Shown here one piece after another: positions 1 to 64,000 of a stretch of DNA of 64,000 nucleotides. The notes beneath the pieces are model-generated. The model made no database searches. It worked only from the letters and a program-made list of their open reading frames with translations, and was not told where the DNA came from. The position numbers were made by a program, and so were the translations under genes. Position 1 is the first letter of the stretch. Each line of letters begins with the position of its first letter. The DNA comes from Acetohalobium arabaticum DSM 5501 (lineage in GTDB: Bacteria; Bacillota; Halanaerobiia; Halobacteroidales; Acetohalobiaceae): contig NC_014378.1 in the NCBI RefSeq assembly GCF_000144695.1, positions 2,194,043-2,258,042 of the forward strand, given 5' to 3'.

Positions 1-867
1 AATCTCAACCGCCTGCTTAAGCATCTCAACTGCTTTATCAGTCTCTAATACTTCATAATACAGCTGGGCTAAACGGTATCTACTCTCAGTATCACCAGCA
101 TCAGCACTTACTTTCTTTTCTAACTTAAAGATTTTCTGCCGCACCTTGGGCGTAAATCCAACTGCAAAATCTTCATTATCCAGTCCATCATTGATTACCC
201 AGTTTTGATAATTAATCTTCAAGATCTGTTCTTCATTTCTGTTCTCAACTATAATTAAATTAGGCAGCCAGATTTCATTCTCCACTTCCCGGTAGCCGTT
301 ATAATTAATTGTTGCTACCAGCTGGTCTGCTCCATTAAATACTTCAATTTTATCAATCAACAACCGCTCTTTTTCAACCCAGATTACCTGTCTGGTAAAT
401 TGATTACTCAATTCCAGCAAAGTTATCGGCTTATTATGTAAGTTAGTTTCTCCCAACAGCTTCAGATTATAAATATCCTCCAGATTATTCAACGGCTCCA
501 GATAATCACGCTGTCCTCTGAGAGGTAGAGCATTCTGCAGCAGAGAATAATCAGGAGGCAGATAAATCCAGGGCATAGCATTCAATAACCGGCCCGATGC
601 TGTCCCCTTTATCCGGCCGAAAGTATAAGAATTATCTGTTAGAGAACGCTGTTGATTCTTCATTATATTAGTCCGATAAGTAACAGTCTCTTCGGCAAGG
701 AAAATTTTCGATACCAATGAACCTTTAAAGTCCTTGATCTGATCAAAATTGGCTAAAATGCCTTTAATTATCCTATCAGGACTACCCTTCTGCTCCGATG
801 CAGCCAGCGGTAGATTAATCGTTATACAGAGTAAAACAACAAGAATTAGATTGATCAATTTCCGCAC
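1..867 (-). CDS. LolA-like outer-membrane lipoprotein-sorting protein with C-terminal TPR, partial
   Basis: The reading frame is open from a GTG at 867 to the window edge, giving 289 residues with the C terminus missing. An AAGGGG ribosome site precedes the start. The N terminus is a Sec signal peptide (VRKLINLILVVLLCI, then LAASEQ). The following region reads like the LolA/LppX-type lipoprotein-sorting fold, with motifs such as LKLLGE, VIWVEKERLLIDKIEVF and NYNGYREV. The last visible part (RLAQLYYEVLETDKAVEMLK) looks like a TPR helix pair. The family binds lipid-modified substrates or acts as an envelope stress sensor; in a diderm Firmicute an envelope location is expected. The exact role is unknown. 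Confidence 0.65.
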   Translation of the reverse strand, partial: MRKLINLILVVLLCITINLPLAASEQKGSPDRIIKGILANFDQIKDFKGSLVSKIFLAEETVTYRTNIMKNQQRSLTDNSYTFGRIKGTASGRLLNAMPWIYLPPDYSLLQNALPLRGQRDYLEPLNNLEDIYNLKLLGETNLHNKPITLLELSNQFTRQVIWVEKERLLIDKIEVFNGADQLVATINYNGYREVENEIWLPNLIIVENRNEEQILKINYQNWVINDGLDNEDFAVGFTPKVRQKIFKLEKKVSADAGDTESRYRLAQLYYEVLETDKAVEMLKQAVEI

Positions 868-892
868 CCGACCTACCCCTTTCTTATAATAT

Positions 893-2092
893 TTATTCTA
901 TATCAATTAAATCTTTTCCTTCACTATTCGACTGATTTAGCACAGCTTCAACAAAAGTAATAACCCCTAACTCTAATGCTGCTTCATCAAAATTAAACTT
1001 GGGATGATGGCCCGGATAGGAACAGTCAGGAAATTTGCCGGCTCCCAAACGGTAAAAAGCGCCCGGCACCTGCTGACAGTAATAGGCAAAATCCTCTGCT
1101 CCCATTGAAGGATGATCTGGTTTTGTAACCTGCTTGATCTCCGGCAGGCCACTGAAACTCTTTTCTAGACCGGTAACTAATTCATCATTACTGATCATTA
1201 CAGGATAGCCCCGCTTATAATCCAGTTCATAATCAGCCCCGTGGGCTGTTGTAATTCCCTTAATTATCTCTTCAATCTTATCTGGTAATTCTTCTCTAAC
1301 AGCTGGATCAGTACTTCTTACAGTCCCGGTAAGTTTGACCTGATCAGCAATTACATTATGGCGGTAGCCCCCTTCAATCTTACCCATCGAAAGAACCACT
1401 GAGTGATGCGGAGCTACTTTCCTACTGACTACCGTCTGGAGAGCAGTTACTATTTCAGCAGCTACCACTACAGTATCTACTGTCTGGTGCGGAGCAGCAC
1501 CATGGCCCCCCTCCCCTGTTACTACCAGTTCTATCTGATCAGCTGCCGCCGAAACAACACCGCTTTTAAGCTCTAGTTCACCGGTCAGCTGGTCGGTATT
1601 CAAATGGAGGCCGATAATTCCGGCTACATCCTCCAGCACACCTTCCTCAATCATCGGTTTGGCACCGCCCGGCCCCTCTTCGGCCGGTTGAAAGATAAAC
1701 CGCAGATTAATATTTAATTCAGCTCGAAACTGATCCAGAATAACAGCCGTGCCCAGCAGAATAGCTACATGTCCATCATGGCCGCAGGCATGCATCACTC
1801 CTTCTTTCTGTGAAGCATACTCCACTCCGGTCTGTTCTTGAATCGGTAAGGCATCCATATCAGCCCGCAGTGCTAACGTTGGTAAGTCATCCCCCAGCTG
1901 TAAATCAGCCACAACTCCGGTCTGGGCTACTTCTGTCTGAAAATCTAAGCCGGTCTCCTGTAAGATTCCAACTATCTTATCCGCCGTTTTATATTCCTCA
2001 AAACCCAATTCCGGCTGGCGGTGAATAGACCGCCGCCAGGCAATTAAATCAGATTCTAAATTACTGATCGCCTGCCTGATCTTATCTTTCAT
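893..2092 (-). CDS. M20 family metallopeptidase / N-acyl-L-amino acid amidohydrolase
   Basis: The product is about 399 residues, normal for the M20D aminoacylase/hippurate hydrolase/IAL-type group. It shows HRQPELGFEE near the N terminus, the metal-binding MHACGHDGHVA segment, EPAEEGPGGAKPMI-like metal/catalytic Glu residues (QPAEEG) and a C-terminal GAEDFAYY motif, the usual order for these di-metal amidohydrolases. It should be a cytosolic enzyme removing acyl groups from amino acids. I start at ATG 2092 because GGGGAG lies 6 nt upstream; an in-frame TTG two codons earlier is less likely. The gene follows the toxin-antitoxin terminator and so is probably transcribed separately. The acyl substrate cannot be told from the sequence. 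Confidence 0.88.
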   Translation of the reverse strand: MKDKIRQAISNLESDLIAWRRSIHRQPELGFEEYKTADKIVGILQETGLDFQTEVAQTGVVADLQLGDDLPTLALRADMDALPIQEQTGVEYASQKEGVMHACGHDGHVAILLGTAVILDQFRAELNINLRFIFQPAEEGPGGAKPMIEEGVLEDVAGIIGLHLNTDQLTGELELKSGVVSAAADQIELVVTGEGGHGAAPHQTVDTVVVAAEIVTALQTVVSRKVAPHHSVVLSMGKIEGGYRHNVIADQVKLTGTVRSTDPAVREELPDKIEEIIKGITTAHGADYELDYKRGYPVMISNDELVTGLEKSFSGLPEIKQVTKPDHPSMGAEDFAYYCQQVPGAFYRLGAGKFPDCSYPGHHPKFNFDEAALELGVITFVEAVLNQSNSEGKDLIDIE

Positions 2093-2123
2093 GATCAACT
2101 CCCCTTTCCCAAACAGATAACTT

Positions 2124-2158
2124 AAAAAAAGCTATTAATCTATACCAGATTAATAGCT
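2124..2158 (-). terminator. Rho-independent terminator behind the toxin gene
   Basis: On the minus strand a perfect 12-bp stem (AGCTATTAATCT paired with its complement) with a 5-nt loop is followed by a run of seven T. It lies just 3' of the EndoA-type toxin gene and separates it from the amidohydrolase gene. Confidence 0.9.
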
Positions 2159-2175
2159 CTTGAAATCTTTTCCAG

Positions 2176-2526
2176 TTATAAATCGATTAGACCAACGCTA
2201 ATCTCTAAAGCTTCATCTACATCTTTAACTATCTCTTCATTTAAATGAGTAACCTGCCTGCGCAGCCGCTTCTTATCAATGGTTCTAATCTGTTCTAAAA
2301 GAATTACTGAATCCTTATCTAAATTATGCTCATTAGAGTCTATCTCTACATGAGTAGGCAGTTTTCCTTTCTTGATCTTAGAAGTAATGGCTGCCACAAT
2401 TACAGTAGGACTATATTTATTACCTATATCATTCTGAATTACTAATACCGGTCTTATTCCTCCCTGTTCAGAACCGACTACCGGATTCAAATCTGCATAA
2501 AATACATCGCCTCGTTTGATAGCCAC
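2176..2526 (-). CDS. ndoA: EndoA/MazF-type endoribonuclease toxin
   Basis: The 116-residue protein matches the Firmicutes EndoA (MazF/PemK) family in length and motifs: [33 protein letters not shown], with the strand-loop segment that forms the RNA site, then [10 protein letters not shown] and a C-terminal ISVGLIDL. The family cleaves single-stranded mRNA at short motifs (UACAU in Bacillus) and is neutralised by the partner encoded just upstream. Translation starts at GTG 2526, two nt after the antitoxin stop, and its GGAGTG ribosome site lies inside the antitoxin gene, so translational coupling is expected. A strong terminator follows. The cleavage motif in this organism is not known. Confidence 0.93.
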
Positions 2527-2528
2527 AG

Positions 2529-2804
2529 CTATTCACACTCCGCAATATTAGCTTCATACTTTGAAAAGTCTCTATTCTCTATCCTGATATTATCTTCTGC
2601 TATTTCTAAATTAATATTCCCCATTTCTAAATAGCCCTGCTTCATCTCCTGTTTAATCTCTTCTTTACGCAGCTCAGCAATATAGAGCTTCATAGCTTTA
2701 CGCACAAACTCACTGCGGTTTTGATTCTCTTGTTCGGCAACCCCATCTACCTTTTCTAATAAACTATCCGGCAAGCTAATCATTACCCGCTTTAGATTAG
2801 TCAA
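2529..2804 (-). CDS. ndoAI: EndoAI/MazE-type ribbon-helix-helix antitoxin
   Basis: This 91-residue protein has an N-terminal ribbon-helix-helix domain ([20 protein letters not shown], then [14 protein letters not shown], about residues 5-42). A C-terminal toxin-binding tail follows ([17 protein letters not shown] at 55-71, ending AECE), which resembles the Bacillus EndoAI tail. It should repress its own operon as a dimer and block EndoA. Translation probably starts at TTG 2804, because GGAGGTG sits 7 nt upstream and no better start exists. Its tail is closely copied by the tiny gene at 3011-3184. Confidence 0.9.
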
Positions 2805-2829
2805 ATTAACGCACCTCCGGCAGAATAAA

Positions 2830-2879
2830 ACTTAGTTAATAATAGTATATGATATTATATCCCGGTTTGTTAACTAAGT
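2830..2879 (-). promoter_or_regulatory. Candidate toxin-antitoxin promoter flanked by an inverted operator pair
   Basis: Two perfect inverted 10-bp arms, ACTTAGTTAA at 2830-2839 and its complement at 2870-2879, are 40 bp apart centre to centre. Between and overlapping them on the minus strand lie TTAACA (2868-2873) and TATACT (2844-2849) with an 18-nt spacer, a plausible sigma-A promoter. The spacing of about four helical turns places both arms on one DNA face, as expected for cooperative binding by a ribbon-helix-helix repressor. Function is inferred. Confidence 0.55.
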
Positions 2880-2960
2880 ATATAAAAAAATATATATCAG
2901 TTTGTCCTTAGTTTCTGCAATCTAATTTATAATATTCATCCAAAAGAATAATTAGCCAAA

Positions 2961-2990
2961 GGAAAAAAGAGACGCGAAAGAACGCCTCTA
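2961..2990 (-). terminator. Rho-independent terminator behind the small orphan gene
   Basis: On the minus strand AGAGGCG pairs with CGTCTCT (one G-T pair) and is followed by six T. It ends the transcript of the 57-residue gene and isolates that gene from the toxin-antitoxin promoter. Confidence 0.75.
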
Positions 2991-3010
2991 TTCTGTACAT
3001 ATGACTCTAT

Positions 3011-3184
3011 CTATATTGCTTTATAAGCTTCCTCTTCAGCTTTTAAGCCTTCTTCGGCTAACTTTAAATTAATCTCACCCATTTCATAATATCCCTGTTT
3101 CATCTTGCTAATTCTCAGCCCATCTTTAACTGAACTGTCTACATCTGCGGCTCTGTGCTGATCTGAATCCTGCCAATTGATCAT
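3011..3184 (-). CDS. Small protein resembling the toxin-binding tail of EndoAI, without a DNA-binding domain
   Basis: This 57-residue ORF is supported by a GAGGAGA ribosome site 7 nt before ATG 3184, a near-consensus promoter (3236-3265) and its own terminator. Residues 27-45 (KMKQGYYEMGEINLKLAEE) match residues 53-71 of the neighbouring antitoxin at 13 of 19 positions, but the ribbon-helix-helix domain is absent; the first 26 residues are polar and unrelated. The tail of EndoAI is the part that contacts EndoA, so this peptide could bind the toxin without DNA control. Alternatives are a decaying duplicate or a partner of an unlinked EndoA homologue. Expression is well supported; function is inferred. 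Confidence 0.7.
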   Translation of the reverse strand: MINWQDSDQHRAADVDSSVKDGLRISKMKQGYYEMGEINLKLAEEGLKAEEEAYKAI

Positions 3185-3235
3185 TAATATCTCTCCTCAT
3201 CAGGGATAGGAATAATGAAACTAATCTATACTACA

Positions 3236-3265
3236 ATTATATCCTACAGTTAATAACCATGTCAA
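3236..3265 (-). promoter_or_regulatory. Sigma-A type promoter of the small orphan gene
   Basis: On the minus strand a perfect TTGACA (3260-3265) and a perfect TATAAT (3236-3241) are separated by 18 nt. The start codon of the 57-residue gene lies about 50 nt downstream. Confidence 0.8.
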
Positions 3266-3318
3266 TAGAAGTTAATAATTCTTTTCCTTAAGTAGACAAA
3301 CAATTTTTGGTAATTAAC

Positions 3319-5562
3319 TTACAGAGCATAATAGTAGCCTTCATCTGTTACATATTCTATTAAACGTTCGTAAACTTCATTAGAAGTAATAGTCGAAGCA
3401 TCCCCGATCATAATTAATTTACGTTTAGCCCGGGTCAGAGACACATTCAGCCTTCTTAAGTCTCGTAAAAAGCCGATATTCCCGTACTCATTACTGCGGA
3501 CAAAGGATAGAATTATAACTTCCTTCTCCCGGCCCTGAAAGCCGTCTACAGTATTAACTTCTACTCCCTGTAAGTCCAGTTTATCATCGATTAACTCCAC
3601 CTGATCCTTATAAGGGGCAATTACTGCTATATCTTCTTCAGCAAAATCAAGCTGTTTAGCCACTTCAGCTATTTCAATTACTAAGTCAGCCTCAATAGGA
3701 TTTTCTACGGAAGTTGAATCACTCTTTGAACGTTCAGGAGCATTCATTCCCTGAGTATCAAAGAAAGCAATAGGCTGGTCAAAGACTAAAGCCTTCTCGG
3801 CCGGTCTACTGCCGTTAGGAGCCGAAACATCCAGATCAGCTAAAGTATGTCCACCGATGCCGTCAGCACTCTCCAGTAAACCATTATAAAATTCTCGGTT
3901 AGAAAAGTTCATGATTAAATCATTCATTCGATACTGTACTCTAAGCATCTGCCGAATTTTAGCTCCATACATATCGATTAATCGTTCAAATAAGGTATAA
4001 TTCAGTCCCTGCTGTTTAGCCCGTTCACTGAGAATAGTCGGCGGCAGCTGTTTATGATCACCGGCCAGAACAACCCGGTCTGTTTTAGTTAATGGAATCA
4101 ACACAGCCGGTTCCGTAGCCTGGGTTGCTTCATCCACAACCAATAGATCAGCCCAGAAGTTATCCAGAACTTCAGAGCCAGCAGTTGAATTAGTAGTACA
4201 GACTACATCGGCCGTAGATAACAGATCATTCACTGCTTCCTCCTCTAGCTGGTCCATCTCAGCAAATAAATCATCAATCTCTTCCTGTAATTCCAACCAT
4301 TCAGCCATCTCTTTGATCTTATCCAACGGAACTCCCCGGGCCCCAGAACCCTGCTGAGCCTGCTCTCTAATCTGTTGATTACTCATTCCTCTTCTCCAGC
4401 GGCCGCTGGGATGGGTCAGATCATCCTGCTTATCTAAAAGCTCATCTGCCTCCTGGCGCAGCTTAAGTGACTCTTGGTACTTAGGATGGTCCTCAATCAG
4501 ATAATCCAGAGTATGCTCCCGCAGCACAGGGGTTACCCGGACCGGATGGCCGACTCTGACTACTTCAACGTCGTCCCGGACCAGTCTTTCTACTAAATTA
4601 TCTACTGCTGTATTGGAATCAGCTGTAGCTAAAATATTCTTATCAGGTCCAATCTCCTGTCTAATAATTTCAATTGAAGTCATCGTTTTACCAGTACCCG
4701 GCGGTCCGTGGACTAAAAAGAAATCCTCAGCCGCCATAGCCTGTCTTACTGCCTGCTTCTGTGACTGATTTAAGTTTTGATTCTTAAATTCTACATCAGA
4801 ATCCTGCTCTGCAAACTCTATATCCTCTAAGCCCAGAAACTTATCACGCAGCTCTGCTAGTCTACCTTCAGCCTCTTCGACCTCTGTAATAGCATCTAAC
4901 ATCCGCTGAAAAGTAATATCATTTACATATAAATCTGCTCTTAATCCTTTTCCAAATATAAAGCCCGGTGGATTCTCATCAAAGACAACAGTAATTGAGT
5001 ATTTGGTCTTTTCAGCCACTGTTCCGGTTGGATTATCATCCCTCAGCGGCTGATTCTTGCTTAACATCACTAGATCTCCGACACTTATTTCACTGTCAGG
5101 CAGCTCTTCGCCGCGGCGCTGCCGCATAAACTTAACTACTTTCTTGCCGCCGAAGGCTTCACCTTGGTCTCGGCCGCGAAGATGTAGAATCGCCCGCCCT
5201 TTTTCTTCTCTTTCATAGCCGCTTAAATTCTTCATCTCCAGTTCATGTTTCTTCATCTCAGCCTCTCGCTCCATCTGTACTAACTGTTCAAACTCTGTTA
5301 CATAATCATTAATCTTATCTATCTTCTGTCTTATATCATCATCAATATAGACCTTGACTTCAATGCCTGCTACTTGATTCTGGTCCATAACTTCCACTAC
5401 TTTATCAGCTATACCTTCTTTAACTTCAACCAAAGCTGTACCATTAATAAAATCTATCTTTCCGATCTTATTGCCGTCCATCTGGACTTCATTAGTAAAA
5501 GCCCCTACAATATCGCCAGGTCCTACATATTGAGGTAGATTCTCTACTACAAGATTAATCAC
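3319..5562 (-). CDS. Superfamily 1 (UPF1/IGHMBP2-like) helicase with N-terminal DbpA-like RNA-binding domain
   Basis: The 747-residue protein has an SF1 helicase core: Walker A GPPGTGKT at about 286-293, the DEAx-type Walker B LLVVDEATQATEP, GDHKQLPPT (motif III), QYRMNDLI (motif IV region), NTVDGFQGREKEVI (motif V) and LNVSLTRAKRKLIMIGD (motif VI). This order is typical of UPF1-like 5'-3' RNA/DNA helicases. Residues about 4-72 (VGPGDIVGAF, IGKIDFINGTALVEV) resemble the DbpA RNA-binding fold normally found at the C terminus of DEAD-box helicases. A coiled segment (about 80-115) joins the two. Translation starts at GTG 5562 after AAGGAGGG. A role in rRNA or mRNP remodelling is inferred. Confidence 0.85.
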   Translation of the reverse strand: MINLVVENLPQYVGPGDIVGAFTNEVQMDGNKIGKIDFINGTALVEVKEGIADKVVEVMDQNQVAGIEVKVYIDDDIRQKIDKINDYVTEFEQLVQMEREAEMKKHELEMKNLSGYEREEKGRAILHLRGRDQGEAFGGKKVVKFMRQRRGEELPDSEISVGDLVMLSKNQPLRDDNPTGTVAEKTKYSITVVFDENPPGFIFGKGLRADLYVNDITFQRMLDAITEVEEAEGRLAELRDKFLGLEDIEFAEQDSDVEFKNQNLNQSQKQAVRQAMAAEDFFLVHGPPGTGKTMTSIEIIRQEIGPDKNILATADSNTAVDNLVERLVRDDVEVVRVGHPVRVTPVLREHTLDYLIEDHPKYQESLKLRQEADELLDKQDDLTHPSGRWRRGMSNQQIREQAQQGSGARGVPLDKIKEMAEWLELQEEIDDLFAEMDQLEEEAVNDLLSTADVVCTTNSTAGSEVLDNFWADLLVVDEATQATEPAVLIPLTKTDRVVLAGDHKQLPPTILSERAKQQGLNYTLFERLIDMYGAKIRQMLRVQYRMNDLIMNFSNREFYNGLLESADGIGGHTLADLDVSAPNGSRPAEKALVFDQPIAFFDTQGMNAPERSKSDSTSVENPIEADLVIEIAEVAKQLDFAEEDIAVIAPYKDQVELIDDKLDLQGVEVNTVDGFQGREKEVIILSFVRSNEYGNIGFLRDLRRLNVSLTRAKRKLIMIGDASTITSNEVYERLIEYVTDEGYYYAL

Positions 5563-5593
5563 TTAACTCGCCCTCCTTAATACCATTTTGACA

Positions 5594-5624
5594 TCAAAAA
5601 GTACACCCTATTAATAGGGTGTAC
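5594..5624 (-). terminator. Rho-independent terminator behind elbB
   Basis: GTACACCCTAT and its perfect complement form an almost loop-free palindrome, followed on the minus strand by TTTTT. It ends the acpS-nnrED-CBS-elbB transcript; the helicase gene starts just beyond. The A-tract on the other side could make it work in both directions. Confidence 0.85.
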
Positions 5625-5666
5625 CTTTGAGAAATTATATCAAAAAGATATTGGATAGTCAAAAAA

Positions 5667-6332
5667 CTAGATTAAATCCGCCATTCTAGCTACCAGCTTA
5701 GCTATCCCTTCTTCTGCTTCAGCAATCGATTCTGCCAGCATATAAGCCGGTGTAGTGAGAATCTTCAACTCATCATCAACTACTACCTCATCCACTGCAG
5801 CCTCAACATGGACTGCATCCAGTTTATCTTCAATATATTTAGCCGGCTCAGATGCGGCTCCTACAGTCACCTTAGGCTGCTGGTCAGTATCAGCTAAAGC
5901 ACGGGCCACTACCAACGGAGCAATACAGATAGCCCCCACCGGCCTGTTAGTTTCGATCATCTCTATTATTAACTGCTCTGTCTGTTGATTAATCTTACAT
6001 TCTTCCGGCATTAAGGCATAATTAGTCAAATTCTTAACTGCACCTGCTCCGCCGGGTAGGATTAAGCCATCAAGCTGATCAGTAACTTCAGCTTTAATTG
6101 TTCTAATATCGCCCCGGGCAATCCGGGCTGCTTCTACCAGTACATCTCTATTCTCTCGTTCCATCTCGTCGCCTGTCAGATGGTCTATTACCTGGGACTG
6201 TAATATATTAGGAGCAATCGGAATAATCTCCTGGCCATTTTTATCCAAATGCAGCATAGTCAAGACTGCTTCATGGATTTCAGAACCATCTTGAACACCA
6301 CAACCGCTCAGCAAAACTCCTACTTTAGCCAC
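5667..6332 (-). CDS. elbB: ElbB/ES1-type glyoxalase, class I glutamine amidotransferase-like fold
   Basis: The 221-residue product begins AKVGVLLSGCGVQDGSEIHE, characteristic of the ElbB (ES1/KNP-I) branch of the DJ-1/PfpI superfamily. The strand-loop LDGLILPGGAGAVKNLTNYA and the nucleophile-elbow region PVGAICIAPLVVARAL follow, with Cys in the expected position. E. coli ElbB has weak glyoxalase activity and was linked to isoprenoid synthesis; the true substrate is unsettled. The GTG start at 6332 has AGGAGGGA upstream. The gene is last in an operon with the CBS protein (10 nt gap) and a terminator follows. Confidence 0.88.
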   Translation of the reverse strand: MAKVGVLLSGCGVQDGSEIHEAVLTMLHLDKNGQEIIPIAPNILQSQVIDHLTGDEMERENRDVLVEAARIARGDIRTIKAEVTDQLDGLILPGGAGAVKNLTNYALMPEECKINQQTEQLIIEMIETNRPVGAICIAPLVVARALADTDQQPKVTVGAASEPAKYIEDKLDAVHVEAAVDEVVVDDELKILTTPAYMLAESIAEAEEGIAKLVARMADLI

Positions 6333-6342
6333 TTTATCCCTC

Positions 6343-6789
6343 CTAGTCAGCTAATAATTTTACTAAGTCGCCCCGGCTGATAATCCCTACTAACTCTCCA
6401 TTATCTATTACCGGGACTCGATTAATCTTATGCTCAAGCATCAATTCTACAATTTCATCAGTTGGTGTCTCCTGATTAACCGTAATCACTTCTTCAGTCA
6501 TTACTTCCTCTACTTGAGTACCGATCATCTTCTTAAACTCTTCTTCAAACTCACGTAGACTCTCTAAATAGATAATACTGTCCAGTAGATAGATATAATC
6601 AGGAAAATGCAGCTTCTTATCCCGAATGATTAAGTCCTGTTCCGTTATAATCCCTACTACTTCTCCATCATCATTAATCACCGGCAGACCGCTGATTTCA
6701 TTATCAGATAGAAGCCGGGCTACATCCTTAATTGTATCATCCTGATTAACAGTAATCACGTCTTCAGTCATTATATCCTCTGCTAACAT
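6343..6789 (-). CDS. Tandem CBS-domain protein
   Basis: This 148-residue protein is two CBS repeats: residues about 1-57 (MTEDVITVNQDDTIKDVARLL, GLPVINDDGEVVGIITEQDL) and about 92-148 (MTEEVITVNQETPTDEIVEL, VPVIDNGELVGIISRGDLVKL). They are joined by an acidic helical linker. CBS pairs bind adenosyl nucleotides and sense energy state; here no catalytic domain is attached, so it is probably a stand-alone sensor. It lies 7 nt after nnrED and 10 nt before elbB, in one operon. Its partner is unknown. Confidence 0.88.
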   Translation of the reverse strand: MLAEDIMTEDVITVNQDDTIKDVARLLSDNEISGLPVINDDGEVVGIITEQDLIIRDKKLHFPDYIYLLDSIIYLESLREFEEEFKKMIGTQVEEVMTEEVITVNQETPTDEIVELMLEHKINRVPVIDNGELVGIISRGDLVKLLAD

Positions 6790-6796
6790 ATTCTAT

Positions 6797-8347
6797 TCAC
6801 TCCTCCTGTAAATATCTAAAGGCCTGGGCTAAATTATCTATCAAATCGCCAGCCAATAGAGTATAAGTAGTCTCTTCCTCCAACGCCAAGTCTGCTGTTA
6901 AACCGTGTAGAAAGACGCCTAATACAGCAGCCTCATCTGCAGTTAAGCCCTGGGCCATCAAGCCGGTGATAATTCCGGTTAAAACATCACCGCTTCCTGC
7001 GGTAGCTAAGCCAGAATTACCAGTAGAATTGATATAAGCCCTACCATCAGCAGTTGCTATAACTGTTGCTGCTCCCTTCAATACAATAGTAACTTCTAAA
7101 TCCTTAGCCCACTTTGCTGCAGTTTTGATTCTATCTGCTTCAATTTCAGCAACTGAAGTACCTACTAGCCGCGCCATCTCTCCGGGATGAGGAGTCAAGA
7201 CTGTAGGAGCTTTCCGGTCTGCCAATAAGTCTAAGTCTGTAACTGCATTTATACCATCAGCATCTATAACTAAAGGCAGTTCTAGTTCGCCTAAGATATC
7301 ATGGAGAATATAGGTTATTTCTGTACTCCGGGACATACCTGGGCCGACGGCCATCACATCAGCTTCTCTACTCAAGGCCTTAATCCCGGCAAATGAATTC
7401 AGACTCAAACAGCTGTCCCGGGTCTCCGGCAGCGGCTTAGTCATTACCTCCGTTAGCTTCTCTTCCAGAATTGAATGTAAAGTCTTCGGCACACCTAAAG
7501 TAGCAATTCCGGCTCCGCTCTTCAAGACAGCCAGACTGCTTAATTTAGCAGCCCCCGTCATCCCTTCCGAACCAGCAATTACTGCTGCTTGACCGAAGCT
7601 GCCTTTATGGCTGCAGCTTGCCCGCTTGGGCAGAAAGTCTCGGGCCAGATCAGCAGTAATCCATTCCCGCTTTATCTGCTGGGCCTCTACTGCTTTGTCA
7701 GGTATACTGATATCGGCCACTTCCAGTCTTCCGGCATATTCAGAGCCAGGATAGACTACTAAGCCTAACTTCGGTAAAGCAAAAGTAAGAGTCACATCTG
7801 CTTTAACTGCTCTGCCGTGCGGCTGACCTGTCTCAGCATCCAGACCTGAGGGAATATCAACAGCTAAAACAGGAATCTCACTTTCATTGATCAAGCCAAT
7901 TAAATCAGGGAATAGCCCTCTTAAGTCGCCTTTGATTCCTGTTCCCAGCAAAGCATCTATTACTAAATCAGCCCCCGCCAATAGATCGGCTGCCTGCTCC
8001 AGATCATCCTCGGTCTGCAGCTCTCGGACTTCATAATCCAGTTTCTGTAGAATATTGAGATTTACTTCAGCATCTCCACTGACTGCTTCACTCTCGCCTA
8101 CCAGCAAGACTTCCGTTTCAACTCCTAAATCATCCAGCAGCCGGGCAGCTACAAAACCATCGCCGCCGTTGTTGCCCCCTCCGGCTAAAATAACTACCTC
8201 TGCCTCCTGATTATAATCCAGCATTTCCCAAGCAGTATCAACAACTGCTCTACCTGCATTCTCCATTAATACTACTCCCGGAATACCTAACTCTTCTATT
8301 GTCCTCTTATCTATCTGCTGCATCTGTTGAGCAGTAACTACTTCCAA
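6797..8347 (-). CDS. nnr: Bifunctional NAD(P)H-hydrate epimerase / ADP-dependent dehydratase
   Basis: The 516-residue protein is a fusion typical of bacteria. The N-terminal YjeF_N epimerase (about 1-215) carries AGGGNNGGDGFVAARLL and DALLGTGIKG. The C-terminal ribokinase-like dehydratase (about 225-510) carries KGSFGQAAVIAGSEGMTGAA, LTPHPGEMARL and the nucleotide/catalytic loop NSGLATAGSGDVLTGII. It repairs hydrated NAD(P)H in the cytosol. Translation appears to start at TTG 8347, preceded by a GGGGGGA site. It is 24 nt behind acpS, an arrangement common in Firmicutes and Gram-positive relatives. Confidence 0.95.
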   Translation of the reverse strand: MEVVTAQQMQQIDKRTIEELGIPGVVLMENAGRAVVDTAWEMLDYNQEAEVVILAGGGNNGGDGFVAARLLDDLGVETEVLLVGESEAVSGDAEVNLNILQKLDYEVRELQTEDDLEQAADLLAGADLVIDALLGTGIKGDLRGLFPDLIGLINESEIPVLAVDIPSGLDAETGQPHGRAVKADVTLTFALPKLGLVVYPGSEYAGRLEVADISIPDKAVEAQQIKREWITADLARDFLPKRASCSHKGSFGQAAVIAGSEGMTGAAKLSSLAVLKSGAGIATLGVPKTLHSILEEKLTEVMTKPLPETRDSCLSLNSFAGIKALSREADVMAVGPGMSRSTEITYILHDILGELELPLVIDADGINAVTDLDLLADRKAPTVLTPHPGEMARLVGTSVAEIEADRIKTAAKWAKDLEVTIVLKGAATVIATADGRAYINSTGNSGLATAGSGDVLTGIITGLMAQGLTADEAAVLGVFLHGLTADLALEEETTYTLLAGDLIDNLAQAFRYLQEE

Positions 8348-8371
8348 AGTATCCCCCCTTTTAAGTATTAT

Positions 8372-8746
8372 TCAAGCTAAAGCCGTCGCATAAGCAATAG
8401 CCTGCTGTTTAGTATGGGACAGGCTGATTAACACCTCTCTAATCTCTAACTCTTTAGCCAACAGCTCTGCCTGATTATGTAATTTAATTTCAGGCCTACC
8501 TGACTGATCATTCACGACTTCAATCTCAGTCCACTTCATACCTCTCAGGCCGGTACCGAAAGCTTTAACCACTGCTTCCTTAGCAGCAAACCGGGCTGCT
8601 AAATGGACCTCCGGACTGCTCCGCTGTAGACAGTAATCAACTTCCTCAGAGGTAAAGAGCCGGTCCAAAAAACGGTCCTGATACTTCTCCCAGCCGTCTT
8701 TGATTCTAGCCACTTCAATTATATCGACACCTATTCCGGTAACCAT
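8372..8746 (-). CDS. acpS: Holo-[acyl-carrier-protein] synthase
   Basis: The 124-residue product has the family signature GIGVDIIEVARI at the N terminus with the Mg-binding Asp, and RFAAKEAVVKAFGTGL in the middle with the Mg-binding Glu and catalytic Lys. It transfers 4'-phosphopantetheine from CoA to ACP. Length is normal for AcpS trimers. AAAGGAG precedes ATG 8746. It heads the operon acpS-nnrED-CBS-elbB. Confidence 0.96.
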   Translation of the reverse strand: MVTGIGVDIIEVARIKDGWEKYQDRFLDRLFTSEEVDYCLQRSSPEVHLAARFAAKEAVVKAFGTGLRGMKWTEIEVVNDQSGRPEIKLHNQAELLAKELEIREVLISLSHTKQQAIAYATALA

Positions 8747-8862
8747 TCCTCAACTCCTTTAAACTGAGTTTCAACTTTAGCCTTTACATCTTTAAACTTA
8801 TTTAAACATTACTGTTATATTTATTAATTCTTGAAAGTAACGATTGATTCCTCTTTCAACAA

Positions 8863-8903
8863 TTAAAATTCCTCTGCCCAAAGTGAAAGTTCAGGCAGAG
8901 GAA
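8863..8903 (-). terminator. Rho-independent terminator behind the chemoreceptor gene
   Basis: On the minus strand TTCCTCTGCC pairs perfectly with GGCAGAGGAA around a 15-nt loop, followed by TTTTAATT. It lies 7 nt past the chemoreceptor stop codon. Confidence 0.85.
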
Positions 8904-8909
8904 AGGGCT

Positions 8910-10499
8910 TTATACATTAAATTTATTCACTAATCTTTCTAAATCCTGAGACATATTGGCTAATTCCTGGGACGAAGCTGCAATCTCATCAGACATATTC
9001 CCAATATCCTGTGCGGCTTGATTGACTTCATCACTGCTTTCAGCTAATTGTTGAGCAGCATCTGCTGTATCCTCGATCTGAAGGGCAGTTGCTTTGCTGT
9101 TATCCTTTATTTCTCCAAATACATCTCCGGTCTTATCTATAATCTCCTGTCCCTTGGCTACTTTAGTTTCAACTTCCTGGACTGCTTCTAAGCCCACATC
9201 AGCCTTCTGCTGTGTCTTATTAATTAATTCTGCAATCCTCTCTGTTGCCTCATTAGTCTCCTCTGCCAGCTGTCTAATTTCTTCAGCTACCACTGAAAAT
9301 CCCTGCCCGGCTTCGCCAGCCCTTGCTGCTTCAATAGCAGCATTTAAGGCTAATAGATTAGTCTGTTCCGAGATATCAGTAATTAAATTTATAATCTGAC
9401 CAATCTCCTTAGAATAAGCATCCAACTCTTCGATTATATCTACTGTCCCTTCAACTGAATTTCTTATATCAGCCATACTCTCTAAAGCATCTTGAATATT
9501 TTCACTACCAGACTCAGTCTTGGTATCTGCTTCATTAGCAAAGCTGGCTACTTCTTCAGCTCCAGCGGATATCTGTTGAATACTGGCCGATATATTCTCA
9601 ATTAATTCATTAGTAGTCTCTATAGTAGCATTTCCCTCCTGAGCAGAAGCAGTTAACTCTTCACTATAGGCGGTTAACTCTTCAATGGTATCAATTAAAT
9701 CAGCAACGAGCTCCTGTAGATTAGCCTGCATCTGATTAAGAGAGTTAGCTAAAACCCCAATCTCATCATCATTCTCTACTTCTAGTGAATCAATATCTAA
9801 GTCTCCTGCGGCAATCTTTTCTGCAAATTCTTCAGCTTTTATAATCGGATAGGTGATCCTCTTATTTATAGCTAAAGCAACAATTACTCCAATTATTACT
9901 GTTACAATAAGCAAGATGATCCCGGTTCGATTAGCAAACAGAGTATGTCTTTCAACAGTAGAACGGGCCTGATTCTGCTGCTTAGTTAAATAGCTTTGAT
10001 ACTGTTCAAAGTAATGCTCGATCTTATCAAGCTGCTTTAGAGTTTCAGTTTGATATACTTCTAGAGCAAGCCTGCGGCCTTCTTCGGAATCATAGCCGTA
10101 CTCTGCAAAAATACTCTTTATTTCTTTGGCTGATTGATGGAGCTTCTTATGAGGAGCTTCTAAGTTTTGAATAATTTCTTTAACTTCAGCCGGAAGCCTG
10201 TCATACCTTTCTGATTCCAACAGCGAATAATACCAGTTTCCAAAAGAACACTCGGTAGGATTTAATTCACCTTCAAACTTCTCTTCGGTCAACAAAGTAT
10301 TCGATAACTGATTAACCCAGACTACATGATCTAATTCCTTCTCTTGAAAGAATGAATGCTGCTCCATATTCTGTTCTAAGACTCGATTTTCATCTTCAAT
10401 TAAATTCAAACTATAAAACAGAACTCCTCCTAAAATAATCATTAAGATTAAAACTATTCCAAAGCCGCCTAATAATTTCTTTCGTAGATTCAATCGCAT
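8910..10499 (-). CDS. Methyl-accepting chemotaxis protein with extracytoplasmic CZB-like zinc-binding domain
   Basis: The 529-residue receptor has transmembrane helices at about 13-30 and 192-211, a HAMP linker to about 265, and a long coiled-coil signalling domain. The conserved hairpin tip ([19 protein letters not shown]) is present. Between the membrane helices, residues about 58-121 carry His58, Trp61, Cys84, FGNWY (86-90), His117 and His121, the spacing of the CZB zinc-binding fold (HxxW, CxxGxW-like, HxxxH). CZB domains are usually cytoplasmic, so its position outside the membrane is unusual. It should control flagellar or twitching behaviour through CheA/CheW; no other chemotaxis gene is nearby. 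Confidence 0.88.
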
Positions 10500-10940
10500 T
10501 CTTTTAGCTCCCTTCTTCTTATGTATTATAAGTTCACCCTATAAGTAATAATTACTATTACTATTATAACAGAATGAGATAAATTTAGCAACTATTTCTT
10601 TGATCGGCGGCTAATCTTCTATAAATTTAATTTTGCTACTTAATATGTTGTTGCAGTTTAAAGTTGATATCTTGCAAACGCTCCGAAAATCAGCCCAATC
10701 AATTAGCAATAAATTAATTTTATAGCTACATTTAAAATTATAGCTTATATGATGATTATTCTCTCTTGTGGGGCTGCTTTAAAGTCGCTTGTTGCAAGAT
10801 ATCAACTAAATTGTGCAAAATTATCTGAGGAAGCGTTTAAAACCAGATCAATGAAATTTCTATTCTGTAATACTGCAAATAGTCAATATGTGCTTACAAC
10901 AACTTTCATTGGTGATAACCATAGCGCGATATATCTATTA
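10500..10940. other. Non-coding gap upstream of the chemoreceptor, with an imperfect inverted repeat
   Basis: No convincing gene is present: the short ORFs lack ribosome sites and overlap repeat DNA. The gap holds a 16-bp perfect inverted pair (10662-10677 and 10792-10807). Near 10882-10905 and 10941-10950 it holds two copies of an AAATAGTCAA motif that also borders repeat R2 at 19.7 kb. Confidence 0.6.
10662..10807. repeat. Imperfect inverted repeat of about 145 bp (MITE-like or hairpin RNA)
   Basis: AGTTGATATCTTGCAA at 10662-10677 is perfectly complementary to 10792-10807. Pairing continues imperfectly inward (AAATCAGCCC on the left against the complement of GGGCTGCTTT on the right). The interior is AT-rich and has no ORF. 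It could be a miniature transposable element or a transcribed hairpin; no target duplication was recognised. Confidence 0.55.
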
Positions 10941-11197
10941 CAAATAGTCAACATTTCTCTGGAGCGACTCTTAAAAAGAACTTGGAGCCATGGAGGTTGT
11001 AGAATAATTTCTTTTTGTTCTTAGTCCTTTAGATTTGCTCAATACTACCATATTTAGCTCTAAAGGTTACTCCCATAGCCAGCCATTGGTTTGTATGCTG
11101 GCTATGGCGGAAAGTTCTTTTTTGAGAGTGAGTGAGACAGGACGTCGAACGAACGGCAAGCGTAAGAGATTTGTTGACTATAATCTGCAATATCATG
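10941..11197 (+). repeat. Repeat R2, copy A
   Basis: This stretch aligns with 19484-19740 (inverted) and 50112-50372 (same orientation). Shared blocks in order are GGAGCGACTCTTAA, GGAGCCATGGA with a nearby TGTAGA, a hairpin CCATAGCCAGC/GCTGGCTATGG (11073-11107) with loop core TTGGTYTGTA, GAGTGAGACAGGACGTCGAA, CGAACGGCAAGCG and TTGTTGACTATA. No protein-coding potential is shared. Copy A lies directly beyond the 3' end of the group IIC intron. The nature is unknown: a miniature mobile element or structured RNA are both possible. Confidence 0.75.
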
Positions 11198-11257
11198 AAA
11201 GAGACCATATTAGCTGCAAATAGAAAGTGACACAACATATCAATTATGGCAGATTAT

Positions 11258-13032
11258 ATAGAGTAGGACCAGCCTCACAGCTGGGACCTCTCACCAAACT
11301 GCACGTACGGTTCTCCCGTATACAGCTTTCCGTTGTCGTTGCCCCTTTCCAAGGAGTAAGTCTTCGACTTCGTGTTTCCACGAGTGTGGATTTTACTCTT
11401 GTTAAGACAATGTGGTAAGTAGTGATTTAAGTCCCTTCTGCCTTAATACGGCATTAGGGATTCTTTTATTTTGGTGCTTTATTGCTTTCTTCTTAGACTT
11501 TGTAAGTATTACAAAGTCATCAGCAAATCTAACTATTTTATATCCTCGTTTTGTCATTATCTTATCCAGTTGATGGAGATAAATGTTGGCTAGAAGAGGA
11601 GAAATTACTCCTCCCTGAGGTGTTCCCTGCTTTGATGGAATATATCCTTCTTCGGTCATGACTCCTGCAGTTAACCATGACTTTATCATTCTCAATACCC
11701 AGCCATCATTTATTCTCTCAGTAATAAATTCCATTAATAGATCTTGGTTTATATTATCAAAGTATCCTTTGATATCGGCATCTAGAACCCATTTATACCC
11801 CTCTTCTTTATACTCTTCTACTTTATTTATTGCATCCATCTGGGACCTTCCTGGACGAAATCCATAGGAACAGTCACAGAATATCTTTTCAAATATAGGC
11901 TCTATTTTCCTTTTCACTGCCGCTTGTGCTATTCTATCCTTCACAGTGGGGATGCCTAATGGACGTTCTCTGCCATCACCTTTTGGAATCATTACTCTAA
12001 GTACCGGTGATGATTCATATCTATCTTCCTGTAACTGTCTATATAATTCTCTCATATTCTGTTGATAATTATCACAGAATTCCTCTATGGTTACTCCATC
12101 TACTCCGGCACTTCCTCCATTTGCTATTACGGTCTGTGCTGCTAAATGTAGATTTACTTTTGTTACAATCTTATCTTTAAGTGTATAGTAGGTGCGTCTG
12201 GTCACTAACTCACCTATCCTTTCTTCACAACTTACCAATCTTTAGCTCCATAATCCAGTAACCTACCCCTATCCTTCATGGTATTACCGACCGCGTCTTT
12301 AGGCTCTCACCAATCGCCCCCTCCAGTATACCACTACTCAGGTTGTAGTATTTCTGATTTACTTCGTTTTCAGTTATCTATTCCTTTCCACGCTATCCAT
12401 CAGACTCATTGAACTGATCAATGTCTAAACTACTAAGACAGGTTACCACTCTTATTTCACTTCCAATTTCGACAATGTAGGTACCCTTCGCTCCAGTTGG
12501 TTTTATCCTCACCTAGATTGCTCTAAGTTCAACGGGCCAACTATCTTCACTACTATGATACCATCTGACTCCTAGCCAAGCATCATTTCGGTTTTCCCTC
12601 TTTAGGTTATACCTCCACTTATCTCTATCAGTTTTGATAGAGAGCACGCTAGGTTCTCTTCCGGTCAATTACATCACTTTACTGTCATTCCAACCCTAAA
12701 CACACCTAACTGTCTAGCATGAACACATAGAATTCAAACCAGCTATGAATTTCTCCGTTATTTAGGCGGATCACCACAGTTAAATGCCACCTCTGGTTCA
12801 CTTTTGTTTCGGACTGACAGCACGTCTCAAATTCTTCAGATTCTATCTCTCGATAGACACCCTATCACTGTTGACTTCATACACCATTCCAGTTTAGACT
12901 TAGATTGACGTTTGTTTTCTCCGTTTGCTCACCCTTTTCGTCTGTGAGTGCCACAATATCTCAACCTTATCTACCATGTTGATAGCACAGATAGGACTTT
13001 CACCTATTGATAATGTAATTTACGGAACACAC
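11258..13032 (-). mobile_element. Group II intron (IIC-like) inserted behind the glmS terminator, with internally deleted ORF
   Basis: The minus strand begins GTGTGTTCCG at 13032, matching the GUGYG intron start, 2 nt after the T-run of the glmS terminator. The 3' part has a domain V-like hairpin (about 11290-11325, containing ACCGTACGTGCAG) and a domain VI-like arm ending CTACTCTAT near 11258. Insertion immediately behind a terminator hairpin is the known habit of group IIC introns. Total length is about 1.78 kb. About 790 nt of structured 5' RNA precede the ORF. The reverse-transcriptase gene inside lacks its last third. The exact 3' boundary is inferred from the motif. Confidence 0.82.
11402..12238 (-). 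pseudogene. Truncated group II intron reverse transcriptase/maturase
   Basis: This is a 278-residue fragment of a protein normally about 420 residues. Present are the RT0-RT5 blocks: [76 protein letters not shown] and the catalytic FADD. The normal sequence ends about 20 residues after FADD and is replaced by a short unrelated tail, so the thumb and maturase X domain are missing. Sequence resumes at the intron 3' region, so a deletion of roughly 0.4 kb is likely. The protein should be inactive as a maturase. Confidence 0.85.
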
Positions 13033-13033
13033 T

Positions 13034-13070
13034 AAAAAAAGCCTTTAGTCTGTGTTCAGACCAAAGGCTT
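13034..13070 (-). terminator. Rho-independent terminator of glmS
   Basis: On the minus strand AAGCCTTTGGTCTG pairs with CAGACTAAAGGCTT (one G-T pair), with a 4-nt loop, followed by TTTTT. It lies 13 nt past the glmS stop and is the target hairpin of the intron. Confidence 0.93.
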
Positions 13071-13083
13071 AAGCAGAAGAAAT

Positions 13084-14916
13084 TTATTCGACTGTTACAC
13101 TCTTAGCTAAATTACGCGGCTGGTCTACATCACAGCCTTTCTCTACTGCTACATAATAAGCCAAGAGCTGCAGCGGTATTACAGTTAAGATTGAGGTCAG
13201 CAGTTCTTCGGTTTCTGGAATCTCAATCACATGATCTAAGGCATCAACTACTTCTTCTTTCTTATTTAAGACTACTCCAGTAACTGAGGCTCCCCGGGCT
13301 TGAACCTCCTGAATATTGCTTAATGTCTTATCTAAGACTGATTTCTGAGTAGCTAAAGCTACTACCGGTACATCTTCTTCAATTAGAGCTAAGGTACCAT
13401 GTTTTAATTCTCCAGCTGGATAAGACGCCGCATGGAGATAAGAAATCTCTTTTAACTTCAAAGCCCCTTCTAAAGCTACAGCATAATCCAGCCCCCGGCC
13501 GATAAAGAAGGCATTTTCATGTTCGGCATAATCACCAGCAAACTCTTTAAATAGCTCTTCACTATCCTTAATAATCTGGGCTGCCTGATTGGGGATATTC
13601 TTCAGATCGGCAATTAATTCAACAGCCTTCTCCTGAGAAATACTCTCTTTAATCTGGGCTAAACGGATTGCCAATAGATAAAAGACCATTAACATATTAA
13701 TATAGGCCTTCGTCGAAGCCACAGCAATCTCAGGACCGGCATGAATATAGATTACATCATCGGCTTCTCTTGGAATTGTACTGCCTACTACATTGCTGAT
13801 CGCCAATACTCTAGCCCCCTTATCCTGGGCTTCCCGAACAGCAGCTAAAGTATCAGCTGTCTCACCGGATTGGCTAACCACAATCACTAACGTATCCTGA
13901 CTAACTAACGGATCTCTATACCTGAATTCCGAAGCAATATCGACTTCCACCGGAATCTTAACCAGATCTTCAATTAAATATTTGGCTACCAGACCGGAGT
14001 GATAAGCCGTACCGCAGGCTACAATATAGATTCTTTCATAACCTGCCAGCTCTTCTGATGAGAGCTTAAGCTCATCTAGAATCACTTCCTGGTTATCAAT
14101 ACTTAACCGGCCGCTGATGGCCCGCCGCAGAGCTTCAGGCTGTTCATGAATCTCTTTTAACATAAAGTGATCATAACCGGCCTTTTCTGCCATGCCTGGA
14201 TTCCAATCAACAGTAAAGATATCTTTATCGACCGGCTCTCCTTCGATAGTAGAAAGATTAACTCCTGCTTTGGTCACCACTGCCATCTCTCCATCATCCA
14301 GAATATATACTTCATCAGTATGCTCTAAAATAGCCGGAATATCCGAAGCAACAAAGTACTCTCCATCATTCAGCCCTACAATCAAAGGACTGTCCTGGCG
14401 GACTGCAATTAATCTATCCGGTTCATTGACAGTCAGAGCCACAAAGGCATAAGAACCTTCCAGTTTAGCAGCTACCCGGCGGACTGTTTCTGCTAGATCT
14501 CCCGTATAATGCTCTTCTAGCAGATGGACCAATACTTCCGTATCCGTCTCAGAGCTAAAATCATGGCCCTGCTGTAATAATTCTTCTTTCAGCGAAAGAT
14601 AATTCTCAATAATTCCATTATGAACTATCACAAATTCACCTTCACATCCGGTATGGGGATGGGCATTAGGCGTCGAAGGCTTGCCGTGTGTTGCCCAGCG
14701 GGTATGGCCGATACCTACCTGCCCCTGCGGATCCTTGTCAGCAACCAATTCTTCTAAATTATCCAGCTTTCCTACCCGTTTGCAGACCTCAATCTGGTCC
14801 TGCTGATAAAGGGCAATCCCTGCTGAATCATAACCGCGGTACTCCAATTTATTTAAGCCAGCCATCAAGATGGAACTGGCATCTTTATCTCCAATATAAC
14901 CGACGATTCCACACAT
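13084..14916 (-). CDS. glmS: Glutamine--fructose-6-phosphate aminotransferase (isomerizing)
   Basis: The 610-residue enzyme starts MCGIVGYIG with the N-terminal Cys nucleophile exposed after Met removal. The glutaminase domain (about 1-240) has GIGHTRWATHGKP and HNGIIENY. Two SIS domains (about 290-600) have ACGTAYHSGL, VVSQSGETADTLAA and a C-terminal NLAKSVTVE. It makes glucosamine-6-phosphate, the first step to UDP-GlcNAc for peptidoglycan and for the amino sugars of the polysaccharide locus. It is preceded by a glmS ribozyme, which should cleave the mRNA when glucosamine-6-phosphate is plentiful, and followed by a terminator and a group IIC intron. Start ATG 14916 follows GGAGGT. Confidence 0.97.
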   Translation of the reverse strand: MCGIVGYIGDKDASSILMAGLNKLEYRGYDSAGIALYQQDQIEVCKRVGKLDNLEELVADKDPQGQVGIGHTRWATHGKPSTPNAHPHTGCEGEFVIVHNGIIENYLSLKEELLQQGHDFSSETDTEVLVHLLEEHYTGDLAETVRRVAAKLEGSYAFVALTVNEPDRLIAVRQDSPLIVGLNDGEYFVASDIPAILEHTDEVYILDDGEMAVVTKAGVNLSTIEGEPVDKDIFTVDWNPGMAEKAGYDHFMLKEIHEQPEALRRAISGRLSIDNQEVILDELKLSSEELAGYERIYIVACGTAYHSGLVAKYLIEDLVKIPVEVDIASEFRYRDPLVSQDTLVIVVSQSGETADTLAAVREAQDKGARVLAISNVVGSTIPREADDVIYIHAGPEIAVASTKAYINMLMVFYLLAIRLAQIKESISQEKAVELIADLKNIPNQAAQIIKDSEELFKEFAGDYAEHENAFFIGRGLDYAVALEGALKLKEISYLHAASYPAGELKHGTLALIEEDVPVVALATQKSVLDKTLSNIQEVQARGASVTGVVLNKKEEVVDALDHVIEIPETEELLTSILTVIPLQLLAYYVAVEKGCDVDQPRNLAKSVTVE

Positions 14917-14947
14917 AATTAGTCAACCTCCAGAATTGAATTGTTAG

Positions 14948-15090
14948 TTTAACTTCTTTTTAACCCTATAGTTACCTATAGGTTTTAAGAAGTTAATTTA
15001 GGCAGCTAACTCCGCCTAGAGGCATCCGCCGATTCTGCTCGATGAACCTCTTCCTCGTCAACTCGGCCTCAAGCCAAGTCCGGGCGCTAT
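14948..15090 (-). ncRNA. glmS ribozyme: glmS ribozyme / riboswitch
   Basis: The minus-strand leader between glmM and glmS contains the conserved ribozyme core. These are TATAGCGCCCGGACTTGG at the cleavage site (cut expected between A 15088 and G 15087), GAGTTGACGAGGAAGAGGTT, ATCGGCGGATGCCTC, and a long P4-type hairpin (AACTTCTT arms, about 14952-14996). These elements and their order match the Bacillus glmS ribozyme. It binds glucosamine-6-phosphate as cofactor, self-cleaves, and leaves an mRNA open to decay. Confidence 0.95.
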
Positions 15091-15119
15091 AATTATTATT
15101 AGTTAAACCGATTAATTGT

Positions 15120-16460
15120 TTAATCCAGCTCTTCTTTGACTGTTGTCTTGATCTGATTAGCTAACTCTTCTAATTCTTCTGTATCTTTCCCTTCAACCAT
15201 AATTCTAATCACAGGCTCTGTTCCTGAAGCCCGCACAAAGACACGTCCGTTACTGCCTAACGTTTCTTCTGCTTCTTCAATAGCTGTCTGAATCTCTTCA
15301 TTATCCTGCCATGATTCCTTATCCTCTACTTCTACATTAACCAACAGCTGTGGATAAGGCTCCATTACTCCAGCCAGTTCAGATAACGGCTGACCTGTTT
15401 CCTCCATTACTGTAAGCAGCTGCAGAGCTGTCAAGACTCCATCACCGGTAGTATTATAATCTAAAAAGATTATATGGCCGGACTTTTCGCCGCCTAACTT
15501 ATAGCCGTGTTCTAGCATTTCAGCCAGTACATAGCGGTCGCCGTTTTTAGTAATTTCTACTTTGCCGCCTAATTCAGCTAAGGAATCCTGCAGTCCTAAA
15601 TTGCTATACTTGGTAGTTACTACTGTTTTATCCGGCAGTTGATCCTGCTCAATTAAATGCCGGCCGCAGATAGCCATAATTCCATCACCATCTACTAACT
15701 CCCCTGTTTCAGCTACGGCAATTATTCTATCGCCATCGCCGTCAAGACCAATTCCGATATCGGCTTCATTTTCTTCTACAGCAGCCTGCAGCTCTTCGGG
15801 ATGAGTAGAACCACAGTTGCGGTTGATATTAGTACCATCCGGAAGATCATTCAGAGCAATCACTTCAGCTCCAAACTCCCGCAGAATCTCCGGAGCCAAT
15901 TCAAAGGCTGCTCCATTGGCAGCATCAACAACTACCTTCAGCCCGGTAAAGTCAGCATCGATTACTTTATCAAGATGCTTCTTATACGGTACTAGCGGTT
16001 CAATCAGCTCCTCTACCATACCTACATCTACTCCTGTCGGCTGCGGTATCTCAGCCGGATCAGCAAAGAAGAGCTCTTCAATCTCATTCTCCAGCTCATC
16101 ATTAAGCTTTAATCCATTAGCTCTAAAGAACTTAATTCCATTATCAGCTACTGGATTATGGGAGGCTGAAATCATAATTCCTCCGTCAACCTCTAACTCT
16201 TTAGTTAAATAGGCTACTACCGGCGTAGGAATGATGCCGGCCTGTAGAACATCAACCCCAATAGAATTAAGTCCAGCAACCAACGCAGCTTCCAGCATAT
16301 CCCCTGAAATTCTGGTATCCCTACCAATTAAAACTGTAGGATATTCAACCTCCTGGGTCAAGCGATAGCCCGCAGCCTTGCCTAACCTACAGACTAAATC
16401 AACAGTTAATTCCTGATTAGCCAGTCCTCTAACACCATCAGTTCCAAATAAGGCTCCCAT
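15120..16460 (-). CDS. glmM: Phosphoglucosamine mutase
   Basis: The 446-residue product starts GALFGTDGVRG and has the four domains of the alpha-D-phosphohexomutase family. The phosphoserine loop ISASHNPVADNGIKFF, the metal loop GLDGDGDRII, the sugar-binding GEKSGHIIF and the phosphate-binding RASGTEPVIRIMVE are all seen. These are GlmM-type rather than phosphomannomutase variants. It converts glucosamine-6-phosphate to the 1-phosphate. It lies directly upstream of the glmS ribozyme, so the two genes form one pathway unit. Confidence 0.96.
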   Translation of the reverse strand: MGALFGTDGVRGLANQELTVDLVCRLGKAAGYRLTQEVEYPTVLIGRDTRISGDMLEAALVAGLNSIGVDVLQAGIIPTPVVAYLTKELEVDGGIMISASHNPVADNGIKFFRANGLKLNDELENEIEELFFADPAEIPQPTGVDVGMVEELIEPLVPYKKHLDKVIDADFTGLKVVVDAANGAAFELAPEILREFGAEVIALNDLPDGTNINRNCGSTHPEELQAAVEENEADIGIGLDGDGDRIIAVAETGELVDGDGIMAICGRHLIEQDQLPDKTVVTTKYSNLGLQDSLAELGGKVEITKNGDRYVLAEMLEHGYKLGGEKSGHIIFLDYNTTGDGVLTALQLLTVMEETGQPLSELAGVMEPYPQLLVNVEVEDKESWQDNEEIQTAIEEAEETLGSNGRVFVRASGTEPVIRIMVEGKDTEELEELANQIKTTVKEELD

Positions 16461-16570
16461 TCTTTCACTCCTATCTTTAAATATTAATTCCCAATTATTA
16501 AACTTACACTTCCATTATATGCAGCTTGGTATAGAAGTGTTTATTCCAAAAGATAGCATTAGGATTAATT

Positions 16571-17296
16571 TTATCCAACATGGTTTATTAAGCCACCGAT
16601 ACCTTCAATTCTAACCTCCAGCTGGTCACCTTTCTGGACCGAACCTACCCCTGGAGGAGTCCCGGTAGCCACTACATCTCCCGGCTTCAAGGTCATAATC
16701 TGAGAAATAAAGCTGATGAGCTCTTCCATCTTAAAGATCATCTGACCGGTAGTTGACTCCTGTTTAAGTGAGCCATTCTGGAATAATTGGATCTGTAAAT
16801 CATTAGGATCTACCTCAGTAGAAATTACCGGTCCCAATGGAGCAAAGGTATCGAAGGACTTAGCCCGAGTCCACTGGCCATCCTTGTCCTGCAGGTCACG
16901 AGCAGTAATGTCATTGAAACAGGTATAGCCCAGCGTATAGTCTTCGGCTTCTTGGGCCGTTATATCCTTAGCCTCCCGTTTAATCACTGCTGCTATCTCA
17001 GCCTCATAATCCACCTGACTGCTCACGGCTGGATACTTAATGACATCCTCCGGACCGATTACTGCCGTAGCCGGCTTGATGAAGATAACCGGTTCCTCCG
17101 GCAGCTCCATATCCAACTCCCGGGCATGGTCCAAATAATTCAGACCAACACAGACGATTTTATTCGGCTGACAGGGTGCCAATAAGTCTACTTCAGATAA
17201 GGGATAATGCCTGTCCCTGTCCAGCACCTGAATCTGCTCTCCATTTAAAATTCCATACTTTACTTCAGAGTCAGCCTTAAACCTAACATACTTCAT
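16571..17296 (-). CDS. Fumarylacetoacetate hydrolase family protein
   Basis: The 241-residue protein has the FAH/FAHD1 core: KIVCVGLNYLDHARELDM, VIFIKPATAVIGPED, the metal-binding Glu pair in DYEAEIAAVIKRE, YTCFNDITARDLQ, KSFDTFAPLGP and VVATGTPPGVG. Members hydrolyse or decarboxylate acylpyruvates such as oxaloacetate or fumarylpyruvate; which substrate is used here is not visible. Length is normal. The ATG start at 17296 is accepted. It is flanked by galU upstream and glmM downstream and has no obvious pathway partner here. Confidence 0.88.
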   Translation of the reverse strand: MKYVRFKADSEVKYGILNGEQIQVLDRDRHYPLSEVDLLAPCQPNKIVCVGLNYLDHARELDMELPEEPVIFIKPATAVIGPEDVIKYPAVSSQVDYEAEIAAVIKREAKDITAQEAEDYTLGYTCFNDITARDLQDKDGQWTRAKSFDTFAPLGPVISTEVDPNDLQIQLFQNGSLKQESTTGQMIFKMEELISFISQIMTLKPGDVVATGTPPGVGSVQKGDQLEVRIEGIGGLINHVG

Positions 17297-17388
17297 CTAT
17301 TACACCTCACTTCCTGTCCACCCGTTATAATTTTACTATACTTGAGTCTAGAGTTAAAGTTAAACCAATAGAAATTTATTACATAATC

Positions 17389-17414
17389 ATGGGAGCCAAA
17401 TTACTGGCTCCCAT
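17389..17414 (-). terminator. Hairpin behind galU
   Basis: ATGGGAGCCA and its perfect complement flank a 6-nt loop, 6 nt past the galU stop. The downstream tract is AT-rich but has no strong T-run, so termination may be partial. Confidence 0.55.
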
Positions 17415-17420
17415 AAGAAT

Positions 17421-18326
17421 CTATTTAGCTGCTGCTCGATTAAAGACTTCTTCTTTCAATTCCTCAGGTAGATACTCCAGTAAGTAATCTTTGAAAGGAG
17501 CTCTGATATCATCCCGCGCAAAGGCAAACTCAACTACTGCCTCTAGAAAGCCTAACTTATTACCGATGTCATAGCGGCGCCCATTGAAGATATGGGCATA
17601 GACATCCTCCTGATCCAGCAGAGTCTTTAAGGCATCAGTCAGCTGAATCTCGCCGCCTTTGCCCGGCTCGGTCCCTCGTAGGATATCAAAGATAGCCGGA
17701 GTGATCACATACCGGCCTAAAATAGCAATATTGGACGGGGCCTCCTCTAAAGAAGGCTTCTCAATTAAGTCCTGTACCTTATAGTCTCCGTTATTACCGT
17801 TGGAATAATCAACAATACCGTACTTATTGACTGCTTCATCCTCAACCTTCTGGACGCCGATAATCGTAGACTGCTTCTCTTCGAAGGTATCGATCAACTG
17901 CTTGGTAACCGGCGTATCAGACTTTACTATATCATCGCCTAATAGAACCGCAAAGGGCTCATCCCCGATAAAGGTTTCGGCACATAAAATAGCATGTCCC
18001 AATCCTAACGGTTCTTTCTGGCGGACATAATGGACATCAACTAAATTAGAGATATCTTTAACCATCTCTAAGCGTTCTAGCTTACCCTGTTCAGCCAAGT
18101 TTACTTCCAACTCAAAGGATTTATCAAAGTGGTCCTCAATGGCTCGTTTATGGCGGCCGGTAATGATGATTACATCCTCAATTCCGGCTTGAACTGCTTC
18201 TTCGACTATGTACTGGATTGTCGGCTTATCAACAATCGGCAGCATTTCTTTCGGCTGTGCTTTAGTTGCCGGCAGGAATCTAGTACCTAATCCGGCCGCA
18301 GGTATAACTGCTTTTTTGACTTGCAT
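17421..18326 (-). CDS. galU: UTP--glucose-1-phosphate uridylyltransferase
   Basis: The 301-residue enzyme has the bacterial GalU signature: VIPAAGLGTRFLPATKAQPKEM, IIITGRHKRAIEDHFD, VRQKEPLGLGHAI, FAVLLGDDIV, GKGGEIQLTDAL and YDIGNKLGFLEA. It makes UDP-glucose, a precursor for the surface polysaccharide and glycolipids. Length is normal. It stands between a small unknown gene and the FAH gene at the edge of the polysaccharide region. Confidence 0.96.
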   Translation of the reverse strand: MQVKKAVIPAAGLGTRFLPATKAQPKEMLPIVDKPTIQYIVEEAVQAGIEDVIIITGRHKRAIEDHFDKSFELEVNLAEQGKLERLEMVKDISNLVDVHYVRQKEPLGLGHAILCAETFIGDEPFAVLLGDDIVKSDTPVTKQLIDTFEEKQSTIIGVQKVEDEAVNKYGIVDYSNGNNGDYKVQDLIEKPSLEEAPSNIAILGRYVITPAIFDILRGTEPGKGGEIQLTDALKTLLDQEDVYAHIFNGRRYDIGNKLGFLEAVVEFAFARDDIRAPFKDYLLEYLPEELKEEVFNRAAAK

Positions 18327-18432
18327 AGACTATCTTCCTCCCTGATATACATAATTTCAAATTCTATTACTAAATTAATTATTCTGCAAAGAGGATTGAT
18401 TTTCCTTTATTTTCAATGTTTTTGTCATCGGA

Positions 18433-18699
18433 TTATGCCAATGCCTTATGGCCTGTAGCATTTGACGGAAAATAATTTTTAACAGTCAGCACCTCTCCCT
18501 GATGGCCCTTGATAATATACCTGATAGTATTATACTGCTTGTCCTGAAGATTAATCCGCTCGACTAATCCTACCTTATCAAGATCAATCTGAGGAATAAT
18601 TGAAGCAAATAACTTCTTTAAAATAGAGTATGACAGCTGTCCGGACTTGATATTCTTCAGACGTCCAGCCTGATAATCCGCTTCTATAAAGTCAATCAT
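18433..18699 (-). CDS. Conserved-looking small protein of unknown function
   Basis: The 88-residue protein begins MIDFIEADYQAGRLKNI. I place the start at ATG 18699 because AAAGGAGAG lies 6 nt upstream; the frame is open for eight more codons without a better site. It has no signal peptide or membrane segment. The middle (LDKVGLVERINLQDKQYNTIRYIIKG) looks like an alpha/beta domain. It lies divergently opposite the XRE regulator gene, which might control both, but nothing shows this directly. Confidence 0.65.
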   Translation of the reverse strand: MIDFIEADYQAGRLKNIKSGQLSYSILKKLFASIIPQIDLDKVGLVERINLQDKQYNTIRYIIKGHQGEVLTVKNYFPSNATGHKALA

Positions 18700-18881
18700 G
18701 ATAATCTCTCCTTTAAATCTCATTTTTAGTGATAAATGACAACTGTTATATATAATAATAACAGAATGTTAGTATTATTGCAAGTAGTAACTAATATTAT
18801 AGACAATTTGTTGTTTGAGATCATTTCTGAAATACTCTATGATATTATTAGTAATGAAAAAATAACAATGGAGGGATAACT

Positions 18882-19271
18882 ATGAAATTTAACAAAAGAC
18901 TAAAAAAATTAAGACTGGAACATAATCTACGCCAGAAAGATATAGCAGAAGATCTGAATTTAACTCCATCAGCAATAGGCTTTTATGAACAGGGAAAAAG
19001 AAAGCCTGATTTTGAAATGTTATCCCGATTAGCCGATTATTTCGAAGTTTCCGTAGATTATCTTTTAGGCCGGACAAAAAAGGACCAGTTTTATCATAGC
19101 CAGCAGAAACAAGGGAAAATGGTTAAAGAAAATCAGACTAATTATTGCGCTCAGGATAATGAAGTTCCTAACAGAGATGATTTAGCAAAATTAGTCCAGC
19201 AGGCTGAAAGTCTACCCCCTAAAGCTATTCAAGCTTTAATTGAGTTTATTCAGACTATGGAAGAAGAATAA
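18882..19271 (+). CDS. XRE-family helix-turn-helix transcriptional regulator
   Basis: The 129-residue protein has an N-terminal XRE/Cro HTH (about residues 5-62: LKKLRLEHNLRQKDIAEDLNL, TPSAIGFYEQGKRKPDFEML, VSVDYLLGR). A polar linker and a short C-terminal helix follow (LVQQAESLPPKAIQALIEFI). This layout is like SinR or SlrR-type and phage-repressor-like regulators. A GGAGGG site precedes ATG 18882. It is one of only two plus-strand genes of cellular function in the window and sits at the border of the polysaccharide locus. A role in controlling that locus is a guess. Confidence 0.9.
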   Translation: MKFNKRLKKLRLEHNLRQKDIAEDLNLTPSAIGFYEQGKRKPDFEMLSRLADYFEVSVDYLLGRTKKDQFYHSQQKQGKMVKENQTNYCAQDNEVPNRDDLAKLVQQAESLPPKAIQALIEFIQTMEEE

Positions 19272-19427
19272 TCAACTGCTCTCCTGCTCGAAAAGCATAA
19301 TCTGATGCTTAGGTTAATTTCGATCCTCTCACTAATTTCTAATTATTAGTTAAGTATACAATTTTCGCCCGATTTTAACTATATATGACTTTTTTAAGTT
19401 TGTCAAGGTAAAATTTTTAAAATTTCA

Positions 19428-19474
19428 ATATAGTTCCGGTGCTTGGTATAGCCAATATAGTTCCGGTGCTTGTT
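19428..19474. repeat. Direct repeat of a 20-bp unit
   Basis: CAATATAGTTCCGGTGCTTG occurs twice with 7 nt (GTATAGC) between. Its complement, in the form CGGAACTATATTGGCTAT, also occurs inside R2 copy C near 50324-50341. It appears to be a module attached to the R2 family. Confidence 0.75.
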
Positions 19475-19483
19475 GTTCGTTTA

Positions 19484-19740
19484 TGATGTTGCAGGATATA
19501 GTCAACAAATCTCCTACGCTTGCCGTTCGTTCGACGTCCTGTCTCACTCCCTCTCAAAGTTAGCCCTCTCGCCATAGCCAGCATACAGACCAATACTGGC
19601 TATGGGAGTGATTTATGAGCAAGATGAAATTATTAGTGCTCTAATTTAAAAGTAAGAAGCTAAAATCAGCTTTGCTACAGCCTCATGGCTTCGGGCTAAC
19701 TTAAGAGTCGCTCTAGACACATATTGACTATTTGCAATAA
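19484..19740 (-). repeat. Repeat R2, copy B (inverted)
   Basis: Reading the minus strand, this copy has the same block order as copy A: TCTAGAGCGACTCTTAA, GAAGCCATGAGGCTGTAG, the hairpin CCATAGCCAG/CTGGCTATGG (19572-19605) with loop core TTGGTCTGTATG, GAGTGAGACAGGACGTCGAA, CGAACGGCAAGCGTAGGAGA and TTGTTGACTATA. The blocks of copies A and B are nearly identical while the DNA between them varies in sequence but not in length. Confidence 0.75.
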
Positions 19741-19833
19741 GATATTACAATTAGCCGTTCCGGAGAAATATTGACTATTAATAATTTATCTACAACCTGC
19801 AAAAAGTGTAATTCCTAAACACTAAATAGTTAA

Positions 19834-21699
19834 TTAACTTATTTCTTTTATGTTATCTCTATTAGGCTTGTATGTACCGATTAGTTCAACTAAAGACTTG
19901 ATAATTGCTGATGAATCACTTAGCTTGACTACTTTTTTCAACCTGTCCAATTTACTATTCAGGCTTTCCTGACTAACTCCATTTAAATTAGTAATGAAGA
20001 TCCGGTCATGATCAGTAGAGATGGTATTTTCATCATCATATAGCAGCTCTTCGGATAGCTTTTCTCCGGGGCGTAGGCCTATGATTTCTATCTCTATATC
20101 CTCCCCTACTTCTAAACCGGATAGTTTAATTAAGTCTTTAGCTAGATCTATAATCTTTACAGGCTCACCCATATCGAGGACAAATACTTCGCCTCCTGTG
20201 CCGAGAGAGCCGGCCTGAATGACTAATTGGGCTGCTTCGGGAATCGTCATGAAGTATCTCTCTACTTCCTTATGAGTAACTGTCACTGGGCCGCCCTGGG
20301 CAATCTGCCGCTTGAAGAGAGGAATGACACTTCCTTTACTCCCCAGCACATTACCGAATCTAACGGCCATAAATTTAGTCTTACTCTCTTTATTAAGACC
20401 CTGGATTATCATTTCCGCAGTCCGTTTAGTCGAGCCCATCACATTAGTAGGATTGACTGCTTTATCGGTAGAAATTAAGACGAATCGTTCAACATTACAT
20501 TCATCTGCTGTTTCTGCTAATCTTTTAGTACCGAAGATATTATTCTTCACTGCCTCTTCAGGATTATGCTCCATTAGCGGAACATGTTTGTGAGCCGCCG
20601 CATGGAAGACTACATCGGGCTGATACCGTTCAAAGGTCTGCTCTAATTTATGTTTATCCTGAATACTGCCGATTACTGGAATAATCTCTAAGTTATTGAA
20701 CTTTTCCTTTAATTCCAAATCAATAAAGTATGTATTATTCTCGGAGATATCGAAAATAATCAGCCTTTCAGGACTAAAGTGAGCTATCTGGCGACATAGC
20801 TCCGAACCGATCGAACCTCCGCCACCGGTAACCAGGACTGTTTTATCCTTGAGGTAGGAACAGATCTGATCTGTATTCAGATCTACCTGTTCTCTTCTGA
20901 GTAAGTCCTCAACTCCAACTTCCCGAATCTGATTCAGATTAAAGCCGTCATTGATAATCTCATTTAAACCGGGCACTATCTTGATCTCGACTCCATCCTG
21001 ATTGCTTAAATCATAGATCTTCTCAATAGCCTCACCAGCCGTAGAGGGAATGGCTATAATTACTTCACAAACATCATATTCTTCTATGATATCAGGAATA
21101 TCATAGCGGTCCCCCAATACCTTCTTACCGTGAATCTCCAGTCCTAACTTCTCCGGATCATCATCAACTAAGCCTACAATCTCCTTTTCCAGCTCCGGAT
21201 GCTTGTACATTTCACGAATTAGAATCTCTGCTGCATCGCCGGCACCTACAATTAAGACCTTGGTATCAGCACCATCACATCTTTCATATTCGAGATAGTC
21301 TTTAATTAACCGAAGAAGAAATCTTAAACCGCCTAAGAATAGAATATTCAATACTCCGCTAATAATGATAACGCTGCGTGAAAAGCTGATCTGGGCTAAA
21401 AATATATAAAGAGTAAAGGATAGATTAATTAAAGCAACTATTCTAATGATAGACTTTAATTCATTAATACTGGCATAGTGCCACATCTTCTTATATAAGC
21501 CAGAAAAGTATAGAATGATTAATCCAATAATTGATACAATGACTGAATAAGAATAGCTAAAGTGGCTTAACCAGTTACTGTCGAATCTCAAGACAAAACC
21601 GAGGATTAAGGCTAGGTTAATCAATAATAGGTCGATGATTATTAATCTAGGCTTTTTATATAGTTTTAGCAATAAGTCAATCAAAGTTATCACCTCCAA
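19834..21699 (-). CDS. pglF: UDP-GlcNAc 4,6-dehydratase, membrane-bound PglF/CapD/WbpM type
   Basis: The 621-residue protein has four N-terminal transmembrane helices (about residues 15-120). A first Rossmann-like CoA-binding region follows (VLIVGAGDAAEILIREM), then the SDR catalytic domain (about 280-600) with GGGGSIGSELCRQI, FHAAAHKHVPLMEHNP and VLISTDKAVNPTNVMGSTKR. In this family Met replaces the usual SDR Tyr (M...K in NVMGSTKR). It makes UDP-4-keto-6-deoxy-GlcNAc at the inner membrane. With the next three genes upstream it completes the PglF-E-D-C bacillosamine route. An R1 repeat separates it from pglE. Confidence 0.9.
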   Translation of the reverse strand: MEVITLIDLLLKLYKKPRLIIIDLLLINLALILGFVLRFDSNWLSHFSYSYSVIVSIIGLIILYFSGLYKKMWHYASINELKSIIRIVALINLSFTLYIFLAQISFSRSVIIISGVLNILFLGGLRFLLRLIKDYLEYERCDGADTKVLIVGAGDAAEILIREMYKHPELEKEIVGLVDDDPEKLGLEIHGKKVLGDRYDIPDIIEEYDVCEVIIAIPSTAGEAIEKIYDLSNQDGVEIKIVPGLNEIINDGFNLNQIREVGVEDLLRREQVDLNTDQICSYLKDKTVLVTGGGGSIGSELCRQIAHFSPERLIIFDISENNTYFIDLELKEKFNNLEIIPVIGSIQDKHKLEQTFERYQPDVVFHAAAHKHVPLMEHNPEEAVKNNIFGTKRLAETADECNVERFVLISTDKAVNPTNVMGSTKRTAEMIIQGLNKESKTKFMAVRFGNVLGSKGSVIPLFKRQIAQGGPVTVTHKEVERYFMTIPEAAQLVIQAGSLGTGGEVFVLDMGEPVKIIDLAKDLIKLSGLEVGEDIEIEIIGLRPGEKLSEELLYDDENTISTDHDRIFITNLNGVSQESLNSKLDRLKKVVKLSDSSAIIKSLVELIGTYKPNRDNIKEIS

Positions 21700-21711
21700 A
21701 TAAGTTTATTT

Positions 21712-21929
21712 GACACGAAACTTGCAATAGACTGGACACAAGACTCTTAAATTAAAATCTGTTGTCTGTGTATTTTCATAATCAATTTATACTGCCTACA
21801 AATTATGTAACTTCAGTAATATATATGCATTACCTAAGCTTTTTTGACTGAAATTATCCAACTTATTATTTATAGTCTAAATTAATCTTTATTTTTAGTC
21901 TGTGTCCTGTCTGGGTTGGTCTGTGTCTA
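21712..21929 (+). repeat. Repeat R1, copy 1 (plus orientation)
   Basis: The left end GACACGAAACTTGCAATAGA (continuing with GGACACAAGACT) and the right end TTTTTAGTCTGTGTCCTGTC (continuing TGGGTTGGTCTGTGTCTA) are built from ACAC-AGACT units in opposite orientation. The core is about 140 bp of AT-rich DNA. The same two ends, in the same relative arrangement, occur at 39293-39478 (inverted) and at 45021-45165/47072-47086. No ORF lies inside. It fills the pglE-pglF gap almost exactly. Confidence 0.7.
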
Positions 21930-21930
21930 A

Positions 21931-23049
21931 TTATTTTTTATCTTTTTCGATACCCTCTTTAAGTATCTCTACTACCTGCTGGATCTCCTGTTTGGTCAAG
22001 TTATTATAAAACGGCAGAGCAATTGTTGAATCTGTTACCTGTTCTGTGATCGGGAAGTCGCCTCTCTCATAGCCGAACTCATCAACATAGAATGGCTGCA
22101 GATGAATCGGTGTAAAGTACGGCTTACACTGAATATCATTACTGCGCAGATGATCCATGACACTACTCCGATCAATCCCCTCGGCTAGCTGAATAACATA
22201 GACGAACCAGCTCATCTTAGTAGTCTCTTCAACTATCGATAATGTCGTAACCTCGTCAACATCAGCCAATAGACGGTTATACTCTTCGGCTACTTCAGCC
22301 CGCTTGGCCAAGATCTCTTCAATTCGTTCTAGCTGAGCAATTCCTACGGCACAGCTCATCTCATCGAGCCGATAGTTATAGCCTAGCCGGACATGATTCA
22401 GCCAGGAGCTGTCGGTTCCTCGACCCTGATTACGCATACTTCTACATAAATCAGCTATCTCTTCATCATCAGTAACGATCACTCCACCCTCACCGGTAGT
22501 CATCTGCTTATTGGGATAGAAAGCAAAGACGCTGGCATCAGCAAAAGTTCCTACCTTCTGGCCCTTATGTTCTGCTCCTATTGCTTCACAGGAATCCTCG
22601 ATTACCTTTAAGTCATGCTTATCTGCTATCGCCATTATCTCTGTCATATTAGCAGGTTGTCCAAAGACATCAACAGGTAAGATAGCCTTAGTTTTATCAT
22701 TTATCGCTGCTTCTATCTTATCTGGGTCGATACATAATGTCTCGGGATCGATATCGACAAAGATAGGCTCAGCATCTTCGAATAATATGCAGTTACTGGA
22801 AGAAATGAAGCTGAATGGAGTGGTAATTACTTCATCTCCTTCGCCAATCCCTAAAGCCCTAATTAATAAGTGCAGACCGCTAGTACCACTATTAACTCCT
22901 ATAGCATAATCTGTTCCTATATAGTCAGCAAACTTCTCCTCAAATTCCTCTAGCTTTGGTCCCAAGCTAAGCCAGCCTGATTCTAAGACTTCATTGACTA
23001 ATTCTTTTTCCCTTGATCCTATATCTGGTCCTGATAAGCCGATTGTCAT
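21931..23049 (-). CDS. pglE: PLP-dependent DegT/DnrJ/EryC1 aminotransferase, PglE-like
   Basis: The 372-residue sugar aminotransferase has the family motifs: GVNSGTSGLHLLIRALG, DVFGQPANM, VIEDSCEAIGAEHKG, the PLP-lysine segment AFYPNKQMTTGEGG and NYRLDEMSCAVGIAQLERI. In its position beside PglF, PglD and PglC homologues it should aminate UDP-4-keto-6-deoxy-GlcNAc at C4. Length is normal. It is separated by 3 nt from the acetyltransferase gene upstream. Start ATG 23049 follows a GGGAGGAAT site. Confidence 0.88.
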   Translation of the reverse strand: MTIGLSGPDIGSREKELVNEVLESGWLSLGPKLEEFEEKFADYIGTDYAIGVNSGTSGLHLLIRALGIGEGDEVITTPFSFISSSNCILFEDAEPIFVDIDPETLCIDPDKIEAAINDKTKAILPVDVFGQPANMTEIMAIADKHDLKVIEDSCEAIGAEHKGQKVGTFADASVFAFYPNKQMTTGEGGVIVTDDEEIADLCRSMRNQGRGTDSSWLNHVRLGYNYRLDEMSCAVGIAQLERIEEILAKRAEVAEEYNRLLADVDEVTTLSIVEETTKMSWFVYVIQLAEGIDRSSVMDHLRSNDIQCKPYFTPIHLQPFYVDEFGYERGDFPITEQVTDSTIALPFYNNLTKQEIQQVVEILKEGIEKDKK

Positions 23050-23052
23050 TTG

Positions 23053-23682
23053 TTATTCCTCCCTATTTTCTTTTATAATTTCAGCTGGAATTCCTACTAC
23101 TGTAACATTATCGGGAACATCCTCAGTTACAACTGCTCCTGCTCCTACAATAACATTTCTACCAATAGTAATCTCAGGTAAAATAGTTGCCCCTATTCCT
23201 ATATGAGAATTCTCATTTATAGTAACATTCCCTCCTAAATTTACTCCAGGAGAAATGTGCACATTATCTTTAATAATATTATCATGATCAATTGTAGCTC
23301 CAGTATTAATTATAGTATTATTGCCAATTTCAGTATTAGAATTTATAATTACTCCAGCTGCTATAACATTACCTACACCTACTTCAACATATGAATTTAT
23401 AATAGCTGATTTATGTATAGCATTAATGAGCTTAATATTATTTTCAGCTAAAAATTTTCCTATTTTATTACGAATTATATTATTACCAACAGCTATAATA
23501 GCTGAATACTCCTTGTCTTTTAAATAATCCAAACTCCCTAAAACTTGATGTCCATTTATCTCTTTACCATGTATTTTAGGATTATCATCTAAGAAGCCCT
23601 TAATCTTAAATTTATTATTAGTTTTCAAAATATCTAATACTACTTTTCCATGCCCTCCTGCCCCTATAATGACAGTTTCCAC
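23053..23682 (-). CDS. pglD: Sugar O/N-acetyltransferase with left-handed beta-helix, PglD-like
   Basis: The 209-residue protein starts with a small Rossmann subdomain (TVIIGAGGHGKVVLDIL), then a hexapeptide-repeat beta-helix (about 95-195) with the catalytic region GATIDHDNIIKDNVHISPGV and NSHIGIGATILPEITIG. This is the NeuD/PglD layout. It should acetylate the 4-amino group using acetyl-CoA to give UDP-di-N-acetylbacillosamine. It overlaps the start of the sugar transferase gene by one base and is 3 nt from pglE, so these genes are co-translated. Confidence 0.9.
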   Translation of the reverse strand: METVIIGAGGHGKVVLDILKTNNKFKIKGFLDDNPKIHGKEINGHQVLGSLDYLKDKEYSAIIAVGNNIIRNKIGKFLAENNIKLINAIHKSAIINSYVEVGVGNVIAAGVIINSNTEIGNNTIINTGATIDHDNIIKDNVHISPGVNLGGNVTINENSHIGIGATILPEITIGRNVIVGAGAVVTEDVPDNVTVVGIPAEIIKENREE

Positions 23683-24281
23683 TACTTCTTCACCTTCTTT
23701 TTATTTTCACCATAAATCCCATCTCGTTTTAAGACTATAGCTAAGGTTGAAAAAATAATTTTTAAATCTAACAATAAACTAAAATTCTTTACATATTCAA
23801 TATCATATTCAATTCTTTCATCCCAACTCAAATTATTTCTTCCATTTATTTGAGCATATCCTGTTATTCCAGGCTTTACATCAAAACGTGATTTTTGTTC
23901 ATCACTATATTCATCATATTTATAAGGGTAATAAGGAACTGGAGGCCTTGGACCGATCAGACTCATATCTCCTTTCAATACATTAATAAGTTGTGGTAAT
24001 TCATCTAAACTTATCTTTCTTAAAAGTTTCCCTACTTTAGTTATTCGAGGGTCACCTTTACTAGTAAAGAGACCATCTCCTATATTTTCTGCATTTTCAA
24101 CCATAGTTCTAAATTTATATATTTCAAATACCTCACCATCTTTTCCTAATCTATCTTGTTTAAAAAATACTGGTCCTTTAGAATCAATCTTAATTAAAAG
24201 TGATATTATTATAAATAATGGCAATAATATAACCAATCCAACTAAACTTCCAAAGAAATCAATGACTCTTTTAATTAACAT
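23682..24281 (-). CDS. pglC: Initiating sugar-phosphate transferase, PglC-like
   Basis: The 199-residue protein is a small monotopic phosphoglycosyltransferase. One N-terminal reentrant hydrophobic helix (about 5-30) is followed by KIDSKGPVFFKQDRLGKDG, YKFRTMVENAE, LRKISLDELPQLINVLKGDM and IGPRPPVPYY. The DE pair and RPR motif match the catalytic core. It should move bacillosamine-type phosphate onto undecaprenyl phosphate. It ends the GT4-pglC-pglD-pglE order typical of the Campylobacter pgl locus. A second, larger transferase of the same family is at 50380. Confidence 0.9.
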   Translation of the reverse strand: MLIKRVIDFFGSLVGLVILLPLFIIISLLIKIDSKGPVFFKQDRLGKDGEVFEIYKFRTMVENAENIGDGLFTSKGDPRITKVGKLLRKISLDELPQLINVLKGDMSLIGPRPPVPYYPYKYDEYSDEQKSRFDVKPGITGYAQINGRNNLSWDERIEYDIEYVKNFSLLLDLKIIFSTLAIVLKRDGIYGENKKKVKK

Positions 24282-24331
24282 CTTATATTTTTCTCCTTTT
24301 TAAATTATATCTTATCAATTAACAATCAATT

Positions 24332-25567
24332 TTATCTACAAACTTCCTCAATAACTTTTATCAATTTACCAGCTAAAATAGGATAGTCATTATTCTCTTC
24401 TACAAACTGTCTTCCGTTTTTACCTAATTCTTCTCTATCTTCTAACGATATCTCAGACATTTCTACAACTGCATTTGCTAGCCTTGGTGGGTCATCCGGC
24501 GGAAGAGCTATTCCACAATCAGCTACATCTGCAAAATCAAAAGCAGCTTCTAAAGCGGAAATCATTGGTTTACCACTAGCTAAATAGTCAAATATTTTAT
24601 TCATACTTACACCATATTTATGAACTTTACTCTTACGCACAATGGAAACACATACATCAGCTTTATTTAATATAGCAGGAACTTGGTCTTTATCAACTCT
24701 TGGTATAAAAGTAATATTATTAAGTTCTAATCTTTTAGCTTCTTTTATCAATTTTTCTTTTTCTGGTCCATCACCAACTAATAAAAACTGAATATTCTTT
24801 CTAATATTTCTATCCTGAATAATCTTTGCACTCTTCACTAAAGTAATTAAACCATTAGCTAAACCATGGGCACCTGTATAGGCAAAAACCATATCTTTTT
24901 GATTATTAAAAAAGTTTATTAGTTCTTTATTTTCAAGTTCAGTATTAATATGTCTATCAAACCAAGTTAAATCTACACCATTAGGAATATGAATTACTTT
25001 TTCTTCTTTAATTCCAAGAGAAGATATATAATCTACCCCTCTAGGCAAAACACTAATAATTTTATCTGCTTTTTTATATAGAAATTTCTCTAACCATCTA
25101 AAAAGATAAGTAACAGGACTTTTATCATTTAACACATCTAAATCAACTAAAGTCTGCGGCCATAAATCTCTTACTTCAAATATAAAAGGAACTTTTTTTA
25201 TTTTAGCCAAAATATACGCAGCTAATCCGGCAAATAAATGAACTGAGGAACCAATAATTACATCAGGACTTTTCATATTCAAACCTGTTTTAATTACACG
25301 ATAAGCAAACACTAATTGATTAATTAATCTTTTAAATCCATTCTTATCATAAGGAGGTGTTTTTATCCAAACACGTTCATAATTTTCCTCTTTCTCTTTT
25401 AAATAATTTTTCCCTTCTGGGTAATCCTTAAGCTCTTTGTAAACATTATGTTTAAAACTAGAAGCAAAAAGTTTTACTGTATTTCCCTTATTCACAAGTT
25501 CTCTGGATATATTAGTATGCCTACCTTTAGTAGTAGCATGGTGATTAATCAACCATATATCTGTCAT
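24332..25567 (-). CDS. Glycosyltransferase family 4 (WbuB/PglA-like)
   Basis: The 411-residue GT-B enzyme has an N-terminal acceptor domain (MTDIWLINHHATTKGRH, then RVWIKTPPYDKNGFKRL) and a C-terminal donor domain with VIHIPNGVDLTWF, LLVGDGPEKEKLIKEA, NITFIPRVDKDQVPAIL and KIFDYLASGKPMISA. These fit WbuB-type GT4 enzymes that add an amino sugar next to the initiating residue. It lies directly upstream of the pglC-like gene and probably works on its lipid-linked product. It is cytosolic or membrane-associated; the donor sugar is unknown. Confidence 0.87.
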   Translation of the reverse strand: MTDIWLINHHATTKGRHTNISRELVNKGNTVKLFASSFKHNVYKELKDYPEGKNYLKEKEENYERVWIKTPPYDKNGFKRLINQLVFAYRVIKTGLNMKSPDVIIGSSVHLFAGLAAYILAKIKKVPFIFEVRDLWPQTLVDLDVLNDKSPVTYLFRWLEKFLYKKADKIISVLPRGVDYISSLGIKEEKVIHIPNGVDLTWFDRHINTELENKELINFFNNQKDMVFAYTGAHGLANGLITLVKSAKIIQDRNIRKNIQFLLVGDGPEKEKLIKEAKRLELNNITFIPRVDKDQVPAILNKADVCVSIVRKSKVHKYGVSMNKIFDYLASGKPMISALEAAFDFADVADCGIALPPDDPPRLANAVVEMSEISLEDREELGKNGRQFVEENNDYPILAGKLIKVIEEVCR

Positions 25568-25601
25568 ATAATTAATTCCCCCCTTAGATTATTATCAAAC
25601 T

Positions 25602-26537
25602 TTATCTATTATATTTTATCTTTTTTAATAAGCGATCTATAAGCCATAATAAATTTAGCTTGAATAAATAAAAGTAACTTGCTCTACTGCTTTTTTCTTT
25701 GTTTTGTAATAGATAATCTAATAATTTACTTACTGGTACAAACCAGCCATTTTTACTTGCTAAATAGTTTAGTTTATTTTTAAATTCTAAATTTATTTCT
25801 CCATTTTCATTAACGAATCCAGAAGCAAAATGAGTATAAACAATACAGGCTCCTCCTTCTTTCGCTAATTTATCAACATTTTCTTTTTTTATTAAATTAT
25901 TAAATTCTTCTACTGTATGTCCATCTGAAGAACTAAACCAATAATTTGAATATTCTTCTTTTTGGGGATCTATATAAGGCATTGCTGGATCATACTTTAA
26001 CGTATTTATCCCATTAAAAGTAAAATTTCTTATATATTTAATTTTTTCTTTTACAATATCTCCCCAAAAATATTTAGAAGTTTCAACTTCTCCTTCAAAT
26101 GAAATTCCTCCTTTTATATATCTATATAACTTATATAGGCTAGAAAAAGGTGGTAAAAACCTTTTCGCCCCAAAATAAATATTATCTCGATTTCCAGCAT
26201 GGTTAACCTGAATATTAGGATAAAAGCCCAAAAGTTTTTCAAAGAGTTCTATTCCTTGAACTATATCATCTCTTTTAAAATTTCCAGATCCTACATTGTG
26301 TAAAGCAATTTCAAAACCATTGCCATTAAGATTTCTAACAAAGTCTAAATAATTTTCATCTAAAAGACAATCTCCGGAAAACTGATTATCATTAGGAGGA
26401 TATACCCAAACTGACTTAGTAGTTTTTAAATTATTTTCTAATAACAAATTATAAATTGGAGAAACGTTTTTAACAGTACTATTATCAGTATCATCAAATA
26501 TAGTAAAAGCAAATTTTTTATCCCCAGGCCATTCCAT
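25602..26537 (-). CDS. Polysaccharide deacetylase-like protein with divergent NodB motifs
   Basis: The 311-residue product begins MEWPGDKKFAFTIFDDTDNS, resembling the Asp-Asp strand of the NodB fold. EIALHNVGSGN stands in place of the His-box, QVNHAGNRDNIYFG and CIVYTHFASGF follow as later strands. The usual HxxxH zinc motif is not clear, so activity on N-acetyl groups is uncertain. I start at ATG 26537 because GGGAGGAAT lies just upstream; the frame is open to an earlier TTG. No signal peptide is seen. It sits between a GT4 and a sulfotransferase gene. It might be a modifying enzyme acting on lipid-linked intermediates. Confidence 0.65.
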   Translation of the reverse strand: MEWPGDKKFAFTIFDDTDNSTVKNVSPIYNLLLENNLKTTKSVWVYPPNDNQFSGDCLLDENYLDFVRNLNGNGFEIALHNVGSGNFKRDDIVQGIELFEKLLGFYPNIQVNHAGNRDNIYFGAKRFLPPFSSLYKLYRYIKGGISFEGEVETSKYFWGDIVKEKIKYIRNFTFNGINTLKYDPAMPYIDPQKEEYSNYWFSSSDGHTVEEFNNLIKKENVDKLAKEGGACIVYTHFASGFVNENGEINLEFKNKLNYLASKNGWFVPVSKLLDYLLQNKEKSSRASYFYLFKLNLLWLIDRLLKKIKYNR

Positions 26538-26638
26538 GGTTATAATTCCTCCCAAAAATTTCTATAAACTTATTAAATCAAATATTCAAAATAAATACAA
26601 TTAATTAAAAAGTTATATACTCACCATATATTATAAAA

Positions 26639-27493
26639 TTATCTTTTCCAAAAACTTAGGTCTTTTTTTATTAAATTTTCAACTTCGAATATTTCATTTC
26701 TGTAATAATCATAAAGTTTATCCTTAACTTCTAAATCAACTTGAAAAGTTTTTTTATTATTAAGTTTTCTATATAATTCTGGAATCCTAAATTTTTTTAC
26801 TAAATCAATAAACCAAGGAGCTTCACTTTTAGCTAAGGAAAAAATCATTTTTCTCAAATTTTCCAAAAGCTGTATCTTTGGTGTTATCCCAGGACTAACC
26901 TTCTTTTCAACTAAAGGGGGAACAAAATTTGAATCAACATTTAAAAAAGAATAAACATTACCCAAAACTTCTTTTGGTTTCGAATCAATATTTTCTTTTA
27001 TAATAATTTTAATATTATCAAAACCAAAGTTTTCTATATATTTTTTTAACTGATCAGAATAATTTCCTCTATCTAATAATTCAGGATATTTCTCAATTGA
27101 CTTTTGATAATTTTTTAAATTAAGATTACCTACTAATTTTTCATCTCTTAAATAATGTTTATAATGAGAAATAAATCTTTCAACTGGATTTCTAAGAGAA
27201 ACTAATAATTTCACCTCTCCTAAAGTTTCTTTTATTCTGATCGGAACTTCATTATTAGGAAGATAACTAGTAGAAAATTCACCTCGAATTTTAAAATTAT
27301 CACTTTCTTTAAAATGATCCAAATACCATTCTAACTCTTTTTCATAGTGAGCAGAAAAGAAATGTATCTCTTTAGGACTACTCATATAAATATCAGGATG
27401 GCATCTTAAACACTCAGATAACCACGTAGTTGCACACTTCATTGCTCCAATACCAATAAAATCAGGTTTTAAATTTTCTTTATCACTAACCAT
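26639..27493 (-). CDS. PAPS-dependent sulfotransferase
   Basis: The 284-residue protein has the sulfotransferase fold signatures. The 5'-phosphosulfate loop is in FIGIGAMKCATTWLSECL (residues about 13-30). The 3'-phosphate site is in LLVSLRNPVERFISHYKHYL (about 95-115) with the Arg and Ser expected. It resembles heparan-sulfate N/O-sulfotransferase-like bacterial proteins, including PEVLGNVYSFL-type C-terminal motifs. It should use PAPS made via CysD/CysN products to sulfate a glycan. No signal peptide is present, so it acts in the cytosol. An IS element lies just upstream. Confidence 0.88.
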   Translation of the reverse strand: MVSDKENLKPDFIGIGAMKCATTWLSECLRCHPDIYMSSPKEIHFFSAHYEKELEWYLDHFKESDNFKIRGEFSTSYLPNNEVPIRIKETLGEVKLLVSLRNPVERFISHYKHYLRDEKLVGNLNLKNYQKSIEKYPELLDRGNYSDQLKKYIENFGFDNIKIIIKENIDSKPKEVLGNVYSFLNVDSNFVPPLVEKKVSPGITPKIQLLENLRKMIFSLAKSEAPWFIDLVKKFRIPELYRKLNNKKTFQVDLEVKDKLYDYYRNEIFEVENLIKKDLSFWKR

Positions 27494-27632
27494 TTATTTA
27501 ACTTTCCTCCTGTATCGTTAATAAATATTGATATCTTTTAATTTAAAATACAATCAGTTAAAATCCTATTTTATTCTTCAAACCTAGTTTTATTATAATT
27601 TCTGAATTATAACTCTACATAACTAGAATTAA

Positions 27633-28891
27633 TCACTAGCGTTGCATCGAAATTTTAGCTAAAACTACCTTTGCAAAAAGAAAACTCCTTTAACTGAGAA
27701 AAAGAGTCTAGCAGATTTTGTAGTCAATCTAAAAGTTGATTCAAATTTAAAAAAGGAATTACCTCAAATTAGTGTTTCTCAGCTGTCTCGTAAAAATGAG
27801 AATAGAAGCTATCAAATTTTTGCTGATATTTTTTCTCATTTATTTGATAAACTTAAGAACAAACAGGGCTTTAAAGAAACTATAAAAGATATCGGATCAA
27901 TAAAAATAATTGATTCCTCTATTATTAGTTTATGCTTATCTCTTTTTGCTTGGGCTAAATTTAGAAAAAGTAAAGGTGGAATTAAACTCCATACCTTATA
28001 TGATGCAGAAAGTGGAGCACCAGAAAATATAATTGTTACTAATGCTATAGTTCATGATAAAGAGATATTCGATAATTTAACTTTTGATTCTGGTTGTACT
28101 TATATCTTCGATAGAGCCTATATAGATTATCAAAAATTCGATGACTTCATTGAAAATGATATCTATTTTGTTACTAGAACTAAGTCTAATACTAAAATTG
28201 AAGTTGTTAGAACTTTAGAGCCTACTAAAGATGATAAAGAAGCTAACATTTTACTTGATGCTGATGTTATTTTAGGTTCTACAGATAAAAGAATGAAACA
28301 CAAATTACGGTTAATTAAAGTTAAAACTACTGACCGACAAGGTAATGAAAAAGAGATTGAAATTATAACTAATCGCTTTGATTTACCAGCCCACCAAATA
28401 GCTCAGCTATATAAAGAACGCTGGGAAATAGAGTTATTCTTTAAATGGATCAAGCAGCATCTTAAGATTAAGAGATTCTTTGGGCATAATGAAAATGCTG
28501 TTTTAATTCAAATTTACAGTGCAATAATCTTATATCTACTTTTAAAACTAATCAAACAGAAATCAAAATTTAATGGTAGACTGCTTAATTTAACAAGAAG
28601 AATCAAATATTCTATTTTAATGACTGTTCCACATACGTTTAATTGGAAAGACTGGTGTCATAGCTTTAGCTAAAAATATTTTTGATTGATTTATAGGGTC
28701 AGTTTAGCTATTCACCGAAATAATTACCATATATCCGATTAAAATGCTTTAATGGTAAATCAAATTAAAATATTTTGGACTTAAACTACATAGATGGTTT
28801 GAATCAAAATTCACATGTGATTTTTGATTTAAGATTTCAATTCTAGTATCCGAATAATCATTGGTCATTTTTAACAATGCAACGATAGTGA
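27633..28891 (+). mobile_element. IS4-family insertion sequence, internally deleted
   Basis: The element is bounded by 15-bp inverted ends (TCACTAGCGTTGCAT at 27633-27647 and its complement with one mismatch at 28877-28891). It is flanked by a 7-bp direct repeat GAATTAA (27626-27632 and 28892-28898), the target duplication. It is 1259 bp long and transcribed opposite to the surrounding operon. The transposase frame inside lacks its N-terminal part. It splits the GT4 gene at 28954 from the sulfotransferase gene at 26639 without damaging either. Confidence 0.88.
27663..28673 (+). pseudogene. IS4-family transposase lacking its N terminus
   Basis: The frame is open from a stop at 27660 to 28673 (336 codons) but has no ATG, GTG or TTG with a ribosome site near its beginning; the first ATG (28293) is deep inside. 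DDE residues are visible: IIDSSIISL (first Asp), YIFDRAYIDY (second Asp) and the YREK signature YKERWEIELFFKWIK with the Glu. The first readable part (LTEKKSLADFVVNL) matches the region after the usual N-terminal domain, so about 60-70 residues seem deleted right behind the left end. It is probably inactive. Confidence 0.8.
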
Positions 28892-28953
28892 GAATTAATA
28901 ACTCATTAACAATTAAACCAACTTTTATTACTTCAAATTTTAAATTTTATAAT

Positions 28954-30063
28954 TTAGTTAAGAATATTTTCATATAAATTTAATAATTTTTTTTCCTCGA
29001 CAGACCAGTTATATTTATATTCTACTATTTTACGACCATTCTGCCCCATCCTTTTTGCCTCTTCTGAGTGATTAAAGATATATTGAATTGCTTCAGCTAT
29101 CTCCTTAGGATCTAGCGGATCTACTGTTATCCCGCACTCATTACCTTCAATAATTTCTTCCCAAAGTGGAAAATCAGAAGCTATAACTGGTAATCCTGCT
29201 GTCATATACTCAAACATTTTTATTGGATAAGATACTTTATATCTATGTTTCGGATGAAGCACAACTAAACCTGCTTTTGCTTGTGATAAATTGCTTGCTA
29301 CTTGCTTTCTATCAATCCAACCTTGAAATTCAACTTTACTCCATCCATTTATTTTTTTAGTTTTGTCTTTTAAATGTTTGGATGTAAACTTTCCAGCTAA
29401 TAAAAACTTGGCATCATAATCTTCTGATAAAATATCAATAGCCTTTACCATCTCTTTTATCCCTCGACTTTTAGTAATGCTACCTACATAAGTAACTATA
29501 TTCTTTTTCTTATTATTTTCTGAAGAATTTGATATGTGTAATTCATCTAATAAAGGGAAATTTTGGACAGCAATACTGTTTTTATTATTGAACTTTTTCT
29601 CAATGGTAGGTGTAGCTGACACTATTGCATTAAAAAATTTATCTGCTAATTTTTCCATACCACTTGCTAATTTTGAAACAAAACCTCTAATTGGTTTCCA
29701 AATCCATTCCTTAGATACAATCTGTTTAGGTACATCTTCATGAACATCATAGATAACTTTCATTCCATTCAATTTTAATAATAATCCTATTGGAATAAGT
29801 TCTGGGTCATGAAAATGATAAATATCTCCTTTTACTTGAAATGACTTTTTTAAAACTTCCCAAACTGTTTTTATAAAACGTTTATAACGATTATTAGATT
29901 CATCTATAGGTATAATTTCTATTCCATTTATTACTTCCTTCTTAGTATGCTGAGCAATTAATGTAACATCATAACCTGCTTTTTTTAAAGTTTTTGCTTC
30001 TTTATGAAAAATTCTAGTATCAAAAACATCATGAACTGAAGACATAAAAACTATTTTTTTCAT
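28954..30063 (-). CDS. Glycosyltransferase family 4
   Basis: The 369-residue GT-B enzyme shows an N-terminal domain with MSSVHDVFDTRIFHKEAKTL and YHFHDPELIPIGLLLK, and a C-terminal donor domain with YVGSITKSRGIKEMVKAI, FLLAGKFTSKHL, VEFQGWIDRKQVASNL and MFEYMTAGLPVIASDFPLW. The final EX7E-type Glu pair lies in the last motif region. The acceptor is unknown. It is upstream of the IS element and downstream of the polymerase gene, in the glycan assembly cluster. Start is ATG 30063. Confidence 0.88.
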   Translation of the reverse strand: MKKIVFMSSVHDVFDTRIFHKEAKTLKKAGYDVTLIAQHTKKEVINGIEIIPIDESNNRYKRFIKTVWEVLKKSFQVKGDIYHFHDPELIPIGLLLKLNGMKVIYDVHEDVPKQIVSKEWIWKPIRGFVSKLASGMEKLADKFFNAIVSATPTIEKKFNNKNSIAVQNFPLLDELHISNSSENNKKKNIVTYVGSITKSRGIKEMVKAIDILSEDYDAKFLLAGKFTSKHLKDKTKKINGWSKVEFQGWIDRKQVASNLSQAKAGLVVLHPKHRYKVSYPIKMFEYMTAGLPVIASDFPLWEEIIEGNECGITVDPLDPKEIAEAIQYIFNHSEEAKRMGQNGRKIVEYKYNWSVEEKKLLNLYENILN

Positions 30064-30286
30064 TAAATCACCTTTCTAACTAAAACACAATTAATTTTTA
30101 AGAAATAAATACAATATATACTCAATTTTTCTAAATCCCATATTTAAACAAATTTACTGATTATTAATCACACATGTTTAAGTTATTAATTTCGACTAAC
30201 AATCACACCTTTCTAACTTCTAATTAAATTATAACTGTTTCATTTTTTTCTATCCAATTTTAATAGGGAGGTTACAATAACCTGTT

Positions 30287-31501
30287 TTACAAATCAATTT
30301 TTTTATATTTTCTAATCTCACTAAATATAGAACTAGTTAAAATACCAATTAACGAAAAAAATAGTCTATTATCAACTATATCACCACTAATCATTATATT
30401 TATAAACAAAAATATAAATAATATAATTAAAGAAAAAATAGTAATATCATTTTTATAATTAAGTTTAATAATAGAAGGTACCCAAATGAACATATATGTA
30501 ACAAACAAACCAAAACCAATTATACCAAATTCAAGCAGTAATTCAATATAAATATTATGTGGATGCCTCCATTTATTTAATCCCGTACTTTGAGAAAATC
30601 CTCCAATCCCAACACCAAATATTGGATGTTTAGACCAAACTTTTAAGCTTTCTTTATACATTAAAAGCCTACTATTATTTCCAGATGAAATACTATAATA
30701 TAAAGAATTTAATCTGGATATTAAATAATGAGACTTATCTGATACTTTCAATAAAACTCCACTTACTAATATAATAAAAATCAAAATATAAATTAAACTC
30801 TTTCTATTTAAAATACTATCTTTACTTTTTTTTAAATAAAATATCAACATAACTATTAATGTCATAATTAAACTTATAACCCCAGCTCGATGAGCAGAAG
30901 AAAATAACCCCAGTATGTATATTATAATTAAAGAAAACATCATAAATTTACATTTTTTATTTTTGAAATTTAATAAAAAAATAATAGATAAAAGAATTAA
31001 TGCCCCTGACATCCTACCCACTCTATGATATCCTTCTACTTCATTTCCTAAAACTAGCACAGAAAAAATAGCGTTACAAGAGAAAATAAAACCTACTATA
31101 AATAAAAAACATATAAAACGAAAAGCTCTTTTTTTATTATCAATAATTAATAAACTAGCAAATGAACACCAAGGAAGTATAAACATAAACTGAAGAAATT
31201 TACTATCAGCTTTTGGAAAACCATAAGTATTAATATAAGATAATAAAACATAGATACAAAAAATCACAAATAAAACAAAAATATTAAAATTATTTCTTTT
31301 AATAAAACATTTTTTCTTTATAAATAAAATATATAATCCAGAAATAATATTTATAATTGCAAATATAATTATAATATGAATTTTAGTAGTTATAAAGGAC
31401 AAAAAACCTAAATTTTGAAAAAAACCAGCATTCAAAAACAATAAAAAAGAAGCTTCAAAAGAAAACAAATTCTCTAAATATCTTTTTTTGATATTAATCA
31501 T
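30287..31501 (-). CDS. O-antigen ligase/polymerase-like membrane protein (Wzy/WaaL family)
   Basis: The 404-residue protein has 10-12 predicted hydrophobic helices and one long extracytoplasmic loop (about residues 265-320) with SSGNNSRLLMYKESLKVWSK, FGVGIGGFS and WRHPHNIYIELLLEFG. The last one is the H-N-x-Y/E signature of the Wzy_C/O-antigen ligase family. In a Wzx/Wzz-containing locus it is best read as the repeat-unit polymerase. It lies 21 nt behind a sulfotransferase gene. AT content here is very high. Confidence 0.83.
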   Translation of the reverse strand: MINIKKRYLENLFSFEASFLLFLNAGFFQNLGFLSFITTKIHIIIIFAIINIISGLYILFIKKKCFIKRNNFNIFVLFVIFCIYVLLSYINTYGFPKADSKFLQFMFILPWCSFASLLIIDNKKRAFRFICFLFIVGFIFSCNAIFSVLVLGNEVEGYHRVGRMSGALILLSIIFLLNFKNKKCKFMMFSLIIIYILGLFSSAHRAGVISLIMTLIVMLIFYLKKSKDSILNRKSLIYILIFIILVSGVLLKVSDKSHYLISRLNSLYYSISSGNNSRLLMYKESLKVWSKHPIFGVGIGGFSQSTGLNKWRHPHNIYIELLLEFGIIGFGLFVTYMFIWVPSIIKLNYKNDITIFSLIILFIFLFINIMISGDIVDNRLFFSLIGILTSSIFSEIRKYKKIDL

Positions 31502-31522
31502 TATCCCCTCCCTTTGATTAAT

Positions 31523-32389
31523 TTAATAATTATAAAGTTTAGCTAATGACGTATATTTCTCTATATTTTTTATCTGTTCTTCATTTAAGTTATTAGCTAA
31601 AGAAGATTTTTTACTTTTATTTACTGGCTTTTTTATAATTTTAGAAATTTGTTTTTTACTTATTGATTTATTTCCTAAAAAACTTAATGATTTTTCTGCT
31701 TCTTCAGGTCTAGTAAATAAGTTTTCTGAAAAAATAGTTATGTATCTAGATGAATCAATTTCCTGCTTAAAGTCTTCAATATAACTATTAGTTTCATTCC
31801 ACAACCATGCACTTTTTTCGATTGGAGTCATAGTATCCCAAGAAATAGAAGCATCATCTTTAGGAGTAATATGCCCTCGGTCAGCTTTCGGATGTTGATA
31901 AAAACCTCTCGAAACAGCACTTTTTATGAAAGAAATTGGACTTCGCACTAAATGAATAAATTTTGATTTCTTGAATACTTGAGCTAAAAATGGAGCAAAA
32001 AAGGTTATTCTACAATTAGTTTCAACAAAATTTCGGTCACATATAAAACTATTTTCAATATGATCATATCTAGCACACATAGAAGCTATTTTAAATTTCT
32101 CAGGGTTATCATTTCCAATCTTGTAGGCATAAGTAGAAGGAAAAACTAATTCTGGACTAGGTCTATGAAAAACATCAGAATTTTCATCTAAATTTAATAT
32201 TTTAGTTAATAATAATGTTCCACATCTACCAGTTGAAAGAACAAAATAGCAATTTGCTTCATTTAAGACTTTCTCTTCTAGATTCAAAAAAAAATCTTCT
32301 GATTTTGACTTTAAAGCATTTCTTCTTCTTATATGATTCTTGATCTTCCAGATAATATCTCTAAATATTTCTTTTAAAAACTTTTTCAT
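31523..32389 (-). CDS. Second PAPS-dependent sulfotransferase
   Basis: This 288-residue protein has a basic N terminus followed by the 5'-phosphosulfate loop YFVLSTGRCGTLLLTKIL (about residues 48-65) and the 3'-phosphate site KFIHLVRSPISFIKSAVSRG (about 146-165). It has little visible similarity to the sulfotransferase at 26639, so it probably sulfates a different position or sugar. No signal peptide is seen. It lies between the polymerase and a deacetylase-like gene in one tight operon. Confidence 0.85.
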   Translation of the reverse strand: MKKFLKEIFRDIIWKIKNHIRRRNALKSKSEDFFLNLEEKVLNEANCYFVLSTGRCGTLLLTKILNLDENSDVFHRPSPELVFPSTYAYKIGNDNPEKFKIASMCARYDHIENSFICDRNFVETNCRITFFAPFLAQVFKKSKFIHLVRSPISFIKSAVSRGFYQHPKADRGHITPKDDASISWDTMTPIEKSAWLWNETNSYIEDFKQEIDSSRYITIFSENLFTRPEEAEKSLSFLGNKSISKKQISKIIKKPVNKSKKSSLANNLNEEQIKNIEKYTSLAKLYNY

Positions 32390-32413
32390 AATAAATTATC
32401 CTTCCTTTTAATT

Positions 32414-33604
32414 CTAATTTCTTTTTCTTCTCCACCAATCATTTAATTCTCTAAGTGAACATCCCCAGGCTCCTAATTTATCAGCTTTATTAAGAATTTC
32501 TTCAAAAGCTTGAAATTCTTTATCATTCTTATAATAATTATTATGCCATAATATTGTCATACATCCATTAATATCCGCAACCATTTCCATTACTTCAGAC
32601 ACATAATTAACTACTTGTTCCTTGTTTAATTTTTCATGTCTAAATAATGCATTATCTTGAATGACTAAAGGAATCTGTAAAATGTCAAGTGACTTCTCAT
32701 TATTTAAATCATATTGATAAAATGGAAAACCTGTTCCACAACGAAAATCTGGTGAAATATTAGAACCTCTAGTAGAATCTACTTTAAAATTAACTGCATT
32801 TTGACATTGAGGTGTATCCCTTATATCAAACATTAAATGATGCTGTCTGATTGTTTTTATCTCACAATCAATTAAGTTTTCTAATCTTTTTTTCTCATAT
32901 TTTAAATACTGAGAATTACAATATGATTTACAACTACCATGAAGGCCTACATCCCAACCTCTTTTGAAAATTTCTTTTATAACACAACCAATCTCAACTT
33001 TTTGTCCTTCAAAGATAGTTTTATCTGTATACTTATAAAAGCTATCTTCCCATGATGGTTCAATTAATTTATCAGAAAAAAACAAAAAACTAGATTTAAA
33101 ATTATGTTTTTCTTCAGCTTTTAACCATATACCTAAATCAGGTATTGATTTTTTCTTAATATTTAATGAGTTTTTGATAAAGCTCCCTAAAAATAATAAT
33201 TTATTTTTAATTGGTGCTTTGTTAAAATGAGGAATCATTTTTCTATAATATAAAAAACTTTTACCAAATAAATGATCAATATCATGAGTTATACACAAAG
33301 CAAATTTTTTTTTCTGAGGCCACATATTTTCTTTTCTATCTATCTTTTTTAATAGCCCCTTATGATATAAGTTGAATATTTTGTAATCTATTACCGGAAT
33401 ATATCTATTTTTCTTTATATCAAAACTCGCATAATTCATTTCCCAATTATGGTCATTATATTTCCTATTAGTTTTTAACTCTTCAATTCCTGCTAAGTAA
33501 GAAAAAATAAACTCAATAGTTTTATCACTCAATCCATTATCTTTAAAACCAATCCTTGCCAAAAAATCTAATACATACTCTTTTTTACTTTTCTCCACAT
33601 TCAT
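32414..33604 (-). CDS. Polysaccharide deacetylase-like protein (NodB-type fold)
   Basis: The 396-residue protein has KKFALCITHDIDHLFGKS near residue 100, with a THDxDH metal-type motif. DVGLHGSCKSY, the IRQHHLMFDIRD strand and MTILWHNNYY follow, an order that fits a NodB-like deacetylase with an extra N-terminal domain. It could remove N-acetyl groups from amino sugars. I choose ATG 33604, which follows GAGGAG; an in-frame TTG would overlap the upstream gene by 20 nt. It is tightly linked to the toroid protein gene upstream (stop at 33606). Confidence 0.75.
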   Translation of the reverse strand: MNVEKSKKEYVLDFLARIGFKDNGLSDKTIEFIFSYLAGIEELKTNRKYNDHNWEMNYASFDIKKNRYIPVIDYKIFNLYHKGLLKKIDRKENMWPQKKKFALCITHDIDHLFGKSFLYYRKMIPHFNKAPIKNKLLFLGSFIKNSLNIKKKSIPDLGIWLKAEEKHNFKSSFLFFSDKLIEPSWEDSFYKYTDKTIFEGQKVEIGCVIKEIFKRGWDVGLHGSCKSYCNSQYLKYEKKRLENLIDCEIKTIRQHHLMFDIRDTPQCQNAVNFKVDSTRGSNISPDFRCGTGFPFYQYDLNNEKSLDILQIPLVIQDNALFRHEKLNKEQVVNYVSEVMEMVADINGCMTILWHNNYYKNDKEFQAFEEILNKADKLGAWGCSLRELNDWWRRKRN

Positions 33605-33605
33605 A

Positions 33606-34871
33606 TTAACTTTTCTCCTCTTCAAGCAATTGTTTGGTTAAAAGGTATTGGCTAATTGTTTCCATTAAAAGCCCTGAACCAACTCTTATAGATTGAACAT
33701 TATAATTAATTTTGAAATATCTATCACTAGCAACATCACCTGTTTTTAAATCCACAAACTTTTCTATAGCTCTTTTTAATATCTTTTTTATAATATTTTC
33801 TAATAACTCATGCGATTGCTTATTGTCTATGACATCTGTTTGTCTAATAGTTTTACACAGTGCAATTATTCCCTCACAATAATCATATAAAGCTCCAGTC
33901 TTTTCTTTTCTATTTGGATATTTAGTCACCTTTCCATGCGAAGAAACAAAAGAATTAAAATAAAATCCCACTGATTTATCTAAAACTTTAATGGTTTTAT
34001 TATATAATTGTTCATCTAATCGGTCAGAATCAATTATGTCTGCTAAAGCCCCCATAATCATAGCATTATGAGCATTATCAACTACCGGTTTTCCTCCTAA
34101 TTTATTATAATGATGTTCAGTACAATAATTCCATCCTCCATCAGCTAGTTGTTCTTGTACTAAAGTTCTAACAAGACCTTCAAGATGTCTTTGAGTATCA
34201 GAAGTTTTTTTAGTCTTTGCCATTAATGCCGCTACTTCAGCGCCTGTATTAATAACTTCATCTTCTGTATTTGGATAATAGCTCACAGTACATGTATTAG
34301 AATAATAATGCCAATTATGATAATTCAATAACGCTTTAGCAGTTGAAATACTTTTATTGATAAAATCTTTTTCGGGAAATGCTTTTTCAATATTATCCAA
34401 AAAAATTCCCATCCGTGAAGTATGGTGTGCACAAGAATTAAATTTAGGCTCTGACTCATCTTTCCACTGATATCCATGATGCTTATAGGGATGTTTCCAA
34501 CAAAGATAGGGAGCATCAATAGCTATATCTAATCCTACCTTACAATAATTAAGACTTTCTTCTAAGAAAGATGAATTCTTTTTAAGCTTTCCCATTAACA
34601 GAAAAGACATACCTAAATGATAAAGAGATGTAGGAATTAATTTTTTTTCTATTTTTAAAATTTTACGTAAAAGTAAAGGTGCAACTACATCTGGCATTCG
34701 AAATAAATATTCAATTGGTTTCGGTGCAGTTTTTCGTAATTTTAAATAAAATGGATGAGACATATAATCTCTTACATCGTATCGAGCTAAACCAAGTTTA
34801 GCGTTTCGTTCATCCATTAACTCAAATAATTGAAACAAAAAATTATCATCAATATCATTTATATTAACCAT
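33606..34871 (-). CDS. Predicted alpha/alpha-toroid protein of unknown function
   Basis: The 421-residue protein is mostly helical with repeated helix pairs typical of six-barrel toroids (terpenoid cyclase/GH-like). Features are ARYDVRDYMSHPFY near the N terminus, FNSCAHHTSRMGIFL, EDEVINTGAEVAALMA, LADGGWNYCTEHHYN and DNAHNAMIMGALADI. The DGGW and DNxH patterns resemble VpsJ-like proteins of exopolysaccharide loci, which are of undefined activity. No signal peptide is seen, so it should act in the cytosol. It is next to a deacetylase gene. It might be an epimerase or lyase, but no catalytic residue is established. Confidence 0.6.
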   Translation of the reverse strand: MVNINDIDDNFLFQLFELMDERNAKLGLARYDVRDYMSHPFYLKLRKTAPKPIEYLFRMPDVVAPLLLRKILKIEKKLIPTSLYHLGMSFLLMGKLKKNSSFLEESLNYCKVGLDIAIDAPYLCWKHPYKHHGYQWKDESEPKFNSCAHHTSRMGIFLDNIEKAFPEKDFINKSISTAKALLNYHNWHYYSNTCTVSYYPNTEDEVINTGAEVAALMAKTKKTSDTQRHLEGLVRTLVQEQLADGGWNYCTEHHYNKLGGKPVVDNAHNAMIMGALADIIDSDRLDEQLYNKTIKVLDKSVGFYFNSFVSSHGKVTKYPNRKEKTGALYDYCEGIIALCKTIRQTDVIDNKQSHELLENIIKKILKRAIEKFVDLKTGDVASDRYFKINYNVQSIRVGSGLLMETISQYLLTKQLLEEEKS

Positions 34872-34892
34872 AAAGTCACCTCTGTCGCTATA

Positions 34893-35789
34893 TTAATTTT
34901 TAATTATTTTCTGCAATATAGTTTTTATAATCCAAATTAATAAAAGATCAATATATGGTATTAATTTAATAATGTTAAAAAACTTTTCTTTTATTGAAGA
35001 AGCATCCATTAAAATTGATTTACGATGAATTGACATTAATCTTTTTCTTTTTGTTTTTAAACTCATTAAATGATGATGTTTATTATAACTCTGCCATGCA
35101 CCATTAATAGATTTCTTAGAAGTTGAAACTCTTTGATATTCATGTTCTTGATGAATTATAGTAAGTTTTTCATTAATAATAGCTCCTTTTCCAAAATTAT
35201 TAATGAGTCGAACATTAAGATCATATCCCACAGAAGCTTTTAGCTTTTCATCAAATCCACCAATTTCTATTAAATATTCTGTTTTAGTAATCAAAGTTGA
35301 TGGACTTATATGTAAGCGACCAGATAATGCATCCTGAAGAGAAATCTCTTCAAAATCAGAACAATCATTATAATCTTTATCTTGTAATAAATTCTCTGAA
35401 GAATCCCTACAATTTTTAAGAACTAATTTTTTACTACCTATAACACTATAATCATTTTTTTTTAGAACGTTTAATTGTTTTTCTAATTTATCTTCTCTCC
35501 ATTCATCATCATCATCTAAAAAAGCACAATATTTCCTTCTAGCTATATCAATTCCTTTGTTACGAGTTGCTGCAGCCCCACCACCTAAATTCACTTCATT
35601 TTGTATATATTTTACTCTAGAATCAAATTTCATATATTTCTTTACTATATCTTCTGTACAATCATTTGAATTGTCATCTATAATAATCAATTCTAAGTCT
35701 TTAAAGGTTTGTGCTAAAACACTTTTTATTGCACGTTTTAAAAGAGAAGCACGATTATATGTAGGAATGATAATACTAACCTTAGGCAT
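34893..35789 (-). CDS. Glycosyltransferase family 2
   Basis: The 298-residue GT-A enzyme has KVSIIIPTYNRASLLKRAI at the N terminus, LELIIIDDNSNDCTEDIV, RNKGIDIARRKYCAFLDDDDEW (the DxD-like metal site in FLDDDDEW) and a C-terminal hydrophobic helix that may anchor it. It probably adds one sugar to the lipid-linked repeat unit. Donor and acceptor are unknown. Start ATG 35789 follows AGGAAGGAG. It lies 21 nt upstream of the toroid gene. Confidence 0.88.
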   Translation of the reverse strand: MPKVSIIIPTYNRASLLKRAIKSVLAQTFKDLELIIIDDNSNDCTEDIVKKYMKFDSRVKYIQNEVNLGGGAAATRNKGIDIARRKYCAFLDDDDEWREDKLEKQLNVLKKNDYSVIGSKKLVLKNCRDSSENLLQDKDYNDCSDFEEISLQDALSGRLHISPSTLITKTEYLIEIGGFDEKLKASVGYDLNVRLINNFGKGAIINEKLTIIHQEHEYQRVSTSKKSINGAWQSYNKHHHLMSLKTKRKRLMSIHRKSILMDASSIKEKFFNIIKLIPYIDLLLIWIIKTILQKIIKN

Positions 35790-35865
35790 ATTATATAGCT
35801 CCTTCCTCTATATAGCCCCCTAATTAATTTAAATACTATATTAAATCTACATTTTATCTTTCAAT

Positions 35866-35905
35866 ATATTCAAGTGTTAATTTTATCCAATTAACACTTG
35901 AATAT
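35866..35905 (-). terminator. Strong 15-bp hairpin between methyltransferase and GT2 genes
   Basis: ATATTCAAGTGTTAA and its perfect complement flank a 10-nt loop. It lies just after the methyltransferase stop. No T-run follows on the minus strand, so it may be an attenuator, an mRNA stabiliser or a weak terminator. Confidence 0.5.
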
Positions 35906-35907
35906 AA

Positions 35908-36546
35908 TTAATCAACTATTTTTATTATAAAAAATCTATGAGATCTTATTTCAAAAACTCTATATGTTTTAATTAGTTTTAATCCATTAATATTTTCTAT
36001 ATTTGAAATAATTTTATTTAAAGAATAATTTTTTTTACCTATTTCCCAATAATGTTCTCCATCAAATTTATGTTCTGATTTTATAAAAGTCGGTATTGGT
36101 ATTAAAAATTTAATATCTCCAATTTTAGGTAATTGAATTTGAAATCGATAAGCTCTATTTCTATCTGGTAAAGAAATTAATATATAATTTTGTGCTACCC
36201 TTTTAAGTTCTTGCATCGCAACAGAAAATTCTTCAAAAGGAAGATGCTCTAAAACTTCATAAGCCATTACTACCTCAAATTTCCCATTTTTAAAAGGTAA
36301 ATCTTGAATCGAAGCTACTACATCAGGATTTAAATCAGAATCTATATCAACTGTAGTAATACTGTATCCATGCTTTTTTAAATGATCCGAAACTAATCCA
36401 TTTCCAATTCCCACTTCTAAAATCGAAGAAGGATTCAATTTTCTTACTTCATCTATTTGATGCCAATAACTACAAAATCGTCTCTTGCTATCATAGGTAG
36501 AATTAAAATAATGCTCTTTAGATACTTGAATCTCATCCTCTGACAT
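35908..36546 (-). CDS. SAM-dependent class I methyltransferase
   Basis: The 212-residue protein has a Methyltransf_11-type core: SILEVGIGNGLVSDHLKKHG (motif I), TVDIDSDLNPDVV, FEVVMAYEVLEHLPFEEF and LKRVAQNYILISLPDRNRAY. It probably methylates a sugar or a terminal residue of the glycan. I start at ATG 36546, which follows TTAGGAG; an earlier in-frame start would lack a ribosome site. It lies between the flippase and GT2 genes. The true substrate is unknown. Confidence 0.82.
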   Translation of the reverse strand: MSEDEIQVSKEHYFNSTYDSKRRFCSYWHQIDEVRKLNPSSILEVGIGNGLVSDHLKKHGYSITTVDIDSDLNPDVVASIQDLPFKNGKFEVVMAYEVLEHLPFEEFSVAMQELKRVAQNYILISLPDRNRAYRFQIQLPKIGDIKFLIPIPTFIKSEHKFDGEHYWEIGKKNYSLNKIISNIENINGLKLIKTYRVFEIRSHRFFIIKIVD

Positions 36547-36645
36547 TTTCTTCACTCCTAACCTTAGAATTCTAACATTTATCAAGAAATTAAGAATAAA
36601 TTAATATTTAAAACAGTAAATCTTTAATAAAATTATTTAAAATAC

Positions 36646-38133
36646 TTACAATAATTTTTTTAATAGCCATTTAATATTGGTCCAAGGTCCTAAATTATTA
36701 AATTTATCAAATAAATATAATAAAGTAAAATATACTAAACTCCCCAACAATATTAATTTTATCAAATAAAACCATTTAATTATTTCATATTCATATGAAC
36801 ACAAAATTACCCCTATCATAATCAAACTAGAAATAAATGGAATAATGGACAATTTTAAATAAACACCTAAATCTTGTTCCAAAATAGATGACAAATTTTT
36901 TATTAAAGGTATTAAACTAACTAATAATGCCAAACCTGAAGTCATTGCAGCCCCGTTAAGTCCCCACATATATGTAAATGGAATAATAGTTATACTTAAA
37001 GAAATAAATCGCCATTTATTCATCATAAAATCACCTTTAGGAAATCCTACTGCATCAAATAAAGCTCCTCCAGTAATACTTAATGTTCTAAATAATCCCC
37101 CAATAGTCAGAACTCGAAACGAATACAACATTGGCATCCATTTTTCTCCTAATACTAATTTTATTCCTAAAGGCGCAAGGATAATCATTCCTCCTATCAT
37201 TGGTAATGATATAGTTACTACTAATTCCAATATTCTTAGATAAGCTATATTTAGCCTCTTTTTATCATTTTGTAATTTAGAATAACTAGCAAAAGCAACC
37301 TTAGAAACTACATAAGAAATTTCACTTGCAGTAATATTTGATAATTGAAAGGCCATCTGAAACAACCCTAATTTAGTTGTCCCCAATATTCTCCCTACTA
37401 TTATATCATCTAAATGAACAGCAAAAAAAACAATAAAACTAGTAGCCAATTTCCATTTACCAAAATCAAATAACTCTTTAGCTTTTATTATAGAAAAATT
37501 CAAACTTGGTCTATATGGATGTAAAATGAATGAAATCATACATTTTACAATTGATCCTACTAAAACTCCCCACACTAAGGCCCAGGCATTCTTTAATATA
37601 TAAGCAGCAATAATAGAAACAGTAAAATCAAATACAGTTCCACTTACTGTATAAATAAACTTTTTATTGAACTGAAGCCTTTTGTCAAAATATATCATTC
37701 CTATATTTTGAACACCTTTGAAAATTTGAGCTATAGCTAAAACACGTAAAATAGGTATAGCAAGAGGTTCATTAAAAAATAAAGCTATAATAGGAGCAGT
37801 AGAAAATAAAACTAAAAATAATATTCCCCCTCGCATAACTTGAATAGTCCAAGCTGTATTTAAATATTTTTCTACTTCCTTTTGTTTTTGTATTAATGCT
37901 TTATTAAAACCAGTTTTAGTCAAAGAATCAGATGCAGAAAGTATTAAAAGTGCAATGCCAAAAAGACCAAAATCTTCTGGAGCAAGAATCCGAGCTAATA
38001 TTATTTTTCTTGTAAATTTAAATCCTTTATTTAAAAAACTCGAACCAAACATCCATAAGCTGCTATCTATCGTCTTTTTAGCTAAAGAATCATTTTTATT
38101 ATCTTTATTTTTTGAATTATTTTCTTTTTTCAT
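36646..38133 (-). CDS. wzx: Oligosaccharide flippase, Wzx/MOP family
   Basis: The 495-residue protein has about 12-14 hydrophobic helices and the family's N-terminal signature (SSLWMFGSSFLNKGFKFTRKI, ILARILAPEDFGLFGIAL). The AILKNAWALVWGVL and GLFQMAFQLSN segments match Wzx/RfbX-type transporters. It should move undecaprenyl-linked repeat units across the inner membrane. The N terminus is very Lys/Asn-rich. It stands 32 nt behind the wbpE-like gene. Confidence 0.9.
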   Translation of the reverse strand: MKKENNSKNKDNKNDSLAKKTIDSSLWMFGSSFLNKGFKFTRKIILARILAPEDFGLFGIALLILSASDSLTKTGFNKALIQKQKEVEKYLNTAWTIQVMRGGILFLVLFSTAPIIALFFNEPLAIPILRVLAIAQIFKGVQNIGMIYFDKRLQFNKKFIYTVSGTVFDFTVSIIAAYILKNAWALVWGVLVGSIVKCMISFILHPYRPSLNFSIIKAKELFDFGKWKLATSFIVFFAVHLDDIIVGRILGTTKLGLFQMAFQLSNITASEISYVVSKVAFASYSKLQNDKKRLNIAYLRILELVVTISLPMIGGMIILAPLGIKLVLGEKWMPMLYSFRVLTIGGLFRTLSITGGALFDAVGFPKGDFMMNKWRFISLSITIIPFTYMWGLNGAAMTSGLALLVSLIPLIKNLSSILEQDLGVYLKLSIIPFISSLIMIGVILCSYEYEIIKWFYLIKLILLGSLVYFTLLYLFDKFNNLGPWTNIKWLLKKLL

Positions 38134-38165
38134 TTACTATACCCTTCCAGTTAAACAAAATATAT

Positions 38166-39272
38166 TTATAATTTAAATTTCTTTAAAACATATTTTATTT
38201 GTCCTTTTTTTAATGCAGGATCAATCGGCAATGCTAATACCTCTTCGCAAGCTTTTTCTGCTACTGGCAAATCACCTTTCTGATAACCTAAATCTTCATA
38301 ACACTCCTGCAAATGCAGTGGCTTTGGATAATATATAGAAGTAGACACACCTGCTTCTTTCAAGGTCTTCTGCAATTCATCTCTGTTATCTACTCTAATC
38401 ACATATTGATGATAAACATGTTTGGAATCCGCAATTTTCTTCTCCGGTAATACAATCTCATTTTCTAACCCATATTCTTCAAATAATCTATCATAAGTCT
38501 CTGCTACTCTTTGCCGCCCTTCAGTCCACTCATCCAGATACTTAAGCTTGACTCTAAGCACTGCTGCCTGAATAGCATCTAACCGACTATTATAACCTAC
38601 TTCCTTATGATGATACTTAGGCTCAGCTCCATGTACTCTCAATCGTTTTATTCTCTGAGCTAATTCTTCATCATTAGTTAATACCATACCTCCATCGCCG
38701 TAACCACCTAAATTTTTGGAAGGAAAGAAACTCAATGCCGCAGCATCACCAAAATTACCAACCTGTGTTCCTTTATACTCAGCTCCTATTGCTTGACAAG
38801 CATCTTCTACTACTTTCAAATCATATCTATCAGCTATATCCATGATCCCGTTCATCTCCGCTGGCTGTCCATAGAGATGAACCGGTATAATTGCTTTCGT
38901 CTTATCAGTAATCTTATCTTCAATCTCTTCCGGAGTAATATTATAAGTCACCGGGTCTATATCAGCAAAGACTGGAGTTGCTCCTAATCTCGAAACCACT
39001 CCTGCTGTAGCAAAGAAGGTAAATGTAGGCACAATCACTTCATCACCAGGACCTATATCTAGTGCTTTTAATGATAATAATAAAGCATCAGTTCCCGAAG
39101 CTACTCCAATTCCATATTCAGTATCACAGTAATCGGCAACCTCTTCTTCCAATCCTTCCACATGCTTCCCCATAATATATCTAGTACTATCTAAAACATC
39201 ATTAATGGCTTCTTGAATCTCATCCTTAATTCCTTCATACTGCTCCTTTAAATCTAATAATGGTACTTTCAA
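38166..39272 (-). CDS. wbpE: PLP-dependent sugar 3-aminotransferase, WbpE/WlbC-like
   Basis: The 368-residue DegT-family protein begins KVPLLDLKEQYEGIKDEI and carries GVASGTDALLLSLKAL, PVHLYGQPAEMNGI, VVEDACQAIGAEYKG, the PLP-Lys segment FFPSKNLGGYGDGG and GYNSRLDAIQAAVLRVKL. With the neighbouring WbpA, WbpB and WbpD homologues it should aminate the 3-keto uronic acid nucleotide sugar. Start is TTG 39272 after GGGAGG. Repeat R1 copy 2 separates it from wbpD. Confidence 0.88.
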   Translation of the reverse strand: MKVPLLDLKEQYEGIKDEIQEAINDVLDSTRYIMGKHVEGLEEEVADYCDTEYGIGVASGTDALLLSLKALDIGPGDEVIVPTFTFFATAGVVSRLGATPVFADIDPVTYNITPEEIEDKITDKTKAIIPVHLYGQPAEMNGIMDIADRYDLKVVEDACQAIGAEYKGTQVGNFGDAAALSFFPSKNLGGYGDGGMVLTNDEELAQRIKRLRVHGAEPKYHHKEVGYNSRLDAIQAAVLRVKLKYLDEWTEGRQRVAETYDRLFEEYGLENEIVLPEKKIADSKHVYHQYVIRVDNRDELQKTLKEAGVSTSIYYPKPLHLQECYEDLGYQKGDLPVAEKACEEVLALPIDPALKKGQIKYVLKKFKL

Positions 39273-39292
39273 AGTTTACAGCCTCCCAGATA

Positions 39293-39478
39293 TAGACACA
39301 GACTAACACAGACAGGACACAGACTAAAAATAAATAATAAATCAAGTAATTAATATTACAATTCAAAATACATAAATTTTCATTTAAAAACCATAATTTC
39401 TCTACTTAACATTAATTTTAAATTAGTTTTAAACAATCTTATATTGTCTTGTGTATAGTCTCGTGTAAGTCTCGTGTC
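39293..39478 (-). repeat. Repeat R1, copy 2 (minus orientation)
   Basis: On the plus strand it starts with TAGACACAGACTAACACAGA (continuing CAGGACACAGACTAAAA) and ends with GTATAGTCTCGTGTAAGTCT (continuing CGTGTC). These are the two R1 ends, here reversed relative to copies 1 and 3. The core is AT-rich without ORF. It lies in the leader of wbpE, with one end 20 nt from its start codon. Confidence 0.72.
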
Positions 39479-39497
39479 AGAACTTTATTAATTAATT

Positions 39498-40238
39498 TTA
39501 CTGATTCTCCAACAACTGATCCTCCGGAACATCCTTAAATATCTCCGCCGGAGTACCTGCCACTATCTTCTTCGCCGGTACATCCTTTGTTACTGTACTT
39601 CCCGCAGCCACAAAGCCGTCCTCTTCTATTACCTTGCCCGGGAGAATTGTAGCTCCAGCTCCAATACGGCCGCCTTCTTTGACAGTAACTCCTTTAAAGT
39701 AATCATACCGCTCTTCACTTCTGCCAGCAAAGTTATCATTAGATGTTATAACTCCTGGAGCAATGAAACAGTTATCTTCAACTTCCGAATAAGCAGTAAT
39801 ATAAACATTAGTCTCTAACTTACACTTCGAACCGATCTGACAATAATTCTCTACAGCTACTCCCCGACCTATAATCGTTTTTTCTCCAATCTCGACATTC
39901 TCACGAATAGAAGCCTGATCAGCTACTAGACAGTCACTACCAATCTCACAGCCAGCATAAATTACTGTATTAGCTCCTATCAGACAGCCATCTCCTATCT
40001 CACAGGGCGGCTGTAGTTCATCATCACTGACTGCCGAAGTCACTGCTTTCATTGGCTGCTTTCCAATCACCGTATTATCATCAATTCGAATATTATCTCC
40101 TATCGTAGTTCCTTCATGAATTACTACGTTATTACCGATAATAACATTATTACCAATCTTAACATCATCTTTAATGATACTAAAATCACCAACACTTACA
40201 TTATCACCAAGCTTAGCCGTTTCACTTATCTTATTCAT
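39498..40238 (-). CDS. wbpD: Sugar N-acetyltransferase with long left-handed beta-helix, WbpD-like
   Basis: The 246-residue protein consists almost entirely of hexapeptide repeats (NNVIIGNNVVIHEGTTIGDN, GANTVIYAGCEIGSDCLVAD, GKTIIGRGVAVENYCQIGS-like) and ends with GAGATILPGKVIEEDGFVAA and IVAGTPAEIF. It should acetylate the 3-amino group of UDP-2-acetamido-3-amino-uronic acid. It overlaps the wbpB-like gene by 8 nt. It is longer than typical WbpD (about 190 residues), with extra N-terminal turns. Confidence 0.85.
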   Translation of the reverse strand: MNKISETAKLGDNVSVGDFSIIKDDVKIGNNVIIGNNVVIHEGTTIGDNIRIDDNTVIGKQPMKAVTSAVSDDELQPPCEIGDGCLIGANTVIYAGCEIGSDCLVADQASIRENVEIGEKTIIGRGVAVENYCQIGSKCKLETNVYITAYSEVEDNCFIAPGVITSNDNFAGRSEERYDYFKGVTVKEGGRIGAGATILPGKVIEEDGFVAAGSTVTKDVPAKKIVAGTPAEIFKDVPEDQLLENQ

Positions 40239-41358
40239 AACTTTCCACTCCTGTAGTCGTTGAATAATCTTCTAGCGGCAGTTCAATAGGTTGTCCAATT
40301 CGAGCAGATTTATAAATAGCTAAAACTAACTCCATTGCTTTCTTACCTTCTCTACCATCAACTAAAGGCTTTCTATCTTCTCGAATAGCATCAATCATAT
40401 CTCCAAATAAAAGATTATGACCATAACCATAGACTGTGTCAGTTTCATAATTTGCTTCCTTCATCTTCTCGGCTTCATCTTCAGCTCCATCGGCAAACTT
40501 CCAATCAATAATCTCATTCATTGCAATTCCGGCTAATCTAACTGTTCCTTGCTCACCGAAAATATTGAACGTTTCTTCCAGGTTACGTGGATAAACACAG
40601 ACTGTTCCTTCAATTAAACCGATGGCTCCATTCTTAAATCTAACAACCGCCATCCCGGCATCTTCCGTCTCAATATCACGTAAGAAAGTATCCGTTTCTG
40701 CCGTTACTCGCTCAACATCGCCCATCATCCAGCATAACATATCTATATTATGAATACATTGATTCATTAAAATTCCGCCGTCTAAGGCTAAAGTACCGTG
40801 CCAGTCATCCATATTATAATACTCATCATTCCGATTCCAACGTACACTGGCTACAGCATGGACTAAGCGGCCAAAGCGGTCTTTTTGCAAAGCTTCCCGT
40901 AATTGCTGAACAGTAGGGTTAAAGCGGTTCTGGTGACAAACTGCTAACTTCAATCCTTTCTTATCTGCCGTTTCAATCATTCTATCTGCATCTTTAGTAG
41001 ATAAAGCCATTGCCTTTTCTACAATCACATGTTTACCAGCATTTAAAGCATCAATCGTAATCTCCGCATGATATCCCGTTTCCGTAGCAATCGTTACTAC
41101 ATCAACTTCATCATCTTTTAATAACTCCTTATAGTCTTCATACTTCTTTATATTCTGATCAGCATTAATCTCTTTCTTTAATCTTTCATCATCTTCTATA
41201 TACTCTTTAAAGTAATCAACTGCCTCATCCATCTTCTCCGGTACCAAATCACTAACAGCAACTAGCTCTGCCTCATCATAATTATTAATAATACCTTCAA
41301 CATGTTTAGGAGATATCCTTCCACAGCCGATAATACCAAAGCCTAATCGGTTATTCAT
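40231..41358 (-). CDS. wbpB: Gfo/Idh/MocA-family sugar 3-dehydrogenase, WbpB/WlbA-like
   Basis: The 375-residue NAD-dependent oxidoreductase has FGIIGCGRISPKHVEGII (nucleotide loop), ATETGYHAEITIDALNAGKH, EKAMALSTKDADRMI (EKP-type catalytic Lys as EKA) and GGILMNQCIHNIDMLCWM (GG..N..H signature). In this context it should oxidise C3 of UDP-GlcNAcA. The Pro of the EKP motif is replaced by Ala, as can occur in the WlbA group. It is linked to wbpA (21 nt) and wbpD (overlap). Confidence 0.88.
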   Translation of the reverse strand: MNNRLGFGIIGCGRISPKHVEGIINNYDEAELVAVSDLVPEKMDEAVDYFKEYIEDDERLKKEINADQNIKKYEDYKELLKDDEVDVVTIATETGYHAEITIDALNAGKHVIVEKAMALSTKDADRMIETADKKGLKLAVCHQNRFNPTVQQLREALQKDRFGRLVHAVASVRWNRNDEYYNMDDWHGTLALDGGILMNQCIHNIDMLCWMMGDVERVTAETDTFLRDIETEDAGMAVVRFKNGAIGLIEGTVCVYPRNLEETFNIFGEQGTVRLAGIAMNEIIDWKFADGAEDEAEKMKEANYETDTVYGYGHNLLFGDMIDAIREDRKPLVDGREGKKAMELVLAIYKSARIGQPIELPLEDYSTTTGVESYE

Positions 41359-41379
41359 CTCTTAAGCTCCCTTCTATAT

Positions 41380-42723
41380 CTATAGCCTAAATACATTATC
41401 TGCTTCTATTCCTTCAGTTCCATTGCGAGTATCAAAGACAACTTGAGCCTTATCTACTATTTTTTGATAATCATACGCACTATGGGCAGTAGCTATCAAG
41501 ACTGCATCTGCTTCTTCTAATAGCTCATCAGTTAACTCCTGGGAAGCATAATTAACTCCCTGATGTTCAAACTCTGGAATATGAGGGTCATTATACATGA
41601 TTTCTGCTCCCTCTTCCTTCAGCTCATCAATTATCTTTAAAGCCGGAGACTCCCGTAGATCATCAATATCACTCTTATAGGCCACTCCCAGCATTAAGAT
41701 ATCTGCTCCATTCAAAGTCTTCTTGAATTTATTTAAAATTTTCATTAACCGACCTACTACAAAACCCGGCATTGAATTATTGATCTCTCCGGCCAATTCT
41801 ATTAACCTAGTATGATAATCATGCTCTCTTGCTTTCCAGGTAAGATAGAAAGGATCAATCGGAATACAGTGGCCGCCTAATCCTGGTCCTGGATAGAAAG
41901 CCATAAATCCATAAGGCTTCGTCTTGGCAGCATTGATTACTTCCCAGACATCTATTCCCATCTTATCACATAGGATGGCCATTTCATTAGCCAAAGCAAT
42001 ATTGATATTTCTAAAGGTATTCTCAAAGATCTTCTCCATCTCTGCTACCGAAGGACTCGATACTGTATGTACTTTAGAATCTAATACATTATTATATAAG
42101 TCTGCAGCAATCTCAGTTCCTGTAGACGTAATACCTCCCACTACCTTCGGTGTATTCTTGGTATTATAGACCTTATTTCCAGGATCTACTCTCTCGGGAG
42201 AAAAAGCTACAAAAAAGTCTTCTCCACACTTTAATCCTGTCTCTTCTAGAATCGGTTTTACAATCTCCTCAGTTGTACCAGGATAAGTAGTACTTTCTAA
42301 GATAATCAGCATACCTTTATGTAAGTACTTTGCTATATCTGTTGTTGAAGCTTCAACATACTCTGTATTCGGCTGATAATACTCATCCAGTGGCGTTGGA
42401 ACACAGATAGCTACTACATCTACAACTTCTATTCGTTGATAATCAGTAGTAGCAGTTATCATCTCTTCATCAACTAAATCAGTTAATTCCTCATCAACCA
42501 CATCACCTATATAATTTTCTCCATCATTAACCATATCAACTCTCTCTTGTTGTATATCAAAACCAATTACTTCATAGCCTGCTTTTGCTTTTTCTACAGC
42601 TAAAGGCAATCCTACATAGCCTAAGCCGATTACTCCAATTACTGCTTCCTTATTCTTAATCTTATCCTTCAATATAGCACTAGCTAACATTTGATCTTCT
42701 ACTACTCTTTCTACCGTACTCAT
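41380..42723 (-). CDS. wbpA: UDP-N-acetyl-D-glucosamine 6-dehydrogenase, WbpA-like
   Basis: The 447-residue enzyme has the UDP-sugar dehydrogenase triad of domains: VIGVIGLGYVGLPLAVEKAK (NAD loop), DVVAICVPTPLD, ILESTTYPGTTEE, FSPERVDPGNK, and the catalytic Cys loop PGPGLGGHCIPIDPFYL. The C terminus is VAYKSDIDDLRESPAL. It oxidises UDP-GlcNAc to the uronic acid, the first step of the wbpA-B-E-D set. An extra N-terminal stretch of about 25 residues precedes the Rossmann fold. Start ATG 42723. Confidence 0.93.
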   Translation of the reverse strand: MSTVERVVEDQMLASAILKDKIKNKEAVIGVIGLGYVGLPLAVEKAKAGYEVIGFDIQQERVDMVNDGENYIGDVVDEELTDLVDEEMITATTDYQRIEVVDVVAICVPTPLDEYYQPNTEYVEASTTDIAKYLHKGMLIILESTTYPGTTEEIVKPILEETGLKCGEDFFVAFSPERVDPGNKVYNTKNTPKVVGGITSTGTEIAADLYNNVLDSKVHTVSSPSVAEMEKIFENTFRNINIALANEMAILCDKMGIDVWEVINAAKTKPYGFMAFYPGPGLGGHCIPIDPFYLTWKAREHDYHTRLIELAGEINNSMPGFVVGRLMKILNKFKKTLNGADILMLGVAYKSDIDDLRESPALKIIDELKEEGAEIMYNDPHIPEFEHQGVNYASQELTDELLEEADAVLIATAHSAYDYQKIVDKAQVVFDTRNGTEGIEADNVFRL

Positions 42724-42753
42724 TAAGCCACCATCCTTTAATTATAAATGTAC

Positions 42754-42981
42754 TTACTCATTCTTATGAATAATTATTCTATTTTCCTTATAATCTCGAC
42801 CGCGTTGAATTCTATTCCATGACCTTTCATGGAAGTAATAAGCAATCATTTTAGTAATTACTTCAATTAAAATAATAATGCTAACAACTTTTACATCCTG
42901 TAGTATAATATAAGTTATCAAAGCTGTTATAAAAGAACCAATTATCCGCCAGGTAATATCTTTTAATATGTTACTATTCAT
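42754..42981 (-). CDS. DUF2061-type small membrane protein
   Basis: The 75-residue protein begins MNSNILKDITWRIIGSFITA and has two hydrophobic helices (about 12-32 and 35-52) followed by HERSWNRIQRGRD, the DUF2061 pattern (W-R..G, HE..W). I start at ATG 42981 after AAGGAG; the longer TTG start lacks support. It follows cysN within the same strand block. DUF2061 proteins sometimes occur beside sulfate-activation genes, which suggests a link with sulfate metabolism, but no function is known. Confidence 0.78.
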   Translation of the reverse strand: MNSNILKDITWRIIGSFITALITYIILQDVKVVSIIILIEVITKMIAYYFHERSWNRIQRGRDYKENRIIIHKNE

Positions 42982-43004
42982 AATTATTCTCCTTAACTTT
43001 AGCA

Positions 43005-43140
43005 ACTCCTAATCAGTATAAAAATCATGCTGACTATGAATCTATGATAGTTCCCTACTTTCTAGTTTGAAATTACCTGCTGGATTCTTATCCAGTCTAC
43101 AAACCAAGACTGGCTATAAGTCTATGCTAATCTTCTACTT
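43005..43140 (-). repeat. Two decayed R2-type hairpins in tandem
   Basis: The minus strand holds ATAGCCAGTCTTGGTTTGTA followed by GACTGGATAA (43089-43119), matching the R2 hairpin and its TTGG(T)TTGTA loop. A weaker second unit (CATAGTCAGCATGATTTTTA, then TACTGATTAG) lies near 43016-43045. The DNA around each unit is also similar, so a duplication followed by decay is likely. Confidence 0.5.
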
Positions 43141-43167
43141 CTTAACTTGAAATTTAGCTACCTGACT

Positions 43168-44985
43168 TTACCACGGCTTAAATATAATCCCTCGCTCCTG
43201 TAATAATCCTTTAATCTTACCTGCTGCTTCCTTCTCATCCTCAAACTCCGGTATATGTAAATCATAATTAATATCCGTAGTTACATCCTCTCCTAACCAG
43301 ACTGTCTCTATCTTATCCGGATTCACAGTAGTCTTTATCAACTCTAGATCATCCTGAGTTAATTCCACAGCAGTTACAGCTAAAATAGCACCTGCGTCTA
43401 ACATAATATTGGATACTTCCGCAAGTCTCCTTAAGTGCTCTTCCCGATGATTATTCTCTTCCGTTCCTTTAATATCCGCATCTACACCATATAAGACATT
43501 ACCGATTCCTAAGAAGTAAACTATCTTGCCATCATTAAATAATCTCTTCTCTAATGCCTTAGCCGTCGGCTTCTTACCAACATCTTCTTCGCCAGTAATT
43601 AAGACTAAAGTCGACTTCTGATTATACTTTTCCGCTCGTTCATCATTAGTGATATGGCTCTTCTCCCATTTATAGTTTCTCAGCATTACCTTCTCTCGAA
43701 CCCAGCTCTGCTTATCCTCTAAGGCTTCCTGTACTATACCGCCGCCGGCAATTTCATACTCATCTACAATTACAAACCGGCTGGTCTCAGCTATTTCATT
43801 GGCTAAATCGAAGGCAATTGCTTTATCTAGCTTCAAGATACACTCAGCTACATCATGTCTCTCTATCTCATTCTTGGCTTCATTCTGGCTTAAATCCGAA
43901 GCATCAATCACTCGTTTTATCTCTTCAATTCTGGCTCTTACTTTAGTCGTACCGAGCTTCAAATGGTACTCTTTATTCTTAGTCATCTCATTTCTACCTA
44001 ACCAGAAGATATTGGCTCTAATCCGCGATGTAGCCTCCGGCTGCGGCTCATCATCAATAGTAGCTACCTCACCGCGGGTAATATAGATCTGTTCCTCCAG
44101 CGTAAAGCCCGTAGACTCTCCTACACTGGCACTAACTGTTGTTGGTTTGTTAAAGCCTTCAATCGACTTAACCGTACTCTTCTTCCCCGAAGGATAAAAC
44201 ACTACCTCATCGCCAACACTGACCTGTCCAGAGGTTATAGTCCCCGCCACAATCCGGCGGTTGTCGCCGCCTTTAGTGAACTTATAGACATCCTGAACCG
44301 GCATTCTAAAGGGTTTGTCCATCGGTAACTCTTCCGCATCAAAGCTGTCCAGCACTTCCAGCACAGTCTCATCTTCATACCACGGCGTATTATCAGATAA
44401 ACTAGCAATATTATCTCCTTCCATACCGCTAACCGGTACAAAAGTCTCTGGTTCAATATCTATCTCATGTAGAAATTTAGTGTAATCCTCTACTATTTCG
44501 TTATATACATCCTGATCATAATCAACTAAATCCATCTTATTGACCAACACAACTATCTGATCAATCCCCAACATCGATAACATATAACCGTGCCGCTTAG
44601 AATTCTCCTGGATTCCTTCATCAGCATCAATCACCAACAGAGCAGCCTCAGCTCTAGCTGCTCCTGTCACCATATTCTTCAAAAACTCAATATGTCCTGG
44701 CGCATCGAGAATAATATACTCCCGCTTATCCGTCTCAAAGAAACACCGCGCCGAATCTATAGTAATTCCCTGCGACTGTTCATCCTTTAGAGCATCCAAC
44801 AAGAAAGCATACTCAAACGGCTTAGAATTCTTACGACAAGTCTCCTTAACCTGTTCAAGCTTACCTTCAGGTAAAGAATCCGTATCAGCCAATAACCTAC
44901 CAATAATCGTACTCTTACCATGATCAACATGACCAGCAATAACTATATTCAAATCTTCCTTCTCTTCAGCTAATTCCGTAGCCAT
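43168..44985 (-). CDS. cysN: Sulfate adenylyltransferase subunit 1 (CysN) with degenerate APS-kinase-like C-terminal domain
   Basis: The 605-residue protein has an EF-Tu-like GTPase ([11 protein letters not shown] at 16-26, [21 protein letters not shown]) and two beta-barrels to about residue 430, as in CysN/NodQ. The remaining 150 residues align with APS kinase, but the P-loop reads [10 protein letters not shown] (465-474) instead of GLSGSGKST. The DGDNVR motif reads GIGNVLY, and the phosphoserine region is lost. GTP-driven ATP sulfurylase activity with CysD is expected; the kinase half is probably inactive or altered. It is separated from cysD by two introns and an R1 repeat. Confidence 0.88.
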
Positions 44986-45020
44986 TAACGACTCTCCTCT
45001 ATCTTCAAGAATTTGTTTTG

Positions 45021-45165
45021 GACACGAGACTTACACGAGACTATTCACAAGACTAATTCATAATAACATCTTTCAATATTTCATAAAACAAATAATAAAC
45101 ATAATTTTTTGCTCTCACTTATTTAACTCAATCTATATTTTTGTCTTTAGTCTGTGTCCTGTCTG
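45021..45165 (+). repeat. Repeat R1, copy 3, interrupted in its right end by intron A
   Basis: The left end GACACGAGACTTACACGAGA (continuing CTATTCACAAGACT) is the best preserved. The right end TTTAGTCTGTGTCCTGTCTG stops at 45165, where intron A begins, and continues at 47072-47086 with TGTCAGTCCATGTCT. Rejoined, it reads as an uninterrupted R1 right end comparable to copy 2. The core is AT-rich and has no ORF. Confidence 0.75.
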
Positions 45166-47071
45166 GTCGAGTAAGCGGAACCTTACGATTCCAACTCCTC
45201 TACAAAACCGTACGTGCCATATTACGGCATACGGCTTTTCACTCAATCATTTACAAAGATAACTTTTACCAATTTTCATCCTAATAGAGATTTACTTTGA
45301 TTTTAGGTTTTACTATCTGATACTTATTAAGAAAAAGTTTAAACTTATCCCAACCAAAACTTTTCTTTTGACTTCTCCTATTTAACCATTTATAGACGAG
45401 CTTTCTTATTCTACGAAAGAATCTTTGCATACTTCTCCAATTGTCTGATACAGCGTAGTAATTATATGTGCCTATAAGTTTCCGATTCAATTGCCTCATA
45501 AATTCCTTAACCGGTAAAATTCTACTGCTCCTTATCCAATCCTTGAATTGTTTAATACCTCGTCTGAACCGTTTCTTACTTGTTTTTCTTTTGAGCCGTT
45601 TTATCCCATCTTTACATTTACCCATATAATGAGTAAATCCTAAGAAATCAAATGTACCATTACTATCATCATCGTCATCTGTAAGTTTAACTATCTTGGT
45701 TTTCTCCTCCGACAATTCCAGTTCAAATTTGCTCAGTCTCCCTTGTAGGGCTTTATAGAAACGGTCAACATCTTCTTTAGTCTCAAAACAGAAAATTATA
45801 TCATCTGCATATCTCACCATGTATGCCTCCCCTTCTAAGTGTTTCCGGACTATACGATCAAACCAGAGGTCTATAACATGGTGAAGATATAAATTTGCAA
45901 GTATTGGAGAGCAGACTCCGCCCTGCGGAGTTCCCTGAGTTGTCTTCCATTTCTCTCCCTCTTCCATTATACCAGCACGAAGAAATCTAACAACCAGACG
46001 TTGTAAATTTGGATCTTGGATACGGTTATCCAGAAACTTCATCATCCACTTATGATTCACATTATCGAAAAATCCTTTAATATCTGTATCTACTACATAT
46101 TGTATCCCGGGTTTATTAATTATTTTCCCCAGTGACCTTAGTGCGTCATGACAACTACGGTTGGGACGAAATCCAAAGGAACATTCCAGAAAATCCTCCT
46201 CGTAGATAGCATTAAATATTTTCGTCAATGCTTTCTGTACTAACTTATCTTCATATGTTGGAATCCCTAAAGGCCTTTTCTTACCATTATCCTTTTCAAT
46301 ATATACCCGCTTTACTGGCTGAGGCTTGTATGCCTGCTTTTTCATTCGAGCAACCAGGTCCCTTACATTATCCCGTAAGTTTTCTTCATATTTAGATTTA
46401 ATAACTTCATCTATGCCGGCTGCCTTATTAGCATCCAGTTCATGGTGACACATAATCAGCATCTCTTCATTGATTAAGTGTATTAGAGAAGTAAACCTCT
46501 CTTTAGGTCTAGTTCTAGCTACCTCTGCCATTCTATCCAGTTTCGTTCCCATACTTTCCACCTATCTCTGTGTATAGATTTGTCTATCTCTGCGTATAGA
46601 GTATGTTTCCCTTTCAAGAACTATCTTGTGTGACCACCTTCCCATCCATGGGAGTTACCCCACTTCTACGGTACTATGTAGTCATCCGACTTCCTGTGAC
46701 ATTGGATGCTCTAACTTTATTATCACTTGATACATCCTATCTCTCTAAGTAGAAGTCACAGGACCTCCCAAGTTGATATATCATAACAATGTAATGCATG
46801 CGGTGGTCTTCGACCCCGGGGCGACTCTGTATTCTTGCTTTACGACTACAGAGTTATTGCCTTCTGTTCTGACAACAACATCAGCCTCTCCCAATGCACA
46901 CAATTTCGGAGCTCAATCTCTTCAGTTTACACTTACCGCCTACACCCTAACTGTTTACGCTTAACATTTACAGTCACCTATAAATGTCCAAAACTCGCTA
47001 CGAGTGACTTGCTAAGTCTTACTCAGTAGGGATTCCACCTACTATATGATATACCCTTTTCCTTGGCGCAC
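45166..47071 (-). mobile_element. Group II intron A, complete, between cysD and cysN
   Basis: The intron runs from GTGCGCCAAGG at 47071 to CTTACTCGAC ending at 45166 on the minus strand (1906 nt). Domain V is clear near 45195-45240 (AGCCGTATGCC, GGCACGTACGGTT), with a domain VI arm behind it. About 510 nt of structured 5' RNA precede the ORF. A TGTCAG in this 5' region (46869-46874 on the plus strand as CTGACA) can pair with the last six exon bases CTGACA, as EBS1-IBS1. It encodes an intact maturase and may be active. The flanks are the R1 right end. Confidence 0.9.
45281..46561 (-). CDS. ltrA: Group II intron reverse transcriptase/maturase (intron A)
   Basis: The 426-residue protein has the full RT palm: [101 protein letters not shown] and LGFTHYMGK. 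The thumb/maturase X region follows (RQLNRKLIGTYNYYAVSDNW, RIRKLVYKWLNRRSQ). There is no HNH endonuclease domain. It should bind and splice its intron and support target-primed reverse transcription. ATG 46561 lies within intron domain IV. Confidence 0.93.
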   Translation of the reverse strand: MESMGTKLDRMAEVARTRPKERFTSLIHLINEEMLIMCHHELDANKAAGIDEVIKSKYEENLRDNVRDLVARMKKQAYKPQPVKRVYIEKDNGKKRPLGIPTYEDKLVQKALTKIFNAIYEEDFLECSFGFRPNRSCHDALRSLGKIINKPGIQYVVDTDIKGFFDNVNHKWMMKFLDNRIQDPNLQRLVVRFLRAGIMEEGEKWKTTQGTPQGGVCSPILANLYLHHVIDLWFDRIVRKHLEGEAYMVRYADDIIFCFETKEDVDRFYKALQGRLSKFELELSEEKTKIVKLTDDDDDSNGTFDFLGFTHYMGKCKDGIKRLKRKTSKKRFRRGIKQFKDWIRSSRILPVKEFMRQLNRKLIGTYNYYAVSDNWRSMQRFFRRIRKLVYKWLNRRSQKKSFGWDKFKLFLNKYQIVKPKIKVNLY

Positions 47072-47208
47072 TGTCAGTCCATGTCTTTATTTATTTTTTC
47101 ATCTTCAATCTATCTCTTCTTTTCCATACAATTATCCAATATATTTCGAATAAATATTTCTAATTATTAATTCTCTATTTTTTGTTCTTTCAGTCTATGT
47201 CTTATCTA
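47072..47208. other. Segment between the two introns: rest of R1 copy 3 and a fourth R1 right end
   Basis: Bases 47072-47086 complete the right end of R1 copy 3. After about 100 bp of AT-rich DNA, 47185-47208 (TTCTTTCAGTCTATGTCTTA, then TCTA) is a diverged R1 right end whose continuation, TGTCAGTCTATGTCTA, lies behind intron B at 49116-49131. No gene is present. Confidence 0.7.
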
Positions 47209-49115
47209 GTCGAGTAAGCGGAACCTTACGACTCCAACTCCTCTACAAAACCGTACGTGCCATATTACGGCATACGGCTTTTCACTCAATCATTTACAAA
47301 GATAACTTTTACCTATTTTCATCCTAATAGAGATTTACTTTGATTTTAGGTTTTACTATCTGATACTTATTAAGAAAAAGTTTAAACTTATCCCAACCAA
47401 AACTTTTCTTTTGACTTCTCCTATTTAACCATTTATAGACGAGTTTTCTTATTCTTCGAAAGAATCTTTGCATACTTCTCCAATTGTCTGATACAGCGTA
47501 GTAATTATATGTGCCTATAAGTTTCCGATTCAATTGCCTCATAAATTCCTTAACCGGTAAAATTCTACTGCTCCTTATCCAATCCTTAAATTGTTTAATA
47601 CCCCGCCTGAAACGTTTCTTACTTGTCTTTCTTTTGAGCCGTTTTATCCCATCCTTACATTTACCCATATAATGAGTAAATCCCAGGAAATCAAATGTAC
47701 CATTACTATCACCATCGTCATCTGTAAGTTTAACTATCTTGGTTTTCTCCTCCGACAATTCCAGCTCAAATTTGCTCAGTCTCCCTTGTAGGGCTTTGTA
47801 GAAACGGTCAACATCTTCTTTAGTCTCAAAACAGAAAATTATATCATCTGCATATCTCACCATGTACGCCTCCCCTTCTAAATACTTCCGTACTATACGA
47901 TCAAACCAGAGATCTATAACATGGTGAAGATATAAATTTGCAAGTATTGGAGAGCAGACTCCGCCCTGCGGAGTTCCCTGAGTTGTCTTACATCTCTCGC
48001 CCTCTTCCATTATACCAGCACGGAGAAATCTAACAACCAGACGTTGTAAATTTGGGTCTTGGATACGGTTATCCAGAAACTTCATCATCCACTTATGATT
48101 CACATTATCGAAAAATCCTTTAATATCTGTATCTACTACATATTGCACCCTGGGTTTATTAATTATTCTCCCCAGTGACCTAAGTGCGTCATGACAACTA
48201 CGGTTGGGACGAAATCCAAAGGAACATTCCAGAAAATCCTCTTCATAAATAGCATTAAGTATTTTCGTCAATGATTTCTGTACTAACTTATCTTCATATG
48301 TTGGAATCCCTAGAGGCCTTTTCTTACCATTATCCTTTTCAATATATATCCTCTTTACTGGCTGAGGCTTGTATGCCTGTTTTTTTCATTCGAGCAACCA
48401 GGTCCCTTACATTATCCCGTAAGTTTTCTTCATATTTAGATTTAATAACTTCATCTATGCCGGCTGCCTTATTAGCATCCAGTTCATGGTGACACATAAT
48501 CAGCATCTCTTCATTGATTAAGTGTATTAGAGAAGTAAACCTCTCTTTAGGTCTAGTTCTAGCTACCTCTGCCATTCTATCCAGTTTCGTTCCCATACTT
48601 TCCACCTATCTCTGTGTATAGATTTGTCTATCTCTGCGTATAGAGTATGTTTCCCTTTCAAGAACTATCTTGTGTGACCACCTTCCCATCCATGGGAGTT
48701 ACCCCACTTCTACGGTACTATGTAGTCATCCGACTTCCTGTGACATTGGATGCTCTAACTTTATTATCACTTGATACATCCTATCTCTCTAAGTAGAAGT
48801 CACAGGACCTCCCAAGTTGATATATCATAACAATGTAATGCATGCGGTGGTCTTCGACCCCGGGGCGACTCTGTATTCTTGCTTTACGACTACAGAGTTA
48901 TTGCCTTCTGTTCTGACAACAACATCAGCCTCTCCCAATGCACACAATTTCGGAGCTCAATCTCTTCAGTTTACACTTACCGCCTACACCCTAACTGTTT
49001 ACGCTTAACATTTACAGTCACCTATAAATGTCCAAAACTCGCTACGAGTGACTTGCTAAGTCTTACTCAGTAGGGATTCCACCTACTATATGATATACCC
49101 TTTTCCTTGGCGCAC
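47209..49115 (-). mobile_element. Group II intron B, nearly identical to intron A, with frameshifted ORF
   Basis: The ends are the same as in intron A (GTGCGCCAAGG start at 49115, CTTACTCGAC end at 47209), total 1907 nt. The 5' RNA region appears identical to that of intron A by direct comparison; the ORF has scattered substitutions and one extra T. It lies 28 nt behind the cysD stop and in the same orientation. The exon flanks again are R1 right-end sequence but differ from those of intron A, so the pair arose by two insertions or by duplication followed by flank change. Confidence 0.9.
47324..48605 (-). pseudogene. Group II intron reverse transcriptase/maturase (intron B), frameshifted
   Basis: The gene is split into an 88-residue N-terminal piece (48339-48605) and a 315-residue C-terminal piece (47324-48271) with the palm, YADD and X domain. 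Compared with intron A a run of T near 48380 has one extra base (seven T against C plus five T), which breaks the frame after RDLVARMKK. Splicing by the intact maturase of intron A acting in trans is plausible because the RNA parts match. Confidence 0.88.
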
Positions 49116-49143
49116 TGTCAGTCTATGTCTAATCCGTTATCTT

Positions 49144-50025
49144 TTACATATAACCTTCCTTACGAAGTTCCTCGAGTCCTCCACCATCTTCCTCGTCTTG
49201 TTTCCTCCCAGCACGTTCAGCAATATTAGAAAACTTCCCACTCTCTAATTCCTTAACTATCTCCTGCGGTGTACTGGCCGTCGACTCCACCGGATCAGTA
49301 CAAGGATTACAACCTAATGAGCGGTATCTAGTACCGTCTCCCTGATCATAATACAATGAAACCATCGGAATATTCTCCCGCTCAATATAACGCCAGATAT
49401 CTACCTCTTTCCAGTCCAGCAAAGGATGAACCCGCACATGAGTCCCCGGCGCAAAGTCCGTCTTATACTGATCCCAAAACTCCGGCGGCTGATCACCGAG
49501 ATCCCAATCATTATTCGTATCCCGCGGTGAGAAGTATCTCTCCTTAGAACGGGTACCTTCCTCATCAGCTCTGACACCGACAATTACTCCAGTATACGGT
49601 TCAGGATTCTCTTCTACTTCATACTTACCGGTATTATGATTCATTCTATACCGCGGCCAGGTACCATTTAATGTCTTCTTCAATGCTTCCGACTTCAAAT
49701 TCTTACAGCACTCTATCCGCGTAGTATTGCCGTCAGGAAAAGTCTCCTTATTCTCTAATGCCGCTTCATTCTGTCCGTAGATCATATCCAACTCCCACTC
49801 TTTAGCCAATCTATCTCGATGTTCAATCATCTCTGGAATCTTATAATCAGTATCTATATGTACTAAAGGAAGTGGCACATGTCCAAAGAAAGCCTTCCTT
49901 GCCAGCCATAATAATACAGTGCTGTCCTTCCCAATCGACCATAACATCGATAAATTATTAAACTCACTATAAGCCTCTCTTATAATGTGAATACTTTTAT
50001 TCTCCAACCGATCCAAATGATCCAT
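49144..50025 (-). CDS. cysD: Sulfate adenylyltransferase subunit 2
   Basis: The 293-residue PP-loop ATPase has [20 protein letters not shown] (SxGKDS loop), [36 protein letters not shown] and [17 protein letters not shown], with [14 protein letters not shown] near the C terminus. All are typical of CysD rather than PAPS reductase. With CysN it makes APS from sulfate and ATP. Its natural partner cysN lies 4.2 kb downstream, beyond two introns. Start ATG 50025 follows GGGAGGAAG. Confidence 0.95.
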
Positions 50026-50111
50026 AAATTAACTTCCTCCCTAATCACATTAATATATTTCCCCGAAGCAACTCTTATTGATATTATTCCCAATACTCTA
50101 CAACCAATATA

Positions 50112-50372
50112 ATTCCAGAGCGACTCTTAAAACTGGTCTGGAGCCATGGAAGTCTGTAGATCATTAATTTTTGCTCCTAGCCTTGTCAATTAGAGCAATA
50201 ATACTATCTTCTTGCTCCATAAACTTCTCATCACATAGCCAGCATTGGTCTGTATGCTGGCTAGGGCGGAAGACCAGTTTTTGACAGTGAGCGAAACAGG
50301 ACGTTGAGCGAACGACAAGCGGCGGAACTATATTGGCTATGCTAAGCAATAGCAAGCGGAGGAGATATATTA
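50112..50372 (+). repeat. Repeat R2, copy C
   Basis: The block order equals copy A: CCAGAGCGACTCTTAAAA, GGAGCCATGGAAGTCTGTAG, hairpin CATAGCCAGCA/TGCTGGCTA (50234-50263) with loop TTGGTCTGTA, AGTGAGCGAAACAGGACGTT and GAGCGAACGACAAGCGG. A 36-nt insertion (CGGAACTATATTGGCTATGC and onward) duplicates a CAAGCGG boundary and matches the tandem repeat at 19428. It fills the gap between cysD and the upstream sugar transferase gene. Confidence 0.72.
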
Positions 50373-50379
50373 ACTAATT

Positions 50380-51045
50380 TTATCTCGCTCCATCTCCAAA
50401 AATAACTACTAATACTGTTTTTAATAATATCATAATATCCAATAATAGTCCCTGTTTTTCTATATACAACAAGTCCAATCTCGACTTCTGATGTGGGCTT
50501 AATTCATAACCTCCAGTTACTTGTGCCAATCCTGTTACCCCTGGTTTAACCTTTAATCTATCTATGAAATTAGGATAATCTTCACTAAACTTCTGTACAA
50601 AAACAGCTCGTTCAGGCCTGGGACCTACTAACGACATATCTCCTCTTAAGATATTCACAAACTGGGGTAATTCATCTATTCGAGTCTTGCGAATGAATCT
50701 ACCTACTTTAGTTACTCGTGAATCATTCTTTTTAGCCCATACCGGTCCTGTTTTAGATTCAGCATTCTCTACCATCGACCTAAACTTATAAATTGTAAAC
50801 TCTTCACCATTCAAGCCCAATCTATCCTGTTTAAATATAATCGGACCAGGACTTTCTAACTTAATAGCGATAGCTGTTATAATTATTATTGGGAAGGAGA
50901 GTATAATACCAATTATAGAAGCTACTATATCAAGTAATCTTTTTGTGGCTAAATAAATCAGATACCCTAAACTTTCAACCTCTTTACGTTCAACAATTAT
51001 CTCATTATTCTTAGAATTAATAACTTCAGACTCAGACCTAGCCAC
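50380..51045 (-). CDS. Second initiating sugar transferase (bacterial polyprenyl phosphate transferase family)
   Basis: The 221-residue protein has one membrane helix (about 38-62, ATKRLLDIVASIIGIILSF), then KLESPGPIIFKQDRLGLNG, YKFRSMVENAES, IRKTRIDELPQFVNILRGDM, VGPRPERAVFVQ and KPGVTGLAQVTGGY. This is the WcaJ/EpsL-type catalytic core. I start at GTG 51045, which has GGGAGGG 8 nt before it, rather than at an upstream ATG without a ribosome site. It follows cpsB and is probably the main initiating enzyme of the exported polysaccharide. Confidence 0.87.
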   Translation of the reverse strand: MARSESEVINSKNNEIIVERKEVESLGYLIYLATKRLLDIVASIIGIILSFPIIIITAIAIKLESPGPIIFKQDRLGLNGEEFTIYKFRSMVENAESKTGPVWAKKNDSRVTKVGRFIRKTRIDELPQFVNILRGDMSLVGPRPERAVFVQKFSEDYPNFIDRLKVKPGVTGLAQVTGGYELSPHQKSRLDLLYIEKQGLLLDIMILLKTVLVVIFGDGAR

Positions 51046-51145
51046 TATCCATTCCCTCCCCCAAATCTTATAAATCATCAGTTATCTGTACCACTAATTA
51101 AATTAAAGAAAAATATCCAAATCCCTTCATTTGTAGCATTTTTTT

Positions 51146-51922
51146 CTAAATCATTGATAGCATCAGCTGCAAAAAGCCTTTCTTTTCTTCATAATACTGC
51201 GGTTCTATAACCTCTATTTCCTCGTCCTTAATAACCAGCTGGGCATTCTCTAAATACTGCTTAGCCTTCGAACCAACTATTTCTTCTAATCTCTCCCGTC
51301 CCTGCTTAAGACATACTTTCCTGCGGCCATTAGAATGAACATCCGAACCTATCAACTGAACTAGATTATGCTTAACTAAGATCTCAGCTGTCTCTTCTAC
51401 CTGCGAACCAAACATACCTAACAGACTTCCAGCATTCAACTGGGCATAAATTCCATCCTGAATCCAGTGATAAAGCAGATTAGGCTTCTGTTGAATATAA
51501 CTATACCGCTCCGGATGGCTGATTACTGGAGTATAACCTAATATCTTTAGATCATAAAAGATATTCCGTATTTGGCTGGGCTTCTTATCCATCGGAAACT
51601 CTACTAATAGATATCGGCTGCCATTGATAGTACTAACCTTGCCCTGTTGAATATACCAGCCCAGGTCAGGTGTTATATAGGCTTCTGCCCCGGGCAAAAT
51701 TTCAATATCAATTCCTGCCTGATCAATCACCTGCTGAAGCTTAGCTATCTTCTCTTCAGTCTCCTCCGGAGTCAAACGACATCCTTCCTCCAAATAATGC
51801 GGAGTTGCCACCATCTTTGTTATCCCCTGTCGTGCTGCTTCTTTAGCCACTACTAAAGCTTCTTCTATATCATCAACTCCATCATCTACTCCTGGTAGAA
51901 TATGACTATGTAGATCAATCAC
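51146..51922 (-). CDS. cpsB: Tyrosine-protein phosphatase CpsB/YwqE (PHP domain)
   Basis: The 258-residue protein starts MIDLHSHILPGVDDGVDD, the PHP metal site, and continues with VATPHYLEEGCRL, EILPGAEAYITPDL, ISHPERYSYIQ and LIGSDVHSNGRR. These match the Mn-dependent CpsB phosphatases of Gram-positive capsule loci. It should dephosphorylate the tyrosine tail of CpsD, which is encoded 28 nt upstream. Length is normal. Confidence 0.94.
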   Translation of the reverse strand: MIDLHSHILPGVDDGVDDIEEALVVAKEAARQGITKMVATPHYLEEGCRLTPEETEEKIAKLQQVIDQAGIDIEILPGAEAYITPDLGWYIQQGKVSTINGSRYLLVEFPMDKKPSQIRNIFYDLKILGYTPVISHPERYSYIQQKPNLLYHWIQDGIYAQLNAGSLLGMFGSQVEETAEILVKHNLVQLIGSDVHSNGRRKVCLKQGRERLEEIVGSKAKQYLENAQLVIKDEEIEVIEPQYYEEKKGFLQLMLSMI

Positions 51923-51949
51923 TTTATTTACTCACCTCATTTAAATTCT

Positions 51950-52657
51950 TTAACCATAATAATTATAATAACCGCTGTAGTAACTATTTGATTCCTCTGC
52001 TGGATACTTAGTTAAGACAGTTCCAATTACATTAGCCTGTACCTTCTCTAGCATCTGTTGGGATTTAGCTAGAGCTTCTTCATCAGTCTCCTGAGCTGCT
52101 ACTACCAACATGACACCATCTACTTTATTGGCTAACAGCCTTGAGTCAGTCACTGCAATCACCGGTGGACTATCAATTAATACTATATCCGCTTTATTTT
52201 CTGCTTGCTTGATTACTTCTTCCATCTTCTGTGAACCCAGGAGTTCAGCTGGATTAGGCGGTACATTTCCACCGCTGATCAAACTTATTCCTTCTATATT
52301 AGTTTTCTGTAATCCTTCCGCAAAGTTTAATTCTCCAGTTAATAGATCGCTTAAACCACCAAAATTAGTTATTTCAAAGATACGGTGCTGCATTGGTTTT
52401 CGCATATCTGCATCAATAACAATTACCTGCTGTCCATTTTCAGCCATTGATACAGCTAAATTAGCTATTGTAATCGACTTTCCTTCCTGGGGTACACTAC
52501 TAGTTATCACCATCGTCTCTAGTGGATCATCAGGGCTTAAGAACTCAATATTAGTTCGTAAGGTCCGATAAGCCTCTGCTAACGGGGATTTAGAACTATA
52601 ATTAGTTATTAATTCTACATCACGGCTCTGAATCCTCTCTCTTCTTTCTTTATCCAT
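51950..52657 (-). CDS. cpsD: Tyrosine-protein kinase CpsD/CapB/YwqD (BY-kinase)
   Basis: The 236-residue protein has PLAEAYRTLRTNIEF, Walker A in ITSSVPQEGKSITIANLA, Walker A' in VIVIDADMRKPM, Walker B VLIDSPPVIAVTDS and a Tyr-rich tail NSYYSGYYNYYG. The membrane activator is a separate protein (Wzz gene upstream), the Firmicutes arrangement. I start at ATG 52657, preceded by GGAAGGGA; this overlaps the wzz stop by 8 nt. It controls chain length and export by cyclic phosphorylation. Confidence 0.92.
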   Translation of the reverse strand: MDKERRERIQSRDVELITNYSSKSPLAEAYRTLRTNIEFLSPDDPLETMVITSSVPQEGKSITIANLAVSMAENGQQVIVIDADMRKPMQHRIFEITNFGGLSDLLTGELNFAEGLQKTNIEGISLISGGNVPPNPAELLGSQKMEEVIKQAENKADIVLIDSPPVIAVTDSRLLANKVDGVMLVVAAQETDEEALAKSQQMLEKVQANVIGTVLTKYPAEESNSYYSGYYNYYG

Positions 52658-54161
52658 CTTGATCATCCCTTCCATAGCCCTGACTGTGATCAACAGTATC
52701 AAAATCCGGAATTGTTCCTAACACCGGTAAGTCCGTAAGTTCTTCTATATCCTGTTCCTCTTTGATAGTTGTATCTAAATACTCCAGTACAAAGATGATA
52801 CCTACTCCCATAAAAGTAGCTAATATAATAGCAATTGCTACATTCAACTTAGTTTTAGGCTTGATCGGCTTCGGCTCATCACCTACCACCGCTGGATCTA
52901 TTACAACAATATCCGAAGTCTTCATTGCCTTTTGAATCTGTAGTTCTTCTTTCCTCTCCCGCAGCATAGTATAGACCTTCTCGGCGATCTTATTTTTACG
53001 CTTTAACCTAGCCAAAGCTAATGCTTTATCAGGCAAAGCATTTAACTCCTTTTCTAATTCCTTAATCTGCTGCTGGTGAGTATCAATCTGGACTTTAGTA
53101 GTTATTATCTTACTCTGAAGAGTAATTACTTTCTCCTTTAAAGTCTGATAAATAGGATTGATAGTTTCTGTTTTGGAACGAACTATCTCTTCTACAGTCT
53201 CATTTAATCTCTTTGTTACCTCATCTATCTTTCGATTAGTAGCAATTACTTTAGGATGATTATCAGTATATGATTCCTTCAGTCCGGTTAACTCAACCTC
53301 TAAATTTGATAACTGCTCTTTATATTTCTGGACCATTGGATTCTGGGCAATAGTTCTAGCCGAAATAATATCTTTATCCTGGTCATTATAATTAGCTCTT
53401 ACCTCTTTCAAACCAGCCTCTGCCTGTTTTAACTCTACCTCAGCCTTGGATTTAGCCGTTTCTAACTTAGTTAACTTTTCTAATAAATCTTCTCCCTGCT
53501 TCTCCGGCAGAATTACATCATGTTCCTTCTTATATTCTAATAATTTCTCCTCTAAGTTAGCCAACCTTGTCTTGACTTCCTTTAGTTGTTTAGAAACAAA
53601 TCCTGCCGCGCCCTGTAAATCGGATTGATTCATGGCCTGATTCATCTGTTGGAATTTATCAACTAAAGTATTAGCTATTCTTTTAGCCACTACCGGATCA
53701 GAATAATTCACAGTAATAGTAATTAAATTACCGCTGCCTTCTTGTCCACCGCTGATACTAATCTTATTTCTTAAAGCCTGAGGAGAAATTAATTCTCCAG
53801 TCTCTTTACTTTTTAACTCTAATTCTTCAATTGTCTGCTGAATAATTGATCTACTCTTTAAAATCTGAGTATAAGTAGCCAATTTATTACTTGTACTACC
53901 CGCTAGAGAACCTAAAGCCCCCATCTGTTCACTAAACAAATTCTCCATACCTTTATCTTCTTTAACCATTACTAACGCAGAAGTCTGATAGATCTTGGTC
54001 ATTAAACTGCTGGCAACCAAGCTGCCTATAATCGCTACTATTAATAAACCGATAATAATCATTTTTCTCTTCCAGAGAATAGTGAAGTACTCCCTTAAAT
54101 CAATCTCTACCATATCCTCTGTAATATCTGAATCTGTTGTCTGTCGTTCTAAATTATCCAT
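52650..54161 (-). CDS. wzz: Wzz/CapA-type chain-length regulator and kinase activator
   Basis: The 503-residue protein has transmembrane helices at about 34-54 and 435-457, enclosing a long coiled-coil periplasmic domain (about 170-400, with repeated KLE/QLE heptads). The N-terminal IDLREYFTILWKRKMIIIGL motif is typical of Wzz/GumC. The PAVVGDEPKPIKPK stretch before the second helix is the Pro-rich signature. It is longer than CapA/YwqC and more like GumC, which fits a diderm cell. It overlaps cpsD and lies 11 nt behind the wza-like gene. Confidence 0.92.
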   Translation of the reverse strand: MDNLERQTTDSDITEDMVEIDLREYFTILWKRKMIIIGLLIVAIIGSLVASSLMTKIYQTSALVMVKEDKGMENLFSEQMGALGSLAGSTSNKLATYTQILKSRSIIQQTIEELELKSKETGELISPQALRNKISISGGQEGSGNLITITVNYSDPVVAKRIANTLVDKFQQMNQAMNQSDLQGAAGFVSKQLKEVKTRLANLEEKLLEYKKEHDVILPEKQGEDLLEKLTKLETAKSKAEVELKQAEAGLKEVRANYNDQDKDIISARTIAQNPMVQKYKEQLSNLEVELTGLKESYTDNHPKVIATNRKIDEVTKRLNETVEEIVRSKTETINPIYQTLKEKVITLQSKIITTKVQIDTHQQQIKELEKELNALPDKALALARLKRKNKIAEKVYTMLRERKEELQIQKAMKTSDIVVIDPAVVGDEPKPIKPKTKLNVAIAIILATFMGVGIIFVLEYLDTTIKEEQDIEELTDLPVLGTIPDFDTVDHSQGYGRDDQDG

Positions 54162-54172
54162 GCTCTTCCTCC

Positions 54173-55036
54173 TTACCAGCCGCCAAGCAAACTCTTAATT
54201 GCATTTAAACCATTAACATAAAAGAGCGTTTTAGTCCAGTTAGTCTGAGCAATCCGAATTGTATCGCCGTCTTCCAGAATAATATTCTCTTTGCTATCTC
54301 CAGCCATCAGCTGATTTAAATCTATCTTTTTAACCTCAGCCCCTGATATATATTCTGCTTTATCAACGGCAGCATTAGTTAAGCCCCCTGCCCGGGCAAT
54401 TAGGTTACTTAAATGAAAGTTATCTTCTAATTTATAAACGCCTGGCTGCCTAACTTCTCCTAAAATAGTAACTTCAATTACTGCTTGCGGAATATGTAAT
54501 ACATCACTATCCTGCAGTTGATAATTCTGGAGCTTACCATCACCGGTTAACATTGCTTCTATATTTACTTCCTGTGATTGGTTTCCTCTAGTTAATCTAA
54601 TTCTGCTTAAATCAGCTATCTGGGTACTACCACCAGCCCGGGAAATAGCATCCAGGATCCTATCGCCGCTTTCCACCTGATAAGTCCCCGGCTTTTTGAC
54701 TTCACCTAAGACCATTACTCTAAACTTTTCATATTTTTCTAAAGTAATATTCACCTGGGAAGGTTTAATCTTAACATATTCCTGTAATCTAGTAGTAATT
54801 ACCTCAGTTAACTTGCTAACTGTCATCCCCTCAACTTGAATTTCTCCTACCAGCGGAAAGGTTATCGTCCCATTGGGACTAACCACAACCTTTTGCTGTA
54901 AATCAGGATGACCCCAGACAGAAACATAAAGCTGATCATCAACATTCAACCGATAATCACTGGCTAAAACACTACCTGTACTTAATAATAAACAGAATAG
55001 AAGAATACCAATTATTACTGATATGCTTTTACGCAT
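54173..55036 (-). CDS. wza: Polysaccharide export protein, Wza-like with SLBB domains
   Basis: The 287-residue protein has a Sec signal peptide (MRKSISVIIGILLFCLLL, cleavage near VLASDY). The Poly_export domain follows (YRLNVDDQLYVSVWGHPDL, VSPNGTITFPLVGEI), then SLBB repeats (FRVMVLGEVKKPGTYQVESG, VTILGEVRQPGVYKLED). No lipobox Cys lies at the cleavage site, unlike E. coli Wza, so it may be anchored otherwise. I use ATG 55036 after GGAGTG. It forms the outer-membrane/periplasmic export path with Wzz. Confidence 0.9.
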   Translation of the reverse strand: MRKSISVIIGILLFCLLLSTGSVLASDYRLNVDDQLYVSVWGHPDLQQKVVVSPNGTITFPLVGEIQVEGMTVSKLTEVITTRLQEYVKIKPSQVNITLEKYEKFRVMVLGEVKKPGTYQVESGDRILDAISRAGGSTQIADLSRIRLTRGNQSQEVNIEAMLTGDGKLQNYQLQDSDVLHIPQAVIEVTILGEVRQPGVYKLEDNFHLSNLIARAGGLTNAAVDKAEYISGAEVKKIDLNQLMAGDSKENIILEDGDTIRIAQTNWTKTLFYVNGLNAIKSLLGGW

Positions 55037-55136
55037 AATAATCACTCCATTGCTTTTAAATATCATCATATACTACAATTAAATATTTTAACTTAAAACT
55101 CCTTCTAATTACCAAAATTTAATTATTCTTTTACAT

Positions 55137-56393
55137 TTAATCATTTTTTACTTTATAGAATTTATAGGTAACTAACTGAGTTAACTGGGCTGGACCCTGC
55201 CGGTCTGATTCCCATTCCTTTGCTTCTTCCCAGCTGGTCACTGATGTATGAGGGCTAACTAACGCCTCTACCCTCAAATGCCAGGGTTTGGTTTCAGCAA
55301 CTACAATCGTATCCTGACCGCCAGTCTCTCCCCAGTGGGATAGTCGATGTTCATAATAATTTCTGGACTGGCCATTCTGCCAGTAAGTAGTCACCCTTTC
55401 TGCCTTTATCTCGCCTACTAATTCAGCATTTTCAGGCGGCTCTTCTCTTATATCACCAAGTCTTCCTTTTAATAGCGGAATATGAGCTACAAACCCTTCC
55501 GGACTGCGGGTATAATCAAAGCGGACCTTACCTAACAATTCTGTTATTTTAGAAAAAGCAAATCTAACCATAATCCCCGTTCGAGTATCCCGTTCATCAT
55601 ACTTCTCATCTTCGATACTTTCATACAACAAGCCGGCTTTATAGCCGCGCCAGTTGCCGCCTAAATAAAGGCTGTAACCAGGACCGCTGCGGCCTAAATG
55701 ATAAGGACGTCCGCCGCGTTCAACCGGCCCACCGGGATGTCTAAGCTGCAGCTCTCCTGCTCTTGCTTCTAAATCAAGCTTTCCTAGTTTATCTCGATAA
55801 AAAACATAATTCTCGATTAAATTACTGCCGCTTCTTTCACTGCCAAAGTCCCAATTAATGCCTGTCCCATGATAGCCTAATCCATATTTACTATCATACT
55901 CTATAGTCAACATTTCACCCCGATAACCAGTCTCAGCATCATCAAAACGCAGATCTTCAGTGCCCGGCACCTGGTCAAATAGCGAAATTAAATCAGGCTC
56001 TGGAAATCTCAAGTACCTCATATTTCCTACCTTCAAGCTGGCACTCAAAGTTCCCAACTCTCCATAATGAAAACCATACTTCTCCAAATATAATTCATCA
56101 AAAGTAGGATCAAATCCATCTACAGTATCAAACTTCTCATTCGAACGCAGAACCATATTAGCCCGCAGTCCCGGAGCTAAATCCATATTGCCCCTTAACT
56201 GTAAATTACGCAAATCAAGATGATCATTCCAGACATGAGTTCCTACGCTGAGATCCCACTGACCATTAAACCTTCCGATATACGGCGACCACCAGCCGCT
56301 TTTTTGGTTTTGAGCAGCTAAACTTACTCCTGAACTAACTATAACCAGTAACATAATAAGAAGAATAAAGACTACCGCTTTTTTTGACATCAA
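55137..56393 (-). CDS. Predicted outer-membrane beta-barrel protein of the export locus
   Basis: The 418-residue protein has a Sec signal (MMSKKAVVFILLIMLLVIVS, cleavage near SLAAQN). It then shows many alternating aromatic/polar strands with turn residues (LRNLQLRGNMDLAPGLRANM, GYSLYLGGNWRGYKAGLLYE, TGIMVRFAFSKITELLGKVR) typical of outer-membrane barrels. The C terminus is YKFYKVKND, not a classical terminal Phe. I do not recognise the family. Its place directly before the wza-like gene suggests a partner in export or surface display. Confidence 0.65.
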   Translation of the reverse strand: MMSKKAVVFILLIMLLVIVSSGVSLAAQNQKSGWWSPYIGRFNGQWDLSVGTHVWNDHLDLRNLQLRGNMDLAPGLRANMVLRSNEKFDTVDGFDPTFDELYLEKYGFHYGELGTLSASLKVGNMRYLRFPEPDLISLFDQVPGTEDLRFDDAETGYRGEMLTIEYDSKYGLGYHGTGINWDFGSERSGSNLIENYVFYRDKLGKLDLEARAGELQLRHPGGPVERGGRPYHLGRSGPGYSLYLGGNWRGYKAGLLYESIEDEKYDERDTRTGIMVRFAFSKITELLGKVRFDYTRSPEGFVAHIPLLKGRLGDIREEPPENAELVGEIKAERVTTYWQNGQSRNYYEHRLSHWGETGGQDTIVVAETKPWHLRVEALVSPHTSVTSWEEAKEWESDRQGPAQLTQLVTYKFYKVKND

Positions 56394-56621
56394 TATCCCC
56401 CTTTTAATCCATTTTCTTTAAATTATTCGTGAAAGACAAAACAAACCCTTCTAATTACTTCTAATTATTTGTAATTATTAATTATCTGAGCTGTGACGAA
56501 AAAATCTAGATTCCACTTCAAAACAACCCAGGCTAGTATAAAGCTAATTTGATTATGAATAACTTTGGAGTATAAACAATTCTCTTAAGCTTATTAAAGA
56601 ACTTCATTAATATGCAATTTA

Positions 56622-56649
56622 TTGACTAATCACTCAAAAATGATACAAT
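56622..56649 (+). promoter_or_regulatory. Promoter of manA
   Basis: TTGACT (56622-56627) and TACAAT (56644-56649) are 16 nt apart, with TG placed one base before the -10 element (extended -10). The manA start codon lies 36 nt downstream, after GGCAGG. Confidence 0.72.
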
Positions 56650-56684
56650 ATAAATAAATTGATCTATGAAAGGCAGGTTGGAAA

Positions 56685-57734
56685 ATGTTCTATCCGCTAA
56701 AGTTCGAACCGATCCATAAAGAAAAGATCTGGGGCGGCAATCGATTGGCTGCTCAATTCGATCGTAGTCTACCAGCAGATAAGATTGGAGAGAGCTGGGA
56801 GTTAGCCGCTCACGAGAATGGAACCAGTATTGTCAGCAATGGCTGCTTTAAGGGAGAAGGTCTACCTGAATTGATCGATAAATACTGGGCTGAAATTATG
56901 GGCCAGGAGATAGAACGAAGTAACTATGATAAGTTTCCATTGCTGATTAAGCTGTTAGATGCTAATGACAAATTGTCAATCCAGGTCCATCCTGATGATG
57001 AATATGCTGCTAAGTATAACATAGATGATTCCGGTAAGAATGAATTATGGTATATCATCGATGCTAAACCGGATGCAGAACTGATCTATGGTCTACAACC
57101 AGATATGACTAAAGAAGAGTTTGCTACCAGTATTGAAGATGGTCGATTAATAGATAAGTTAAACAGCATCTCAGTTAATCCTGGAGATGTAGTCTTTATT
57201 CCCGCTGGTACTGTACATGCTATCAAAGAAGGAATCCTCCTAGCAGAGATTCAGCAGAATTCCGATACTACTTACCGCATCTACGACTGGGACCGCGTAG
57301 GCAGTGACGGTAATCCGAGAGAACTACATATCAAGGAAGCATTAGAAGCAATTGATTTCAACCGGAATAGTTATGAAAAGTGCCGAAGCATTAAGCTTAC
57401 AGAAGATAACTATCAGCGAAAAATTCTGGCTATATCTGAATACTTTATTACTGAAAGAATAAAAGTTGAGAATAGCTTCAGAGCAGAGCCAAAGAAGAGA
57501 CGATTTGAAGTCTTACTCTCTTTAACTGGACAGGCTGAGGTCAGTTACAGCCAGGATACAGTTACAATCAGCAGAGGAGAAACGGTATTAATCCCGGCCC
57601 AACTGGATAGTTATCAGCTTAATGGAAAAACGGAAGTACTGCGGACATATATCAGTTCTGATATAGAGAAGTTCAAAGCCGAACTAAAAGCTAAAGAATT
57701 TACTGACACAGAGATTGCTAAAATTACATTTTAA
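56685..57734 (+). CDS. manA: Mannose-6-phosphate isomerase, class I
   Basis: The 349-residue enzyme starts YPLKFEPIHKEKIWGGNRLA and contains KLSIQVHPDDEYA (zinc ligands), a Glu in GKNELWYIIDAKP and PGDVVFIPAGTVHAIKEG with the last His. DWDRVGSDGNPRELHIKEAL follows. This is the shorter Firmicutes ManA type. It interconverts fructose-6-phosphate and mannose-6-phosphate, feeding the phosphomannomutase and ManC encoded next to it on the opposite strand. It has its own promoter. Confidence 0.93.
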   Translation: MFYPLKFEPIHKEKIWGGNRLAAQFDRSLPADKIGESWELAAHENGTSIVSNGCFKGEGLPELIDKYWAEIMGQEIERSNYDKFPLLIKLLDANDKLSIQVHPDDEYAAKYNIDDSGKNELWYIIDAKPDAELIYGLQPDMTKEEFATSIEDGRLIDKLNSISVNPGDVVFIPAGTVHAIKEGILLAEIQQNSDTTYRIYDWDRVGSDGNPRELHIKEALEAIDFNRNSYEKCRSIKLTEDNYQRKILAISEYFITERIKVENSFRAEPKKRRFEVLLSLTGQAEVSYSQDTVTISRGETVLIPAQLDSYQLNGKTEVLRTYISSDIEKFKAELKAKEFTDTEIAKITF

Positions 57735-57745
57735 TGGTTCTACTA

Positions 57746-57782
57746 CGAAAAGGCCATCTTTCGCTGCTGGATAACCTTTTCG
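57746..57782. terminator. Weak hairpin between convergent manA and phosphomannomutase genes
   Basis: CGAAAAGG and its perfect complement CCTTTTCG are separated by 21 nt. No T-run follows on either strand, so a terminator role is only possible. Confidence 0.3.
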
Positions 57783-57800
57783 CAATGAAATCACTTTAAT

Positions 57801-59504
57801 TTACTCTATAATCTGCTGTACTTTACTCAACAATTCATCCTTCAATGCTTCTAATTTATCCTCAGCCTCGTTCCAGTTTTCACCGACAGCAGTGAAGTAG
57901 AACTTAATCTTGGGCTCTGTCCCGGAAGGACGTACCGTCAGCCTGCTGTTATCCTCTAAGTCAAACTGTAGTACATTTGCTTCAGGTAGATCCCCGATTC
58001 CGGTTAAATAATCCTTAACTTCAGTTACTCTCTTGCCATTAATCTGATTTAGACTCTCGCGGCGTAGAGTATCCAAAATCTTTTCTATCTTTTCCTGTCC
58101 TTCCTTGCCTTTTAATAGAATAGACTCTAGATCATCAAGATAATAGCCGTACTTGTCCATTAAGTTCTCTAGCTGCTGGAAGAGATCTAAGCCCTTATTT
58201 TTATAGTAAGCTGCCATCTCTGCTACTAAGGTTGCTGCCATTACTGCATCTTTGTCTCTGACAAAGGTGCCAGCCAGATAGCCGTAGCTTTCTTCAAAGC
58301 CGAAGAGAAATTCCTGATCACCCTGCTGTTGGAACTCTTTAATCTTCTCGCCAATAAACTTAAAGCCGGTTAGGGTATCTATTACCTCTACTCCATATTC
58401 ATCAGCAATAGCCCTGGCCAGTTCAGTAGTAACTATTGTCTTGACTACAGCTCCATTAGCGGGCAATTCATCAGCTTCAGCCTTTTGACTCAAGAGATAA
58501 TCCATCAATAAGACACCAATCTGATTTCCAGTTAATGATATGTACTGATCACCGCGGCGCAGTAGAAGCCCTAATCTATCGGCATCGGGATCAGTCCCCA
58601 AGATTAAATCAGGTTCTTCCTCTTCAGCCATCTCTAAAGCCAGTTCAAAGACGGATTCCTCTTCTGGATTAGGATAATCAACAGTAGGAAATTCAGGATC
58701 CGGCTCTTCCTGCTGGGGCACTACCTGAAGATTACTGAAGCCGATCTCTTTTAAAGCCCTCGGGACTAACTTATTACCGCTGCCGTGTAATGGAGTATAG
58801 ATAATCTTAAAATCAGACTCCTCCTTATCAATTACTTCTGGATTACTGATTAAGCTCTTTAACTCTGTTATGTATTTATCATCTATTTCTGAGCCGATAA
58901 TTTCAAACAATCCTCTTTCCTCAGCTACTTCACGCTCAAGATACTCAATTACACTATAATCTGTAATCTGATCTATCTCAGCAGTAATTCCTTCGGCCCG
59001 CTTAGGTACGATCTGTCCGCCGTCGCTCCAGTATACTTTATAGCCGTTATACTCCGGTGGATTATGGCTGGCTGTGATGACTATTCCAGCTACAGCATCT
59101 AATTCTCTAACAGCAAAGGATAATTCAGGCGTCGGCCTCAGCTCATCAAATAGATAGGCCTTGATTCCATTCCCATTCAGGACTGCTGCTGCCTCTAAAG
59201 CAAACTCACGGGATTTAAAACGGGAATCATGGGCAATCACTACGCCCTGTTCTTTAGCTAATTTTGACTGCTGCAAGATATTATTAGCCAGCCCCTGAGT
59301 AGCCTGTCTAATAATATACTTATTAATCCGGTTAGTTCCAGTACCGATCACACCCCGTATTCCACCGGTACCGAACTCAAGACCAGTATAGAATCTGTCC
59401 TCAATCTCTGCTTCATCATCAGCAATAGACTTTAATTCTTCTTTAGTTTCCTGATCAAAGTAATCATTATTTAACCACTCTTGATATTTCTCTCGGTAAG
59501 ACAT
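57801..59504 (-). CDS. Phosphoglucomutase/phosphomannomutase
   Basis: The 567-residue protein is a long-type alpha-D-phosphohexomutase (PgcA/ManB-like). It has the GTGGIRGVIGTGTNRINKY N-terminal signature, the phosphoserine loop VITASHNPPEYNGYKVYW, the metal loop GTDPDADRLGLLL, the sugar loop GFEESYGYLAGT and RPSGTEPKIKFYF. It should convert mannose-6-phosphate (or glucose-6-phosphate) to the 1-phosphate. It stands between manA and manC, so the mannose role is likely; PgcA-type enzymes accept both sugars. Confidence 0.92.
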   Translation of the reverse strand: MSYREKYQEWLNNDYFDQETKEELKSIADDEAEIEDRFYTGLEFGTGGIRGVIGTGTNRINKYIIRQATQGLANNILQQSKLAKEQGVVIAHDSRFKSREFALEAAAVLNGNGIKAYLFDELRPTPELSFAVRELDAVAGIVITASHNPPEYNGYKVYWSDGGQIVPKRAEGITAEIDQITDYSVIEYLEREVAEERGLFEIIGSEIDDKYITELKSLISNPEVIDKEESDFKIIYTPLHGSGNKLVPRALKEIGFSNLQVVPQQEEPDPEFPTVDYPNPEEESVFELALEMAEEEEPDLILGTDPDADRLGLLLRRGDQYISLTGNQIGVLLMDYLLSQKAEADELPANGAVVKTIVTTELARAIADEYGVEVIDTLTGFKFIGEKIKEFQQQGDQEFLFGFEESYGYLAGTFVRDKDAVMAATLVAEMAAYYKNKGLDLFQQLENLMDKYGYYLDDLESILLKGKEGQEKIEKILDTLRRESLNQINGKRVTEVKDYLTGIGDLPEANVLQFDLEDNSRLTVRPSGTEPKIKFYFTAVGENWNEAEDKLEALKDELLSKVQQIIE

Positions 59505-59554
59505 CAGTTATTCCTCCAATCTTTAGAACAGTTGACAAGCAATTTAACTGCTTA

Positions 59555-60631
59555 TTATAGGCAGTCTTCATAGCCTTCACTCTTTAATTTATTCCGTAGT
59601 TCTTTTACATCCTGGGCTTTATCTTTATCACAAACCATAATTGCATCATCAGTCTCTACAATAATCACATTATCTAGCCCTACGGTAGTAATTAACTTAC
59701 CATTGCCGTGAATAATAGAGTTCTTAGTTTCAAGACCAATATGATTACCTTCAACTAAGTTACCATCTAAATCTACCTCTTTAAAGCGCTCCAATGATGA
59801 CCAGGTACCTACATCATCCCAACCAAAATCACCGGGAACAACATAGATATTATCGGCCTGTTCCATAATTCCATAATCTATAGAGATGCTGTCTAATTTT
59901 TTGAACTCTTCGACTAATACTTCCTCTTCCTGCTCAGTACCGATTGCTTCTTTCATTCTTTCTAATCCCTTATGTAGGTTAGGCATATATTTTTTGAACA
60001 TCTTGCGAATAGTATCTACCCGCCAGACAAACATACCGCTGTTCCAGAGATAATTACCCTGCTCTATAAAGTTCTCAGCTGTCTTCAGGTCCGGCTTTTC
60101 GGTAAACTCTTTAACTGCAAAAGCATTATCAATTTCAATCTCTCTTTCATCCTGATCATAGGCAATATAGCCATAACCGGTTTCAGGCTGAGTTGGTTCA
60201 ATACCGATAGTCACTAAGTTATCTCCTTTTTTAGCTACTTCTACTGCTGTGTTTAGTATCTCTAAATAACTACTTTCATCTTCTATCAAATGATCTGAAG
60301 GCAGCACAACCATCACTGCCTGTGGGTCCTGCTGTTCAATATATAGTGAAGCTAGTCCAATACAGGCTGCTGTATTCTTGCCCATAGGTTCGACGGTAAT
60401 ATTATTCTCAGGAATCTCTGGTAAATGTTCTTTAATATCAGCCAAATAATTTTGATTAGTAGCAATGAAAATATTTTCATAGGAGCTTAAATCACTAATT
60501 CTATCTACTGTAGCCTGAATCATACTCTGGTCTTGATCAACTAATTTCAAAAATTGTTTAGGAGTATCCTTTCTGCTTAAAGGCCAGAATCTACTACCAA
60601 CTCCTCCGGCCATGATTAGTGGTGTAATCAC
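59555..60631 (-). CDS. manC: Mannose-1-phosphate guanylyltransferase
   Basis: The 358-residue protein starts TPLIMAGGVGSRFWPLSRKD followed by TPKQFL, the nucleotidyltransferase loop. It continues with MVVLPSDHLI, FTEKPDLKTAENFIEQGN, YLWNSGMFVWRV and DFGWDDVGTW, all specific for GDP-mannose pyrophosphorylase. The C-terminal isomerase domain of bifunctional ManC is absent, which agrees with a separate manA. GDP-mannose should feed the mannosyl parts of the polysaccharide. Confidence 0.94.
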   Translation of the reverse strand: MITPLIMAGGVGSRFWPLSRKDTPKQFLKLVDQDQSMIQATVDRISDLSSYENIFIATNQNYLADIKEHLPEIPENNITVEPMGKNTAACIGLASLYIEQQDPQAVMVVLPSDHLIEDESSYLEILNTAVEVAKKGDNLVTIGIEPTQPETGYGYIAYDQDEREIEIDNAFAVKEFTEKPDLKTAENFIEQGNYLWNSGMFVWRVDTIRKMFKKYMPNLHKGLERMKEAIGTEQEEEVLVEEFKKLDSISIDYGIMEQADNIYVVPGDFGWDDVGTWSSLERFKEVDLDGNLVEGNHIGLETKNSIIHGNGKLITTVGLDNVIIVETDDAIMVCDKDKAQDVKELRNKLKSEGYEDCL

Positions 60632-61210
60632 TACATTATTCCTCCCTTTATTAATTACTCTGTTAAGGATATTTATTCTATAAAATTTCTTACTTTTCCT
60701 TCTGGTAGCGTTAATTTATTATTAAAAAGGAGTAAAGTCAATATTAGCTATGGAATAAACTTAAAAAAACAATAGGAACAAAAACTAATAATCCTGCGTT
60801 CTCCATAGTTCCTAAATATTTTAAGATTCATTCTAGAGGTATATTGATTATTACAGAAAATATATTACCAAATAGAAAAGCTTTAAAGATAAACTCCAAT
60901 ATCGAATTAATTATTTAACATTTTTGATAGATGGTATTTCCTAAATATTATTCTATTTTTTACATCCTTCCCTTTATCAAATTTAATAATATGCAGAATC
61001 ATAAACAGTTTAAATAGATAATAATTCACTGACCTACTCTTATCCTAACAATTTTTTTATTCTCTCAATCTATTTTAACGAAAATTTCAAAATCATATTT
61101 GATAAATTCTTCAGTTAATACACCACATATTGAATTAAAACACTGGTAAACTACACAGTAATCTGCACCATTCTGATTACAGTTTTAATTAATAAGCATA
61201 ACAAAAATAT
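60632..61210. other. Gap without recognised feature
   Basis: About 580 bp of AT-rich DNA between manC and the gtrB-like gene. No ORF with a ribosome site, no R1 or R2 repeat and no strong terminator were seen. A pair CTATGGA/TCCATAG (near 60750 and 60807) is too short and distant to be meaningful. The manC promoter presumably lies in its left part. Confidence 0.6.
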
Positions 61211-62194
61211 TTAACTTATTTTTAATTCTTTTTCATCTGAATTTGAAGAAAAATCTAAAATTGATTTAACAATATATCTAGGTCTGTCTTTTACTTCTGT
61301 ATAAGTACGAGCTAAATATTCTCCTAATATCCCCATGCAAAGTAATTGAACTCCTGATAAGGCTAATATAACTGACATAAGTGAAGGATAACCTCTTACT
61401 ACTTCTCCAAAAACAAGAGTTTTTATAATAATAATCATCATATAAATAAATGAAAAACCTGAAACGACTGCCCCTAATAACGATGCAATTCTCAAGGGCA
61501 TCGTTGTAAACGATACAATACCTTCAACAGCATATTTAAACAACTTCCAAAAACTCCAGCTTGTGTTCCCAGCTACTCGTTCTACATTTTCAAACTCAAT
61601 ATATTTGGTATTAAATCCAATCCATTCATATAATCCCTTTGAAAATCTATTATACTCCTTCATATTTAATAAAGCTTCAGCAACTTGATCAGTCATCATT
61701 CTATAATCTCTTGCCCCTTCTACAATATCAATATCACTTATTTTATTAATTATATTGTAAAATTGTCGAGCAAAGAATGAACGCATTAATGGCTCTCCCT
61801 TACGAGTATGCCTACGAGTAGCTACAGCATCATATCCTTCTTCACAAATTGCATAAATCATATCTTGTAATAAAGTTGGAGGATCTTGAAGGTCAGCATC
61901 CATTACAGTAATCAAATCACCTTTACTATATTTTAATCCTGCAAGCATAGCAGATTCTTTCCCAAAGTTTCTACTCAAATCGATAACCCTAACAAATGAT
62001 TTATTATTTGTATATACATCTTGTAAAATTTCTTGAGTTTTATCTGAACTACCATCATTTACAAATATTACTTCTACATTTAATTTTATCTCTTTAATTT
62101 CCTTTTTTATTTCTTTAATGAAAATTGGAATAGTTTCTTCTTCATTATAACAAGGCACAACAATAGATAATAATTCATAATCAAGTTTGTCCAT
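61211..62194 (-). CDS. gtrB: Polyprenyl-phosphate glycosyltransferase, GT2 (GtrB/DPM1-like)
   Basis: The 327-residue protein has the GT2 catalytic domain (LLSIVVPCYNEEETIPIFIK, VIFVNDGSSDKTQEIL, SRNFGKESAMLAGLKYSKGD, LITVMDADLQDPPTLLQDMI) and two C-terminal membrane helices (about 232-255 and 268-292). This is the GtrB pattern: a sugar is loaded on undecaprenyl phosphate for later use outside. It overlaps the GtrA-like gene by 14 nt, supporting a flippase-transferase pair. The sugar is probably glucose or mannose. Confidence 0.93.
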   Translation of the reverse strand: MDKLDYELLSIVVPCYNEEETIPIFIKEIKKEIKEIKLNVEVIFVNDGSSDKTQEILQDVYTNNKSFVRVIDLSRNFGKESAMLAGLKYSKGDLITVMDADLQDPPTLLQDMIYAICEEGYDAVATRRHTRKGEPLMRSFFARQFYNIINKISDIDIVEGARDYRMMTDQVAEALLNMKEYNRFSKGLYEWIGFNTKYIEFENVERVAGNTSWSFWKLFKYAVEGIVSFTTMPLRIASLLGAVVSGFSFIYMMIIIIKTLVFGEVVRGYPSLMSVILALSGVQLLCMGILGEYLARTYTEVKDRPRYIVKSILDFSSNSDEKELKIS

Positions 62195-62588
62195 CTGTTT
62201 TTATTTCACCCTCCTCATTTTCATTTAAAATATAAGTCATTACTAAATATGTTAACGGAAGTGCTATTATAGTTGATAATAAACCTCCTAAATATTCTGG
62301 CACTTCTAAAACTTCTATAATAAATATAATTCCTATTAATTGCATAAATAAATTTGGTAAATAAGAAAGTGGAAACACCATGAATTTTTTTACTGTTGGT
62401 TGAACTTTGTAAGTGAATATACAATTCAAAAAGAAAGAAATTATTAGACTTAAAGTAAAAGCTACAATATTAGAAATGAAGTAATGAATATCTAACCAAA
62501 TCATTAATAAATATATCAGATTATGATTAATAGTATTAATTACACCAATTAATGAAAATTTAACAAATTGTAAACTTATATATTTCAA
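62181..62588 (-). CDS. gtrA: GtrA-like membrane protein (polyprenyl-phosphate-sugar flippase)
   Basis: The 135-residue protein has four hydrophobic helices and the family start LQFVKFSLIGVINTINHNLI. SFFLNCIFTYKVQPTVKKFM is the conserved loop between helices. It should flip the undecaprenyl-linked sugar made by GtrB. Translation starts at TTG 62588 after GGAGGC. It is encoded just ahead of gtrB. Confidence 0.9.
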   Translation of the reverse strand: MKYISLQFVKFSLIGVINTINHNLIYLLMIWLDIHYFISNIVAFTLSLIISFFLNCIFTYKVQPTVKKFMVFPLSYLPNLFMQLIGIIFIIEVLEVPEYLGGLLSTIIALPLTYLVMTYILNENEEGEIKTDGQT

Positions 62589-62619
62589 TATATTATGCCT
62601 CCTTACCTATCTCCTAATA

Positions 62620-63231
62620 TTACCTCTGTAACAAATCCAGTTCAAGCCATCGAACCCTCATTCCTAATAAACGTTTATCATCTGACAAACCATATTGATA
62701 TGGGGAATTCGGTTTATGAATCACAAATTCAATCTGATTAAAATGATCCTCTTTAACAACTTCATTAGGAATTTTAACATTATATTTTTTTAATTTTGAA
62801 TGCTTCATATTTAATACACCAATCTTTTTATCATTAAAAATTACATCAACTACTTGATTTCCTTCTGGAGCAAATGCATTTGCATATATAGACATTTGTA
62901 AATTTGTAGGTACTTCTTCATTAATTGTAAAATATAAATATGCTTTATTACCCTTAGTCCAATTCCCTGTCTTTTCCTTGTAAGACCACCCTTTTCCTCT
63001 GTGTTTTATTTTTCTCATTTTATTATCGTTAGTTCCAAAGAACAACTTGTTACCTAATTTATATTTTAATCCCCTATATCCTGACCAATCAATCAGTTTA
63101 TTTTCTATATAATACAAATCATATTCTATAGAAGGTGGATTTGGATGCCAAATCCAATATAATACTACAATATACCAAATACATAGACTTATACACAATA
63201 AATACATTATATTTTTTTTACATTTATTCAT
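62620..63231 (-). CDS. Membrane-anchored protein of unknown function
   Basis: The 203-residue protein has one N-terminal helix (about 8-27, YLLCISLCIWYIVVLYWIW) and then an extracytoplasmic domain with beta-strand pattern (AYLYFTINEEVPTNLQMSIY, VVDVIFNDKKIGVLNM, HFNQIEFVIHKPNSP). The domain looks like a carbohydrate-binding jelly roll of the kind attached to GT-C enzymes. It lies between the GT-C gene and gtrA in one operon, so a helper role in sugar transfer at the outer face is likely. I do not recognise the family. Confidence 0.6.
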   Translation of the reverse strand: MNKCKKNIMYLLCISLCIWYIVVLYWIWHPNPPSIEYDLYYIENKLIDWSGYRGLKYKLGNKLFFGTNDNKMRKIKHRGKGWSYKEKTGNWTKGNKAYLYFTINEEVPTNLQMSIYANAFAPEGNQVVDVIFNDKKIGVLNMKHSKLKKYNVKIPNEVVKEDHFNQIEFVIHKPNSPYQYGLSDDKRLLGMRVRWLELDLLQR

Positions 63232-63241
63232 AATTATCCTC

Positions 63242-64000
63242 CTAGATTGTTATTACATGCCCCCCAAACCACAAAAACAATAATAAAATATTAAATGAAA
63301 CTAAAGTTATAACAATTAGCCATTTATATTTTTTAGTTTGATTTATAATATCATTATAAGCAAAAATTAAAACTAAAGTTCCAATAAAATATCGAGGAAG
63401 TGACTGTACACCAGACATCATTGGTATAATAATACTTACTAAAGCAAAAATTCCTTCTTCAAATCGTTTTTTGTATAATAAGTAAGTTGAACCAATAATT
63501 CCTAGTATTCCCCATAAAGATAAATATTTTGATCTATAATTTCCAAATACTAAATTATCATATAATGTAAAAATTGGATTACCATTTGTTCTCCACCATG
63601 CTTTTTGAACATGCTTAAATGCTAACGCATCTCCTAAGTGAAAATGCAAAAAAGTCATATATGCAAACAACCCAGTAGGCACTAATAATAACGCTAATAA
63701 TTTTTTTTCATCTTTTAATACTTGCACTACTATATCAAAAAGGTTTTTGGAAGTTTTAAAATAAATTAAAAACATTCTAAGCAAAAGTGGTATAAAAAAT
63801 AATACTCCTGTTGTACGTGTAGCAGATAATAAAGCACCAAAAATACCACAATAAAGCCAATTCTCTCTTTGTAAATTATAAAAACAAAGTATAAGTAAAC
63901 ACAGAAATAAAGATTCTGTATAAAGCGATGAAAAATAAAAAGAATAAGGGCCAAGAGCAAATAAAATAACTGCTGAAAATGCAAATGATTGGCTTCTAGT
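63242..64000 (-). CDS. GT-C family mannosyltransferase-like membrane protein (PIG-V-like), partial
   Basis: The frame is open from the window edge to a stop at 63242, giving 252 residues of the C-terminal part. ALGPYSFYFSSLYTESLFLC and GALLSATRTTGVLFFIPLLL match the PIG-V/GT-C pattern (P-x(5)-SxYTES, S-x-TR-x-G). At least six hydrophobic helices follow. Such enzymes use polyprenyl-phosphate sugars on the outer face, which fits the GtrA/GtrB pair next to it. Internal TTG/ATG codons near 63784 are not starts because the homologous sequence continues upstream. Confidence 0.8.
   Translation of the reverse strand, partial: TRSQSFAFSAVILFALGPYSFYFSSLYTESLFLCLLILCFYNLQRENWLYCGIFGALLSATRTTGVLFFIPLLLRMFLIYFKTSKNLFDIVVQVLKDEKKLLALLLVPTGLFAYMTFLHFHLGDALAFKHVQKAWWRTNGNPIFTLYDNLVFGNYRSKYLSLWGILGIIGSTYLLYKKRFEEGIFALVSIIIPMMSGVQSLPRYFIGTLVLIFAYNDIINQTKKYKWLIVITLVSFNILLLFLWFGGHVITI

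Follow-up and report, generated by a model that had tools for sequence, protein, structure and literature searches.

Within the window, the 64,000-nt stretch of the Acetohalobium arabaticum DSM 5501 genome analysed here, a pair of group II introns occupies the spacer between cysD and cysN; they share the minus strand and the transcriptional sense of these two genes, and each is inserted into an arm of a dispersed intergenic inverted repeat (R1). We consider it likely that an intron of IIB-like type, with guides matching the R1 arm, separately entered two adjacent R1 arms of this spacer. The initial annotation had described two introns at the same point of R1, in the same orientation and with different flanks, and this was confirmed to the base. 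In the direction of transcription the order is cysD, 28 nt (counted from the stop codon), intron 1, 137 nt, intron 2, 180 nt (up to the start codon) and cysN (Table 1).

Both introns run GTGCGCCAAGG...CTTACTCGAC, and their ribozyme ends, GTGCG...AC, match the group II rule (5' GUGYG, 3' AY). The insertion point is the same in both R1 arms, GACAYRGACTGACA^YAGAY, with plus-strand junctions that read ...TCTA^TGTCAGTC and ...TCTG^TGTCAGTC, and the outer flanks of the two introns differ. Using Rfam, we obtained matches above the gathering score to the D1–D4 model RF02005 (149.4 bits in each copy) and the D5–D6 model RF00029 (49.3 and 48.5 bits). Together the introns contribute 3813 nt, and no third copy was found in a search of the whole genome (2,469,596 bp). 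The minus strand also carries, at window positions 11258-13050, a further group II intron that is unrelated to the pair and whose reading frame is truncated; a terminator-like hairpin with CAGACTAAAG in its stem lies immediately 5' of it.

Table 1. Features of the cysD–cysN region and R1 copies in the window
Feature	Position	Strand	Details
cysD	49144-50025	-	NF003587, 352 bits
5' exon of intron 1	49116..49129	-	R1 arm GACATAGACTGACA (IBS2 + IBS1)
Intron 1, cysD-proximal	49115..47209	-	1907 nt; Rfam RF02005 + RF00029; ends from comparison of the copies
3' exon of intron 1	47192..47208	-	Remainder of same R1 arm, TAGATAAGACATAGACT
5' exon of intron 2	47072..47085	-	R1 arm GACATGGACTGACA (IBS2 + IBS1)
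Intron 2, cysN-proximal, protein intact	47071..45166	-	1906 nt; Rfam RF02005 + RF00029; ends from comparison of the copies
Reverse transcriptase/maturase of intron 2	45281..46561	-	426 aa, YADD motif; TIGR04416, 388 bits
3' exon of intron 2	45149..45165	-	Remainder of same R1 arm, CAGACAGGACACAGACT
Other arm of intron 2's R1, GACACGAGACTTACACGAGACTATTCACAAGACT	45021..45054	+	97% match to R1 39446-39478
cysN with APS-kinase domain	43168-44985	-	TIGR02034, 361 bits; APS_kinase match
R1 copy without intron	39290..39478	-	
R1 copy without intron	21709..21944	+	

The protein of intron 2 scores well above the TIGR04416 cut-off of 300 bits and also matches RVT_1 and, below threshold, GIIM; a domain-model search of its 426 aa returned no match to an endonuclease domain, and its solved relatives are all distant. 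The maturase frame is intact in copy 2 only, as that of copy 1 is shifted at a run of seven A (AAAAAAAC versus AAAAAGC in copy 2). Given that six A instead of seven would leave the frame open and the change silent, and that homopolymer errors are typical of 454 data, this frameshift may be a sequencing error. With regard to class, we found the 6-bp IBS1–EBS1 pairing together with the IBS2–EBS2 pairing that defines subgroup IIB, a combination that also rules out subgroup IIC. Subgroup IIA was rejected by eye, the base 5' of EBS1 (delta) being T and the 3' exons beginning with T and C. Judged by these features, the pair represents an endonuclease-less, IIB-like group II intron that is presumably mobile.

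In R1 itself, an AT-rich centre that varies in length separates the arm GACACAGACTnnCnCAGACnnnACACAGACT from the opposite arm AGTCTnGTGTAnAGTCTnGTGTnAGTCTnGTGTC. The arms are inverted copies of a ~10-base unit, the units of one side each being longer by one base, and complete copies fold as a bulged hairpin (z -4.9 and -4.4 against shuffled sequence for two copies). About six places in the A. arabaticum genome (G000) carry R1 or one R1 arm. Additionally, arms were detected in a congener (G001) and in two members of the same family (G003 and G004), with single arms in G008 and G011; they were absent from a further family member (G002) and from the other eleven genomes of the order and class that were searched, and viral contigs contained no R1 patterns. 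In terms of MITE features, R1 has clear inverted ends and, by eye, no clear target-site duplication. A second dispersed repeat of ~110 bp, up to 91% alike and present in both orientations, occurs at window positions 11084-11202, 19440-19607 and 50231-50354.

We also considered R1 as an integron attC site, and rejected this because attC requires a RYYYAAC...GTTRRRY core, whilst R1 ends are GACAC...GTGTC; moreover, a model of the attC-like repeat of another genome, G030, matched no R1 locus. In G004 (C26:40183-41615), one R1 copy lies ~600 bp from an integron-integrase-like tyrosine recombinase, which scores 144 bits and so falls short of the curated cut-off. Hits to the integron integrase model TIGR02249, all of them below its cut-off, were obtained in every genome as well as in each of the 14 controls, and are uninformative alone.

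When relatives were searched for empty R1 sites, the site of intron 2 was found unfilled in the congener G001. The cysN-proximal R1 of G001 aligns with the A. arabaticum spacer (introns removed) through the intron 2 insertion point and into cysN, the junction reading GACTATCA^CAGACAG against GACTGACA^CAGACAG. By this alignment, which covers the arm of intron 2 alone, G001 keeps the orthologue of the R1 occupied by intron 2, with the intron absent. Toward cysD, the G001 spacer contains MNT/HEPN-like gene pairs (read from translations) and further R1 sequence; on contig C2 two such pairs are seen with R1 copies between them, which gives the spacer the look of a hotspot for insertion, with contents resembling cassettes. 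The 137-nt stretch between the A. arabaticum introns shows a resemblance to the final part of the second gene pair of G001, and so this pair was probably lost in A. arabaticum. In G003 and at the second cysD locus of G001, the last ~40 nt of cysD are repeated 3' of the gene, as if the cysD end had been used by an element as an attachment site.

Guide pairing likewise points to the R1 arm as the target. EBS1 (TGTCAG) pairs 6/6 with IBS1 (CTGACA), and EBS2 (TGTGT) pairs 5/5 with IBS2, counting the G-U pairs, of which copy 1 has one and copy 2 has two. EBS2 is also fully complementary to the R1 consensus ACACA, a match that is partly by construction, as the R1 search pattern itself fixed ACACA. 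The EBS1 loop covaries with its target across the introns of A. arabaticum, G030, G042, G052 and G051, and, with the exception of G042, these relatives (G030, G052 and G051) have a fitting EBS2 at the corresponding position. Exact IBS1 is found in 3 of the 26 R1 arms of the family, and two more fit with one G-U. Nine places in the A. arabaticum genome fit the guides, namely the two filled R1 arms and seven empty places outside R1; a reversed control pattern also gives nine. Both of the R1 arms in this genome that match the guides in full are filled, in numbers too small for statistics. With two events, and with seven guide-fitting non-R1 places empty, a preference for R1 beyond the guide is not demonstrable.

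The proposal in the initial annotation that R1 arms act as intron landing sites is, to the extent that sequence can tell, well supported, by the empty G001 site, by guide pairing and by a second, distant lineage in the R1 arms of another genus. G004 has a distinct intron of 1940 nt, with a protein 33% identical to that of the A. arabaticum intron, as well as a 531-nt form without most of the reading frame. The 5' ends of both forms follow R1 arms ending AGTCTTG and their 3' ends are followed by TGTCAAA, the remainder of the same arm; at both sites this is the opposite arm from that used in A. arabaticum. A D5–D6 match of 50.5 bits supports group II identity, and a candidate EBS1 (CAAGAC) occurs once in the first 400 nt. 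One copy seems to lie between cysD and cysN, as judged from matching ends that would join contigs C34 and C45; the assembly is in contigs, and the two copies found could be more.

A sister lineage in G030 (protein 72% identical) is present in many copies. Flanks were read for 11 of these, of which 8 lie in attC-like repeats and 3 elsewhere, and about 30 such repeats occur within the 100 kb examined. This agrees with the published association of IIB introns with integrons in halophiles (PMC7923331). At one G030 locus (L060 1008-3484) a full-length intron runs straight into a short one of its own kind, which gives the impression of a renewed insertion at the same 5' exon.

A comparison of the two A. 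arabaticum copies revealed 41 differing alignment positions (~98% identity), distributed as a mosaic: the first 729 nt are identical and most of the later differences fall in the reading frame. If differences were spread evenly, the chance of a difference-free 729 nt would be ~4e-9 for the whole intron, and ~7e-4 when calculated within the reading frame alone. The reading-frame changes comprise 27 synonymous and 11 non-synonymous ones, as might be expected if the protein of one or both copies is under selection. The mosaic is most simply read as gene conversion affecting the 5' part, with a finishing artefact as an alternative that may have produced the identical 729 nt. With regard to the initial annotation's suggestion that recombination between the copies could remove or add DNA, the mosaic fits gene conversion between them. 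Furthermore, the 31-nt R1 arms around the introns are clearly less alike than the introns, as would be expected if old arms were invaded later.

Separate entry into two arms, which we favour, draws on the exact ends, the empty orthologous site of intron 2, guide pairing, the covariation of EBS1 with its target and the occurrence of two lineages on R1. The introns would be transcribed in sense with the operon and spliced by the copy 2 maturase, which would also act on copy 1 in trans should the frameshift be genuine. R1 arms would next be selected by EBS2–IBS2 and EBS1–IBS1 pairing and entered through reverse splicing, with reverse transcription as the last step. Two such events, and a later gene conversion rendering the 5' parts identical, would lead to the present arrangement. 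Against this, both introns share one spacer, and the two insertions may thus depend on each other. The same arrangement could have arisen from one insertion, followed by local duplication of the intron with its R1 arm through unequal exchange between neighbouring arms, and later divergence, as the tandem, same-orientation layout, the 98% identity and the lack of a copy elsewhere in the genome would suggest. A recent duplication, however, would bring matching flanks, and the greater difference between the flanking arms, together with the differing sequence beyond them, therefore counts against it; gene conversion confined to the introns could mask this mismatch, and we regard duplication as unlikely, though not negligible. 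Least probable of all is that the tandem is an artefact of assembly. The genome was derived from 454/Illumina data with repeat-finishing software (PMC3035264), and the identical first 729 nt would be in keeping with such an origin, but the 41 differences (27 of them synonymous in the reading frame), the differing R1 arms, the orthologous empty R1 of the congener and the 10-kb paired-end library used in finishing (PMC3035264), which can span the pair, make an assembly duplication unlikely.

Whether the introns regulate CysN, with unspliced RNA or the polarity of 3.8 kb of intron lowering its level and splicing raising it, was also considered, the initial annotation having suggested that splicing could decide the CysN level. 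In favour of such a role are the sense orientation of the introns with both genes and the fact that no terminator-like site was found between cysD and cysN on the minus strand; across the region, promoter-like and terminator-like sites are no more numerous than in shuffled sequence. Neither reading frame, however, is interrupted by the introns, and the ribosome-binding region of cysN lies 3' of them, such that unspliced RNA would keep cysD and cysN intact, and a second cysD–cysN locus in the same genome (C1:2061286-2062429; CysD 99% identical) is free of introns, its spacer containing a single R1 arm. Control of CysN by splicing is therefore not supported and, as the spacer is also freely variable in relatives, we hold regulation to be very improbable, a polarity effect on CysN being possible. 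In our best reading the pair is a selfish, guide-directed intron maintained in non-coding repeat arms of the spacer, more a tolerated parasite than a switch for CysN. Sequence similar to the ~110-bp repeat is also present in the spacer of the intron-free locus.

Mobile group II introns on multi-copy repeats are already known as a kind. RmInt1 of Sinorhizobium is, like the present intron, endonuclease-less and lives by homing to a multi-copy repeat; its target differs from the small hairpin repeat R1 in being an insertion sequence with a transposase. Closer in setting are the group IIB introns UHB.I2, H.ha.F1 and H.ha.F2, known from integrons and attC clusters of halophiles (PMC7923331), which resemble the present case in being endonuclease-less and IIB-type, in their use of small hairpin-forming repeats, in their halophilic hosts and in lying near toxin-antitoxin genes. 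Unlike their targets, R1 is devoid of the attC core sites, and its copies are scattered one by one between genes rather than lined up in a cassette array. Group IIC and IIC-attC introns, which target terminators or attC sites, share with this intron the use of hairpin-forming, non-coding, multi-copy targets, but have an IBS1 of 3–4 bp and no IBS2 (PMC7923331), in contrast to the 6-bp IBS1 here and the EBS2–IBS2 pairing found in most of the lineage. In the open-access literature, to which our search was confined, we found no paper that deals with group II introns of Acetohalobium or Halanaerobiales, or with such introns inside small intergenic repeats of bacteria; within that literature, neither R1 nor its use by two lineages of introns appears to have been described.

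The presence of two lineages in opposite R1 arms, and even in the same cysD–cysN spacer of two genera, suggests convergence. There is about an even chance, in our estimation, that R1 of the Halobacteroidaceae is a shared platform on which distantly related intron lineages converged, their guides fitted to different arms. If true, R1 would play for IIB-like introns the part that terminators and attC sites play for IIC introns. Endonuclease-less introns need harmless and plentiful targets, and R1, as a multi-copy, hairpin-forming repeat outside coding sequence, is of this sort. Arms with different IBS1 sequences offer a natural series for tests of guide specificity, and small intergenic repeats would in this manner be tied, testably, to the survival of group II introns.
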